Shown here: in pieces, positions 1 through 39,934 of the stretch | Position numbering within the stretch: position 1 is the stretch's first letter | How the letters are laid out: each line of letters opens with the position of its first letter | IMG/VR virus record: IMGVR_UViG_3300020034_000042 | Location: 1-39,934 of that record | Reading direction: 5' to 3' (one strand) | Origin: a virus | DNA length: 39,934 nt | Program-made: the position numbers and the translations under genes | The notes under the pieces: model-generated | The model's input: only the letters and a program-made list of their open reading frames with translations | Database searches by the model: none | What the model was told of the DNA's origin: nothing

Positions 1-127
1 GGCGGTCTCGTGTCGGCCAAGTTCCCCACCGTGGGCTACGTGGTCGAGGGCACCGTCACCGCAGCCGCCATGAAGCAGCAGTCCGAGTACGAGGGGGGCG
101 CCCCCAAGTTCTGGTCCGACGGCTCCC
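1..127. repeat. Terminal direct repeat, left copy
   Basis: Bases 1-127 are identical to 39808-39934. The reading frame of the SSB-like gene passes through the repeat unchanged, so the contig closes into a circle of 39,807 bp. A repeat of exactly 127 bases matches a common assembler k-mer size, so it is most simply an assembly overlap of a circular or circularly permuted molecule and not a physical terminal repeat. Confidence 0.95.
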
Positions 128-495
128 CAGCCATGCAGATGGTCCTTGACATGGAGTGCGCCCCGACCGGCGAGACGTGGGAGACCACCCGATACATCCG
201 CAAGGCTCTCCCGGACGACAACGGCATGCGTGCCCTGTACGTCAAGGGCAACTTGCAGAAGGCGCTCACGCAGGCACTGCGCGACGCCAACGCCAAGTTC
301 GAGATCGGCGGACGCCTCCGGGTGGAGCGGATCGCGGACGGCCCGCAGAAGGACAAGCAGCGCCTGCCCGCGTACGAGTTCAAGTGCGAGTGGACGGTGC
401 CGAACCAGAACTCCGCTGCCGCCAATGACTTCCTGGACTCGACCCAGGCAGCCACGGAGGAGAACCCGTTCGCCAAGGGCGAGGCTCCCTTCTAA
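1..495 (+). CDS. SSB-like single-stranded DNA-binding protein (3' part; start at 39775)
   Basis: The gene starts with ATG at 39775 and continues across the circle junction to the TAA ending at 495, giving about 175 aa. The protein opens MSQDPFSQF, has a beta-rich OB-like middle, and ends with a disordered acidic tail finishing ENPFAKGEAPF. That ending resembles the acidic, Phe-terminated tip through which bacterial SSBs recruit partner proteins. Small proteins of this kind lie next to replication genes in actinophages and are usually annotated as ssDNA-binding. Here it follows the RecB-like nuclease and the noncoding RNA unit, which fits a replication or recombination role. The SSB assignment rests on tail and context and not on a strong fold match by eye. 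Confidence 0.65.
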   Translation, partial: GGLVSAKFPTVGYVVEGTVTAAAMKQQSEYEGGAPKFWSDGSPAMQMVLDMECAPTGETWETTRYIRKALPDDNGMRALYVKGNLQKALTQALRDANAKFEIGGRLRVERIADGPQKDKQRLPAYEFKCEWTVPNQNSAAANDFLDSTQAATEENPFAKGEAPF

Positions 496-547
496 TCCAC
501 CGAGCGGCCTAGTCATCCGCTCCCGGGGCGCTCCCCCGGTCGACACA

Positions 548-584
548 GAGAAGCCCGCTCCGTCCCCCACGGAGCGGGCTTCTC
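548..584. terminator. Bidirectional hairpin terminator
   Basis: A perfect GC-rich inverted repeat (GAGAAGCCCGCTCCGT and its complement, arms 548-563 and 569-584) has a 5-nt loop of C. It lies between the 3' ends of two convergent genes, the SSB-like gene (ends 495) and the holin-like gene (ends 591), so it can stop transcription from both sides. There is no strong T-tract, as is common in actinobacterial terminators. Confidence 0.85.
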
Positions 585-590
585 GCTGTG

Positions 591-812
591 CTACTGCTTC
601 TTCTGGACGCTGGCCGTCTGCTTGTCGCCGACCGGCTTGCTCAGCAGGCCGAGCACCAGCACAGCCGCAGCCGAAGCGCCGGCCGTAGCGGCCTGCTGCC
701 ACACCGCGAGGTTCAGGACGTTGGTTACGTCCAGCCCGAGGACGCCGACAGCAGCGCCCAGGAACGCCCCCAGAGCGCGCTCCCCCAGGTCCAGTACGAA
801 TGCCTTGCTCAT
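591..812 (-). CDS. Holin-like two-helix membrane protein
   Basis: A 73-aa protein starting with ATG at 812 after a GGGA ribosome site. It has a short N-terminus with ERALGAFLGAA, two hydrophobic segments (about residues 11-29 and 36-60) joined by a short turn containing LGLD, and a charged C-terminus rich in K and Q. The ERA-x-x-F start, two helices and the length match the r1t-like holin family of actinophages, which opens the inner membrane so that endolysin reaches the wall. It is the last gene of the late operon, about 22 kb from the endolysin gene. A second lysis-type membrane gene sits beside the endolysin, so the split between holin and antiholin is uncertain. Confidence 0.65.
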   Translation of the reverse strand: MSKAFVLDLGERALGAFLGAAVGVLGLDVTNVLNLAVWQQAATAGASAAAVLVLGLLSKPVGDKQTASVQKKQ

Positions 813-815
813 GGG

Positions 816-1394
816 TCAGTCCCTTGCGAGTAGGAAGCCGGTCAGGGACCGGCTGAACATCGGGAAGACGGCACGGGTGCCGATGGGGTTCGCCTCGAAC
901 ACAGCGCGAACAGTGTTGCCGCCGGGGCCGGAGAAGTGATTGACCCCGGTCACCGAGATGGTGCGGTTGCCGTCGACGTTGTTCGGCATCTCCGTGGCGA
1001 TCGAAGAAGCGATCCAGAAGTTGGAGTACAGGGACAGCTTCACCCACCCGATGCCGAGCCACTGGGGGTACTCCACCGTAGCGGTGAAACCCCACAGCCC
1101 GGGGATCAGCGGGGTGAACGTGGTCTGTGGCATGAGGCTGGCCGTCGATGCGGCCAGTGCGCCCCCGCTGTTCTGCTCAAGCACAGCGTAGGAGACGTCG
1201 ACTGTGGGGCCGGGGCCGTACTCCTGCCGGTCCCCGCCACCCGAGGCGCGGAAGATCGGGCGCTGGATGATGCTGTCCTGCTCGACCTTGATGTCGGTGT
1301 CCACGGCTTCGGCCAGCGCCTGCAAGTCCGTGGTGATCCGCATCGGGCTGGTCGGGTCCGGGTACGGGTACCCGCGGTTCGGGGTGACACCCAT
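816..1394 (-). CDS. Minor tail / fibre-like protein (paralog 1)
   Basis: 192 aa, starting with ATG at 1394 that shares its A with the TGA of the upstream gene (TGATG). An open frame continues upstream to 1997, but that part is a shadow of the neighbouring gene. The N-terminus (MGVTPNRGYPYPDP, then DLQALAEAVDTDI) is shared with the proteins at 2751-3320 and 1394-1987. It looks like a short attachment and helical module followed by a beta-rich C-terminal domain with many T, S, G, W and N residues, as in head domains of trimeric tail fibres. It probably forms part of the distal tail or host-recognition structure. No enzymatic motif is visible. Confidence 0.6.
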   Translation of the reverse strand: MGVTPNRGYPYPDPTSPMRITTDLQALAEAVDTDIKVEQDSIIQRPIFRASGGGDRQEYGPGPTVDVSYAVLEQNSGGALAASTASLMPQTTFTPLIPGLWGFTATVEYPQWLGIGWVKLSLYSNFWIASSIATEMPNNVDGNRTISVTGVNHFSGPGGNTVRAVFEANPIGTRAVFPMFSRSLTGFLLARD

Positions 1395-1987
1395 CAGAAC
1401 CCTCCCATCAGGTTGGACACCTTGGCAGCCCAGAAGTTGCGGTCCTGGATGTTGATCGATGCGGCCGCGTTCTGCCGCATCACCACCGTGCAGTTCACCG
1501 GAGTGATGCCGTCGCAGTACACCATGGACAGCGGGTTGATATACGTCTGCGTGGGCGACGGGTCCAGGGTGTTGCTCGACCCCCGCAGCGTCTGGATACC
1601 GCCGCCCAGACCGGCACTGAACGTCAGGGTGGCGCGCACCCCGTAGGTGCCCGCCGTGTTGCTGAGGCCGACGGACGCACCCACCATGTAGAAGCCCTGA
1701 TCGGTCAGCGTGATGAACGTGTTGTTCACCGCGAGATCGATCATGTTGTCGTTGTCGAAGTCCTCCCCGACCCACGTGCACGTGACGTTGGTCAGCGGGG
1801 CCAGCGCCTGGTTCGCGATTCCCGAAGCCTTCGCCGCAGGACGGGTGCCCGCCGCGATCAGCCGATCCGAGAACTGATCGACGAGGGTGTCGATGTCCGT
1901 CGCCATGTCCTGGAAGTAGATCTGGGTATTGGCGATCGGGTCGGTGTACAGCGGGTAGCTGATTCCCCGCGGTGTGTTGGCCGGCAT
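1394..1987 (-). CDS. Minor tail / fibre-like protein (paralog 2)
   Basis: 197 aa, starting with ATG at 1987 and overlapping the upstream stop (ATGA). The N-terminus MPANTPRGISYPLYTDP followed by a helix with DMATDIDTLVDQF is a diverged version of the module found in the two neighbouring fibre-like proteins. The rest is beta-rich with alternating hydrophobic and polar residues and ends in GGF, like a jelly-roll fibre head domain. Translational coupling on both sides suggests near-equimolar synthesis with its neighbours. Function is inferred from position downstream of the tape measure and from repeat architecture. Confidence 0.55.
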   Translation of the reverse strand: MPANTPRGISYPLYTDPIANTQIYFQDMATDIDTLVDQFSDRLIAAGTRPAAKASGIANQALAPLTNVTCTWVGEDFDNDNMIDLAVNNTFITLTDQGFYMVGASVGLSNTAGTYGVRATLTFSAGLGGGIQTLRGSSNTLDPSPTQTYINPLSMVYCDGITPVNCTVVMRQNAAASINIQDRNFWAAKVSNLMGGF

Positions 1988-2751
1988 CAGACCTCATTCC
2001 TTCGAGCCACAGCGAAGTCCCAGACCAGGCCGGTCGTGTCGGCCACCGTCGAGCGGAGCGCGAGGCGCATCCACCCGGCCACCGGGGCGGTCACCGTGCC
2101 GGACAGCGGAGTGAACGGGGGAGCACCCGCCACGTTGGTGGCCGTCGCAACCAGGGAGTCGGCCGACGACGTGGTCGGATACAGGTTCGTGTCATTGGCG
2201 AACCACAGCGCGTACAGTGCGCCCGTCACCGAGACGGGGGTGTTGGTGCCGTAGGACGCGCCGACGTATACGGAGAGGGTCAGGACGTCACCCACGGCCA
2301 CGGAGACCGGCGTGCTGTACAGGAAGCTCTCCGCGACCGCCGCCGAGTTCGCCAGCACCAGAGCCGAGTTCCCTCCGTCGACGGCCGCGCTGTTGGTGAC
2401 AGCGGCCGACGAGGTGGAGGTGATGTTGTAGAGGGTCCATCCCGTGGGAAAGGTGCCGGGAGCGGAGTCCTCGAAGCTGCCGTTGCTGATCAGGTTCTCG
2501 CCCGCGCCCGCGATCCGGCCGAGGATCTGCCAGGAGGAGTCCTGGCGCACGATCGAGACCAGGTCCCCGGCCTGCGGCAGCGACGCCGGGGACGGGGTGA
2601 CGCCGAACGGCAGGACGTAGCTCGCCTGGAAGGCGGTTCCGCCGACCACGACCGTGGCCGATCCCAGGGTGGCCGCCGCCACGGTGCCGGTCCGGATCTG
2701 GGCGGTGGGTCCGGACGACGCGGCGATCGTCTGCGTACTGGAGTTGGTCAT
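1987..2751 (-). CDS. Minor tail protein with carbohydrate-binding-like domain
   Basis: 254 aa, starting with ATG at 2751 (MTNSSTQTIAAS), which overlaps the TGA of the upstream gene. A longer frame to 2886 exists but is not needed. The first third resembles a collar or hub segment with repeated V, T and A strands. After about residue 90 the sequence NLISNGSFE begins a domain typical of carbohydrate-binding jelly-roll modules found in phage tail tips and glycosidases. No catalytic acid pair is evident, so it is more likely a glycan-binding or structural tail component than an enzyme. Confidence 0.55.
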   Translation of the reverse strand: MTNSSTQTIAASSGPTAQIRTGTVAAATLGSATVVVGGTAFQASYVLPFGVTPSPASLPQAGDLVSIVRQDSSWQILGRIAGAGENLISNGSFEDSAPGTFPTGWTLYNITSTSSAAVTNSAAVDGGNSALVLANSAAVAESFLYSTPVSVAVGDVLTLSVYVGASYGTNTPVSVTGALYALWFANDTNLYPTTSSADSLVATATNVAGAPPFTPLSGTVTAPVAGWMRLALRSTVADTTGLVWDFAVARRNEV

Positions 2752-3320
2752 CAGTACTTCTCCAGCTGCGTTGCCCAGATGCGCGACGTGTACGTGTACG
2801 CCAGAGCGGCCGAGGCGCTGTGCCTCACCTGAGTGCCGAGCGCGGCGTTCGGCTGCGTCACCGACAGCACGGCCGCGGACTGGCACGTGGCCGTGTTGGC
2901 GTCGATGACGATCCCCGGGGTCTGGAAGTTGGAGACCGAGGCGCCGTTGAGCAGGAACCGGATGCGGGGAGAGGCCATGCCGAGGGCGACCAGGGACGCG
3001 TAGGCACCGACCCAGTACCGGCCCGGCTCGACGATGCGGATCACGCCGTTGGTCAGGTCGGCCATGTTGGGATCGTTGCTGAAGCTGTTGACGTTGTAGA
3101 ACGGGATGAGGTTCTGGCCCACCGCCGCCACGGCCGCGCCGGTCGCCAGGCGCACCGTGTCCGGGGCGAACACGAACTCGTTCGCCTCCGCGTAGATCAC
3201 GTCGAGCGCGTTGTCGACCGCTTCAGCCAGGTCGCGGAAGTCCGCGATGTCTGAGGCATCCTTGCGGAGCGGTGGGTCACACTCCGGGTACGGAATGCCG
3301 TAGTTGATCGTCGTCCCCAT
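2751..3320 (-). CDS. Minor tail / fibre-like protein (paralog 3)
   Basis: 189 aa, with ATG at 3320 preceded by GAGGAG. It starts MGTTINYGIPYPECDPP, followed by a helical stretch with FRDLAEAVDNALDVI, the clearest copy of the module also seen in the proteins at 816-1394 and 1394-1987. The C-terminal half is a beta-rich C1q/TNF-like sandwich (YWVGAYASL, RIRFLLNGAS). This is the pattern of short receptor-binding or fibre proteins in Streptomyces phages. Three tandem paralogs suggest duplication and divergence of the host-contact part. Confidence 0.6.
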   Translation of the reverse strand: MGTTINYGIPYPECDPPLRKDASDIADFRDLAEAVDNALDVIYAEANEFVFAPDTVRLATGAAVAAVGQNLIPFYNVNSFSNDPNMADLTNGVIRIVEPGRYWVGAYASLVALGMASPRIRFLLNGASVSNFQTPGIVIDANTATCQSAAVLSVTQPNAALGTQVRHSASAALAYTYTSRIWATQLEKY

Positions 3321-3321
3321 G

Positions 3322-4416
3322 TCACTCCTCCGAGACCCCGGCGACGCCGGCGGACCGGGTGCCGAGAGCCATGGTGTTGCCGGTCACCAGCGGGTACGTG
3401 ATCCCGTCGATGATCTGGTCTGCCGAGTACCCACGGTAGCTCAGCCGCGCCGTATCCCCCGGCTCCATCGTGTAGTCCGGGACAACCCCCGCGGTCCACT
3501 GCTCGGTGAGGGCGGTGACGGCCCCGAGCTGGGTCTGCGCGAGCGTCTGCGCCTGCGCCACGGTGAGCGGCGTCTGCACCTTGGTGATCTGGACGACCCG
3601 GCCGAACGGCCCGCCGTACCTGGTGGGTGATGTCAGCGTCACGTCGCGCGCGATCCGGCGTACAGGCTCGGTCCCGTCCATGCGCTCGGCCACGACCACC
3701 ACGGAGTTCGCGGTGCCGTCCCTGGTAATGGACGTGGTGGCCGAGGACATGAGCCCCTGCGGCCCGTCAAGGAACTGCTGGACCACGGGGCCGAGGGTGT
3801 AGTTGAAGGGGCGCACCACGAACGATCCGTCGCCCAGCGCGTACCAGCGCCCGCCCACGGCCTGCGCGAGGTCGTCGAGAGCCTGGCCACGGTCCTCATC
3901 CCACACGAGCTGCGGCGTGGGTGCGTCGTCCGTGGTGTCGTCACCGAACGTGGCCTGCGGAACGGCAGCGGTGATGAGCCTGCGGATCTCATCGAGGACG
4001 CTCGCGCTGCTGGACTTCTCCGGAACCTCGAAGCGCGCGGCCACGACATCAGCGGCAAGGTCGTCCGCCCGGAAGTTCACCGACCCGTTGGCCTGCCTGG
4101 CGACGTCATACACGCGCCCCGTGAAGAGAGGAAAGACCTCCTCAGTGCCGTCGCTGTAGCCGGTTCCCGCCGTGATGTGGACGACGGAGAGGTAGGGCGA
4201 GAACGCGGAGACAGCAGTGCGGGGGAACCACTCGTCCGACAGGGTGAAGTCGGCCGTCCTGGTCACCCTGTCGGTGAGCTGCGCCCTGACCGTGCCGGAG
4301 ACGATCGGGACGCGCGCGGCCAGCACGTTGCCGTCGATGTCCGTCGCATCGATGTACGCCACGCGGTGGTGCGGCCCGTGCAGGACGGACTTGTATACGT
4401 CGGTCGAGGGGAGCAC
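3322..4416 (-). CDS. Minor tail protein, DUF5047-like tail hub
   Basis: 364 aa with a GTG start at 4416 that shares a G with the TAG of the upstream gene. The N-terminus (HHRVAYIDATDIDGN, then IVSGTVRAQLTDRVTRTADF) matches the DUF5047-type minor tail proteins of Streptomyces phages, which resemble hub components that attach to the tail tip. The middle contains a region like the gp27/gpD hub fold with repeated strands, and the C-terminus has a GDTARLSYRGYSADQIIDGI segment typical of hub proteins. It would sit at the distal end of the tail tube. The family name is from pattern recognition only. Confidence 0.6.
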   Translation of the reverse strand: MLPSTDVYKSVLHGPHHRVAYIDATDIDGNVLAARVPIVSGTVRAQLTDRVTRTADFTLSDEWFPRTAVSAFSPYLSVVHITAGTGYSDGTEEVFPLFTGRVYDVARQANGSVNFRADDLAADVVAARFEVPEKSSSASVLDEIRRLITAAVPQATFGDDTTDDAPTPQLVWDEDRGQALDDLAQAVGGRWYALGDGSFVVRPFNYTLGPVVQQFLDGPQGLMSSATTSITRDGTANSVVVVAERMDGTEPVRRIARDVTLTSPTRYGGPFGRVVQITKVQTPLTVAQAQTLAQTQLGAVTALTEQWTAGVVPDYTMEPGDTARLSYRGYSADQIIDGITYPLVTGNTMALGTRSAGVAGVSEE

Positions 4417-4598
4417 TAGGGGGTTTCCTCTTCCACAACCTGAAACACCCGAACCGGGACCACAAAGTACTTCGTTCCCGGGCTGATCGCGGCGAGGGAA
4501 GCGGCCTGAGCCTCAGCCGCTTCATGCGATTGAGGCGACCACGAAGACATGCCCCCGTCTTCGGAGACGATGGCTGCGGGCGTCTGGATCAACGGCAT
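4416..4598 (-). CDS. Small protein in the tail cluster, unknown
   Basis: 60 aa, starting with ATG at 4598 after a clear AGGAG site. The sequence MPLIQTPAAIVSEDGGM is followed by an A/E-rich helix and ends VVEEETP. It has no transmembrane segment and no recognisable motif. The stop TAG overlaps the GTG start of the DUF5047-like gene, so its translation probably feeds ribosomes to that gene. It may be a minor tail component or chaperone, but this is based only on position. Confidence 0.6.
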   Translation of the reverse strand: MPLIQTPAAIVSEDGGMSSWSPQSHEAAEAQAASLAAISPGTKYFVVPVRVFQVVEEETP

Positions 4599-4624
4599 GG
4601 TTTCTCCTGAAGTGGGTCGGATTA

Positions 4625-5254
4625 CTAACTCACCGCAGCGATGTACGTAGTGCCTGTAACTACGCGGGACGCCATGGTGATGGAGACGGGGAGCGTGGTC
4701 TGGACCGTCGGGCCCGTGGTCCAACGAGCCGTGGACGTGGTGAGGCCGTGGTTCACAAGGTCGACTGCGACCACGGATACGCCCGTCCGGATGAACATTG
4801 GGGGCGTGGTGCCGTTGGAGAGGTACGCGGTGTAGTAGGTGCCCGCCGGGACAGCGACGGGGGCGACCAGCGCCATGTTCTTCTCGCCCGTGGTGGTCCA
4901 CGCCACCGACTGATCCGCAGTGACGGCCAGCCGCGTGCCCGCAGCGTTGTAGAGGCCGACGAAGTTCTGGGCTGCGGTGAGACCGGACCCGGCCGTGACG
5001 ACTGCCTGATGAATCGTGCTGATGGTGGCGGCCGCTGTCAGGTCAATTCGCTGCATGAACACGGTGCCCGATGTCAGCGTTGCGGACGCCCCGGCCAGTG
5101 CCGGGTCCACATTCATGGCGATGAACGGCATCGCCGCGGTCGTGAGCGAGCCCTGCCGTTCGATGGACGTGATGCGCGCGTCCTGGCTGGTGAACGCCGA
5201 GTTGACCGGGGCACCCCATCCCAGGGACCCGATCGGGATCGGTGTGTACGTCAT
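4625..5254 (-). CDS. Minor tail / fibre protein
   Basis: 209 aa, starting with ATG at 5254 three bases after the TAA of the upstream gene. The N-terminus contains LGWGAPVNSAFTSQDARI, a segment found at the start of many actinophage tail-fibre proteins that probably anchors them to the tail tip. The remainder is a low-charge beta-rich domain with many T, A, V and G residues, in the style of receptor-binding heads. It probably acts in adsorption together with the three paralogs downstream. Confidence 0.6.
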   Translation of the reverse strand: MTYTPIPIGSLGWGAPVNSAFTSQDARITSIERQGSLTTAAMPFIAMNVDPALAGASATLTSGTVFMQRIDLTAAATISTIHQAVVTAGSGLTAAQNFVGLYNAAGTRLAVTADQSVAWTTTGEKNMALVAPVAVPAGTYYTAYLSNGTTPPMFIRTGVSVVAVDLVNHGLTTSTARWTTGPTVQTTLPVSITMASRVVTGTTYIAAVS

Positions 5255-5257
5255 GTC

Positions 5258-6157
5258 TTATCCTCCGTCGCCGAATGGTCCGTCACCGAACGGGCCCATG
5301 CCGAACCCGTCGAGTTCCGGGGGTGTCGCCGGGCACAGAACCTCGCCCTGGAGAAGGTCCAGGAACGTGCCGGGCGTCGAGTCGAACGCCGCGTAGGTGG
5401 GGAAAGCGTCCTCGATCGCGCACCAGTTGGCGCAGGCCGTGCCCTGTACCGGACCCAGCGGCCGGTCGACGACCTCGAACGGCACCGACCAGGCCCGGAT
5501 CGGGATGCGCTGGTCGCGCGACCCGTACACCATCTTCAGGGTGCCCGGCTGGAGGAAGTGGTCGTGCCAGCCGTACTCGGCCGGCAGCTGGAGCAGGAGC
5601 GGGCCACCCGCGGTGAACAGGTCGTACACGCGGTCGATGGCGTCCAGGGTGCGGGTGAAGAACGTCATCGAGCCGGACGCGAACTTGCGGCGCGCCCACA
5701 CATCGGCCGGGGTCTCAGAGTTGAGGACGGGGAAGAGCCCGGCATCGGAGTCCTGGTCGATGTCACCGAGGCCGCCCCAGATGAACTCGGGGTCGGGTGT
5801 GGTGCAGCCGGTCGCGTGCCCGTCCGTGATGTCGCAGAAGTCGAGGACGATGTCCGCCCACGGCCGACCGGGGTCCTTCAACCACACCCCGGTGAACGGG
5901 GGGATGGTGGCGGTCAGGTTGATAACCCCGCCGGTCTGCTCCCCCGTGACGCGGTACCAGATCGGCACCCCGATGGGGGCGGTCGAGTCGACGTAGACGC
6001 CGATCTCCCCCAGCAACGGGACGTGCTCGGCCAGGGTGATGAACCCCTCGGTGGCCGACGTGGTGGACCGTTCGACCGTCATGGTCGTGTTGGTGCCGGG
6101 GGACGCCACGAAACTGACTGTGAGGGTGACGTCGTGGGACTCGATGGGCGGTGGCAC
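5258..6157 (-). CDS. Minor tail protein (distal-tail-like)
   Basis: 299 aa, GTG start at 6157 sharing a base with the TAG of the tape-measure gene. The first 90 residues are beta-rich. The middle has WADIVLDFCDIT and WARRKFASGSMTFFTRTLD, then GPLLLQLPAEYGW, features typical of the first minor tail protein after the tape measure in actinophages. The C-terminus ends with a Gly/Phe/Asp-rich tail (FGDGPFGDGG). It probably forms the ring that connects the tail tube to the tip. It contains several Cys residues, in line with other virion proteins here. Confidence 0.6.
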   Translation of the reverse strand: MPPPIESHDVTLTVSFVASPGTNTTMTVERSTTSATEGFITLAEHVPLLGEIGVYVDSTAPIGVPIWYRVTGEQTGGVINLTATIPPFTGVWLKDPGRPWADIVLDFCDITDGHATGCTTPDPEFIWGGLGDIDQDSDAGLFPVLNSETPADVWARRKFASGSMTFFTRTLDAIDRVYDLFTAGGPLLLQLPAEYGWHDHFLQPGTLKMVYGSRDQRIPIRAWSVPFEVVDRPLGPVQGTACANWCAIEDAFPTYAAFDSTPGTFLDLLQGEVLCPATPPELDGFGMGPFGDGPFGDGG

Positions 6158-8874
6158 TAGAGCCTCACTCCCTGTGCGGCAACGCGGGCGTTGCGCTTGT
6201 TGGCGGCCTCAACCCGTGTGGTCACGAACTGGTCCACCGCCTCGTTCCCGATGGTCACCAGGATAGTGGGGGCCAGCACGTTGCTCGTGCTCGGGGCGGT
6301 GACGGAGGAGATGGTCTGAGTGAACCCGGGCAGCGCGCCCGTGATCCCCTGGAACTCGGCCTTCACGCGGGGGATCGCCTTCTGGATTCCCTTCAGGAAC
6401 CCGTCCATGACCATCACGCCGGACGGGATCAACAGGGAGCGGTCCGTGTCGGCCGGGCCCTTCCAGTCCGGGATCTTGGACGTGATGTCGCCCAGCTCGC
6501 TGATCAGGCTTCCCACCCGGGACTGGATACCGTCGATGAGCCCTGAGATGAGGCTCTGCCCAGCACTGAAGAGGAGACTGCCGAGGTTCCCGAGCGCACC
6601 GCGCAGGCGCCCCGGGAGGCCGGCCAGTGCGGCTACAGCCCGGTCGGACATGTTGCGGACCCCCTCGACGAACGAGGATGCTCCCTCGCTCACGCGCGCT
6701 CGCAGCGCGGTGACGTAGCCGAGCAGGGTGGAGGAGACGCGGCCGACCATGTCGGAGATGAATACGACGATGAGGTCTCGCATGTTGCGCACCGACTGCG
6801 CGGCTTCGGATGTGGAGTGGAAGAAGTCCCCGCGCAGTGCGTCGATGAGGAACTGGATCACCGGGAGCACCACGGTACGGATGATGGCGGCCAGTCCCGA
6901 CAGGGTCACGGCGAGCAGCGCGAGGACGATGACGGCACCCTCCGTGATGACCGGCATCAGTTTCGCGCTGAACGCGAGGGCCAGTTCGAGGACCTGCGCG
7001 ATGAGCGGCGCCGCAGCCACCAGCAGGAGCGCAAGCTGCTCGCCGAGCGACGCGAACTCGGGAGCCAGCAAAGCCAGTTGCTCCGTCAGGACAGGCAGGA
7101 TCTCTTGTGCGAACTGGACGAACGGAGGGAGGATCGTGGCCACGATGCCCGGCAGCTCAGCCAGAACCGGAAGCAGTACGGCTGCGAGCAGGTCCGCGAA
7201 CTGCTGGATGAACGGGGTCATCGCCTCGAACACCGCGCCGAACGCCTCGAACTGGGGGACCAGGACCGGCAGGATCTCCGCGATCAGCTGCGCGGCCAGG
7301 GTCACGATGGGGAGCAGCGCGATGACCAGCTTGCCGAACGCGTCGGCCAGGCTGACCAGCACCGGGCCCAGCGCCTTGAAGATGTCCGTCAGTGCCGAGC
7401 CCAGCACGGTCACCAGTTGCTGCGCCGGCTCGGCGAGCTGGATGATGACCTGACCGATCGTCTCCAGCGCGGTGGCGACCAGCGGGCCAACAGTCTTGGA
7501 GATCAGGGCCATTGTGTCGGCCAGATCCCCGAGCGCGGTCTGGAACGTCTTGCTCGCCGTGACGTCCTCGAACTGCTGAGACACCCGCTCCAAGGTGTCG
7601 AACAGCCCGGCCCCGTTGACCGTGACGGCCCCGATGATGTTGCCGAGGCCGCCGAGCACGTTCCCGCCCACGCGCCCGAGCTGAGCAAGGGCGTCCACGG
7701 CCTGACCGATCGCGTCCTCAAGCGCCCCGGACTCGAACGCCCCGGCCAGTTTCTCCGTGATGCCCGCCCCCGCGCGCGCGGCAGCCGCCGTGATGCGGTC
7801 GAACGACGGCCCGGCAGCGGCCGCGAGCTGTAGGAACGCGGTCGCGACTTCGGCGGGGAGCCCCTTCAGGTTGTCGATGCCGGTCGTCGCACCCTTGAGC
7901 GCGGCCCCCAGCGTGCCGTCGGCGGACAGCCGGACGGCTGCCTGCGCCACGGCGATGCCCATGGCGTTCAGGCTGGTCGCCGTATCCGTCAGGGCGGTGC
8001 GCACGATCGGCAGAGCGGTGGTGGCCAGAGCCGTTACGGCCTGATCGAAGTTCTTGAACAGGTTCTCTTGCACGTCCAGTTGCAGGCCCTTGAACGTGTC
8101 CTTCAGGCCGATGATCTCGGTAGCTGCGGCCTTTGCCGACGGGGAGAGCTGATCGAGGGCTTCCTGGACCTTGGCCATGTCGGCGTCCGGCTTGAATGCC
8201 TCGGTGATCGCGTCGCCCACGCCGAGGAACCCGAGCTTCAGAGTCTGCGTCGCGAGCTGCATCGCCAGGATGCCGGACGTCGCCACAGCCGCGGCCGGCA
8301 GGATCTGCTCGGCCGCGGCAGCCAGTCCCGCGATGAGCGGTACCGCGGTACCGGCGGCGGCGCCCACCGTTGCGATGTTCTTGCCGAGAGAGCCGAGCGC
8401 TCCGGCCACAGCACCGAGATCGGAGAGCAGCCGCCGGTTGATCTCGACGTCGATCTCGATGTCGGGGGCCGTGGCGTTGACGACCGCCACCAGTTCATCC
8501 ACGTCGCGCGTGACCTGGCGCAGCGAGGCGGGCCCGTTCAGGGCGGCGGTCAGGAGCAGGTCGTCTACGGTTCCGCCGGTGTCGACTGTGTTGACCAGGT
8601 TGTCGAGGTCGCGTGTGACCGCCCGAATGGACGCCTGCTGATTCAGGGCGGCCTGAATCAGCAGGTCATCCGCTCCGGCCTGCGCCCCGCTGATCACCCG
8701 GGCCAGGTCGCGATCGATCTGATTCAGGGCGGTGGTGGTGTTGAGGACCGCGTTGACATCGAGGTCGCTCATGTCGGCCTGTGCCGCGAGCAGAACCCGG
8801 TTCAGGTCCCGTTCCAGATCGGGCAGTGTGCGGGTGGCATTGACGACAAGGTCAACCTCTGCTTGCGAAGTCAC
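6157..8874 (-). CDS. Tail tape measure protein
   Basis: 905 aa, the second-longest protein in the window, with a GTG start at 8874 after GGAGGCG. Residues about 6-143 contain four degenerate 33-35-residue repeats built around AALN, then RDL or RDV. The rest is largely helical, very rich in A, L, V and I, with long hydrophobic stretches (about 155-215 and 470-690) and a C-terminal region with IPDWKGP. Length, composition and position after the two chaperone genes identify it as the ruler that sets tail length and is ejected with DNA. At about 1.5 angstrom per residue the tail would be roughly 135 nm. No lytic transglycosylase or peptidase motif was seen. Confidence 0.9.
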   Translation of the reverse strand: MTSQAEVDLVVNATRTLPDLERDLNRVLLAAQADMSDLDVNAVLNTTTALNQIDRDLARVISGAQAGADDLLIQAALNQQASIRAVTRDLDNLVNTVDTGGTVDDLLLTAALNGPASLRQVTRDVDELVAVVNATAPDIEIDVEINRRLLSDLGAVAGALGSLGKNIATVGAAAGTAVPLIAGLAAAAEQILPAAAVATSGILAMQLATQTLKLGFLGVGDAITEAFKPDADMAKVQEALDQLSPSAKAAATEIIGLKDTFKGLQLDVQENLFKNFDQAVTALATTALPIVRTALTDTATSLNAMGIAVAQAAVRLSADGTLGAALKGATTGIDNLKGLPAEVATAFLQLAAAAGPSFDRITAAAARAGAGITEKLAGAFESGALEDAIGQAVDALAQLGRVGGNVLGGLGNIIGAVTVNGAGLFDTLERVSQQFEDVTASKTFQTALGDLADTMALISKTVGPLVATALETIGQVIIQLAEPAQQLVTVLGSALTDIFKALGPVLVSLADAFGKLVIALLPIVTLAAQLIAEILPVLVPQFEAFGAVFEAMTPFIQQFADLLAAVLLPVLAELPGIVATILPPFVQFAQEILPVLTEQLALLAPEFASLGEQLALLLVAAAPLIAQVLELALAFSAKLMPVITEGAVIVLALLAVTLSGLAAIIRTVVLPVIQFLIDALRGDFFHSTSEAAQSVRNMRDLIVVFISDMVGRVSSTLLGYVTALRARVSEGASSFVEGVRNMSDRAVAALAGLPGRLRGALGNLGSLLFSAGQSLISGLIDGIQSRVGSLISELGDITSKIPDWKGPADTDRSLLIPSGVMVMDGFLKGIQKAIPRVKAEFQGITGALPGFTQTISSVTAPSTSNVLAPTILVTIGNEAVDQFVTTRVEAANKRNARVAAQGVRL

Positions 8875-8886
8875 GGCCCCGCCTCC

Positions 8887-9420
8887 TTAACTCATGCCCG
8901 GTGTGCTGCGGGCGTTGGCGACCATCTGATCAAACGACATGTCTCCCCAGTCCGAGTCGGCCTCCACGCCCTCGGGTACCTCGTCGAGCGCGGCATCGAA
9001 CTTGAACTGATCTTTGTCTGACGTGTTCTGCTTGAGCATGACGTAGACGGCCGACACCCATTGGGTGACCGTCAGCGCCCACGGGTCCAGCCCTGACAGT
9101 GTGGCGCGTCCGACGACAAGATGGTCGTTCGACAGCATGAGCAGCCGGTACGCCTGCCACCAGGAGAACCCGGGGATGGCCTCGGTCATGAGCGCGTATG
9201 AGGCTTCGGTCAGCTCTTCATACGTGAGCGTCCGCAGAGCCAGGCTCTCCCGTATGGTCTCGCGCGTCGTGGGGCGCGCGAGGGGCATCAGGATGCCCGA
9301 GGGCCCCGTTGTGTCGCTGGCCGCAGCGATCCATTCGGCCGCGCACCGGTGCGGCACGTGGACGAAAGATCCCTGAAGTTCCACCACAACGGGGTCCGGG
9401 CCATACGGGGAGCGTGTCAC
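8887..9420 (-). CDS. Tail assembly chaperone, downstream frame (T-like)
   Basis: 177 aa if read from its own GTG at 9420, which overlaps the TGA of the upstream chaperone gene. It contains PHRCAAEWIAAASDTTGP, a Trp-rich helix (IPGFSWWQAYRLLM) and an acidic C-terminus. Lying immediately before the tape measure, it is the expected partner of the lambda G/T type pair. The frame is -1 relative to the upstream gene and remains open back to 9576, and a slippery heptamer lies in the overlap. It is therefore probably made mainly as a G-T fusion through programmed frameshifting. Confidence 0.75.
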   Translation of the reverse strand: MTRSPYGPDPVVVELQGSFVHVPHRCAAEWIAAASDTTGPSGILMPLARPTTRETIRESLALRTLTYEELTEASYALMTEAIPGFSWWQAYRLLMLSNDHLVVGRATLSGLDPWALTVTQWVSAVYVMLKQNTSDKDQFKFDAALDEVPEGVEADSDWGDMSFDQMVANARSTPGMS

Positions 9421-9755
9421 TCGGCCGACACTGCCTTGAACGTCCCCGGGATCTCCACAGATGTGGCGGTTCCGGGTACCGACTTGGCGGATTTCTCCAG
9501 GATCTTCCCGAAGAGCGACATGACGTCCTCGATGCTGACTGTCTTGCGCGCCAGACCATCCCGGATGAGCGCCCACTCATCCGGCCCCACGCATCCCTCG
9601 ACGACCAGGAGGATCGTCATCACGCCGCCGGAGGCAAGGTCGCCGTTCTCGTCCTTGGGCATGGTGCCCAGTGCCACGGTCTGCCCGACGCTCACCGTCT
9701 CCACCGTGATCGAGCGCCCGTTGAACCTGGTCTTGAAAGTCTTGTCTGTGTCCAT
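9417..9755 (-). CDS. Tail assembly chaperone, upstream frame (G-like)
   Basis: 112 aa, starting with ATG at 9755 after GAGGGC. The N-terminal half is a beta domain (FKTRFNGRSITVETVSVGQ) and the C-terminal half is helical with DEWALIRDGLARKTVSIEDV. Size, acidic helical C-terminus and position two genes before the tape measure fit the short form of the tail assembly chaperone, which coats the tape measure during tail assembly and is not in the virion. The last codons include the slippery site at 9444-9450. Confidence 0.75.
   Translation of the reverse strand: MDTDKTFKTRFNGRSITVETVSVGQTVALGTMPKDENGDLASGGVMTILLVVEGCVGPDEWALIRDGLARKTVSIEDVMSLFGKILEKSAKSVPGTATSVEIPGTFKAVSAE
9444..9450 (-). other. 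Predicted -1 ribosomal frameshift site
   Basis: On the coding strand the heptamer is C CCG GGG (CCCGGGG), which fits X XXY YYZ in the zero frame of the G-like gene. Slipping back one base allows CCC and GGG pairing and continues with GAC GTT CAA into the T-like frame. This lies nine codons before the G-like stop, the usual position for this event in tailed phages. Confidence 0.65.
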
Positions 9756-9771
9756 GCCCTCAGGGTATCCG

Positions 9772-10185
9772 TCAGGTGATGCGAAGGCGGTACGAGCGCG
9801 CGGCCGCTACCTCACGCAGCGCCCGGTCCAGGAACGGCCGGGCCCGGGTCCCCGGATGGTGCACGACCTTGGCGTAGACCACCCTGCCGCCGATCACGAA
9901 CCGCAGAGATCCTCCTGGCCGCCTGGGCTTGATGATGTGCGGCCGGGTCCCGTCGTTCACGAACGGGGCGTAGTAGACGTCCGAACCGATCGTGTAGCGG
10001 GAGCGCAGCGCGAGGTTCCGGCGCTGCTCAATCCTGATCGACGCCCGCAGCCGCCCCGTATCCACCGGAACCAAAACCTTCGCCCGGTTCATGACCTCCC
10101 TGGCCGCGATCTCCAGCTCGTTCCTGGACGCTCCCCGGATCGTCCGGTTCAGCGCTGCCCGGTCCAGCCTCACTTGCGGCATCAT
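9772..10185 (-). CDS. HK97 gp10-like head-tail / tail completion protein
   Basis: 137 aa, starting with ATG ATG at 10185 after GGAG. The core VPVDTGRLRASI, followed by YAPFVNDGTRPHIIKP, is the hallmark of HK97 gp10-like proteins, which close the head-tail junction or terminate the tail tube. The C-terminus is basic (RARPFLDRALREVAAARSY). It precedes the chaperone genes, as expected. Its 5' region overlaps the preceding small gene by 158 bp in another frame, which is unusually long for this genome. Confidence 0.75.
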   Translation of the reverse strand: MMPQVRLDRAALNRTIRGASRNELEIAAREVMNRAKVLVPVDTGRLRASIRIEQRRNLALRSRYTIGSDVYYAPFVNDGTRPHIIKPRRPGGSLRFVIGGRVVYAKVVHHPGTRARPFLDRALREVAAARSYRLRIT

Positions 10186-10342
10186 CCAACTCCGATCGGA
10201 TCAGGCCGGCGCGCTCCCACCCCTGCACCGTGGCGTCGTACTCGGTGCGCACCACGTCACCCCTGTACAGGCCGTTGAACGAGATCAGCACGGTGACCGT
10301 GGCCATGGCGTCCGCACTCTTGACCGTCTTCTTACGCGACAC
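10028..10342 (-). CDS. Small connector-region protein, with long overlap
   Basis: 104 aa if read from GTG at 10342 (alternative starts: GTG 10354 or ATG 10306). The N-terminal 50 residues look real (TVTVLISFNGLYRGDVV, then VQGWERAGLI) and match a class of short connector-region proteins in actinophages of about 60-70 aa. The C-terminal 50 residues lie out of frame on top of the gp10-like gene and are low-complexity (E, G, P, D), as expected from a reading frame extended by loss of a stop codon. The start is uncertain. A capsid or neck role is inferred from position. Confidence 0.5.
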   Translation of the reverse strand: MSRKKTVKSADAMATVTVLISFNGLYRGDVVRTEYDATVQGWERAGLIRSELDDAASEAGPGSAEPDDPGSVQERAGDRGQGGHEPGEGFGSGGYGAAAGVDQD

Positions 10343-10856
10343 TGGGGCACCCACAGTCGTAGTCGATGATCATGGTCATTACGCCCTTGACGCAGTTCCC
10401 GTCCGGGCCCTCCGGCAGATAGCTCCCCGGGACCGAGACCGGCCCGTAGGGCAGACCGTTGAACGCCTCCGTGGCACAGCAGATCGCCGTCTCCATCGCG
10501 AGCTGATCGGAGTCCATCTTGAGCGCGACTTCGGTCCACGCCGCGCATGACGGGCCGGCGCCCACAGTGCCGAAGGGGATGCAGCGGGCCGTCCCCATCT
10601 CCAGGGTGATACGGCGGGCGCTGTTGACACAGTTCCCCGTGCCTGGGCCGTCCGGGTCGGCGAGGGAGTCCACGGACGCCACACGCACCCACGCAAGGCC
10701 CGTGCAGCACTCGTCCTCGCTGGTGCCCAGCGTCGGATCGACACGCTCCCCGAAGCGCAGACAGACTTTCTCGTCCGGGATGGGGAACGGGCCCGCAGCG
10801 ATCTGCTCACCGAGGCACTGAAGCAGGATCTGGGCGAACTCCACCGGGCGCGTCAC
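10332..10856 (-). CDS. Cysteine-rich head-tail connector
   Basis: 174 aa, GTG start at 10856 overlapping the TGA of the gene upstream (GTGA). It has 12 Cys residues, several in pairs (DECCTG, ICCATEA) and in the C-terminal DCGCPS. Position directly after the adaptor-like protein, with size near 170 aa, fits a head-closure or stopper protein. The Cys content suggests disulfides or a bound metal in the neck of the virion. The functional name is based on gene order. Confidence 0.5.
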   Translation of the reverse strand: MTRPVEFAQILLQCLGEQIAAGPFPIPDEKVCLRFGERVDPTLGTSEDECCTGLAWVRVASVDSLADPDGPGTGNCVNSARRITLEMGTARCIPFGTVGAGPSCAAWTEVALKMDSDQLAMETAICCATEAFNGLPYGPVSVPGSYLPEGPDGNCVKGVMTMIIDYDCGCPSVA

Positions 10857-11665
10857 AGCGTCACCTGGCGCGGGTCGCGCACGTCGGGGGAGAACACGCG
10901 GGGCCGGGCCCTCAGCTGACCCGGGTTGTAGGCCCGGATGAACAGGTCGACCTCCTGAATGCCGGTCAGACCGTTGTCGAGCAGCGCCTGCGGGTCGGCC
11001 ACCTGGACCTCGACACCGTTGCGGGACAGTGAGATCAGCTGCTCCGGCAGGGAGCACCCCTCGCCGCCCGTGCAGGCTTTGGCGAACTCGCACGCGAGGC
11101 GGCCCGCGGCGATCCCCCCAGAGGCCGGCAGCGCCTCACCGGGGCGCAACGTGACCGACCACGTGTTCTCGTCGGTGTCGGGAAGGTCGAGGTTCTGGCA
11201 CTCCGGCCAGCAGTCACCGTCCGTGCGCACCAGGATGTTGCCGTCGTCGAGGCGGTACGCGGACGGGTCGATGAGCACCCCGTCGACGATCACCTCGACG
11301 ACCTCCGCGACCGGCCACGGCATGCGCGCCTCGCAGGTTGCCCGGCAGCGGCAGGCTCCCGCGCAGGTGCAGTTGCGCCACACGCCCCCGTCGACGAACG
11401 GGATCATCCACGGGTTGCCCGCACCGCTCATGGCCGGGGAGCCCACCGGGAAGGTGAGGTAGCCGCCGAACCAGCCGCACCGCGTGCCGCAGGGGCGCAG
11501 CTTCACGGGGCACTGGGCGAACCGGCGGCCGGTCAGAGCGTTCAGGATCTCCGTCGCCCATGCGGCGGATGACTCCTGTACCTCTGGGGTGTAGTCGTCC
11601 CATCCGGTACAGCACGTGGTGTTGATCTCCCACGCGCAGACTGCCCCAGGTACGGGTGTGCTCAT
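10853..11665 (-). CDS. Cysteine-rich head-to-tail adaptor
   Basis: 270 aa, starting with ATG at 11665 after AAGGAAGG. The helical N-terminus (SSAAWATEILNALTGRRF) followed by a Cys/Trp-rich segment is typical of Streptomyces phage adaptor proteins that bind under the portal. Sixteen Cys residues are present, clustered around residues 55-65 and 95-115 (for example CTCAGACRCRATC). The C-terminal half contains a repeated beta unit with VEVIVDGVLIDPSAYRLDD. It overlaps the next gene by GTGA, so the two connectors are probably made together. Confidence 0.6.
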   Translation of the reverse strand: MSTPVPGAVCAWEINTTCCTGWDDYTPEVQESSAAWATEILNALTGRRFAQCPVKLRPCGTRCGWFGGYLTFPVGSPAMSGAGNPWMIPFVDGGVWRNCTCAGACRCRATCEARMPWPVAEVVEVIVDGVLIDPSAYRLDDGNILVRTDGDCWPECQNLDLPDTDENTWSVTLRPGEALPASGGIAAGRLACEFAKACTGGEGCSLPEQLISLSRNGVEVQVADPQALLDNGLTGIQEVDLFIRAYNPGQLRARPRVFSPDVRDPRQVTL

Positions 11666-11680
11666 ACCGACCGCCTTCCT

Positions 11681-11854
11681 TTATGCGTCCCGAACGGCCG
11701 CCGTGAACGTGGCGTTGAGCCACACGGTGCCATCTTCGCAGTACCTGACGTAGGTGCTGCCTGCCCTTGTCGCGGCTGCATCGAAGAAGTCCGGATCGAC
11801 CCCGTCGAGTTCTGCCCACGCCTCTCGCGTCATCCATACACAGCTAGGCTGCAT
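11681..11854 (-). CDS. 57-aa protein, unknown
   Basis: Starts with ATG at 11854 after GGGAG and ends with TAA at 11681. The product begins MQPSCVWMTREAWAELDGVD, contains DPDFFDAAATRAG, and ends TFTAAVRDA. It has no transmembrane segment. It sits between the hairpin after the tail-tube gene and the adaptor gene, 15 bp from the latter. Good ribosome site and spacing support it as real. No function is recognisable. Confidence 0.6.
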   Translation of the reverse strand: MQPSCVWMTREAWAELDGVDPDFFDAAATRAGSTYVRYCEDGTVWLNATFTAAVRDA

Positions 11855-11870
11855 ACTCACTCCCTGTGAC

Positions 11871-11908
11871 GAGAGCCCGCCCCGCCATGGCTTGGGGGAC
11901 GGGCTCTC
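11871..11908 (-). terminator. Hairpin after the tail-tube gene
   Basis: Arms GAGAGCCCG (11871-11879) and CGGGCTCTC (11900-11908), with additional CCCC/GGGG pairing inside. It lies 21 bp after the stop of the probable major tail protein gene inside the late operon. A leaky terminator or mRNA-stabilising hairpin here would raise tail-tube protein relative to downstream connectors. Confidence 0.65.
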
Positions 11909-11928
11909 TCCCAGAGTAGGGCTACCTG

Positions 11929-12630
11929 CTACGGGGCGGGCAGTACAACCGCGCCACAGGCGGCGGTTGGCAGCGGAGCGTTCGTGAACTGGAAGTGGCC
12001 GTGCTGGGTCGCCGTGATCGGCGAGACCAGCGGGCCCGGGGCGAACGGGGTGAGGACGTCACGCACGACGTCGTACGGGCCGACACCCCAGCCGGAACCG
12101 GCACTGGTGCGGGCGGTGAGCGACAGCGTCAGCGCGGCGTTAGCCACGGTGTACTCGTTGAGCTGCGCCTGCACCACGTAGGGGTACAGCCAGTAGCCGA
12201 AGTTCTCGAACCCGCCCTCGGTGCAGCCCTGGCCCTTGATGCCAGACCAGATCTCCAGAGCGAAGTTCGCCGTACCGAGCGTCGCCGTGTCCCAGCGGAA
12301 ACCGACGTCGTTCGGAGTGGGCGCGGCGTCATCGACGACCAGCGGAGCACCGCTGATGATGTTGATCGCGTCCGGGTCGATGTTGCAGAAGTCCATCTGG
12401 AGGGTCAGCCAGCGGAGCGCCGGGTCCGACTGGTCGTCGACGCAGAGATCCCCGTTGGCATTGGTGACCGAGATGTCTTCCTGGTCCTGGTAGACGGGGG
12501 TGGCCACGACCTGCACCATCCCGGACGTGACGAGAGTGGCAGCGGGTCCGGGGACCACCAGTCCACAGTCGTCCAGACGGGTGAGCCGCATGACGCGGCC
12601 ACGGGACATGGCACCGCACTGAGTGGGCAT
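11929..12630 (-). CDS. Probable major tail tube protein
   Basis: 233 aa, starting with ATG at 12630 that shares bases with the upstream stop. The pattern RVMRLTRLDDCGLVVPG, an EDISVTNANGDLCVDD segment, FALEIWSGIKGQGC, and the C-terminal GWGVGPYDVV with a final Cys strand is typical of major tail proteins of Streptomyces siphophages. It forms the tube through which DNA passes. Its gene lies before the connector genes, whereas most siphophages place it after them. A hairpin follows, as expected for a very abundant product. The call is from remembered family pattern, so it is not certain. Confidence 0.6.
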   Translation of the reverse strand: MPTQCGAMSRGRVMRLTRLDDCGLVVPGPAATLVTSGMVQVVATPVYQDQEDISVTNANGDLCVDDQSDPALRWLTLQMDFCNIDPDAINIISGAPLVVDDAAPTPNDVGFRWDTATLGTANFALEIWSGIKGQGCTEGGFENFGYWLYPYVVQAQLNEYTVANAALTLSLTARTSAGSGWGVGPYDVVRDVLTPFAPGPLVSPITATQHGHFQFTNAPLPTAACGAVVLPAP

Positions 12631-12836
12631 CAGGCATCTTCCTTACTCGCGCGCGGCTTGCGCGGCCGCTTCGGTGGGTTGAGCGCTTCGGCCACGTAGG
12701 GGGCGACCAAGAACTCCTGGCCGCCCTTGACCGTGCGGACGTGAGCGGGGTCGGTGGCCACGTCGAGCAGCGCCCGCGCTGTGTCGGCCACCTCTCCCGG
12801 GGCCGGGATGACGGTCGTCCAGTCGGAGCCGATCAT
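12630..12836 (-). CDS. 68-aa protein, unknown
   Basis: Starts with ATG at 12836, sharing an A with the TAA of the upstream gene. MIGSDWTTVIPAPGEVADTA is followed by a helix and a basic, Pro-rich tail (PPKRPRKPRASKEDA). Coupled on both sides to virion genes. It may be a small head or tail accessory protein, and the basic tail could contact DNA. No family recognised. Confidence 0.6.
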   Translation of the reverse strand: MIGSDWTTVIPAPGEVADTARALLDVATDPAHVRTVKGGQEFLVAPYVAEALNPPKRPRKPRASKEDA

Positions 12837-13699
12837 TACGGCACCGCCGGAGCGTCGGTCGTGGCGGGAGCGGCGACCGGGATCTGAACGGCGAAGATGT
12901 CCGGGCAGTCCCATGTGACCGCGTAGACACGCTCGGCGAGCACGTCCCACTGGTTCAGCGACCGGTCGAGCGTCTGGCCGGGCGCCGGCTGCGGAAGGAT
13001 CTCCGTGCGCCAGATGGTTGTCTTGCCGGTCATGAACGCCCACACGAACCCGGCTGCGGGGGCGACGTCGTCCGGTCCGGTGATGTTGTAGCCGGGGCCG
13101 AACGACCAGGTGGAGCCCAGCGGAGTCTTGAGCAGACCCCCATCGCGCAGCACCAGGTTGGAGTAGGCCGCGGCTGCGTACGCCTGCGTGTTGACATGGA
13201 TGGTGCCCATGTACCCGTAGACGTCATAGAACGCTTCCTCCAGCGCTGCGATGGCCGTTCCGGCACCAGGGGCCGCCGGGGTGACGGTCGTCGCTCCTGA
13301 GGCCGTCAGGGTGGGCGTGACGGTCGTCAGACCGGCCCCGTCCCACACCACGGACTCCACGACTTCCTGCTCGGCCGTGGTGAGCTGCTGCCGCACTGCG
13401 GACAGCATCTCTTCGCCGGTGCGCCCGACCGCGCCACAGCGCTTGCGCGCGATGACCCAGAACGGGTCGGCCTCCATCAGGTCCGAGCCCTCGGTGAAGG
13501 GCTTGACCGGAGACAGCGCACACGTCTGGTCGTAGGTGTTCGCGCCACCGCAGTGATCGGACAGGAAGCTCAGACCGGACGCGATGATGCGGTTGTCCAT
13601 CGGGAGGATCGCTGCGGCGGCGGTGAAGATGCCGTACCGCAGGAGCCCGACGGGCGGGGTGGCGATGAGCTGGTTGTTGTTGGTGATGATCTTTGCCAT
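12836..13699 (-). CDS. Second capsid-like structural protein
   Basis: 287 aa, starting with ATG at 13699 after GAGAGGAG. It lies directly after the major capsid gene. Features include IARKRCGAVGRTGEEML, a helical segment with TTAEQEVVESVVWDG, then GTIHVNTQAYAAAAYS and LLKTPLGSTWSFGPGYN, as in a capsid-related fold that lacks the N-terminal arm. Comparable proteins in some actinophages are annotated as capsid pentamer or vertex proteins. It could be a penton, a decoration protein or a capsid paralog. Cys residues are again frequent. Confidence 0.55.
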   Translation of the reverse strand: MAKIITNNNQLIATPPVGLLRYGIFTAAAAILPMDNRIIASGLSFLSDHCGGANTYDQTCALSPVKPFTEGSDLMEADPFWVIARKRCGAVGRTGEEMLSAVRQQLTTAEQEVVESVVWDGAGLTTVTPTLTASGATTVTPAAPGAGTAIAALEEAFYDVYGYMGTIHVNTQAYAAAAYSNLVLRDGGLLKTPLGSTWSFGPGYNITGPDDVAPAAGFVWAFMTGKTTIWRTEILPQPAPGQTLDRSLNQWDVLAERVYAVTWDCPDIFAVQIPVAAPATTDAPAVP

Positions 13700-13766
13700 G
13701 CGTCCACTCCTCTCCGGAGAAGGTGGCCGCCGCTATGGACGGAGCGGCGGCCACCGGTCGGGAGGG

Positions 13767-15530
13767 TTACGCCTCGGTGGTGCAGTTGATCGAGGCGGCA
13801 CCAGTGATACCGCCGACGCAACCGGCGGCGGTGTACAGGCGCAGACCGGGGCACGGGTAGATGGGCGCGAAACCCTCCTCCGCGAACAGGGCCGTGAACT
13901 GGTTGGTGGCCAGGCTGGCCGCGTCGTAGACGTTGGTCAGCGTGACGACGTCCTGACGGGCGACCGCGACCGAACCGGCCGGGTAGGCCAGGAACTGGAC
14001 CGAGGACGGCAGCGCGGTCATGTACGGCGCCGTGGCGTCGCCACCCGGGAAGGCGGGGGCCAGCGCGCCACCGGTGATGAGACCGTCCTGCCAGCCGCGC
14101 ACGAACTGCGGGCGGACACCGCGCGTCGAGAAGAGGGACGCGATGGTCGAGTCCTGGACGTTGAGCAGGTCGACGCCGGTCCGGCGCGACAGGTCCGCAC
14201 GAATCTGGGCGATGACCCAGTACGGCAGAACGATCTCAAGCGTCGAGTTGAACGGCATGAGCTGCTGGTAGATGAGGTCGGTGCGCGCGAGCTCGACGGC
14301 CGCGAGCAGGCTGGACGTGAAGGAGTCGCCGGGGCCTCCCGCCGGGGTCGGGTCCGGGTTGGCGAACACGGTGGCCGCACCCGCGGTGGCCAGCATGTCG
14401 GCCAGGATGAGCCGGTTCATCTCCTGCTCGTGGGCAGCCAGAAGGCCGTCCTGCCAGAGGTTGACGAGCTCGGGGAAGCCGGCGGCCTGGAGGAAGCTGA
14501 CCCGGATGCAGAGCGCCATGACATCCAGGCGCCGGTCGGTGAAGGCCGGGCAGGGGATGACGGAGCAGGTCTTCGGCGTGTTGGCGATGACCTGAGCTTC
14601 GGTGAGGAAGTTCGAGCCACCCCCGGCCGCGATGGCGTTCGCGTAGATGTCGGCGAACGACGGCTCGTCGGTGTAGTTCAGGCCGCCGCGCCGGGCAGTG
14701 ACGGTCGGCAGGTCGAGGATGCCGGTCGAGCCATCCCACATGCGGCAGAGGTCGTACACGTTCTCGGACGGGGCACACCAGCCTGCGGCGGCGGTGAGGC
14801 TGAGTCCGGAGTCGACGTTGTGCTGCCACTGCTTGGCGAGCGAGCCGCCGTGCAGCCGGGTCTCGGACCGGGCGTGGCGGAGAACTTCCATCTGCCGGTT
14901 GTTGTCGTCGCGCGGCTCGATGGTGAACTCGGCACCGCGGTCACGCTTGAACTGGGCGACCGCGTGGCGTGCACCCTGGCCGCCGCCGCTGCGCCCGTAC
15001 TGCTCGGACGACGCGATGAGCGCCCGGCTGATCTCGGTCAGGCCGTCGTACTCCTGGCCGGCGCTCTTGCCTGTGAAGCCCGCAGCGTCGGAGGAGACGA
15101 ACGCGGTAATGGTGGTGCCGGGGGACGCCTTGATGACCTCGGTCGGCAGGATCGGCTGTGCGGCCATCTGAGCGACGCTCGGGACGGCTACGGCCGCAGA
15201 CACCTGGACGGGGGCGGCAGGCTCCACAGCGGGCGCCTGGACGGCCTGCGGGGCCACGGGGGCGGCGCGGTCCGGGAGGGCGGTGAACTTGGAGCGGGTC
15301 TCGGCCAGGGCGGCGGCTGCGGTCTCACGCGCCGTGATGGCCTCGGAGACGACATCCACGTGTGCGGAGAGGGTCGAGAGCTCGGCCGACTCGTCGACGC
15401 TGAGGGCGTCCTTGGCGGCCAGTTCGGCGCCCCGGGTCTTGGCGGTCTCGTACGCGGCGTAGAGCGCGGTGTCGTCGAGCGCATCAGCGCTGAACGCGAC
15501 CGGCTCGGTGGGCTTGATCTCTTCGGACAT
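13767..15530 (-). CDS. Major capsid protein with N-terminal scaffold-like domain
   Basis: 587 aa. The second ATG (15530, MSEEIKPTEP) is preferred because GGAGG lies just upstream of it. Residues about 15-95 form an acidic coiled-coil domain (ALYAAYETAKTRGAELAAKD), a Pro/Ala/Val-rich linker follows to about residue 130, and the HK97-like shell domain fills the rest. The shell part has an E-loop-like region, a helix with EQEMNRLILADMLATAGA, and near the end VQFLAYPAGSVAVARQDVV. The delta-type N-terminal domain probably serves as scaffold and may be cut by the protease encoded upstream. There are several Cys residues, one near the C-terminus. Confidence 0.8.
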   Translation of the reverse strand: MSEEIKPTEPVAFSADALDDTALYAAYETAKTRGAELAAKDALSVDESAELSTLSAHVDVVSEAITARETAAAALAETRSKFTALPDRAAPVAPQAVQAPAVEPAAPVQVSAAVAVPSVAQMAAQPILPTEVIKASPGTTITAFVSSDAAGFTGKSAGQEYDGLTEISRALIASSEQYGRSGGGQGARHAVAQFKRDRGAEFTIEPRDDNNRQMEVLRHARSETRLHGGSLAKQWQHNVDSGLSLTAAAGWCAPSENVYDLCRMWDGSTGILDLPTVTARRGGLNYTDEPSFADIYANAIAAGGGSNFLTEAQVIANTPKTCSVIPCPAFTDRRLDVMALCIRVSFLQAAGFPELVNLWQDGLLAAHEQEMNRLILADMLATAGAATVFANPDPTPAGGPGDSFTSSLLAAVELARTDLIYQQLMPFNSTLEIVLPYWVIAQIRADLSRRTGVDLLNVQDSTIASLFSTRGVRPQFVRGWQDGLITGGALAPAFPGGDATAPYMTALPSSVQFLAYPAGSVAVARQDVVTLTNVYDAASLATNQFTALFAEEGFAPIYPCPGLRLYTAAGCVGGITGAASINCTTEA

Positions 15531-15581
15531 GACGGGAGCCTCCATGGGCGCGTCGGGACGGGGTGGTCACATCACCAACGG

Positions 15582-15652
15582 CCGGCTCACAGCTCAGCAC
15601 CGCGGGGGTTTGCTGTTCGGTTGTGGCGACGGGCCCGGCTCACAGCTCAGCA
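15582..15652. repeat. 18-bp direct repeat in the capsid leader
   Basis: CCGGCTCACAGCTCAGCA occurs at 15582-15599 and again at 15635-15652, start to start 53 bp. Both copies lie in the untranslated leader of the capsid mRNA (minus strand), between its putative TATGAT box and its start codon. They could bind a regulator or pair in RNA. Confidence 0.7.
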
Positions 15653-15667
15653 GCTCGTCTGATTCAG

Positions 15668-15714
15668 ATCATAGCGTGTCCACTGTTGACATTATGGGTT
15701 CTCAGTGATATGCG
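15668..15714. promoter_or_regulatory. Divergent promoters sharing a 15-bp operator
   Basis: The dyad TGTCCACTGTTGACA (15677-15691) is a member of the phage-wide operator family. On the plus strand its right half is the -35 TTGACA (15686-15691), with 17 bp to TATGCG (15709-15714) before the gene at 15728. On the minus strand TATGAT (complement of 15668-15673) could be the -10 of the capsid gene, with the dyad covering the spacer. One bound protein could control both directions. Confidence 0.65.
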
Positions 15715-15727
15715 GTATCTTGGATCT

Positions 15728-16126
15728 ATGACGAATCAGGGAAACATCGCAGATGACGTGTGGGCGGAGGCGCTCTACTGGGGCCGCCTCACGGGCACAC
15801 AGGAGAACGATCTGCTGGAGGCGCTGGTCACCCGGGCGCTACGCGCACCCCAGGCCATCCCGGTGCAGCCAGCAGCCGCATGGATGCGCAAGGCCAAGAG
15901 GATCCGGACGGGAGGGCCCCGCATCGCGGTCGCCGTGCTCAACGGGCGCAACTGGAACGAGCTCGACGACAGGCTCCGGGCGTTCGAGGGGGCGGAGCAG
16001 CTGCACGGTCCCACGCCCCGATCCTGGTATGTGCTCCCGTACGCCGCTCTTGACGCAATCCAAACGCTTTTCTCTGACTTTCCCGACCGGGTGCGCATTT
16101 GCATGATCGACTCACACACGCCCTGA
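15728..16126 (+). CDS. 132-aa protein of unknown function, moron-like
   Basis: Starts with ATG at 15728, 13 nt after the putative -10 box, with no good ribosome site. It is the only plus-strand gene inside the minus-strand late block. The sequence has a helical N-terminus (DDVWAEALYWGRLTGTQ), a basic middle (AWMRKAKRIRTGG) and a mixed C-terminus with SWYVLPYAALDAIQTL. No transmembrane segment or known motif. Its own operator-controlled promoter and the structured element immediately after the stop make it an independent unit that could be expressed when late genes are off. It may be a regulator or a host-modifying or exclusion protein. The operator at its promoter would allow autoregulation if it is the repressor. 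Confidence 0.7.
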   Translation: MTNQGNIADDVWAEALYWGRLTGTQENDLLEALVTRALRAPQAIPVQPAAAWMRKAKRIRTGGPRIAVAVLNGRNWNELDDRLRAFEGAEQLHGPTPRSWYVLPYAALDAIQTLFSDFPDRVRICMIDSHTP

Positions 16127-16220
16127 CCTGCAACTAGTCACGTCAGACAGCAGCTCAGTTAACGGGAGGATTGAAGAGCCTCACGTGGGGTTAACCAGAC
16201 TGCTGTCTGACGTGACTAGG
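16124..16220. ncRNA. Structured element A (97 nt)
   Basis: Arms CTAGTCACGTCAGACAGCAG (16134-16153) and its exact complement (16200-16219) enclose a 46-nt loop. The loop holds AGTTAACGG, GAGG pairing with CCTC, and GCCTCACGT. It aligns without gaps to element B at 34358-34454. The stems differ at six positions by paired changes while the loop blocks and the flank TGACCTGCA are kept. It lies between convergent gene ends, so it may also terminate transcription. Which strand is functional is unknown. Confidence 0.7.
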
Positions 16221-16248
16221 TAACGGATAGGTCACGGACAATGTGGGG

Positions 16249-16413
16249 CTAACTGGACTTCGGCACGGCCTTCAGAGTCGCCCGCTTCCCCGCCGCGTTC
16301 TTCGCGATCCACATCCGCGCGTCCGCCACCGACGCACCCCGGTAGACCTCCACCCCGTCGATGCTCACCGCCTGATCGCTGGTCGCCTTCGCGCCCCCGC
16401 AGTTGCAGCCCAT
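16249..16413 (-). CDS. 54-aa CxC head-region protein
   Basis: Starts with ATG at 16413 after GGGGAAG, one base after the TGA of the protease gene. The product begins MGCNCGGAKA, continues VEVYRGASVADARMWI and ends AVPKSS. Small proteins starting MGCNCGG are frequent between protease and capsid genes of actinophages. The two Cys in a CxC arrangement may bind metal or form disulfides in the head. Function is not known. The stop lies 29 bp from element A. Confidence 0.75.
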   Translation of the reverse strand: MGCNCGGAKATSDQAVSIDGVEVYRGASVADARMWIAKNAAGKRATLKAVPKSS

Positions 16414-16414
16414 G

Positions 16415-17920
16415 TCACTTCCCCTTCGCGTTGATCCACGCCCACTTGGCGCGCGCTGCCATCATCATGTCCTCAGACTCCTGCGCCTGATCCGGCAGGG
16501 CACCCTCCACCGGCTTGATGCCGAACGTGCCGATGAGCGAGCGCTGCACCCCCAGCGCGAAGCTGACCCTGGCCCGCGGTACCGGGAAGCCGGGCGTGTT
16601 CACCGAACACACCGCGATCATCTCCAGTGACCCGCCGATGCTGCGCCAGTCCCCCGACACCGGGCTCGACATGAACTGTTCGCGCCGCGTCGGGTCCGCC
16701 GAGGGGAGCAGCCAGCCGCTCACCCAGATGCCGAACTCGTCCTCCCCGGCCACCACCTTCGCCACCGCTGCGCCCACGTTGTCGTAATGCTCCGCTGCGG
16801 CCATGAAACCCAGCGAGGCATCCGCGTGCCCTCCTCCCACCGTGAGCGTCCCCACGGGCAGCACAGCCCCGTCCTGGACCCTCTGAGTGCCGACGTGGAA
16901 GTAGCTGTACCCGGTCGGGCTGGTCGGTGCCGTCACGCATCCCGGCATCCCGACATGGCACTGACCCCACGGCGCGATGTGCCCGAACACCCGGCCCGTG
17001 TCCGTCACCGTGAGTGGCGTCACCCGGTCCACGTCCGGCGCAGCGAACCACTCGGCGGGCGGCAGCACCTCAGCGACCGAGGCCGACGCGGCCAGGGCGA
17101 AGGGAGCATCCCGGTCCATGCGCCCGTAGATGCCCCTCAGTACCCGCTGCATGGCCTCCGCGTCCTGCGGTGTCCCGTTGCCCCTTGCTCCCTGCGTGGC
17201 AGCCGCAGCCGCGAACACACCGCGAGGCACGATGGTCAGCGTCCCGTCGATGACGTCCGCGATCCCGAAGCCGTAGGCGCCGCGCGTCTCGGGATTGGCG
17301 TCGTCGTCCTTGCGCAGGAACGCCCTGGCGTAGCGCGCCCAATCCGTAGTGTCCCCGTTAGTTGCCCAGGCGAACACCCGGCCCGCAGCCGCTGCTCCGT
17401 CCCACGGCCGCGCCTCATCGGCGATCGGCATGTCCGCCCACCCCGTGGTGCGCACCGATGCCATGAGGGAGTACACCAGCTCGTAGGAGGGCCCTGTCGG
17501 CATCGGCTCGACCGGCAGCGGGTCCAGGGTGAGGGACACGTCGGCGAACGCGGGGATGGCTACCAGGGTCGCGCCGGCCACCCGCCACCGCGTGATCGTG
17601 GCGTTGCCCTCCTCATCCGCCACATACTCGATGTCGTCCAGGTCGACGGACGGGCCGATCACGCCTGCCTCGATGGAGTCGACGGCCGAGTACTCCGCCG
17701 TATCGAGCAGCGACCCGGTGGCCGTGATCATGTCGTTGCCGATGGACAGGGTCTCGATGCGGCCGATCACGACGGACCCGCCGTGCCCGTCTCCGGTCTC
17801 GCGCTGGTACAGCAGCGGCAGTGGGAGGTCCCGGCTTGACCCTCCGCCTTCTGCGAGCAGTCGCCCGTCTCCGGTCGGCACGCCCAGCCGGGCGAGCACC
17901 GCGCTCCATGTGCGTGCCAT
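16415..17920 (-). CDS. Capsid maturation protease
   Basis: 501 aa, starting with ATG at 17920 after GAGGAG. The longer frame upstream is a shadow of the MuF gene. The N-terminal ~140 residues have the prohead-protease pattern: PLLYQRETGDGHGG, strands around IGRIETL, then GSLLDTAEY, GPSVDLDDIEYV and a closing AIPAFADVSL. The large C-terminal part includes HIAPWGQCHVGMPGCV and GHADASLGFMAAAEHYD, as in long actinophage proteases. It would cut scaffold and capsid N-terminal domains in the prohead. Catalytic residues cannot be assigned with certainty by eye, and the long C-terminal region may act as an internal scaffold or minor capsid part. Confidence 0.7.
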   Translation of the reverse strand: MARTWSAVLARLGVPTGDGRLLAEGGGSSRDLPLPLLYQRETGDGHGGSVVIGRIETLSIGNDMITATGSLLDTAEYSAVDSIEAGVIGPSVDLDDIEYVADEEGNATITRWRVAGATLVAIPAFADVSLTLDPLPVEPMPTGPSYELVYSLMASVRTTGWADMPIADEARPWDGAAAAGRVFAWATNGDTTDWARYARAFLRKDDDANPETRGAYGFGIADVIDGTLTIVPRGVFAAAAATQGARGNGTPQDAEAMQRVLRGIYGRMDRDAPFALAASASVAEVLPPAEWFAAPDVDRVTPLTVTDTGRVFGHIAPWGQCHVGMPGCVTAPTSPTGYSYFHVGTQRVQDGAVLPVGTLTVGGGHADASLGFMAAAEHYDNVGAAVAKVVAGEDEFGIWVSGWLLPSADPTRREQFMSSPVSGDWRSIGGSLEMIAVCSVNTPGFPVPRARVSFALGVQRSLIGTFGIKPVEGALPDQAQESEDMMMAARAKWAWINAKGK

Positions 17921-17922
17921 GG

Positions 17923-18732
17923 TCACTCCTCTGTTCGGAACTGTCGGTCGGTCCAGTCGATCTGTTCGCCGAGCACGACCGGGAGCATCGTGCAACGGCA
18001 GTTGATAACCTCTCCTGCCGGTCCGGTCGGGTCGCCCGGGAACATGAGCTGTGATGTGCCCACCCGGAAGGGCTCGGAGAGCAGGGTGCGTTGCTTGTCC
18101 GCTGCCCGATGCGTCGGCCGGGTGCGGCTGTCCTCGGTGGCCAGCCACATTTTGAAGGGCGCCGGGTCGCCCCGCTGCTGGGCGTCCAGCTGTGCTCCCC
18201 GGAAGACGCCCGCGTTGACCGCGCCCATCGTCTCGGTGCGTGCCACGGTCACGGCGCGGTTGGTCCAGCGCTCCGATCCGGTGGCGGTGAGGATCTGGTT
18301 GACCCCCGCTGTGACCTCCCGGATTCCGTCTCCTTCGCGGATTCCGCGCTCGATCTCAGCGACTACAAGGCTGTAGACCTCGTCAGGAATTCTCACCAGA
18401 CGGTTACCGGCTGTGTTCAGATATGACTGTACGTAGCTGTCTGTGATCGGATCGCCCGCCCCGGTGACCCGCCGGAACGCACCGCGCAGGGTCTGAGTGA
18501 TGGTCGGCAGCACCCGGACGTTCACCTCGTCCGTCCAGAATGCCTGTGCGTCCGACACACGGCCCGGGTCGAGGTTCTCGCTCCCCGACACCACACCGGG
18601 CCTGACGCGGTCCAGGAAGCGGCTCAGCGACCGGAACCAGGCACGCCCCGTGCGCAGCTCTCCGTCCGTGATGATGCTCAGTGCGCGCAGTCGAGCGGGT
18701 AGGTGCGGGTCACGGCCCGGCGGGGTGGTCAC
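17923..18732 (-). CDS. MuF-like minor capsid protein
   Basis: 269 aa, GTG start at 18732 overlapping the TGA of the portal gene. It carries the MuF signature: VARTETMGAVNAG, then MWLATEDSRTRPTHRAADKQ, FPGDPTGPAGEVINCRCTM. The conserved Cys-Arg-Cys is present near the C-terminus. Proteins of this family are packaged in the head and associate with the portal. No toxin or other C-terminal extension is present. It is translationally coupled with the portal and followed after two bases by the protease start. Confidence 0.85.
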   Translation of the reverse strand: MTTPPGRDPHLPARLRALSIITDGELRTGRAWFRSLSRFLDRVRPGVVSGSENLDPGRVSDAQAFWTDEVNVRVLPTITQTLRGAFRRVTGAGDPITDSYVQSYLNTAGNRLVRIPDEVYSLVVAEIERGIREGDGIREVTAGVNQILTATGSERWTNRAVTVARTETMGAVNAGVFRGAQLDAQQRGDPAPFKMWLATEDSRTRPTHRAADKQRTLLSEPFRVGTSQLMFPGDPTGPAGEVINCRCTMLPVVLGEQIDWTDRQFRTEE

Positions 18733-20531
18733 GGGCGCCGCATGACGTGACGCAGATCCCGAGTCAACACAGTCCGGTCATGCGGCATGCACGCGTTCAG
18801 GGTGCCGATCACGTGGCGCCGCAGCACGTATTCGAGGTCCCCCGCGTCCAGCCCGAACGCGTCCGCCACCGGGGCGACGAACTGGAACGACCCTTCGAGC
18901 AGGGCATCATCGCTGTGCGGGCTCTTCCCGATCACCGTGTGGAGTTCGTGACGGGGAGTGCTCGCGAACTGGCCGCGGTTCTGGTTGGTCATCAGTCGCC
19001 CTCCCGCACGCGACAGGGCATCGAACACCAGGAGCTCGGCCGCGGCCGTGAGACCGACTGTGTCGGCGTTGGGCTCGGTCTGTGCGGCGGGCAGCGCCCG
19101 GGTGTCGGCCGGCGCAGCGTCTACAGCCGTATCAACCGCAGGAGCCGCCGGGGCAGCGGTCGGCCGGGCGGGCAGGCCGAGCATGTCCGCGTACTCGGGG
19201 ACAGCCAACAGCGTCGGGTCCAGCTTGGTCAGCTCGAACAGGCGCCTCACTTCCAGCTCATCATCCGACGGGATGGCATCGTCGGGGATGCCGGAGGCGA
19301 TGCGCCGTGCATCGTCCGAGATCAGGTCGTTGTCCCAGAGCCAGTTCTGGTCCTCGGTGGCGTCCGGCCGCTTGACGATCGCGGCGGTGTCCCAGTCGAT
19401 GACGTACCGCTCGACGTCCGTGATGCCCATGGCCCTCAGTGCGGGCCGGAACCAGTGCTCGGTGAGCGCGTCGGCGATGCGCTGTAGCAGCGGCTCGATG
19501 TAGATCTTGTACGTGGACTCCTCCACCTGCCAGGCGGACCAGTGATTGGCCTCGGACTGGGTCCCCGCCGCGACGTCCTTGGGCATGTCCAGGGTGACCG
19601 CGAGGCGGTTGAGCGCGTTGTTCCTCAGCTCCACGACTTCACCGTCGAGGGCGGTGGTGAAGTCGATGTGCGACTTGGACGCGACGTCGATGAACTCGGA
19701 CGGCATCTCGATGAGGATGGGCGCCTGCGCTCCGGCGGTGCCCGGATTGGACAGCGAGGCCTCCATCGCCTCCATGATGTACCGCGCAATCGCGGTTGCC
19801 TTCGGGACCCCGTCGGCAGCGGGGAAGTCGGCCTCCTGCGGGTAGAGCCAGATCCCGTTGGAGGCAAGGCGGCTGTCGAGCTTGGCCGCGATGTTCATCG
19901 AGGCCTTCTCGATCTCCCGCAGGATGGGCAGCGCCGGGCGCACGGCGGTGTCGGCCTTTGCCTGGTCGTTGGGGTGCGGGGACCAGACGCGGAACAGCCG
20001 GTCGCGGGCGCCGAGGCTGACCGGCAGCATGGTCATGGGGTCGATGTACGTCCACGAGCCGCCCTTGACGGTCACCTTCTGCCCGGACAGCACGAGCCAC
20101 GTGTCCGGCATGACGACGCCCTGACGGTCCGGGGTGGGGCGCACCACGACGAACAGCTCCCCGGGGATCTGCCAGCACACCGCGATGGTCTGGAGGAGCT
20201 GGGCCCGCTGGGAGGCACCGCCGAGGATCATCGCGGCGACGCGCTGCACCTGCTCGTTCTCGGTGGGCCCGGTGACGAGCTGCGTGTCCTGGTCGACCTC
20301 AGCGGCGAACGGGGTCGCCTGGCTACAGGCGTTGGCGATGAAGGTGACGGGGGACCGGAGCTCTCCGACCGCGTCGAAGAAGTACCAGGCGTCCGTCTGC
20401 CAGCCTTCCACGGTCTGTGCCCGGCGCAGGTTGCCGACCTGCCGGACCTCTGGTCCGACCAGCGGCATGGCTGCGGCCAGCACCGCCTTCGGGGGTGCCG
20501 TCTCGTTCTTGCGACGGGCGAACAGAGCCAT
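18729..20531 (-). CDS. Portal protein
   Basis: 600 aa. ATG at 20531 is chosen since it overlaps the upstream TGA (TGATG) and follows AGGGATGG; a GTG one codon earlier is possible. The N-terminal half includes WYFFDAVGELRSPVTFIANA, the middle LDMPKDVAAGTQSEANHWSAWQ typical of Streptomyces phage portals, and then EPLLQRIADALTEHWF. The C-terminal 120 residues are A/P-rich, with a final segment around RGQFASTPRHELH. It forms the dodecameric ring at the head vertex through which terminase packs DNA. Size is within the family range. Confidence 0.85.
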   Translation of the reverse strand: MALFARRKNETAPPKAVLAAAMPLVGPEVRQVGNLRRAQTVEGWQTDAWYFFDAVGELRSPVTFIANACSQATPFAAEVDQDTQLVTGPTENEQVQRVAAMILGGASQRAQLLQTIAVCWQIPGELFVVVRPTPDRQGVVMPDTWLVLSGQKVTVKGGSWTYIDPMTMLPVSLGARDRLFRVWSPHPNDQAKADTAVRPALPILREIEKASMNIAAKLDSRLASNGIWLYPQEADFPAADGVPKATAIARYIMEAMEASLSNPGTAGAQAPILIEMPSEFIDVASKSHIDFTTALDGEVVELRNNALNRLAVTLDMPKDVAAGTQSEANHWSAWQVEESTYKIYIEPLLQRIADALTEHWFRPALRAMGITDVERYVIDWDTAAIVKRPDATEDQNWLWDNDLISDDARRIASGIPDDAIPSDDELEVRRLFELTKLDPTLLAVPEYADMLGLPARPTAAPAAPAVDTAVDAAPADTRALPAAQTEPNADTVGLTAAAELLVFDALSRAGGRLMTNQNRGQFASTPRHELHTVIGKSPHSDDALLEGSFQFVAPVADAFGLDAGDLEYVLRRHVIGTLNACMPHDRTVLTRDLRHVMRRP

Positions 20532-20821
20532 CACTCACCATCCCTTGATGCCAGGAACCCGGCAACGTAGCTGAACGCCAGTGCCGTAGTGACGGCCGTA
20601 AATGTCATGGTGTCACCCCAGAGCCACCAGGCCCCTGCTGTGGCCGCTCCCACGTAGGTGCTGACGCACCAGTCGCAGACGATGAGGTAGGCCAGCAGGG
20701 AGCCGTCCGGCAGCGCGCGGACCGCTCGTCCCCGGGGTGCCTGCGTGATGCGGTCCGTGGTGACGAGACGGGTGAGCCGGGCGGTGGCCAGAGCTGCGAG
20801 TACGAACGTGATCGTGTCCAT
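20531..20821 (-). CDS. DUF1360-like small membrane protein
   Basis: 96 aa with ATG at 20821 just after the terminase stop. It shows ARLTRLVTTDRITQAPR, a central hydrophobic segment with CDWCVSTYVGAATAG, and another membrane segment near the C-terminus (TAVTTALAFSYVAGFLAS). The RLTRLVxxD and CxWCVS patterns are those of DUF1360 proteins found between terminase and portal in many Streptomyces phages. The function of the family is unknown. The two Cys could coordinate metal near the membrane. Confidence 0.75.
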   Translation of the reverse strand: MDTITFVLAALATARLTRLVTTDRITQAPRGRAVRALPDGSLLAYLIVCDWCVSTYVGAATAGAWWLWGDTMTFTAVTTALAFSYVAGFLASRDGE

Positions 20822-20824
20822 GTG

Positions 20825-22246
20825 TCACCATCCTCCCGCACCGGGGGCGCGGCGTGTGGCCAGGAGGAGCGCCGGGGATGCGACGGTCACCTTGCCCATG
20901 TCGAATCGCTTGGTCAGGTAGGCCACGAGGTGCACGGCGGCGTCGACCCGGTCAGGCGACTTGGGGTCCTCGTCCGGAATCCACGTCGTGTACTGGTCTT
21001 CCAGCTCGCCGAACACGCCGACGTGGTGGACGCGTCCCTGCTCGTACTTCATGACCACGGGCTGCGCACGGAGCTGCTTGCCCAGGCTCGCCCACACTTC
21101 CTGGAGCGGGGGGCGGCTGAACTTGGCGACGTCCAGGTCAGACTGCCGTTCCTTCCAGACCTTGGTGAGGACCTCCTTGACCCAGCCCTTGCCGAAGTTG
21201 TCCTCGTACACGAGCACGTCGGCGTTCGTGAGATCGAACAGGTCCCAGGCGCGCGAGGCCGCTTCCTGCGGGGTGAACTTCCCCGAGGCGTCGTGCGTGA
21301 TGTAGGCGTGGCCGTCGGGTCCCTGGCCGCCTGCGATGAGGCCGGTCTCGTCCCGGCGCCCGGTACCCGCAGGGTCCATGGCGACGACGCGGAGCAACAG
21401 GTCTGGGCAGGCGTCGACCCTGCCGGCGTCGATGACGGCCCGCGCGAGCAGCGCGCCGGGGAGGTCGTCGAGGATCTCGGCGTCCAGTTCCTGCCTGCCG
21501 AGGGTGGTCCCCTCGTAGCGGGCGACGACGGCCCGGCGGAAGGTGGGCGCCAGGTTGGACAGGTTGTCGTAGGTCGAGCCGCGCACGGTGTAGCACCGCG
21601 GGTCCTTGAGCATCGCCTTGATGAGGGGCAGCGGCCGGGGCGTGGTGGTCGCGAGGATCTGAGGGTGTTCGCCGAGGCGCAGCCCCATGAGCAGCATGTC
21701 CCATGCGTACTGGAGGCGCCGCCACGCGGCAAGCTCGTCGGCCCAGGCGTAGTGGTGCTGGGGTCCTCGGATGCGGTCCGGCTCGTCGGCCGAGTAGAGC
21801 ATCTGGGTCGCGCCGTTGGGATAGGTCAGCTTCCGCTTGGACGGCTCGTAGACGGGGCGGAAGGTGGTGGGGGCGCAGGCCATGATGCCGGACTCGCCCT
21901 CGACCATGATGTCCCGGGTGTCGGCCGCGGTGGGCCCGACGAGCGCGCCTCGCTCAAGGTCGCGGGCCAGGCGCCATGCCCACTCGGACCCGGTGCGCGT
22001 CTTGCCGAAGCCACGGCCCGCGAGCGCCAGGAGCTGATCGTATTCGGTTTCGTTGCCGGGGAGCCGCTGAGCGGGCCGGGCGTGGGGGCCCGGCCTGCCG
22101 GGGTGTGGGGACCCGTCGCAGTCCTTCTTCGAGCACAGCCACGGCACACGCCCGCTCTCGCGTGCCTGCACCATCTGTTCCAGCGTCTCGGCCACCTTGG
22201 AGAGCGAGGCGGTGTCGAGGCCGGCGAGCTGCGCCCGGCTGATCAT
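20825..22246 (-). CDS. terL: Terminase large subunit
   Basis: 473 aa, ATG at 22246 overlapping the TGA of the small subunit (ATGA). The ATPase domain has Walker A LAGRGFGKTRTG (about residues 75-86), Walker B HYAWADELAAW with D170 and E171, and a TTTPRP coupling motif near 201-206. The nuclease domain contains VVAMDPAGTG (D291), DVLVYEDNFGKGW and a C-terminal PDRVDAAVH acid. It pumps DNA into the prohead and cuts the concatemer. An N-terminal Cys-containing insertion (CSKKDCDGSPHPG) is also seen in actinophage relatives. The protein looks complete. Confidence 0.92.
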   Translation of the reverse strand: MISRAQLAGLDTASLSKVAETLEQMVQARESGRVPWLCSKKDCDGSPHPGRPGPHARPAQRLPGNETEYDQLLALAGRGFGKTRTGSEWAWRLARDLERGALVGPTAADTRDIMVEGESGIMACAPTTFRPVYEPSKRKLTYPNGATQMLYSADEPDRIRGPQHHYAWADELAAWRRLQYAWDMLLMGLRLGEHPQILATTTPRPLPLIKAMLKDPRCYTVRGSTYDNLSNLAPTFRRAVVARYEGTTLGRQELDAEILDDLPGALLARAVIDAGRVDACPDLLLRVVAMDPAGTGRRDETGLIAGGQGPDGHAYITHDASGKFTPQEAASRAWDLFDLTNADVLVYEDNFGKGWVKEVLTKVWKERQSDLDVAKFSRPPLQEVWASLGKQLRAQPVVMKYEQGRVHHVGVFGELEDQYTTWIPDEDPKSPDRVDAAVHLVAYLTKRFDMGKVTVASPALLLATRRAPGAGGW

Positions 22247-22719
22247 TCCGCCTCAAGCTTCCGGAGGTATTCCTCGATCTTCTCCATGACGCCGTTCGGC
22301 TTGTCGGTCTCCACCCGCAGCTGCAATGCCTGTTGCTGCGACTTGAGCGCCACGGCCAGAGCCTGCGTCCACCTGATGCTGGGGTCCTGCCCCGGCTTGA
22401 GCATCTTCAGGTTGCTGTGGAGATGGACCAGAAGATCCTGCGTGATCTCCATGTGGTAGCTGCGGACGTTCGCCATGTCTTCGGCGTACCCGTCGACCTC
22501 TGCTTTGGTCACGTAGCTGTCGTACGCGGCCACCCGCTCCTGCCAGTTCCACAGCTTCTTGGACGACCAGTTGCCGAGCTGGGAGTCGCTGGCCATGCCG
22601 AGTGCGAGGCGCGTCCTGTCCAGGGAGCGCTCGCTGCCCTGGAGCATGTACGTGCGGAACGCCTGGTACGCCTTCGCGGTCTCACCGGGGCGGATCGTCC
22701 AGATGTGTTCGTCGCTCAC
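22243..22719 (-). CDS. Probable terminase small subunit
   Basis: 158 aa with GTG at 22719 after AGGAGGGG. The N-terminus (IRPGETAKAYQAFRTYML) and a Trp-rich helix (LGNWSSKKLWNWQERVAAYD) resemble the DNA-recognition part of phage small terminases that check the packaging site. A coiled-coil C-terminus (MEKIEEYLRKLEAE) would allow ring assembly. It lies directly upstream of, and overlaps, the large subunit gene, which is the usual arrangement. Confidence 0.75.
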   Translation of the reverse strand: MSDEHIWTIRPGETAKAYQAFRTYMLQGSERSLDRTRLALGMASDSQLGNWSSKKLWNWQERVAAYDSYVTKAEVDGYAEDMANVRSYHMEITQDLLVHLHSNLKMLKPGQDPSIRWTQALAVALKSQQQALQLRVETDKPNGVMEKIEEYLRKLEAE

Positions 22720-22731
22720 GTCCCCTCCTTC

Positions 22732-23046
22732 CTACGTCGGCGGCATCGTTACGGATGCGCCGGTTATCAACATGATGACACCCAGCAACAGGGGGAAGCC
22801 GAAGCCGGTCACCCCTGCCCGCGCCCACCACGTGATCCGTGCGTCGCTCGCAACCACGTCGCTCTCGACATGGTTGAAGCGCTGCGCGAACAGCTCCATG
22901 TCAGATCTTCGCTGCTCCTGGGTGACCATCACCGCGAGGGCTCCTTCGATGCGCGCGTTCGTCTGCGCCTGCATGTCGAGCTGCCGGGACACGGTGCGGA
23001 TCATCTCGTAGACCGTCGGCTGCGACGGATCGGTGACCGTACTCAT
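22732..23046 (-). CDS. Coiled-coil membrane protein next to endolysin
   Basis: 104 aa, ATG at 23046 overlapping the endolysin stop (ATGA). Residues about 10-65 are a polar helix with heptad character (TVSRQLDMQAQTNARIEGAL), followed by a single transmembrane segment (FGFPLLLGVIMLITGASV) and a short tail. This arrangement directly after an endolysin is common in actinophages and suggests a lysis accessory such as a holin, antiholin or pinholin. The other holin candidate is at 591-812. Confidence 0.6.
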   Translation of the reverse strand: MSTVTDPSQPTVYEMIRTVSRQLDMQAQTNARIEGALAVMVTQEQRRSDMELFAQRFNHVESDVVASDARITWWARAGVTGFGFPLLLGVIMLITGASVTMPPT

Positions 23047-23873
23047 GCGTCCAGCTTGGACGAGACCACCTTGAGCAGCGCCATGAGCGCGGTCTGCTGG
23101 GTCCTCTGCTCCGCAACCAGGGCGGTCAGGGCGTCCACCTTGTCGTCCAGCCCGCGCAGGTATGCGTAGGTGTCCCGCGTCTCGCCCTGGTCGGTGTTCT
23201 TGTACGCCCACACTTCCTTGGGTGTCAGATCGTTCACGGTGGTGTCTCCTGTGTCGTTGGTCCCCTTGGCGGCGGACAGGATGGCGGCGATCGGGAAGGC
23301 CCCGGGGTCGCCGTGGTCGTTCTCGGGCACGTGCTGGTGCCCGCAGTGCCCCTTGAAGCCTTCCCACTGGGCGCCGGTCATGCGCACCGGGCTGTTGCCA
23401 TAGCTGGAGGGGTAGGCCCGGAACGTGACGCCGGAGGTGAGGGGCACGCCGTGGTTGGCGTTGGCCCAGGCGGCGAAGTCACCGAGCTGCTCGATCACCC
23501 ACGTCGGCAGGTTCGGGGTGTACAGGTGCTCCTTGCCGGCCCAGTTCTGGTGGGTGGTGGGGTCGCACGTGCCGACGAGTTCGATCTGCACGGCGTTGAG
23601 CGTGTTGGTCTCGACGCCCCCGGCCTTGTTGACGAGCGCGCGGGAGCTGGTGTCGAAGTCGAAGTGCTGGTACCAGCGGAGCTTCTTGGTGGGGAAGTCG
23701 GGGAGCGCGGTGAAGTTGGGCGCCTCGCTGCCGCCGTTGTAGCTCGGCAGGGTCCGGCCCTCTGTGGTGTGCCAGACGACGACGTTGGACTCCATCGAGT
23801 CGCCGGGGTACTTCCCCTGGTACCGGTACGCCTGGGATGCGCCGGGGTACTTCTGTGGCCCTGTCTTGGTCAT
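23043..23873 (-). CDS. Endolysin, N-acetylmuramoyl-L-alanine amidase
   Basis: 276 aa, ATG at 23873 after GAGGGGG. The catalytic domain is of the Amidase_2/PGRP zinc type: VVVWHTTEG with ligand H35, AVQIELVGTCD, and GHCGHQHVPENDHGDPG (175-191), giving a second His and Asp189. It cleaves the amide between muramic acid and the peptide in the host wall. The C-terminal 60 residues (DLTPKEVWAYKNTDQ, then a heptad helix) resemble the short oligomerisation or anchoring tails of actinophage endolysins. No signal peptide, so release depends on a holin. Confidence 0.85.
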   Translation of the reverse strand: MTKTGPQKYPGASQAYRYQGKYPGDSMESNVVVWHTTEGRTLPSYNGGSEAPNFTALPDFPTKKLRWYQHFDFDTSSRALVNKAGGVETNTLNAVQIELVGTCDPTTHQNWAGKEHLYTPNLPTWVIEQLGDFAAWANANHGVPLTSGVTFRAYPSSYGNSPVRMTGAQWEGFKGHCGHQHVPENDHGDPGAFPIAAILSAAKGTNDTGDTTVNDLTPKEVWAYKNTDQGETRDTYAYLRGLDDKVDALTALVAEQRTQQTALMALLKVVSSKLDA

Positions 23874-23915
23874 GCGTCCCCCTCATATGGTTGCTGTGTC
23901 CACAGGGTACGCAGA

Positions 23916-23946
23916 AACCCCACCCGAGGCAGAGGCGGGTGGGGTT
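23916..23946 (-). terminator. Hairpin terminator before the late operon
   Basis: Perfect 11-bp stem AACCCCACCCG (23916-23926) with its complement (23936-23946), loop AGGCAGAGG. It follows the stop of the 130-aa gene (23971) and precedes the endolysin gene. It separates the middle operon from the late genes, and on the minus strand the stem ends in GGGTT with a short T run. Confidence 0.8.
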
Positions 23947-23970
23947 CCGTATTGCGGGGACGCAACGGCG

Positions 23971-24363
23971 TCAGTCTATCCGGTACTCCCAGTCTTGTTC
24001 CGGGTAGACGGGGGTAGTTGTGACAGCGGTGTCGTTGCCGTCCGTGATGGTGCGCTTGGTGATGCTGACGGTGGGTGCCCCGTGCTTGACGGAGCCCCAC
24101 GCCTTGAGGGTGAGGACTGCCTTGTCCTCCGTCATCCATCCGTCGACCAGGGGGCTGATGCGGTACTCGGTGACTCGGTTCGGCATCTCGTCGGCCAAGC
24201 GGCTCGGCTCGCCATCAAGGACCGCATCGGCAAGGGCTCGGTAGTCGACCCCGTCCTGCATCTGGCAGGAGTGCACGTCCGCTCCCGAGAGGGATTGAGC
24301 GATGCGGTCGCGGAGTTCGGCACCCGGTGGAGACGGAAGAGGATGCGGGTCGATGTCAGCCAT
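23971..24363 (-). CDS. 130-aa protein, unknown
   Basis: Starts with ATG at 24363, overlapping the preceding small gene by 8 bp. The N-terminus ELRDRIAQSL followed by DYRALADAVLDGE is a short helical module common in hypothetical proteins of Streptomyces and their phages. A beta-rich C-terminal half contains VLTLKAWGSVKHGAP and ends DWEYRID. No enzyme motif. It is the last gene of the micro-gene operon 25165-23971. Confidence 0.65.
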   Translation of the reverse strand: MADIDPHPLPSPPGAELRDRIAQSLSGADVHSCQMQDGVDYRALADAVLDGEPSRLADEMPNRVTEYRISPLVDGWMTEDKAVLTLKAWGSVKHGAPTVSITKRTITDGNDTAVTTTPVYPEQDWEYRID

Positions 24364-24508
24364 GCTCCAGCGTCCTCACCGCGTCCTTGACGCGCTCTTC
24401 CAATCGGCCCAGTTCTGCACGGAATTCGTCGCGCTCAACCTGCATGCCTCCCAGTTCCTCGCGGAGCTGATCGCGCTCAGCCTGTACGTCTTCCAGTTCC
24501 TCATCCAC
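24356..24508 (-). CDS. 50-aa coiled-coil micro-protein
   Basis: GTG start at 24508 after GGAGG, stop TGA at 24356. The product is one charged helix: MDEELEDVQAERDQLREELG, then more heptads, ending VRTLEHG. It overlaps the genes on both sides (8 bp each), so it is part of a coupled chain. Probably an oligomeric adaptor or a partner of a neighbouring protein; nothing more specific can be read. Confidence 0.6.
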   Translation of the reverse strand: MDEELEDVQAERDQLREELGGMQVERDEFRAELGRLEERVKDAVRTLEHG

Positions 24509-24695
24509 AGATCAGCCCTCCAAGGGCTGCGAGCACGCACAGGAGGAGCAGGAAGATCCCACCGCATCCCGTGCTCGGCTCATTGTCGAAGTACCGCTTG
24601 TCCATGACCTCGCGCTTGCTGTGCCCGCGCTGGGGGTCACGGGGCGGGCGGCGGGTCCCGCCGAACGTGCTCTTCTCCCACTGCTCACGCGGCAT
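24501..24695 (-). CDS. 64-aa single-pass membrane protein
   Basis: ATG at 24695 after GAGGGGG, overlapping the upstream stop by 11 bp. The first 45 residues are basic and polar (EKSTFGGTRRPPRDPQ), followed by a C-terminal hydrophobic helix with a Cys at each end (CGGIFLLLLCVLAALGGLIC). An internal ATG (24605) would give a 34-aa form. Function unknown. Confidence 0.55.
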   Translation of the reverse strand: MPREQWEKSTFGGTRRPPRDPQRGHSKREVMDKRYFDNEPSTGCGGIFLLLLCVLAALGGLICG

Positions 24696-24954
24696 CGTCG
24701 TCCCCCTCGATGTCCTGGTCGATCCTGAGGGCTGTCTCCCGCATGACGGCCTGCTTCTCAGGCCAACCCGTCCACTCGTCCGCCTCTTTGCGGATCTCGT
24801 CTGCAACGTCGCGCCGTTCCTGTGTCCGGATCTTGTCGAGGATCTCGATCTGTTCCCACGTGAACCGGAGCTCCGGCCACCGGTCGCCGGGCTTGTCCAG
24901 TCCCAGGGATACTGCGAGCTCCTTCACCAGCTTGACGATCTCGTCGTCGCTCAT
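24685..24954 (-). CDS. 89-aa acidic helical protein
   Basis: ATG at 24954 is preferred as it shares an A with the TGA of the preceding 22-codon gene; a TTG at 24996 is also in frame. The sequence MSDDEIVKLVKELAVSLG is followed by WPELRFTWEQIEILDKI and helices rich in E, D, R and K, ending DIEGDDDAA. No known domain. Likely cytoplasmic. Confidence 0.65.
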   Translation of the reverse strand: MSDDEIVKLVKELAVSLGLDKPGDRWPELRFTWEQIEILDKIRTQERRDVADEIRKEADEWTGWPEKQAVMRETALRIDQDIEGDDDAA

Positions 24955-25022
24955 CAGTGCCCACATCCCTTCGTCCACCAGCCGCACTTGCCGCAATACG
25001 TCCCACCATCGTGGTCGCTCAT
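24954..25022 (-). CDS. 22-aa putative zinc-knuckle peptide
   Basis: ATG at 25022 overlaps the upstream stop (ATGA) and its own TGA overlaps the next start (TGATG). The product has CGKCGWWTKGCGH, with the spacing C-x2-C-x6-C-x-H expected for a small zinc knuckle. Overlaps at both ends and the metal-ligand pattern argue that it is translated. At this length it could also be just a coupling device. Confidence 0.45.
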   Translation of the reverse strand: MSDHDGGTYCGKCGWWTKGCGH

Positions 25023-25165
25023 GCCCCGGCCACCTTCCGGCATCCCTGGTCCGGCGTCCACGTCGGGTAGTCCGCGTCGGTGGAGCAGCACTCAGGGTGG
25101 CAGCGTGCAGCCTCGGTGAATGCCGCGTCCTCTTCCGTCTCCATCTGGTGCAGTACGTCGCACAT
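25019..25165 (-). CDS. 48-aa cysteine-containing protein
   Basis: ATG at 25165 after AAGGGGAC. MCDVLHQMETEEDAAFTEAA is followed by RCHPECCSTDADYP and ends CRKVAGA, with five Cys. It heads the overlapping chain of six small genes down to 23971 and follows a terminator hairpin by 36 bp. Possibly metal-binding; function unknown. Confidence 0.55.
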   Translation of the reverse strand: MCDVLHQMETEEDAAFTEAARCHPECCSTDADYPTWTPDQGCRKVAGA

Positions 25166-25200
25166 GGTGCGTCCCCTTGTCGTCGTCTTCTACTGCCTCT

Positions 25201-25229
25201 GCCCCCGCCTCCTGGTGGAGGACGGGGGC
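25201..25229 (-). terminator. Hairpin after the first MNLT gene
   Basis: Arms GCCCCCGCCTCC (25201-25212) and GGAGGACGGGGGC (25217-25229), with one bulged A, and a TGGT loop. It lies 17 bp after the stop of the 87-aa gene, at the same place as the hairpin 29767-29795 in the duplicated cassette. Downstream genes lack a visible promoter of their own, so read-through is likely. Confidence 0.75.
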
Positions 25230-25245
25230 GGCGGAGCTGAGGCGA

Positions 25246-25509
25246 CTACCTGATCCGCTGGGCGATCCGGCGGGCATCCGTGCGGGTGATGCTCAGCGCG
25301 TCCGCCAGGCCCCGGTGCAGTTCCGCCAGCGTCCTCATTGCCTGACCCCGGCTTCCGTCGATGCGGCCCGCCCGGCGGCTGGCCTTGATTCCGGCGACGA
25401 ACCGGTAGGGGACGGGGTAGGACGTTCCGTCCAAGGTGACCTTGGTGGGCTGCGTGTTGGCTGCGACCTTGGCGGTGATCTCTGCGATCTGGCTGGCGGT
25501 GAGGTTCAT
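25246..25509 (-). CDS. 87-aa MNLT-family protein, copy 1
   Basis: ATG at 25509 after AGGAGTGATC. It begins MNLTASQIAEITAKVAAN, has GTSYPVPYR, then RGQAMRTLAEL and ends RTDARRIAQRIR. It is paralogous to the protein at 29813-30073 throughout its length. Basic and mostly helical, with a possible HTH-like end (LADALSITRTDARRIAQ), so nucleic-acid binding is plausible. It is the first gene behind a class II operator promoter and is followed by a hairpin, so it is probably the most abundant product of its operon. Confidence 0.7.
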   Translation of the reverse strand: MNLTASQIAEITAKVAANTQPTKVTLDGTSYPVPYRFVAGIKASRRAGRIDGSRGQAMRTLAELHRGLADALSITRTDARRIAQRIR

Positions 25510-25538
25510 GATCACTCCTGTGTTTCGTCTCCGGCTGA

Positions 25539-25575
25539 TGTCTCTAGTAGACACCATGTGGTGCGATCGCGTCAA
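25539..25575 (-). promoter_or_regulatory. Class II operator promoter (copy 1)
   Basis: Read on the minus strand: TTGACG (25575-25570), an 18-bp spacer starting CGATCGCACCA, then the dyad TGTCTACTAGAGACA (25553-25539), which includes the likely -10 TCTACT. Practically identical promoters lie at 25865-25901 and 30103-30139, and a plus-strand one at 37239-37275. A protein on the dyad would block open-complex formation. Confidence 0.75.
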
Positions 25576-25583
25576 CCCCTGGC

Positions 25584-25605
25584 GGGGGCCGGGAGACCGG
25601 CCCCC
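25584..25605 (-). terminator. Hairpin after the 74-aa gene
   Basis: Perfect arms GGGGGCCGG (25584-25592) and CCGGCCCCC (25597-25605) with a GNRA-type or TCTC loop depending on strand. It lies 5 bp after the stop at 25611 and 8 bp before the next promoter, a compact terminator-promoter junction. Confidence 0.75.
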
Positions 25606-25610
25606 TTCGA

Positions 25611-25835
25611 TCAGCGCCTGTTGCGGGATGCGAGATCCTCCATCAGGTGGCCGCCTCCGCACTCCCCGACGCTCTTGATGCCTCGCTCCATCAGGGCGTC
25701 CCGGATGGCCTCGCAGTTGTACTCATCCGTCCCGCTGGGCCAGTACCGCTGAACCTGAGCCAGCAGTCGGGAGCCGTCCGCCTTGTGCTCGGCCTTTGCC
25801 TTCAGCTGCTCCGCGATCCGCTGTCCGTCCGTCAT
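25611..25835 (-). CDS. 74-aa protein, unknown
   Basis: ATG at 25835 after AAAGGTCAAGATC. The product is helical: MTDGQRIAEQLKAKAEH, LLAQVQRYWPSGTDEYNCEA, ending MEDLASRNRR, with a GECGGGH segment near the C-terminus. It is a single-gene unit between its own class II promoter and a hairpin. No known family. Confidence 0.65.
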   Translation of the reverse strand: MTDGQRIAEQLKAKAEHKADGSRLLAQVQRYWPSGTDEYNCEAIRDALMERGIKSVGECGGGHLMEDLASRNRR

Positions 25836-25864
25836 GATCTTGACCTTTCGTCATCCCCGGCTGA

Positions 25865-25901
25865 TGTCTCCAGTAGACACCATGTGGTGCGATCGCGTCA
25901 A
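25865..25901 (-). promoter_or_regulatory. Class II operator promoter (copy 2)
   Basis: Minus strand TTGACG (25901-25896), 18-bp spacer, dyad TGTCTACTGGAGACA (25879-25865). One base differs from the other class II dyads (G for A at position 9). The TGA stop of the upstream 90-aa gene lies inside TTGACG. Confidence 0.75.
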
Positions 25902-26170
25902 CCCTTGGTGCGGTACGACCGGCGCTCGGCGTGAACCGTGACCGTGATCTGGGCTCCGCCGTACTTCGACTCAACGCTGTGACCAGCCTCTTCGCGGATA
26001 AGAGGGGCCGGAACCCGGTGGGGGAGCGGGGTTGAGTGCAGCCAGCACACAACCCACCCCGCGACCGCGAGCCACAGGATCGGCGCGTACCAGCAGACGG
26101 CAGTGGCACCGGACCAGAGGAGCATCAGCCCCACGATCCGGTGCCACTGCCAGCGCCACGGCGCTCTCAT
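25898..26170 (-). CDS. 90-aa two-helix membrane protein
   Basis: ATG at 26170 overlaps the preceding stop (ATGA). Two hydrophobic segments (IVGLMLLWSGATAVCWYA and ILWLAVAGWVVCWL) near residues 12-48 are followed by a soluble tail with YGGAQITVTVHAERRSY. It is the last gene of the membrane-protein operon. Function unknown. Confidence 0.6.
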   Translation of the reverse strand: MRAPWRWQWHRIVGLMLLWSGATAVCWYAPILWLAVAGWVVCWLHSTPLPHRVPAPLIREEAGHSVESKYGGAQITVTVHAERRSYRTKG

Positions 26171-26277
26171 TCCCGCCACCACTTCTCAATGTCCTTTGAC
26201 CCCCAGTGGGCGAACAGACCCACGGCGATGACGATGATCGCGAAGCATGCTGCCCCGGCCCACTCGCCGCCGGTCAC
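26167..26277 (-). CDS. 36-aa membrane micro-protein
   Basis: GTG at 26277 overlaps the upstream TGA (GTGA), and its stop overlaps the next start. MTGGEWAGAACFAIIVIAVG begins a single membrane helix, followed by a charged tail ending KWWRE. Overlap at both ends supports translation. No function known. Confidence 0.55.
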   Translation of the reverse strand: MTGGEWAGAACFAIIVIAVGLFAHWGSKDIEKWWRE

Positions 26278-26786
26278 GACGACCCCGGCAGCCAGATGCC
26301 CGACATGTTCGCGGCCGACGCGAGCGGCACAGCCAGCAGGCCGAGGTAGCCCCGCACCAGGCCGGTCAGGATGCCGGCCAGGATGCCCTGTCGCATCGCC
26401 GAGCGGACCGCTTCCCGGCGCCGCATCACCACCACGACGATCGCAGTGAAGACCAGCACCATGGCCAGCCCGCCGTTCGTCAGGGCCAGGACGGACGCGT
26501 TCTGCACCGAAGCGCGATGACCACCGACACCCCAGATCAGGGCCCCGTCACCGAGCCAGCCGCCGCCCCACAGGATCGCGTCCCCGAACCACCCCAGCAG
26601 GCCGCCACAGAGCAGCAGGAGCACGCCGTAGCAGTAGCCGGACAGGAACGGCGCGATGCCGAGCGCGCAGCCAAGGGGGTCCTTGGTGAGCTGCTTGCGG
26701 GTCGGCCACCACGTACCCACGTTGAGCACGATCAGGAACAGGCCGAGCACGAAGGAACCGAGGGTAGCCCCGTCCTTGAAGGTCAC
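26274..26786 (-). CDS. 170-aa polytopic membrane protein
   Basis: GTG at 26786 is chosen since it overlaps the TGA of the upstream gene; a GTG at 26795 is an alternative. About four hydrophobic segments: FVLGLFLIVLNVGTWW, GIAPFLSGYCYGVLLLL, LAMVLVFTAIVVVVM and GLVRGYLGLLAVPLA, with a Gly/Trp-rich loop (WGGGWLGDGALIWG). Such proteins accompany Spd/DUF2637-like proteins in Streptomyces mobile elements, but no family can be named. Confidence 0.6.
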   Translation of the reverse strand: MTFKDGATLGSFVLGLFLIVLNVGTWWPTRKQLTKDPLGCALGIAPFLSGYCYGVLLLLCGGLLGWFGDAILWGGGWLGDGALIWGVGGHRASVQNASVLALTNGGLAMVLVFTAIVVVVMRRREAVRSAMRQGILAGILTGLVRGYLGLLAVPLASAANMSGIWLPGSS

Positions 26787-26962
26787 GGTGTCCACCACCC
26801 CAGCGCCCACGTGAAGCCGAGGAACGCCCACAGGCACAGCTCGACGGAGACACCCCAGACGATCCACTCGGCTCGCTTGCCCGGCTTCTCCGTGAACGCG
26901 AGCCCGACGATGGCGAGCACGGCGAGCACGGCCCACATCAGGAATGTGATCAGTGTGCTCAT
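26783..26962 (-). CDS. 59-aa two-helix membrane protein
   Basis: ATG at 26962 overlaps the stop of the DUF2637-like gene (ATGA). Two membrane helices, FLMWAVLAVLAIVGLAF and WIVWGVSVELCLWAFLGF, are separated by a short basic loop (TEKPGKRAE). It may assemble with the proteins encoded on either side. Function unknown. Confidence 0.6.
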   Translation of the reverse strand: MSTLITFLMWAVLAVLAIVGLAFTEKPGKRAEWIVWGVSVELCLWAFLGFTWALGWWTP

Positions 26963-28076
26963 GACTGTTCCTCCTTCTCGTGCTCGATGGTGAGGGCCGC
27001 GCACAGGCGCTGTGCCCGTGCCGTGCCCGTGCTCAGCTCAGTCTTGATAGCGCGCACGCCGGGCACGCCCTGTGTCTGTCCTGCGAGCACGCGTGCCCGC
27101 TCCATGAACGCTGTGTCCGACGGGAGGAGCACGCCCGTGCGCACGTGCTCGGTGACCGTGTCCGTGAACGTGCTCGCCGGGAACGTGTCCGGCAGCGGGG
27201 GCACGAGGTGGAGCACGGAAGGTGTGCTCGGGTGCTCCACCTCGACGTGCTCCCGCAGACGGTCACCGACGTACGAGCACAACGGGCACGGGATGGTTGG
27301 CGCCGTGCTCGTGTGGATGATGCACTCCCCGCCGTGCCCCTCGCACTCAAGATGCCCGTGCGCGCACACGTCCCAGCGGGCCGCTAGCACGGCCTCTTCA
27401 GCGTGCTCGTTCCAGTCGTCGCCCCACGCCTCGGTCTGTGCCCGGATCTCTTCCTGGGCCGTGCTCGGCTCGTGCTCGGGCACGTGGGCCCACCTTGAGC
27501 ACGTGCCGATGTGCTCGCTCATGAGCACGCCCGGCATGTCGCAGTACGGGCACGTGTCCGTGCTCACCGGTGCGTGCTCGGGCACGGGCGGTGTGCTCGT
27601 GTGCTCGGTCCACAGGGCCGGGTCCGGGTGCGGCCCCTCTACGGTCACGCCTGTGCTCGGGATGCTGTACCCGAGCACGCTGCCGTGCTCGCCCTCGGTC
27701 ACGCCCCACAGAGCACTCACGCGTGCCTCGCCGGGCGTGCTCAGCGCGTGGACACGCCAGAGCACGAGCGGTGCGATCGCGGACACGGCCGTGATCAGGA
27801 TCCAGTCGACGTGAAGCACGCCGGCCGTGACCAGGTGGCTGGCCGCGTTCACGCCGACCATGGCGAGCACGGCCGTGAGCACTTCGCGGTGAGAGCGCAG
27901 TGCGCGCACGGCGTAGGCGTCGAGCGCGCCGGGCACGGCGGCGGCAATGAACTGGTTCATGCCGATCGCCCGTGCGAGTTCGTATTCGGCCGAGGCGGTG
28001 GCCACCAGAGCGAATCCGGCGGCCACCCACTTCAGCCAGTCGTTGCCGCGTCCCCACGCCTTCATGCGGTGAGCAC
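26880..28076. repeat. Dense GAGCAC/GTGCTC motif cluster
   Basis: The hexamer GTGCTC (or its complement GAGCAC) occurs about 34 times in 1.2 kb, usually as CGTGCTCG, against one or two expected at this GC content. It appears in at least three codon contexts (GAG CAC, AGC ACG, GTG CTC), so it is not simply a protein repeat. It covers the DUF2637-like gene and the end of the gene that follows. Confidence 0.7.
26959..28065 (-). CDS. DUF2637-like membrane and zinc-finger protein
   Basis: 368 aa, ATG at 28065 overlapping the upstream TGA. Residues 1-115 have about four membrane segments (WVAAGFALVATASAEYELA, then LTAVLAMVGVNAASHLV and ILITAVSAIAPLVLW) like DUF2637/Spd proteins of Streptomyces plasmids and phages. 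The cytoplasmic part has two C2H2-like fingers, CPYCDMPGVLMSEHIGTC and CPLCSYVGDRLREHVEVEH, and a Cys/His cluster between them (CAHGHLECEGHGGECIIH). The C-terminus is helical and charged. A membrane-anchored DNA- or protein-binding function is plausible. The gene is saturated with the GAGCAC hexamer. Confidence 0.6.
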   Translation of the reverse strand: MKAWGRGNDWLKWVAAGFALVATASAEYELARAIGMNQFIAAAVPGALDAYAVRALRSHREVLTAVLAMVGVNAASHLVTAGVLHVDWILITAVSAIAPLVLWRVHALSTPGEARVSALWGVTEGEHGSVLGYSIPSTGVTVEGPHPDPALWTEHTSTPPVPEHAPVSTDTCPYCDMPGVLMSEHIGTCSRWAHVPEHEPSTAQEEIRAQTEAWGDDWNEHAEEAVLAARWDVCAHGHLECEGHGGECIIHTSTAPTIPCPLCSYVGDRLREHVEVEHPSTPSVLHLVPPLPDTFPASTFTDTVTEHVRTGVLLPSDTAFMERARVLAGQTQGVPGVRAIKTELSTGTARAQRLCAALTIEHEKEEQS

Positions 28077-28826
28077 CCCCATGCAGGCGCACCGCTCGAC
28101 CACAAGGCTGGTCCTCCTGGTCTTCACACCGCAGTGTGTGGCGCCGTGCGCCTCATGACGGCAGATCGGGCACTCCGGGTCGGGGCTCGCCTGAAGCGGG
28201 ATCCTGAGGCCAGGCGTTACCGTGACCGGCTCGGCCGACAGGTCCCGCTCGCCGGTCGCAAGCCAGTGTGCGAACTCATCGGCCGTGTCGAGCACATCGC
28301 CCGGCGACCACGTGCCCACAGGGGCTGTCCGGGACGACCAGAGTTCCGCCGCGAGGCGCAGTGCGGAGAAACGGTGGTCCTCGTTGGGGGTCGGCAGCTC
28401 CTCCACATTGCCGCACGGGCAGTGGTAGTAACGGCACCCGTTGTCAGGTCGGTGGTGGGTGACGGGGTGGGTGCAGATCAGGCACTCGGGCCCGTCCTGA
28501 GCCGGGGCCGGGGCTGACTCAGCACAGTAGATATCGCCCCGGACCCCCAGGCATTCCGACAACACGCGATGGGCCGTATGCAGGTGCCGACCGTGGTCGT
28601 GTCCGTAACCGCACCAGAACTCTGACGTCACTGTCCGTCGGCCGCGCCACCGCTGCAATCCATCGATCATGCGGTCGACCGCTGCCGGGTCGAGGTAGCA
28701 GTAGATCGGCTGCTGACCCTCATGCTTCGCAGTCAAGGTCAGGCGCTGGTCCGCTGTGGCGATGAACTCGACCGAGTCACCGTCTTCGTCCGTGTGCTTG
28801 AAGAAGTTCTCTGCGTTGTCGACCAT
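28062..28826 (-). CDS. 254-aa Cys/His-rich zinc-binding protein
   Basis: ATG at 28826, one base after the upstream stop. The N-terminal 70 residues are a beta/helix domain found in many actinophage proteins (DSVEFIATADQRLTLTAKHE, then PAAVDRMIDGLQRW). Two Cys/His clusters follow: CLICTHPVTHH to CRYYHCPCG and, at the C-terminus, CPICRHEAHGATHCG to VERCACMG. These resemble zinc ribbons. It probably binds nucleic acid or protein in the cytoplasm. No catalytic motif is visible. Confidence 0.55.
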   Translation of the reverse strand: MVDNAENFFKHTDEDGDSVEFIATADQRLTLTAKHEGQQPIYCYLDPAAVDRMIDGLQRWRGRRTVTSEFWCGYGHDHGRHLHTAHRVLSECLGVRGDIYCAESAPAPAQDGPECLICTHPVTHHRPDNGCRYYHCPCGNVEELPTPNEDHRFSALRLAAELWSSRTAPVGTWSPGDVLDTADEFAHWLATGERDLSAEPVTVTPGLRIPLQASPDPECPICRHEAHGATHCGVKTRRTSLVVERCACMGVLTA

Positions 28827-28827
28827 G

Positions 28828-29103
28828 TCAGCGGCCCTCCCGTCCGCACGTGGCGATGAGGAGCGTGGCGAATGACTCGGGGCGCTTGAGCTTGTCACGC
28901 GCCGCGTCGGCCAGTCCCTCGCGGCCGACCAGGTGGGCGGCTGCGCACTGGTCGTTCTTCTCCTTCTCGGTCTGGGGCGACCACGACTCGGCGAACACGT
29001 GCTGCTCGGCGGAGGTGGGCTTGTACGGGTCGGCCGGCTCGCCGCATGCAGTGACGCCTGCCAGGAGAGCGGCCGCGATGGCCAGTGCTCGGAAGGTCTT
29101 CAT
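28828..29103 (-). CDS. Phage-encoded lipoprotein
   Basis: 91 aa, ATG at 29103 overlapping the nuclease stop, after GAGGGGAC. The N-terminus MKTFRALAIAAALLAGVTAC is a complete lipoprotein signal with lipobox VTAC (Cys20). The mature part is small and charged, with two more Cys (QCAAAHLVG and ATCGREGR). It would be anchored on the outer face of the host membrane. Phage lipoproteins of this sort often block superinfection, but that is inference. The longer frame upstream is a shadow. Confidence 0.7.
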   Translation of the reverse strand: MKTFRALAIAAALLAGVTACGEPADPYKPTSAEQHVFAESWSPQTEKEKNDQCAAAHLVGREGLADAARDKLKRPESFATLLIATCGREGR

Positions 29104-29609
29104 GATGCTGTCCCCTCGGACTTGGTCTTGACGGGGAACCGGAAGCCCCGGCACCCGCAACTCATGTCGTTCTCTGTGCGCTGCCAGCACCCGGTGTCCC
29201 GGGCGTGGGCGCTGTTCTGGTGGCCGCAGCCGCACATGGCATTCGGCAGCGTGGGCGCTTCCCAGGGGAACCACTCCTTGGGGCCGTAGCCCAACAGCTC
29301 CCGGAAGCACACCTGGCCCTTGATGCGGTAGGACACGAGCGGGATGGCGTTGGTGAGTGCTTCCCGATCCTGGTCCGCCCGGCGCGCTACTCCGATCACG
29401 CCCCGGCGCTCGGCCGGGGAGATCAGCGGGTTGGAGACCTTTGCCTGAATCCACAGGGTGTGGATATCTCCGACCGCGACCACGTCGATCTTGCCCCGGC
29501 TGCCGGAGGAGCGGAGTACGTCGTACCCGCGCTCCTTCAGGTGGGCCATGATCTGGAGCTCGAAGTTCGCTCCCTGCCGGTTCGTGTTCTTCGCCTTGCG
29601 GACTGCCAT
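29100..29609 (-). CDS. Holliday-junction-resolvase-like PD-(D/E)XK nuclease
   Basis: 169 aa, ATG at 29609. RQGANFELQIMAHLKERGYD (Glu17), then SSGSRGKIDVVAVGD (Asp42) and WIQAKVS (Gln55-Ala-Lys57) give the E...GS.G.D...QxK pattern of Hjc-like resolvases. The C-terminal half adds a Cys/His module (MCGCGHQNSAHARDTGCW and MSCGCRGF) likely to bind zinc. It would resolve branched DNA during replication and recombination before packaging. The call on the nuclease core is good. The exact substrate is inferred from family. Confidence 0.75.
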   Translation of the reverse strand: MAVRKAKNTNRQGANFELQIMAHLKERGYDVLRSSGSRGKIDVVAVGDIHTLWIQAKVSNPLISPAERRGVIGVARRADQDREALTNAIPLVSYRIKGQVCFRELLGYGPKEWFPWEAPTLPNAMCGCGHQNSAHARDTGCWQRTENDMSCGCRGFRFPVKTKSEGTAS

Positions 29610-29731
29610 CACTTCTTCCCGGTCCGGGCCGCTGCCTTGAGCAGCACCCACGTCACGGCGGCGGTGAACGAGACGACTAGCCACCCGCCGGCCACGGCCG
29701 ACATGTACACGAACACGTTCCATGCGCTCAC
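29609..29731 (-). CDS. 40-aa membrane micro-protein
   Basis: GTG at 29731 after AAGGGGAC, stop TGA sharing bases with the nuclease ATG. MSAWNVFVYMSAVAGGWLVV continues into one hydrophobic helix and ends in a basic tail (ARTGKK). It starts the operon downstream of the second MNLT cassette. Function unknown. Confidence 0.55.
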   Translation of the reverse strand: MSAWNVFVYMSAVAGGWLVVSFTAAVTWVLLKAAARTGKK

Positions 29732-29766
29732 TGCGTCCCCTTACGTCGGTGTCTTCCACTGCCGCT

Positions 29767-29795
29767 GCCCCCGTACCGGCGTGCGGTACGGGGGC
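29767..29795 (-). terminator. Hairpin after the second MNLT gene
   Basis: Perfect 11-bp stem GCCCCCGTACC (29767-29777) and complement (29785-29795), loop GGCGTGC. It corresponds in position and flanking sequence to the hairpin at 25201-25229, with changed inner stem bases that keep the pairing. Confidence 0.8.
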
Positions 29796-29812
29796 TGTGC
29801 GTCTGGGGTTGG

Positions 29813-30073
29813 TCAGCGGACCTGCGAGGCAATCAACCAGGCCGTCGTGGCGTCCACGTTCAACGCTGCGGCCAGGTCTGTCCGGGTCCGGGACGCGGCC
29901 CTCATGCCCTGGCCCCGGCCGATGTAGTTCGCGGTCCGGCGAGCGGCGCGGATGTCCCGAGCGATCCGGTAGGGAACCTCATAGCCGGTGCCCGCCACGG
30001 TCACAGGGACCGGATTGCAGTTAGCGGCGGCCCTGGCCTGAATCTCTGCGATCTGACCCGTGGTGAGGTTCAT
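29813..30073 (-). CDS. 86-aa MNLT-family protein, copy 2
   Basis: ATG at 30073 after AGGAGTGATC, the same leader as copy 1. MNLTTGQIAEIQARAAAN, GTGYEVPYR, GRGQGMR and a C-terminus ending LIASQVR align with copy 1 along the whole length (roughly 45 percent identity by eye). Basic and helical. It is the first gene behind a class II promoter and is closed by a hairpin, as for copy 1. Function not recognised; a small DNA- or RNA-binding regulator is a reasonable guess. Confidence 0.7.
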   Translation of the reverse strand: MNLTTGQIAEIQARAAANCNPVPVTVAGTGYEVPYRIARDIRAARRTANYIGRGQGMRAASRTRTDLAAALNVDATTAWLIASQVR

Positions 30074-30102
30074 GATCACTCCTGTGTGTTGTGTCCGGCT
30101 GA

Positions 30103-30139
30103 TGTCTCTAGTAGACACCATGTGGTGCGATCGCGTCAA
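30103..30139 (-). promoter_or_regulatory. Class II operator promoter (copy 3)
   Basis: Minus strand TTGACG (30139-30134), 18-bp spacer, dyad TGTCTACTAGAGACA (30117-30103). About 80 bp from the promoter to the start codon are nearly identical to copy 1. It begins 4 bp after the stop of the polymerase gene. Confidence 0.75.
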
Positions 30140-30142
30140 CCC

Positions 30143-33100
30143 CTACTTCTCGTAGAGCTGACCCCATCGCTCACCGAACACGAACGGCTTGCCCTGACCG
30201 GCCGTGATGCTGACGGGGCGCGAGGCCCCGGCGGGCGCCCACATGCGGGTCATGGCCTTCTGCGCGATGCGGGCGATCTCCTCCCGGTCCTTCTTCGGGA
30301 CGGACAGGATGATCTCGTCGTGGACGATGACGCGCAGCATGGGCAGGATCTCCGGCGCCGTGGCGGCCAGGGTGAGCAGCCCCTCAGCGATCAGGTCCCG
30401 GGTCGTCGGCTGACCGATCATCGCCGAGGACTGGGTGTACGCCCGGCCCACGTCGCAGCGCAGCTTGCGCCCGAACCCGTTGTCCAGCAGCACGCCCGCT
30501 TCTGCCTTCTCCTGCGTCTCCCGCTGCCACCGCACCACGTCGGTGAACGTGCCCCGCATGTACTGGTCGAGGCCCTGAGCGGCCTCGATGGTGACTCCCT
30601 TGGTGTTCTCCACCATGCCGCGCATACCCCGGCGGTACATCCAGCCAAGGTCCAGCGTCTTGGCCGGGGTCCGGTCGACGCCCGTCATGCGGGAGATCTC
30701 CGTGTGGAAGTCGCGCGCCGGGTCGTTCAGGATCGCGATCAGGTTGTGATCCTGCGCGTGGGCGGCGACACACCGGATGTCGATCTGGTCGAGGTCGATC
30801 GAGACCAGGACCTCATCGTCGTCGGCGGTGAGGAAGTACCGCTCGCTGTCCGGCACGCCCTTCTTGAGGACGGTCAGGCCCGGGTCGAGGATCGACCAGC
30901 GGCCGGTCGCCTGGAACGGCAGGAACGCGGGGTGCACCCGTCCGGAGTGGACGTGGCGCAGCACGTTGGCGGCGTTGTTCCTGATGCCATTCATGCCCTG
31001 CACAGCCTCGATGACTGGCACGGCGGCGGGGACGTGCTGCTCGGCGTGGTTCAGCGCGTAGGCCATCGTCTCCTTGGACAGGGACAGCGCCCCGTCCTTC
31101 CCGCGCGGCCAACTGGAGACGGGGAAGCCGAGGGCTCCCAGCGCCTGCTCGAACGCCGCCTTGCCCTGCTTGGTGCGCTGCGGCGCGGCGGCCTCCTTGC
31201 CCGCCATGTTGGTGAGGGGGAAGCCGTGCTCGACCGCGAGCATGGTGCGCCCGGCATCGGCGCGGGCGGAAAGCTCCTCAGCGCGCTTGTGCAGGCCGCT
31301 CACGTCCACCTTGAAGCCGTTCAGCGTGGCCCGTGCGGTGACCGCGCAGACGCGCGCCTCGCGCTCCTCATAGGGGTCGTAGGGGATGGCCGCGTCCAGC
31401 TCTGCCGTGACGGCCAGATCCTCGCGCAGGTACTCGACGTAGCGGGGGTCGTTCGCCGGGATGTGGTCCCACCCGCCGTACTCCTTGGCCAGAGCCGATC
31501 CCAGTCCGGACTTGCCTGGCCGACCTAGGTAGCGCTCGGACAGGGCGTCCATCGAGTACGACTTGAAGCCGGGGCCGGAGCTGGTCTGGTAGCTGGTGGG
31601 CGGGTCGTTCTGGAAGGCCGCGATGCGGAGATCCCGCCCGCCGATGATCGTCTGCTCCACCGGGATGTTGTGGTGGCGGTCCATGGCGATCGAGTCGAAG
31701 AAGAAGTTGTTCACCCCGACCAGGGGCACGGACTTGAGTCCCCGGGTGACGGTCATCATGTCCGTCCGATCCGACGCGTCCACCACCCGCTCGCCGGCGC
31801 CGACCAGCTTCACGAACGTGCCGTAGTCGGTGGCGAACAGGTCATCGGCGTTGCCGGTCTCGATGTCGAACGGGACGAAGCCGTCAGGCTCCTCCTGGGC
31901 GATGTCCAGCCCGGCGGCGCGGCCTGTCCGCACCCGTTCCTCATGGCTGAACGGATCAGGCTCTGTCGGCGCCGGGTCGGGTTCCGGGGAGGGGTCCGCG
32001 CTGAACGGGGAGTCCCCGCCGGAGGATAGTCCCTGGCCCGAGTCCAGACGGACACCGAACCATCCGCGCTGCTGACGCCCGTTCACGGACTTGCGGCCGG
32101 TCGACACCTTGTGCCCCTTCACCATGTCGTGGGAGCCGAAGCGCGTCGCGAACGTCTTATCGTTCCACGGGCGGTGACCCCCCTGTGCAGCCCAGTCATT
32201 GAAGGCCTGGAGCATGGCCTGAGTGTTGGTGAACCCGTCCTGCTCGAACACCAGGCACTCGTCGGAGAACCCGAGGATCTGATCTGTCTCGGCTCGCCAC
32301 TCGCGCGTCTCCCGCTCGACCTCTTCCGGGTTGTCCATCATGCGGCGGCCACGGGCGTACCACGCCATGGCTCCCTCGACCATCCAGGCCAGGGCGGCGG
32401 CGCGGACGTGGGGATCGTTCTGCGCGTACTTCAGGGAGCCGTCGCCGCGCCGGTCCATGTCGCCCGTCAGGGGCTCGGTGGGCTTGCGGAAGGTGTACGG
32501 GAAGGGGAGCAGGGACAGCCGCCGCCACGTGCCGTGGTCCGTCTCAGTGACGACCGGCCGGTAGTTCGTGTTGATAAACAGGGAGTGGGTGGCCAGGAAC
32601 TCCACCGGGTCCTGCCGGATGCGGCGCGCCTTGATGTACTCGGTCCCCAGCACCGTCTTGAGGCGCTGCGTGTTCAGGTGCCGGGCCTCGGGCGTCTCCT
32701 CCAGTACGGCGTACCTGGCCCCGCGCAGGTCCATCAGCTCGGTGGGGTGCGCGTCCGGGGACGCCATCAGGACGCGGTCGGAGATGACCACGCCGTATCC
32801 GCCCATCGCCCGGCGCACCGTGTTGACGATCGTCGACTTGCCGTTCGAGCCGGACCCGTACGCGATGACCAACTGGTCGTCCGCCACGGAGTGCCCAGTC
32901 AGTGCCTGGCCGAGACGGTCCTGGTACCAGGGGAGGATGCCGGCCGGAACGGCGGTGAGCGCTTTGGTCCACATGGGGTGTGTCGCCCCGGGGCGGTACG
33001 CGGCATCCGCGATCTTGGTGATCGAATCGTCCGGACTGAAGGGGCGCAGCTCCCCGGTCGGCAGGTGCACGGTGCCATTGGTGACCGTGAGCAGGTCGGG

Positions 33101-34186
33101 GTTCCCGTCGAAGTCGCCCGCCTCGCGCTGGATCGGGTGCACGCCGCGGGCCAGGTCTACCAGGCTGCGGATGCGCGCCTTGCTCAGCACCATGCGCCAC
33201 CCAGTGATCTGGGCCGTCATGTTCCGCGACTGGTCCTTGCGCTGCTCGGTGAGGACCGCGTCATACCGGCCGCTCGCCCACTGACGCACGGCCTCGACCG
33301 GTTCGACGTCGGATACCTCGTGCCACACCTTGCCAGTCCACGCCATCCATCCGAGGCCGGCGGTCCAGCAGTATTTGCCCTCAAGGGCTTCGCTGGCCAC
33401 GTCCTCGACCAGGAACGCGTCGGTGAACGCCGCGTCCGGTGCACCCTGTCCGGGCGCCGTGTCGGTCGCGACACCCGCGAGTGCGTCGGTCGTCCCCCCG
33501 GCCGTCAGGTAGTCGTCCACGCCCTTTGTGGGCACGCCGTTGACCTCGGACGGGGTGACGATGAACTTGACTGCGCGCACCTTGCGGGTGCGCAGCCACG
33601 CTCCGAGACGCGCCATGGCGAGTTGGACGTTCCGGTTGCCCGCGGCGTCCGAGTCGAAGCACACGACGATGACGCGGTCCTTGAGGGGGATCGACTCCCA
33701 GTCCCCGAGCGTGCCCATCTTGTTGCGCCAGTTGAAGACGCCCGTCAGGCCGAGTGCAGCGCACTCCTTGGAGACCAGGGCATCGACCTTCTTCATGCCC
33801 TCGGTCACCCACAGCGCGGCGTCCGGGTTCGCGAGCTTGGACCGGGTGTACGCGGGGACATCGAGCACGAGCGGGGCGCCCGCGGGCGTCTCGTACTTGC
33901 GGTCCTTGGGGGTGCCGTCGGGGCGGATCTCCCGGTGGGGGACCGCGGGCTTCAACTGGTGCCCGGCGATCTCCCCGTGTGCGTTGTGCAGGGGGATGAG
34001 CAGCGCCGGGTAGACGTCCTCCCGGTTGCGCAGGCGCGGGCCGAACCCGAACTCTTCCAGCTCGTGAAGCTCGGCGGCGGTACCTGTGAGGGTGCGGTAG
34101 CCGCGCGCCTCGATGACCTCGGGGGAGATCCCCGACTCTTCTTGCAGCTCACGCAGGTGAGCATCGTTCAGGACAGCATCCGTCAT
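30143..34186 (-). CDS. Fused primase, SF3 helicase and family A DNA polymerase
   Basis: 1347 aa, ATG at 34186 after GGAAGG. Residues about 30-230 are a DUF3854/TOPRIM-type primase region (ALWVTEGMKKVDAL and VVCFDSDAAGNR). Next is a D5_N/P4-type helicase with Walker A YGSGSNGKST (about 440-450). A Pro/Asp-rich linker near 715-765 (SPEPDPAPTEPDP) joins it to a family A polymerase: 3'-5' exonuclease motifs PFDIETG (near 772), NNFFFD and YLREDLA; polymerase motif A VSIDLDQIDIR (near 1129); motif B RTPAKTLDLGWMYRRG (near 1170); motif C VHDEIILS (near 1286). All catalytic acids seem present. Motif A has Asp in place of the usual Glu steric gate, and motif B has Leu at the position of E. coli Phe762. 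One polypeptide could prime, unwind, copy and proofread. No frameshift or stop separates the domains. Confidence 0.85.
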   Translation of the reverse strand: MTDAVLNDAHLRELQEESGISPEVIEARGYRTLTGTAAELHELEEFGFGPRLRNREDVYPALLIPLHNAHGEIAGHQLKPAVPHREIRPDGTPKDRKYETPAGAPLVLDVPAYTRSKLANPDAALWVTEGMKKVDALVSKECAALGLTGVFNWRNKMGTLGDWESIPLKDRVIVVCFDSDAAGNRNVQLAMARLGAWLRTRKVRAVKFIVTPSEVNGVPTKGVDDYLTAGGTTDALAGVATDTAPGQGAPDAAFTDAFLVEDVASEALEGKYCWTAGLGWMAWTGKVWHEVSDVEPVEAVRQWASGRYDAVLTEQRKDQSRNMTAQITGWRMVLSKARIRSLVDLARGVHPIQREAGDFDGNPDLLTVTNGTVHLPTGELRPFSPDDSITKIADAAYRPGATHPMWTKALTAVPAGILPWYQDRLGQALTGHSVADDQLVIAYGSGSNGKSTIVNTVRRAMGGYGVVISDRVLMASPDAHPTELMDLRGARYAVLEETPEARHLNTQRLKTVLGTEYIKARRIRQDPVEFLATHSLFINTNYRPVVTETDHGTWRRLSLLPFPYTFRKPTEPLTGDMDRRGDGSLKYAQNDPHVRAAALAWMVEGAMAWYARGRRMMDNPEEVERETREWRAETDQILGFSDECLVFEQDGFTNTQAMLQAFNDWAAQGGHRPWNDKTFATRFGSHDMVKGHKVSTGRKSVNGRQQRGWFGVRLDSGQGLSSGGDSPFSADPSPEPDPAPTEPDPFSHEERVRTGRAAGLDIAQEEPDGFVPFDIETGNADDLFATDYGTFVKLVGAGERVVDASDRTDMMTVTRGLKSVPLVGVNNFFFDSIAMDRHHNIPVEQTIIGGRDLRIAAFQNDPPTSYQTSSGPGFKSYSMDALSERYLGRPGKSGLGSALAKEYGGWDHIPANDPRYVEYLREDLAVTAELDAAIPYDPYEEREARVCAVTARATLNGFKVDVSGLHKRAEELSARADAGRTMLAVEHGFPLTNMAGKEAAAPQRTKQGKAAFEQALGALGFPVSSWPRGKDGALSLSKETMAYALNHAEQHVPAAVPVIEAVQGMNGIRNNAANVLRHVHSGRVHPAFLPFQATGRWSILDPGLTVLKKGVPDSERYFLTADDDEVLVSIDLDQIDIRCVAAHAQDHNLIAILNDPARDFHTEISRMTGVDRTPAKTLDLGWMYRRGMRGMVENTKGVTIEAAQGLDQYMRGTFTDVVRWQRETQEKAEAGVLLDNGFGRKLRCDVGRAYTQSSAMIGQPTTRDLIAEGLLTLAATAPEILPMLRVIVHDEIILSVPKKDREEIARIAQKAMTRMWAPAGASRPVSITAGQGKPFVFGERWGQLYEK

Positions 34187-34357
34187 GGGTGTTAGCCTTC
34201 CAGTGCAGTGGTGAGTCCCTGCGCGAGAGCCCCGCCGAGCTGAGACCGGCGGGGCTCTCGTCATGTCCAGGAGAGTACGCCGAACCGTACCTCATCGGAA
34301 GCCGTCTTATCCGTCTAGCGCGACGCGGGCTGTTGATCATGGCCCGGAATCGGCTTC
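34187..34357. other. Noncoding region upstream of the polymerase; possible origin
   Basis: No credible gene lies between the polymerase start and element B. The stretch holds a strong hairpin (34224-34260) and, at 34304-34317, GTCTTATCCGTCTA, an extra inverted copy of the outer stem of element B. Repeats of this sort next to a polymerase gene could mark a replication origin or an RNA switch. No promoter with a good -35 and -10 was seen. Confidence 0.4.
34224..34260. terminator. 13-bp stem hairpin before the polymerase gene
   Basis: Perfect arms CGAGAGCCCCGCC (34224-34236) and GGCGGGGCTCTCG (34248-34260), loop of 11 nt. It lies 38 bp upstream of the polymerase ATG on the minus strand, between the HTH gene and the polymerase, so it may attenuate transcription into the polymerase. 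Confidence 0.75.
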
Positions 34358-34454
34358 TGACCTGCACTTAGACGGATAAGACAGGTGTTCAGTTAACGGA
34401 GGAATCACTAGGCCTCACGTAGGTAATACGGAACACCTGTCTTATCCGACTAGG
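34358..34454. ncRNA. Structured element B (97 nt)
   Basis: Arms CGGATAAGACAGGTGTTC (34373-34390) and exact complement (34431-34448), extended by TAG/CTA beyond an A-A mismatch, enclose a loop with AGTTAACGG, GAGG/CCTC and GCCTCACGT. It has the same 97-nt length and pairing register as element A at 16124. The TAG stop of the HTH gene (34450-34452) lies within it on the minus strand. A third copy of its outer stem at 34304-34317 allows an alternative fold. Confidence 0.7.
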
Positions 34455-34656
34455 GCCGCTTGTCGATCTTGTTGTGGAGGCTCTTGCGCACCGCTTCCAG
34501 CTCATCGCGGTCGAACCACACCCGGCCGTTCATGGGGTCGCGGTGCTGCGTGATCCGGCCCGCGATGGCCCACCTCTTGATGGTGCGGATCGTCACGCCT
34601 GTGATGGCGGCGGCGGTGCCTCGGTCCACTAGCTGCGACTTCTTGGGGGTATCCAT
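34450..34656 (-). CDS. MerR/excisionase-like HTH protein
   Basis: 68 aa, ATG at 34656. The sequence RGTAAAITGVTIRTIKRWAI, then GRVWFDRDELEAVRKSL, is the HTH_17 / MerR-like winged helix found in excisionases, BldC-like proteins and small phage regulators. It is divergent from the LuxR-type gene across a shared operator. With no integrase in the genome it is more likely a transcription or replication regulator than a recombination directionality factor. Confidence 0.75.
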   Translation of the reverse strand: MDTPKKSQLVDRGTAAAITGVTIRTIKRWAIAGRITQHRDPMNGRVWFDRDELEAVRKSLHNKIDKRP

Positions 34657-34675
34657 GCTCACAGGGTATCCCGGG

Positions 34676-34713
34676 TGTCCACTGTTGACACTTCCGACCC
34701 GGGATGGCACGAT
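34676..34713 (+). promoter_or_regulatory. Class I operator promoter (leaderless)
   Basis: Dyad TGTCCACTGTTGACA (34676-34690) supplies the -35 TTGACA (34685-34690); 17 bp later lies CACGAT (34708-34713). The start codon of the LuxR-type gene is at 34720, exactly where transcription should begin, so its mRNA would have no leader. The dyad also lies 20 bp from the divergent HTH gene start. Confidence 0.7.
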
Positions 34714-34719
34714 CGAACC

Positions 34720-35010
34720 ATGAAGCTGACCCCGAGAGAACACGACACCCTTCGCCTGATGGCCGCCGGGGCATCCCGCCCCTACGCCGGGCGCCTGATG
34801 AACAGCAGCGCGAGCAGCGTTCAGCGCACGCTGTCCGACCTGTACCGCCGGACCAACACCCAGACCACCGTCGAGCTGATCTCCTTCCTGATCACGGTCG
34901 GAGTCCTGAAGCTGGACCTGCGCGACGACTTCCCGGACTGCGTTGTCGAGGGGGCCACCGACGGAACCTTTGACCCGTACTTCGGGCTGGCAGAGAACCG
35001 GACGCCGTGA
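34720..35010 (+). CDS. Small LuxR/GerE-type HTH regulator
   Basis: 96 aa, ATG at 34720 with no ribosome site, as expected for a leaderless mRNA. Residues 1-58 follow the LuxR-type HTH: LTPREHDTLRLMAAGASRPY, GRLMNSSASSVQRTLSDLYR and a TTVELISFL end. There is no receiver or ligand domain; the C-terminal 35 residues are acidic. It probably binds DNA as a dimer. Sitting behind a class I operator, it is a good candidate for the protein that reads the TGTC-N7-GACA family. Confidence 0.75.
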   Translation: MKLTPREHDTLRLMAAGASRPYAGRLMNSSASSVQRTLSDLYRRTNTQTTVELISFLITVGVLKLDLRDDFPDCVVEGATDGTFDPYFGLAENRTP

Positions 35011-35268
35011 ATGAGGACCAAGGAGCAGCGCAAGGCGTGGAGCGACGCCCGCCGGGCCCGCGCCGAGAAGGACCCCGCCATGCGCGACCGCGCGGGACAC
35101 GGGCGCCTGTACACGTACCGGGACCTCGGGTGCCGATGCGAGGAATGCAAGGCGGTGTCGGCCGACTCGGCGCGCAGTTCGTACTGGCATCGCCGGGGCC
35201 GCGTATGCGACTCACCCTCGTGCGTCCGCTGTGTGCTGGGTGGCGCCCCATCCTCGACCGAGTCATGA
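35011..35268 (+). CDS. 85-aa Cys-rich small protein
   Basis: ATG at 35011 follows the TGA of the LuxR-type gene without a gap. The basic N-terminus (RTKEQRKAWSDARRARAEK) leads to GRLYTYRDLGCRCEECKA and a second cluster CDSPSCVRC. The pattern of a Tyr-rich turn plus CxCxxC is shared by many short actinophage proteins and suggests a zinc site. The overlapping frame 35007-35282 is rejected. Confidence 0.65.
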   Translation: MRTKEQRKAWSDARRARAEKDPAMRDRAGHGRLYTYRDLGCRCEECKAVSADSARSSYWHRRGRVCDSPSCVRCVLGGAPSSTES

Positions 35269-35278
35269 AGGAGTGGCA

Positions 35279-35362
35279 GTGAGGTTCAACAAGTACGAGA
35301 AGCGCCTGATCTGGATCGTCGGGATCTTCCTGGCCGTGGTGTGGATTGCGAGCCAGCGATGA
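35279..35362 (+). CDS. 27-aa membrane micro-protein
   Basis: GTG at 35279 after a strong AAGGAG, stop TGA overlapping the next ATG (ATGA). MRFNKYEKRLIWIVGIF continues into one hydrophobic helix ending IASQR. Ribosome site and overlap support it. Function unknown. Confidence 0.5.
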   Translation: MRFNKYEKRLIWIVGIFLAVVWIASQR

Positions 35363-35598
35363 CCGAGTGGGTCGAGAGCAAGGCATACCAGGGTGACCGG
35401 GATCCGAAGGTGAGGTTGATCGTGCACGGCACGGCGGAGAATGGAGATGCGGTGTACATGCAAGTCACCACATCTGTGGTGACGTACGACGTGATCGGCT
35501 CCATCCTGCGAGACGACCTGGCCGCGCAATTCGCTCGGGCGCACCCCACCGTCACGGACGTTCGGCACGAAGTTGCGGTCTGGAGGGACTGGCGATGA
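35359..35598 (+). CDS. 79-aa protein, unknown
   Basis: ATG at 35359, overlapping both neighbours (ATGA at each end). MTEWVESKAYQGDRDPKVRL, then VTYDVIGSILRDDLAAQFAR, an alpha/beta protein ending VAVWRDWR. It is coupled to the helicase gene and may be its partner. No family recognised. Confidence 0.6.
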   Translation: MTEWVESKAYQGDRDPKVRLIVHGTAENGDAVYMQVTTSVVTYDVIGSILRDDLAAQFARAHPTVTDVRHEVAVWRDWR

Positions 35599-37235
35599 CT
35601 GAACTCAAGCTCCGGCCGTACCAACAGGACGCGATCGACGCGGTGTTCGGGGCGTGGTCCGACGGCATGACACGCCCGGCCATCGTGCTGCCGACCGGGG
35701 CCGGGAAGACGGTCGTCTTCTCGCAGCTGGTCAAGGAGTTCTTTCTCCGGCAGAGCAAGCGTGAGACTGCGGTCGGGGATATGGATGGGGCGTCCCGCGT
35801 CATCATCCTGGTGCACCGTGATGAGCTCGCGGACCAGGCCATCGCCAAGCTGCGGTCCATCGCACCGGACCTGAATGTGGGCAAGGTCAAGGCGGACGAC
35901 AACGAGGTAGTCGCGGACGTCATGGTGTGCTCAGTGCAGACGATGGCGGTCTCCCGGCGTCGGGAACTGGTCCAACTGTCCCAACGTGTGTGGGGCGACA
36001 TCGGTCTCATCATCACGGATGAGTGCCACCACGGCTCGGCTGCGTCGTACCAGAAGGTGTACGCGGCGTTCCCCGACGCGCTTCAGCTCGGGGTCACGGC
36101 GACGATGGCCCGCGGCGACGGGAACGGGCTCGGCGACACGTGGGAGGAGGTGGTGTTCAGCCGCTCTCTCCTATGGATGATCAGTAAGGGCTACCTCTCC
36201 GACGTCAAGGCGGTGCGCGTAGACATCGACGGGCTTGACATGGGCGCGGTCCGGGCCAGCCGGGGCGACTACCAGGCCGGCGCGCTGGGTGAGGCGATGG
36301 ATGCGGCGGGAGCGGACAAGGTGATTGCCCGCGCGTACAAGGAGCACGCGGCCGACCGGCAGGGCGTGGTCTTCACCCCGACAGTCGAGACCGCTCACAG
36401 CACAGCGGTCGCTCTGGGTGACGCGGGTATCACGTCAACCGTGATCTCCGGCGAGACCCCGTCGGCCGACCGGCGGCTGATGTTCGACGACTTCCGCACC
36501 GGGCGCACGCAGGTGCTGGTGAACTGCATGGTGCTGACGGAGGGGTTCGACGCGCCGTGGGCATCGTGCGCGGTGATCGCCCGGCCGACGCAGTCGAACC
36601 CGCTCTACATCCAAATGGTGGGCCGGGTGCTGCGGCCCTACCCCGGCAAGACCGAAGCGCTGGTCCTCGACATGGTCGGCGCGTCCTCGAACAAGCTCCG
36701 GACCCTGGTCGACCTTGAGCCCGGCTCCGTGCTCTCCGTGAAGGATGGTGAGCTGCTGGCCGACGCGGTCGTACGAGAGGCTGAGGAAGCCAACCAGGTG
36801 CCCGCTCAGGGCTCCGTGGCGTTCGCCCTGAAGCACAGGGAGCTGGACCTGTTCGCGGCCTCTGAGAAGGCATGGAGCCGCACGCTCAAGGGCGTGCTGT
36901 TCATCGGCTGCGGAGACACGACCGTGTTCCTGTGGCGGGACGACGCGGCGTGGGCGGTCTGCACCATCACCAAGGGCGACGGGCCGAAGTACACGCAGTA
37001 CCGGGGCATGGATCTGTCAGGCGCCATGGCGTGGGGTGAGGCGGTGGCCGAGGACTACGAGACGTTCGGCGTCAGCCGGGGTGCGGCGTGGCGGAAGAAG
37101 AAGCCGTCCGAGAAGGTGGTGGCCCTGGCCGACCGGCTCGGCGTCGCCCATGAGGGCAAGCGGGCCGGGGAAGTGTCCGAGGCGATCGATATCGTGTTCA
37201 AGTCGCGGATGCTCGACCCACATGTCCCCGGATAG
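35595..37235 (+). CDS. SF2 DNA helicase (DEAD/DEAH-like)
   Basis: 546 aa, ATG at 35595. Motif Q-like LRPYQQDAIDAV, motif I LPTGAGKT (32-39), motif Ia LVHRDELADQ, motif II DECHH (about 142-146), motif III TAT, motif V-like EGFDAPWAS and motif VI QMVGRVLRP (about 340) are all present in order. This is the UvrB/RecG-like DEXH group found in many actinophages. The C-terminal 170 residues are a beta-rich extension with a basic RKKKPSEK. It probably unwinds DNA during replication or recombination together with the nuclease encoded downstream. Confidence 0.88.
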   Translation: MTELKLRPYQQDAIDAVFGAWSDGMTRPAIVLPTGAGKTVVFSQLVKEFFLRQSKRETAVGDMDGASRVIILVHRDELADQAIAKLRSIAPDLNVGKVKADDNEVVADVMVCSVQTMAVSRRRELVQLSQRVWGDIGLIITDECHHGSAASYQKVYAAFPDALQLGVTATMARGDGNGLGDTWEEVVFSRSLLWMISKGYLSDVKAVRVDIDGLDMGAVRASRGDYQAGALGEAMDAAGADKVIARAYKEHAADRQGVVFTPTVETAHSTAVALGDAGITSTVISGETPSADRRLMFDDFRTGRTQVLVNCMVLTEGFDAPWASCAVIARPTQSNPLYIQMVGRVLRPYPGKTEALVLDMVGASSNKLRTLVDLEPGSVLSVKDGELLADAVVREAEEANQVPAQGSVAFALKHRELDLFAASEKAWSRTLKGVLFIGCGDTTVFLWRDDAAWAVCTITKGDGPKYTQYRGMDLSGAMAWGEAVAEDYETFGVSRGAAWRKKKPSEKVVALADRLGVAHEGKRAGEVSEAIDIVFKSRMLDPHVPG

Positions 37236-37238
37236 GGC

Positions 37239-37275
37239 TTGACTCGATCGCACCATAGGGTGTCTACTAGAGACA
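37239..37275 (+). promoter_or_regulatory. Class II operator promoter (plus strand)
   Basis: TTGACT (37239-37244), 18-bp spacer starting CGATCGCACCA, then TGTCTACTAGAGACA (37261-37275) covering the likely -10 TCTACT. Same geometry as the three minus-strand copies with a changed spacer middle. It drives the small genes 37295-37594 and probably the nuclease. Confidence 0.75.
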
Positions 37276-37294
37276 TCGAAAGGGGAACACGGAA

Positions 37295-37369
37295 ATGAAG
37301 TTCCTGCACCTGATCGGTTTCTGTTTCTGCGGGCGAATCCGCCCCTGCTCACTCCACGGAGGCAAGTGA
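37295..37369 (+). CDS. 24-aa Cys-containing micro-protein
   Basis: ATG at 37295 after AAGGGG, first gene behind the class II promoter. MKFLHLIGFCFCGRIRPCSL includes CxC and another Cys, ending HGGK. The strong ribosome site of the next gene overlaps its end. It may be a leader peptide or a real micro-protein. Confidence 0.45.
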   Translation: MKFLHLIGFCFCGRIRPCSLHGGK

Positions 37370-37370
37370 A

Positions 37371-37526
37371 ATGGCTGACAAGGTCTACACCCCCGCAATC
37401 GTCGTCACCGACGCAGGTACCGCCAACGGCGAGTCCCGCGTCACCGACACCCAGTCCGGCAACTCGGTAGTCGTCCCCACCACGGTGGCCGGCATCTCGC
37501 AGGGCATTAAGGACGTCAACAAGTGA
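37371..37526 (+). CDS. 51-aa protein, unknown
   Basis: ATG at 37371 with GGAGG 8 nt upstream. MADKVYTPAIVVTDAGTANG continues as a low-charge beta-like chain rich in T, V, S and ends ISQGIKDVNK. It resembles a small strand-rich structural or decoration peptide more than an enzyme. Strong promoter and ribosome site predict high expression. Confidence 0.6.
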   Translation: MADKVYTPAIVVTDAGTANGESRVTDTQSGNSVVVPTTVAGISQGIKDVNK

Positions 37527-37594
37527 TGGGGTGGGGAGTGGTCGCCATCATCGCGATCTTCCTGGTCCTGGTGTCGACGTACAAGAGCAAGTAG
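37526..37594 (+). CDS. 22-aa membrane micro-protein
   Basis: ATG at 37526 shares an A with the upstream TGA. MGWGVVAIIAIFLVLVSTY is one membrane helix followed by KSK. Coupled translation supports it. Function unknown. Confidence 0.45.
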   Translation: MGWGVVAIIAIFLVLVSTYKSK

Positions 37595-37599
37595 AAAGC

Positions 37600-37630
37600 G
37601 AGACGGGCCCCGGTGAAGGGGGCCCGTCTC
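37600..37630 (+). terminator. Hairpin before the nuclease gene
   Basis: Perfect 12-bp stem GAGACGGGCCCC (37600-37611) and complement (37619-37630), loop GGTGAAG. It sits between the micro-genes and the nuclease start at 37650, so it probably reduces transcription into the nuclease. Confidence 0.75.
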
Positions 37631-37649
37631 CTCATCGTAAGGGGAGATC

Positions 37650-39101
37650 ATGGCTTGTGGAACATGCAGGGAGCCGGGGCACACCAAGCGGACGTGCCCG
37701 CAGGAGACCGAATCCGCACCGATCTACACCGGGGACACGCCGGGTCCATGGTTCAACGCAGCGTTCCCCGGCATCTGTGAGAGGGGTGGAGAGGGGTTCG
37801 ACCCGGGCGAGGATGTCCGCGCAGATGGGAAGGGCGGGTATGAGTGCCGCGACTGCGTGACAGACGCTGAGGCTGATGCGCCTGAGCAGTCCGTACCGGT
37901 CATGACCCACGACTGTGACGCGTCCGGTCACCTGCGGTGCAGCAGTTATGCTCCCCCGTCCGCGTGGGAGAAGCCGACAGCGGCGAACGTGAAGCTTCCC
38001 GAGCCGACGGCCGCAGTGACGGCCGACGTGTTCGCCGACTTCTTCAAGGCCCCGGTGTCGGACAAGCCGGCAACCCTGCGCACGGACCGCAATGGGCACC
38101 GCCTGAAGGATCCCGTCCTCGGGGACTTCCGTCGGTACAAGAACGGCAACGTCAAGTCGGTCCGCCGGGTGACCACCTTCAACAAGGCGGTCGAGGACAC
38201 GTCGGGCCTGACCGACTGGCAGAAGGTCAACGTCCTGGTCGGCGCAGCTGCCCGGCCTGAGGTCGCGGCCGACGCTCACGGCAAGACGTGGGACACGCAC
38301 AAGGACGAGTTGAAGGGTCTCGTCAAGATCCTGGAGGAGGCTGCCGGCTCCAAGAAGGCTGCCGACACGGGCACCCTGATCCACAAGCTGTGCGAGCGCT
38401 GGGACAAGGGGGAAGTCACCCTCGACCAGGTGCCCCCGGCGTTCCGCCCGTTCGTGGTCCTGTACCAGGACGCCCTGAAGGCTGCCGGGCTGCGGGCCGT
38501 GACGGGCATGCAGGAGCTGACGACGTTCATCGAGGAATGGGGCGGCGTCTCCGGCTCGTTCGACAACGTGTACGAGCACGTTGCGACCGGCGCCTACTAC
38601 ATCGGCGACATCAAGACCGGCAAGTCGATGGACTACGGGTGGGATCCGATCGAGTGCCAGGAGGCGATCTACGCCCACGGGTACAACCGCTTCGGTACCT
38701 ACAACTGGGACGTCGGGGAGTGGGAGCCCCCGAAGCTGCGCGTGTCGCAGGAGTGGGGCATCGTGATCCACCTGCCCACCAAGGGTGACCACGTCGGGAC
38801 GTGCCGGGCGCTGGCCGCCGACCTTGAGCGGGGATGGGACTACGCGGCCGAATGCGGGTCTGTCCTTGCCCGCCGGTCCCTGCGCCCCAAACCCATCCCA
38901 TTCTCCTCCCTGGCGCCCGCACAGGCGCCTGCCGAGGCGGAACTGTGGGACTGGTCGGTGAAGTTCTCCGGCGTCGCCACGATCGCCGAGGCTGGCACCC
39001 TGTGGCAGGAAGCGAAGGATGCCGGGGTCGACCCGATGGAGCTGAACCGGTTGGTGCAGCTCGCACAGTCGGCACTCCGCAGCGCCGGCGTAACCGGGTA
39101 G
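37650..39101 (+). CDS. RecB/Cas4-like PD-(D/E)XK nuclease with zinc knuckle
   Basis: 483 aa, ATG at 37650 after AAGGGGAG. The N-terminus has CGTCREPGHTKRTCP, a CCHC-like knuckle, and a second Cys/His stretch near residues 65-95. The nuclease core shows DTGTLIHKLCERW (His), GSFDNVYEH (Asp), then YYIGDIKTGKS (D-x-K) and the RecB-type QEAIYAHGY. It is expected to degrade or trim DNA ends in recombination, with the SF2 helicase and the SSB-like protein as partners. It ends just before the operator at 39103. Confidence 0.8.
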   Translation: MACGTCREPGHTKRTCPQETESAPIYTGDTPGPWFNAAFPGICERGGEGFDPGEDVRADGKGGYECRDCVTDAEADAPEQSVPVMTHDCDASGHLRCSSYAPPSAWEKPTAANVKLPEPTAAVTADVFADFFKAPVSDKPATLRTDRNGHRLKDPVLGDFRRYKNGNVKSVRRVTTFNKAVEDTSGLTDWQKVNVLVGAAARPEVAADAHGKTWDTHKDELKGLVKILEEAAGSKKAADTGTLIHKLCERWDKGEVTLDQVPPAFRPFVVLYQDALKAAGLRAVTGMQELTTFIEEWGGVSGSFDNVYEHVATGAYYIGDIKTGKSMDYGWDPIECQEAIYAHGYNRFGTYNWDVGEWEPPKLRVSQEWGIVIHLPTKGDHVGTCRALAADLERGWDYAAECGSVLARRSLRPKPIPFSSLAPAQAPAEAELWDWSVKFSGVATIAEAGTLWQEAKDAGVDPMELNRLVQLAQSALRSAGVTG

Positions 39102-39102
39102 T

Positions 39103-39140
39103 TGTCTACTGTTGACACGGCTCGGCTGACGGCATAGAGT
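39103..39140 (+). promoter_or_regulatory. Strong class I operator promoter of the RNA unit
   Basis: TGTCTACTGTTGACA (39103-39117) supplies TTGACA at 39112-39117, then exactly 17 bp, then TAGAGT (39135-39140), the best actinobacterial -35/-10 pair in the window. The predicted start site is near 39147. No coding gene follows for about 630 bp. Confidence 0.8.
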
Positions 39141-39237
39141 AGGGATTGTTCAACGGAGGAGCGGTTCCCATCCATCGCTCGGGTAGCTTCCGCTCCTCCC
39201 CCAAGATGTCCCGGCCGTGTAGCTCTCGGTCGGGGGT

Positions 39238-39327
39238 TCCGCAGTAGCTCAATGGTAGAGCGCCAGCCGGTAAGGGTGAGTGGGGCGAAAGCCTCCGAGG
39301 CTGAGGGTTCGAATCCCTCTTGCGGAG
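39238..39327 (+). tRNA. tRNA-like domain 1, isotype undetermined
   Basis: Acceptor TCCGCAG pairs with TTGCGGA (39320-39326); the D arm is GCTCAATGGTAGAGC and the T arm is GAGGG-TTCGAAT-CCCTC. The length of 90 nt fits a class II tRNA, with a GGGGC-GAAA-GCCTC arm. The expected anticodon stem CCAGC has no GCTGG partner, and the 7-base loop CGGTAAG would lack U33 (anticodon GTA if taken literally). CCA is not encoded. It may be a degenerate tRNA or a tRNA-shaped RNA domain. Confidence 0.6.
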
Positions 39328-39399
39328 CAAGGGCCACGATGTAATCCAGCACCATCACGGGTTGCACACGTCCCTTTGTGGCGACTGCTTCAGTCGTGG

Positions 39400-39517
39400 C
39401 GCGTGTTGGCGGAGTGGCTTAACGCAATCAGGGAAACCTGATGGGAATGTGAACGGGATTGGTCCAGGTACCGGGCCCCTGACACTGCACCCCGTGGGTT
39501 CGAATCCCACACACGCA
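39400..39517 (+). tRNA. tRNA-like domain 2 with expanded anticodon region
   Basis: Acceptor GCGTGT (39401-39406) pairs with ACACGC (39511-39516); a Leu-type D arm GCGGAGTGGCTTAACGC and the T arm GTGGG-TTCGAAT-CCCAC are intact. The 118-nt length exceeds any normal tRNA by about 30 nt. The anticodon region has ATCAGG-GAAA-CCTGAT, and TCAGGG can also pair with CCCTGA at 39477-39482, leaving a 43-nt loop. No standard anticodon loop is present. Confidence 0.55.
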
Positions 39518-39696
39518 CAGATCTGCGACCCACCGTGAAGGGCAAACGGCTTCTGGCCAACACCCTGGATCGGGCGAGAGATCTGGTGAGGCTAGGCTCA
39601 ACTGGTTGGAAGAGCCCTTGCAGGGAAGTCCATCCCGAACCCAAACCAAACGGACACGGTACGGTCGGTAAGCAGAGTCTGGGCCGATCAAATCCG

Positions 39697-39738
39697 GGGG
39701 ACCGGCCGGGCGCAGAACCACCCAACCGGCCGGGCCCC
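39697..39738 (+). terminator. Terminal hairpin of the RNA unit
   Basis: GGGG (39697-39700) plus CCGGCCGG (39702-39709) pair with CCGGCCGG (39726-39733) plus CCCC (39735-39738), with one A-G mismatch. It lies 36 bp before the SSB-like start and would end the noncoding transcript. Confidence 0.65.
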
Positions 39739-39774
39739 ACCACCCAAGGTATTCACCGAGCAAAGGAATCAAGG

Positions 39775-39934
39775 ATGAGTCAGGACCCGTTCTCGCAGTT
39801 CCTCTCCGGCGGTCTCGTGTCGGCCAAGTTCCCCACCGTGGGCTACGTGGTCGAGGGCACCGTCACCGCAGCCGCCATGAAGCAGCAGTCCGAGTACGAG
39901 GGGGGCGCCCCCAAGTTCTGGTCCGACGGCTCCC
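39775..39934 (+). CDS. SSB-like protein (5' part; continues at position 1)
   Basis: ATG at 39775 with AAGGAATCAAGG upstream begins MSQDPFSQFLSGG. After 39807 the same codons repeat at positions 1 onward, so this and the entry at 1-495 are one gene of 528 bp on the circle. The real N-terminus can be seen only here. See the entry at 1-495 for function. Confidence 0.75.
   Translation, partial: MSQDPFSQFLSGGLVSAKFPTVGYVVEGTVTAAAMKQQSEYEGGAPKFWSDGS
39808..39934. repeat. Terminal direct repeat, right copy
   Basis: Identical to bases 1-127. It marks the point where the contig closes on itself. Confidence 0.95.

Follow-up and report, generated by a model that had tools for sequence, protein, structure and literature searches.

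Introduction

In the annotated P4 genome (NC_001609), the repeats of the crr element are arranged in the order ++ ... --, with the first pair set at a 9-bp pitch. For pRN1, genetic experiments show that a stem-loop is needed, together with the replication operon, for replication (PMC4234260). Berkner et al. (2014) described how the structure of this stem-loop is kept while its sequence changes; they reported no iterons there, and mention neither a 9-bp repeat nor a co-variation with a protein (PMC4234260). The hairpins ssiA and ssiB of RSF1010 are used by the plasmid primase in strand-displacement replication (PMC4234260). In the Bacillus phage SPP1, a single initiator reads two sites that are about 13 kb apart: oriL lies within the initiator gene, and oriR lies among morons where the portal module borders on the capsid module. 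Initiator bound at the remote oriR has been proposed to stall forks and thereby to trigger concatemer synthesis (PMC6316719).

Here, we analyse two hairpin elements, copy A and copy B, in a phage genome of 39,934 nucleotides (the whole stretch of DNA under study, hereafter the window). We consider that they are probably two matching replication sites, recognised by the P4-family primase-helicase that the phage itself encodes. A literature search of partial coverage found no paper describing such a hairpin pair in actinophages.

Results

Two hairpin elements in one phage genome

The window ends in an exact 127-bp direct terminal repeat (1-127 = 39808-39934) and is therefore a complete phage genome, circularly assembled (or circularly permuted). 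The related genome G001 (L227 and L228) is likewise complete, and direct terminal repeats as expected for circular assemblies are found in G001 (127 bp) and G016 (70 bp) as well as in the window. Relatives of their proteins suggest an actinobacterial host for these metagenomic phages. A tRNA-Tyr gene (anticodon gta) lies close to the map end of the window, at 39238-39328.

A first-pass annotation had aligned 16124-16220 with 34358-34454 without gaps and reported six compensatory double changes in a shared stem. Recomputing the alignment returned the same picture: it is gap-free over 97 nt with 64/97 identities, 20 pairs are Watson-Crick in copy A and copy B alike in the register i+j=107, and double changes between the copies fall at precisely positions 17, 18, 19, 21, 28 and 29. 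The neighbours it had named, a moron-like gene at one copy and the polymerase at the other, were correct. The best 97-mers from two 3-mer-block shuffles of the window gave 53 and 54 identities; the terminal repeat aside, three 97-mer pairs in the window score higher, among small repeated genes (25.5-25.9 and 30.0 kb). The window contains two instances of the loop pattern AGTTAACGG-N-GCCTCACGT, against none in 100 shuffles, and the two element regions fold with z values of -6.2 and -5.3 against shuffles. A covariance model built from relatives finds both window copies at E about 6e-14, both being among its 30 training rows. The small repeated genes at 25246-25509 and 29813-30073 (MNLT..QIAEI...) share DNA stretches that are 90/97 identical (25478, 30042).

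The features of the two loci are listed in Table 1. Copy A contains the 9-mers TAGTCACGT followed by CAGACAGCA, the first of which is degenerate, and copy B contains TAGACGGAT followed by AAGACAGGT. The additional half-copy adjoining copy B is 16/18 complementary to the 5' arm of copy B. This half-copy, the relatives in many phages and the 9-bp repeat within each arm are all absent from the first-pass annotation. The N-terminus of the moron next to copy A looks, by eye, ribbon-helix-helix-like; family searches with this protein, PHROG, Pfam and NCBIfam among them, gave no match. Relatives of the moron are encoded in G022 (23728-24135), adjoining copy A on the opposite strand, and in G001 (26749-27294), directly ahead of the primase-polymerase gene. 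The small HTH protein encoded beside copy B matches the PADLOC model mad1 (E 3e-8) and, more weakly, BldC and excisionase models.

Table 1. Hairpin elements and neighbouring genes in the window.
Feature	Coordinates	Strand	Details
Major head protein, downstream of copy A	13767..15530	-	phrog_777, E 2e-109
Moron, 132 aa, strand opposite to neighbours	15728..16126	+	stop codon within 5' flank of copy A
Copy A hairpin, between protease region and major capsid gene	16132..16221	.	arms 16132-16153 and 16200-16221; 21/22 paired
Head maturation protease-like protein, upstream of copy A	16415..17920	-	phrog_859, phrog_18402 (scanned as longer ORF 16415-18148)
Primase (DUF3854)-SF3-type helicase (D5_N, DUF5906; P4 family)-DNA polymerase A fusion, 1347 aa	30143..34186	-	Pfam, NCBIfam
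C-terminal winged-helix domain of primase-helicase half, proposed iteron binder	32021..32347	-	model pLDDT 81
Additional inverted iteron pair (third half-copy) adjoining copy B	34300..34317	-	AGCCGTCTTATCCGTCTA
Copy B hairpin, between HTH gene and primase-helicase-PolA gene	34367..34454	.	arms 34367-34393 and 34428-34454; 24/27 paired
MerR/HTH_17-like small protein, 68 aa	34450..34656	-	stop codon inside end of copy B

The elements belong to a covarying family

No match was returned by a near BLAST search with 4 kb around copy A or by a distant BLAST search with both elements against named phages. Among viral contigs, many homologues of the major capsid gene have a similar hairpin directly ahead of them, and the stem pattern AGACAG-N-CTGTCTWAYCCGWC matched 37 stretches, in nearly all of which the spacing is equally narrow. 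The exact loop pattern, when searched in viral contigs, found the near-identical L003 and two chance matches inside other genes and nothing else; matches to a looser loop pattern in genome contigs were mostly chance. The element, which might have been absent in all relatives of the window, is thus found in many phages.

These homologues also bear out the earlier expectation of further covariation. In 30 aligned elements, double changes are found at 15/22 pairs, and the observed covariation score was reached by 0/500 shuffles. Paired cells make up 93.8% in these elements, compared with 78.8% in shuffles and 28-39% when the register is slid. RNA stems usually evolve via G-U intermediates. In the outer stem of the 30 aligned elements, G-U is present in 1/566 cells, and double changes are mostly base-pair flips (A-T/T-A and C-G/G-C); the near absence of G-U pairs argues that the pairing acts at the DNA level. 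An Rfam search of the window, in which tRNA alone reached the gathering score, matched the elements to no curated family, and in G001 the element lies in frame within the primase-polymerase ORF. Of the original description as a conserved RNA or DNA hairpin, the hairpin stands, and the evidence favours DNA over RNA. The pairing is most simply explained as a property of the DNA: the arms may be protein sites in inverted orientation, may form a DNA hairpin or cruciform, or may do both. In L192, a hairpin element (6147-6234) is translated in frame within the linker of a fused primase-polymerase protein.

Two copies at conserved places

Exactly two copies, separated by 37-49% of the genome, were found in each of 11 near-complete genomes: by a covariance model and a hairpin scan in the window (G000), G001, G003, G010, G016, G022, G024, G029, G032 and G035, and by an arm search in G042. 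Copy A lies in the head-gene cluster, after the protease region and before the major capsid gene (in G032, the neighbouring gene is a presumed capsid gene), and copy B is flanked by the small HTH gene on one side and the fused primase-helicase-PolA gene on the other. Copy B of G001 and of G016 is inside the primase-polymerase ORF, between the helicase and polymerase parts, and in G040 and G041 it is between split genes. In the more distant G049 and G051, the second copy has a major-tail-like gene on one side and the tape-measure region on the other, still in the late cluster (this neighbourhood is annotated in G051 and partly in G049). G043 likewise carries a pair, with a distance of 27 kb in 56 kb of sequence, and G050, a circular assembly, has a single copy. 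The elements occur in either orientation relative to genes.

The arms are tandem 9-bp iterons

Each arm consists of two tandem 9-bp iterons, which are inverted in the opposite arm. The commonest arm sequence is TAGACGGGT followed by TAGACAGCT; the corresponding pairs are CGGTTACTG and CGGTTACTT in G001 and TGCCAGCAG and TGCCAGCAT in G041, and the arms of L019 and G016 are of the TGGAGGTAA type. When arms are matched against themselves, most peak at lag 9 (6-9 of 10, or 11 of 12), the exceptions being the G016 arms, which peak at lag 10, and the degenerate copy A of the window. The A and B arms within one genome are more alike than arms between genomes (p 5e-5).

Iteron class tracks the end of the primase-helicase

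The fused protein passes the TIGR01613 model (P4-family phage/plasmid primase) with 171.5 bits versus a cut-off of 108.7, over residues 365-679. Pfam found DUF3854, D5_N, DUF5906 and PolA in it, and no archaeo-eukaryotic primase domain. The primase-helicase half ends in a predicted winged helix. Among its best fold matches are the DNA-binding domain of RFX, with Z 10.3, and 1ka8, the origin-binding domain of P4, with Z 9.0 over 84 residues at rmsd 2.5; a model of the full helicase was set aside at pLDDT 61. Winged helices are a common fold. Searching PDB sequences with the C-terminal domain gave nothing significant, and hhalign detected no sequence similarity between this domain and the C-terminus of P4 alpha.

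G001 is a natural chimera relative to the window, with the primase-helicase half and both hairpins swapped and the capsid, HTH and polymerase genes nearly identical. The capsid is 98%, the HTH protein 98% and the PolA half 91% identical, while residues 600-745, at the end of the primase-helicase half, are 31% identical and the iterons differ at both hairpins. With G022, the window shares 33% identity in the PolA half and 59% in residues 600-745, and the iteron class is identical. Among themselves, genomes with class-1 iterons are 48-82% identical at residues 600-745, compared with 15-38% between them and the other classes. Together, these comparisons indicate that iteron class tracks the primase-helicase half, above all its C-terminal winged helix, and not the PolA half or the neighbouring HTH gene. 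The first-pass annotation had looked to the phage HTH proteins as partners of the hairpin; the adjacent one is not supported as the iteron reader, being 98% identical in G001 despite quite different arms. On the sequence comparisons, the co-varying partner of the hairpins is the primase-helicase. In G016, the elements are present yet the primase has no TIGR01613 match.

Hairpins accompany primase-helicase genes

A search with the primase-helicase alignment yielded 37 loci, and a hairpin with a 9-bp repeat was found near the gene in 32/34 loci examined. Each lineage has its own 9-mer, e.g. GTGTCCCAC followed by GTGTCCCAA, or GGAACGGTT in tandem with itself. Hairpins with at least 17/18 pairs number 26 in 109 kb near the gene versus 1 in 241 kb elsewhere, and 25/26 of the near-gene hairpins of this quality contain the 9-bp repeat. 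In most of the distant relatives, the hairpin lies directly downstream of the primase-helicase gene. No clear hairpin was found in G018, which encodes a P4-family primase; there, an inverted repeat that pairs imperfectly (13/18) and contains 9-bp repeats is located ahead of the capsid gene.

Strand skew between the two copies

Extremes of cumulative skew lie near both elements in several genomes. On the strand running from B to A, with the genome mean subtracted, G exceeds C in 13/14 and A exceeds T in 14/14 two-copy genomes, which are related to one another. The sign of the skew is significant against random rotation (p < 1e-5), and also when B is fixed and A is random (p 1e-5 for G-C, 2e-4 for T-A); in eight less related genomes, the values are p 2.5e-4 (G-C) and 0.03 (T-A). 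The change at A occurs mostly within about 3-4 kb of A, inside runs of genes on one strand and also at fourfold-degenerate sites, which argues against gene direction as its cause. Gene content or transcription strength could add to the skew. That the strand leading away from B is the G-rich one agrees with B being an origin and A a place of fork meeting or arrest.

Comparison with known systems

With P4, the window has in common a P4-family primase-helicase, the predicted C-terminal winged helix of which matches that of P4 by fold but not by sequence, and two distinct sites with short iterons, one of which adjoins the primase gene; the ++ / -- repeat order and the pitch of about 9 bp resemble crr. 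The iterons differ, the P4 type 1 repeat being TGTTCACC and those of the window TAGACGGAT and AAGACAGGT. Because its iterons are not the type 1 repeat, we do not class the window element as a P4 ori, but as one that would work like it. Unlike the near-perfect window copies, crr and ori of P4 are not near-perfect hairpins and have layouts unlike each other, and the window differs further in having its primase fused to PolA, a 40 kb genome and its second site in the late cluster.

Like pRN1, pRN2, BIP-1 and BPP-1, the window has a stem-loop of about 90-100 nt with a stem of about 20 bp adjoining a primase/SF3-helicase gene, and the actinophage hairpins, as in the pRN1 type, conserve structure and not sequence. 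In the Bordetella phage BPP-1, we found a stem-loop near the primase gene with TTGCCTCGT twice per arm, i.e. tandem 9-mers; its region is the one proposed by Berkner et al. as the origin region in BIP-1 (PMC4234260). A weaker version of the 9-bp repeat arrangement is present in pRN1. Replicons of the pRN1/BIP-1 type have one copy, whereas the actinophages have two, and their replication proteins carry an archaeo-eukaryotic primase domain where the window protein carries DUF3854. Judged from sequence, the window elements are thus a new variant beside the P4 ori, which has other iterons, and the pRN1 type, which has another primase.

The geography of the window is SPP1-like: one site adjoins the gene of the proposed initiator, and the other is found in the late cluster, with portal/protease genes on one side and capsid genes on the other. 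SPP1, however, uses the initiator gp38, a DnaB-type helicase and the host replisome, whereas the initiator proposed for the window is of another kind, and the SPP1 sites consist of direct repeats and an AT-rich unwinding element and are not described as hairpins. The elements can also be likened, by description, to ssiA and ssiB of RSF1010, short single-strand initiation hairpins that are separate from the iterons.

Discussion

We infer that the elements are bound by the primase-helicase, act in replication and divide the labour between A and B as follows. Each site has two 9-bp iterons in tandem, followed by about 45-50 bp of spacer and then by the same iteron pair in inverted orientation; such inverted pairs around a spacer also make a hairpin or cruciform possible. 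The winged helix that ends the helicase half would bind the iterons, the SF3-type helicase would assemble on the inverted pair and melt the DNA, the primase half would prime and the fused PolA would extend. Copy B, adjoining the gene, would most likely be the main origin, and copy A, roughly half a genome distant among the late genes, would most likely serve either as a second origin or as a place of fork meeting or arrest, possibly by bound initiator as proposed for SPP1 oriR. Each phage lineage would have its own lock-and-key version of the site.

Other explanations were weighed against the same evidence. We regard it as unlikely that A and B are operators, promoters or terminators through which a phage regulator controls transcription of the polymerase and capsid operons. 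Both copies are indeed upstream of these strongly regulated genes, but in G001 and G016 the primase-polymerase ORF contains B, in most of the distant relatives the hairpin follows the primase-helicase gene directly, and in other lineages the second copy is elsewhere in the late cluster. The HTH gene adjoining B offers a candidate regulator, yet the iterons change where the HTH protein does not, and they track the primase-helicase. The skew shift at A could for its part reflect stronger late transcription starting there. It is very improbable that both loci give rise to a structured RNA such as a small RNA, a processing site or a leader: strong covariation and folding energy are what such an RNA would predict, but the changes are mainly base-pair flips with G-U nearly absent, no Rfam family was matched, and the elements sit in both orientations relative to genes and, in G001, in frame in an ORF.

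Inverted tandem repeats and a matched site pair would also be compatible with partition, packaging or recombination. That iteron class follows the C-terminus of the primase-helicase, and that the site adjoins the gene for this protein in 32/34 loci, leaves such a function with little likelihood. We give hardly any credence to a mobile hairpin (MITE- or REP-like) inserted twice; many genomes have exactly two copies in syntenic positions, with arms matched within a genome and different between genomes, which speaks against it, even if repeated hairpins with conserved ends, some of them inside a gene, recall such elements. Integron attC sites, which came to mind from GTTAGAC/GTCTAAC in some stems, were rejected because the motifs are arranged inside out and are not conserved in the rest of the family.

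A matched pair of replication sites read by the primase-helicase would provide testable origin candidates for a large phage group, and would unite the "iteron" origins of P4 with the "stem-loop" origins of pRN1 and BIP-1 in a single arrangement in which tandem 9-bp iterons form an inverted pair. Iteron/winged-helix co-variation would amount to a DNA recognition code that can be read from its many natural variants and from the single natural swap between the window and G001, and the remote late-cluster copy would give the SPP1 idea of a fork barrier triggering concatemer synthesis a second lineage. More tentatively, and with somewhat less than even confidence, we suggest that replicons with P4-family primase-helicases have a common origin grammar that co-evolves with the winged helix, and that many 40-kb actinophages keep the late-cluster copy as a programmed fork-arrest site or second origin setting direction and the concatemer switch.

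The full rule leaves outside it the phiC31-type phages, G050, L306 and L307. Two unrelated phage records, L168 and L173 (G031 and G033), each have one hairpin with perfect 9-bp iterons, TAAGACAGA, adjoining a VapE/PriCT_2 primase-helicase gene, and the design is thus not restricted to TIGR01613 helicases. In phiC31, TG1, phiSASD1 and Dubu, phages with distant homologues, the scan used found no such hairpin. Repeated palindromes of terminator-like look, with the core ACTCACGTGAGT, are present in phiC31 (L263, 27529-27572 and 34781-34837) and TG1 (L266, 25745-25788 and 32630-32673), and in both phages one of them sits between the primase and polymerase genes.

Follow-up and report, generated by a model that had tools for sequence, protein, structure and literature searches.

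The role of phage tRNAs has been debated for decades, mostly as codon supply or as the replacement of cleaved host tRNAs, and two large non-coding RNAs of phages, GOLLD and ROOL, occur near tRNA sequences. Phage tRNAs with changes in the anticodon loop have been described before (van den Berg et al. 2023, PMC10264068): they evade anticodon nucleases, and they resemble the RNAs described here in their altered anticodon arm and in their link to tRNA-targeting defences, although they keep a working anticodon and were proposed as replacements for cleaved host tRNAs. Likewise, a bacterial pseudo-tRNA is known from Bacillus cereus, tRNA-Other (PMC3399842), which is tRNA-shaped and reportedly not working in translation; unlike our domains it is bacterial, lies by a genomic island and does not belong to a phage, and nothing indicates a relation between the two. 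A literature search, with subscription papers and most preprints outside its scope, found no paper on tRNA cores of phages in which the anticodon arm is rebuilt and cannot decode.

The window, by which we mean the whole 39,934-nt stretch of DNA analysed, is a complete phage genome, because the same 127 bases stand at both of its ends (1-127 and 39808-39934) and the contig thus closes as a circle of 39,807 bp. The ends meet at the next gene after the tRNA-like locus; this gene starts with an ATG at 39776 and runs on at positions 10-495. Protein families identified terminase, portal, tape measure, primase-polymerase, helicase and exonuclease genes. The best relatives of the polymerase, with ca. 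27% identity, belong to phiC31-type phages of Streptomyces, which makes Streptomyces or a neighbour the probable host. Canonical tRNA genes are absent from the phage, which argues that codon supply is not the purpose of the tRNA-like domains. Directly downstream of the exonuclease gene (37650-39101), a gap without genes extends from 39102 to the ATG at 39776, in agreement with the ca. 630 bp without a gene that the original prediction had placed after a promoter. The gap contains, all on the plus strand and in this order, an operator with a promoter, two hairpins, two tRNA-like domains, a conserved 3' stretch and a closing hairpin.

Blastn comparison of this region with 50,697 phage records yielded no significant match. 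Searches for wider relatives by protein or DNA covered viral contigs and cellular genome contigs, and the only close relative found was one viral contig sharing the locus, IMGVR 3300043596_000015, hereafter L002.

The operator is an inverted repeat, TGTCTACTNNNGACA / TGTCTACTGTTGACA (39103-39117), that overlaps the -35 box of a sigma-70-like promoter, TTGACA-17-TAGAGT (39112-39140). The window contains seven sites of TGTCTACTNNNGACA (at 15677, 25539, 25865, 30103, 34676, 37261 and 39103), with 11 strand-wise matches against 1.4 expected, a level reached by none of 100 shuffles, so that one operator appears to be shared by several promoters in the manner of a repressor regulon. The promoter is the only sigma-70-like site within 38500-39934, and also the only TTGACN/TANNNT site in the whole window, although with 0.32 expected this count would say little by itself. 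In L002, the operator and both promoter hexamers are unchanged and 4 of the 17 spacer bases differ. The promoter, originally singled out as the best one of the window, is thus conserved; the phage operator predicted to switch the transcript is well supported as a sequence by its seven sites and its conservation, and switching is the function that such an arrangement would suggest. Together, these motifs provide good support for a predicted promoter-driven unit under a phage operator. The site at 34676 sits between divergent small HTH genes (34450-34656, minus strand, and 34720-35010, plus strand), one of which may be the repressor.

Two strong 5' hairpins, also anticipated, would open the transcript. 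The first (39155-39199) has a 10-bp stem, folds with a z of -3.74 and is identical in L002, and the second (39209-39235), located just before domain 1, folds with a z of -2.54 and has its counterpart in L002 in a hairpin at the same place with a different sequence.

tRNA-like domain 1 (39238-39327, 90 nt) has normal acceptor (7 bp), D (4 bp) and T (5 bp) arms, an abnormal anticodon arm and a long variable region, and scores 47.3 bits with the Rfam tRNA model (RF00005), for a cut-off of 29; it was also found by the core search described below. Blastn with this domain alone retrieved short tRNA-fragment matches only. The position of the anticodon arm (39264-39278) is taken by CAGCC-GGTAA-GGGTG, a stem with a G-G mismatch that ends in a five-base loop, GGUAA, and in which position 33 is not U; its L002 counterpart is a perfect stem, CACCC-GCTAA-GGGTG. 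The variable region contains a GAAA-capped helix (39282-39295). The ends of the domain show T1-A72 and G73; G73 and the long variable arm are features of serine tRNAs, and as such a lead only.

tRNA-like domain 2 (39400-39518, ca. 118 nt) has a 6-bp acceptor, GCGTGT/ACACGC, plus a C-A mismatch, a D arm of 3 bp, a T arm of 5 bp and a variable region of 51 nt, and its anticodon stem, ATCAGG-GAAA-CCTGAT (39427-39442), is capped by GAAA. The model RF00005 gave no match to domain 2, which was found only by a relaxed core search, and its fold alone is unremarkable (z -1.2); it is the weaker of the two tRNA-like calls. The core search asked for a 5-bp T arm with a TTCRANN loop, at least six of seven acceptor pairs, U8 and a D arm with GG. 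In the 40-kb window it retrieved exactly two places, domains 1 and 2, versus a mean of 0.02 cores in dinucleotide-shuffled windows, none of 100 of which contained two; the criteria were chosen after the domains had been found, and these figures are hence a check of strength and not an independent discovery. The original prediction of two domains with acceptor, D and T arms, no normal anticodon arm and a GAAA-loop helix in each was accurate, less firmly so for domain 2.

Neither domain contains a usable anticodon, defined by a 5-bp stem, a 7-nt loop and U33, and we conclude that they cannot decode because their anticodon loops are replaced by stable GNRA-like caps. They do not encode a CCA end either; actinobacteria can add CCA. 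ARAGORN calls domain 1 alone, as Tyr(GTA), and neither this program nor Rfam reported a tmRNA in the locus. That ARAGORN assigns anticodons to domain 1 could be taken as a sign of unusual decoding tRNAs, for instance ones whose changed anticodon loops allow frameshift suppression or the reading of rare codons, and the pattern searches presented below also retrieved, from other phages and from bacteria, genuine Ile(TAT) tRNAs that are class-II-like and have normal anticodon arms. However, the lack of U33, the five-base loop of domain 1, the GAAA tetraloop of domain 2 and the flip of the domain 1 isotype to Leu(AAG) in L002, upon a difference of two bases, make decoding highly improbable and support the earlier view that these are not two ordinary tRNA genes.

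Besides the operator, the promoter and the first hairpin, L002 retains domain 1, with 88 of its 90 bases identical and both changes inside the anticodon arm; few parts of the locus are as well conserved as this domain, while the linkers have diverged. The linker and the second tRNA-like domain, on the contrary, are replaced in L002 by unrelated sequence, where a shorter and poorer tRNA-like lies within the same end sequences, GTGGCGCGTGYTGG ... CACGCACAGATCT. It is a poor mimic of a tRNA, with a short D loop and a minimum free energy structure that is not a cloverleaf. This poor domain, the mismatch in the window arm that is perfect in L002 and the general loss of CCA would be expected of decaying tRNA genes, that is, former tRNAs acquired by the phage that lost their anticodon arms and any function. 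Nevertheless, decay does not explain why domain 1 should be conserved between diverged linkers, nor does it predict the covarying helices of the phiC31 group or the enrichment of tetraloop caps over shuffles, both presented below, and we consider it unlikely.

The original prediction went further and proposed a single, dedicated structured RNA of ca. 590 nt, comparable to GOLLD or ROOL. The continuous gap with its promoter, hairpins and closing hairpin agrees with this, as does the strong conservation of the 5' hairpin and of the 3' stretch. However, neither GOLLD nor ROOL matched in Rfam even at an E-value of 10, the whole transcript folds no better than its shuffles (z -1.17), the middle is replaced in L002 and the folds of the 3' stretch differ between the two phages, which leaves a single large RNA hardly more credible than decoding. 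The locus thus differs from GOLLD and ROOL in presenting modular tRNA cores instead of one fold. Because domain 2 was exchanged and the 3' stretch folds differently in L002, the unit is modular and not one fixed fold; as judged from this comparison, the predicted transcript carries exchangeable tRNA-shaped modules.

From domain 2 to the next gene, a conserved stretch without genes (39519-39741, ca. 220 nt) is ca. 93% identical to L002 and has no fold common to both phages except for its last hairpin; it is possibly a regulatory leader of the next gene. That closing hairpin (39697-39738), formed by paired CCGGCCGG repeats, is strong and folds in both phages; a hairpin had indeed been predicted at the end of the gap, and, having no U tract, it is only a putative terminator. 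The frame of the downstream gene stays open upstream across much of the 3' part of the gap. We rejected a coding function for the 3' stretch, given that the differences with L002 are not mainly synonymous and that the ATG at 39776 has a good ribosome site in front of it. Likewise, a resemblance to RNase P RNA, seen by eye in parts of domain 1 and of the 3' stretch, found no support in Rfam.

An RNA of the same kind exists in phiC31 (NC_001978.3, 31424-31511; L010:11425-11512), where the interval between gp13 and gp14 holds a tRNA core, missing from the annotation, whose anticodon region is abnormal. Blastn located the element at the same place in eight relatives (Lilbooboo, Euratis, Vash, Samora, Sebastisaurus, Heather, RemusLoopin and phiBT1; L129-L136), and it is annotated in only one of the nine phages, Lilbooboo, as tRNA-Gly. 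In their alignment (A2), which covers the acceptor, D, T and two anticodon-arm helices, 98.6% of the cells are paired and 15 are double-change cells, for 5.0 in shuffles and nearly none with slid partners. The outer pairs of the anticodon arm alternate CG/UA and CG/AU/GC, the inner stem alternates CG/GC, and the inner loops are GAAA, GCAA, GUAA or UUCG. This covariation of its helices is direct evidence that the non-decoding anticodon arm of the phiC31 group is under selection.

Like the window domains, the phiC31-group element has a tRNA core with a full acceptor, no usable anticodon and a GNRA/UUCG-capped helix; the type-I D arm, TAGCTCARYGG, and the T arm, GGTTCGAATCC, are further likenesses. 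It stands alone in the early region of a ca. 41-kb Streptomyces siphophage, with an elongated anticodon arm (outer stem, internal loop and capped inner stem) and a short variable loop, whereas in the window two domains lie in tandem behind an operator promoter of their own, the anticodon stem being short and capped and the variable arm long and capped. The likeness is therefore one of architecture only, as the locus differs and Blastn gave no homology outside the tRNA core. In phiC31-type elements, a 6-nt palindrome (CCCGGG, TCCGGA, CCTAGG or CCATGG) follows the outer anticodon stem (A2 columns 49-54; L169, L214, L117 and L083); it changes as a palindrome, and might serve for RNA dimers or as a DNA site. 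As a general dimerisation signal, palindromes were discarded, because those of at least 6 nt numbered 69 in the odd set defined below, versus 70.8 in shuffles, and domain 1 of L002 contains none.

The arm of phiBT1 has been exchanged for CCCCC-GACGTTCGA-GGGGG. The same phiBT1 anticodon arm, CCCCCGACGTTCGAGGGGG, appears in the last member of an array in phage AbbeyMikolon, on a different core, indicating that arms and cores recombine. This tandem tRNA-like array (41010-41567; L214:9524-10090) includes two members annotated only as 'tRNA-OTHER'. As in the window, the array of the Streptomyces phages AbbeyMikolon and Nesbitt gathers several tandem tRNA cores within 600 bp, and the anticodon arm of one member, CCCC-CGTAA-GGGG, precedes a TGA, as does that of domain 1; unlike in the window, the cores are mixed with a canonical tRNA-Asn, and the sequences are different.

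The distribution of such cores was evaluated with two DNA patterns, consisting of a D arm, 34-62 nt and a T arm. The first, which does not match the window itself, retrieved 116 viral contigs, and the second retrieved at least 119, together with 100 stretches, mostly archaeal, from 84,980 cellular genomes. Introns are expected in the tRNAs of archaea, and the archaeal matches were set aside as probable tRNA introns; several of the bacterial matches were class-II-like Ile(TAT) tRNAs with normal arms. Such tRNAs of the Ile(TAT) type, which combine a normal anticodon arm with a long class-II-like variable arm (AGCGCCAGATAAGCG), are common to bacteria and phages (L254, L258, L261, L282, L302, L304 and L316, and the phage loci L138 and L229).

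After removal of canonical anticodon arms and near-duplicates, 150 phage cores with long regions made up what we call the odd set, a sample chosen for these regions and not a census. A hairpin of at least 4 bp with a GNRA/UNCG cap is present in 25 of the 150 odd cores, compared to 6.7 in shuffles (maximum 14), and a GNRA/UNCG cap follows the D arm directly in 16 of 188, for 7.0 expected. CCA is encoded in 17/150 odd cores versus 141/288 canonical cores, and ARAGORN misses 86 of the 169 odd cores that existed before the removal of near-duplicates. A second recurrent phage tRNA-like has its anticodon arm replaced by a motif near CTCATGGTGAAGGACCAAAT (L033, L049, L089, L107, L111, L122, L237 and L239).

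Host RNase P and the 3' processing of tRNAs recognise the acceptor/T core. The strongest rival to a reading of the domains as tRNA mimics is that they are tRNA punctuation: they would only mark where RNase P/Z cuts the polycistronic transcript, so that the downstream ssDNA-binding-like gene obtains a separate 5' end, and their anticodon arm could vary because these enzymes do not need it. A conserved core with a variable anticodon arm fits this well, as do the position of the elements between genes of the same strand in the window, L002 and the phiC31 group and the conserved leader of ca. 220 nt before the next gene. Against it, the anticodon arm of the phiC31 group is itself kept by covariation and has specific tetraloops, domain 1 retains a variable-arm helix, two tandem cores seem one too many, and the unit has its own operator promoter. 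On balance, we find punctuation doubtful, though less so than decay.

We thus favour, at a probability of roughly 40%, that the domains are non-decoding tRNA mimics that would be excised by the host and would probably act on its tRNA-binding or tRNA-targeting factors. We favour it because both domains have a core without an anticodon; because domain 1 is kept in L002 where the linkers and domain 2 are replaced; because an RNA of the same kind covaries at one locus in phiC31 and eight relatives; and because of the tandem array of AbbeyMikolon and the enrichment of GNRA/UNCG caps in phage cores. By analogy with tRNA processing, RNase P and 3' processing would excise the domains, upon relief of repression, as small and stable RNAs. 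Less surely, the mimics may then target, in trans, host factors that recognise the core of a tRNA and not its anticodon, most likely as decoys or alternative substrates for tRNA-targeting defences directed to the acceptor end, such as toxSAS pyrophosphorylases and MenT-type nucleotidyltransferases. FaRel2 picks tRNAs by the acceptor stem (PMC11559606); MenT toxins reportedly extend tRNA acceptor ends, with MenT3 preferring tRNA-Ser (PMC10435456, PMC11541572); and phage tRNAs are known to evade tRNA-targeting defences (PMC10264068). The exchanged second module and the changing anticodon arm could then reflect changing host opponents. Nonetheless, a tRNA core could be put to several uses besides that of a decoy, the second domain of L002 is a poor mimic, and the acceptor end may be unused, since CCA is rarely encoded in the odd set and is absent from the window domains.

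More broadly, we give somewhat short of an even chance to the proposal that phages of actinobacteria, and apparently many others, encode uncharacterised non-decoding tRNA mimics, with rebuilt, tetraloop-capped arms, that would be expressed early under repressor control and act on host tRNA enzymes or defences; the window would then represent a tandem pair with an exchangeable second module. tRNA cores that are under selection and yet non-decoding need an explanation other than codon supply or tRNA replacement, and two laboratory systems, phiC31 with S. coelicolor and AbbeyMikolon with S. lividans, carry such RNAs. Annotation pipelines miss them or assign them a spurious isotype, and their recurrence in phiC31 and in many other phages, where they are mostly unannotated, points to an overlooked kind of phage RNA.
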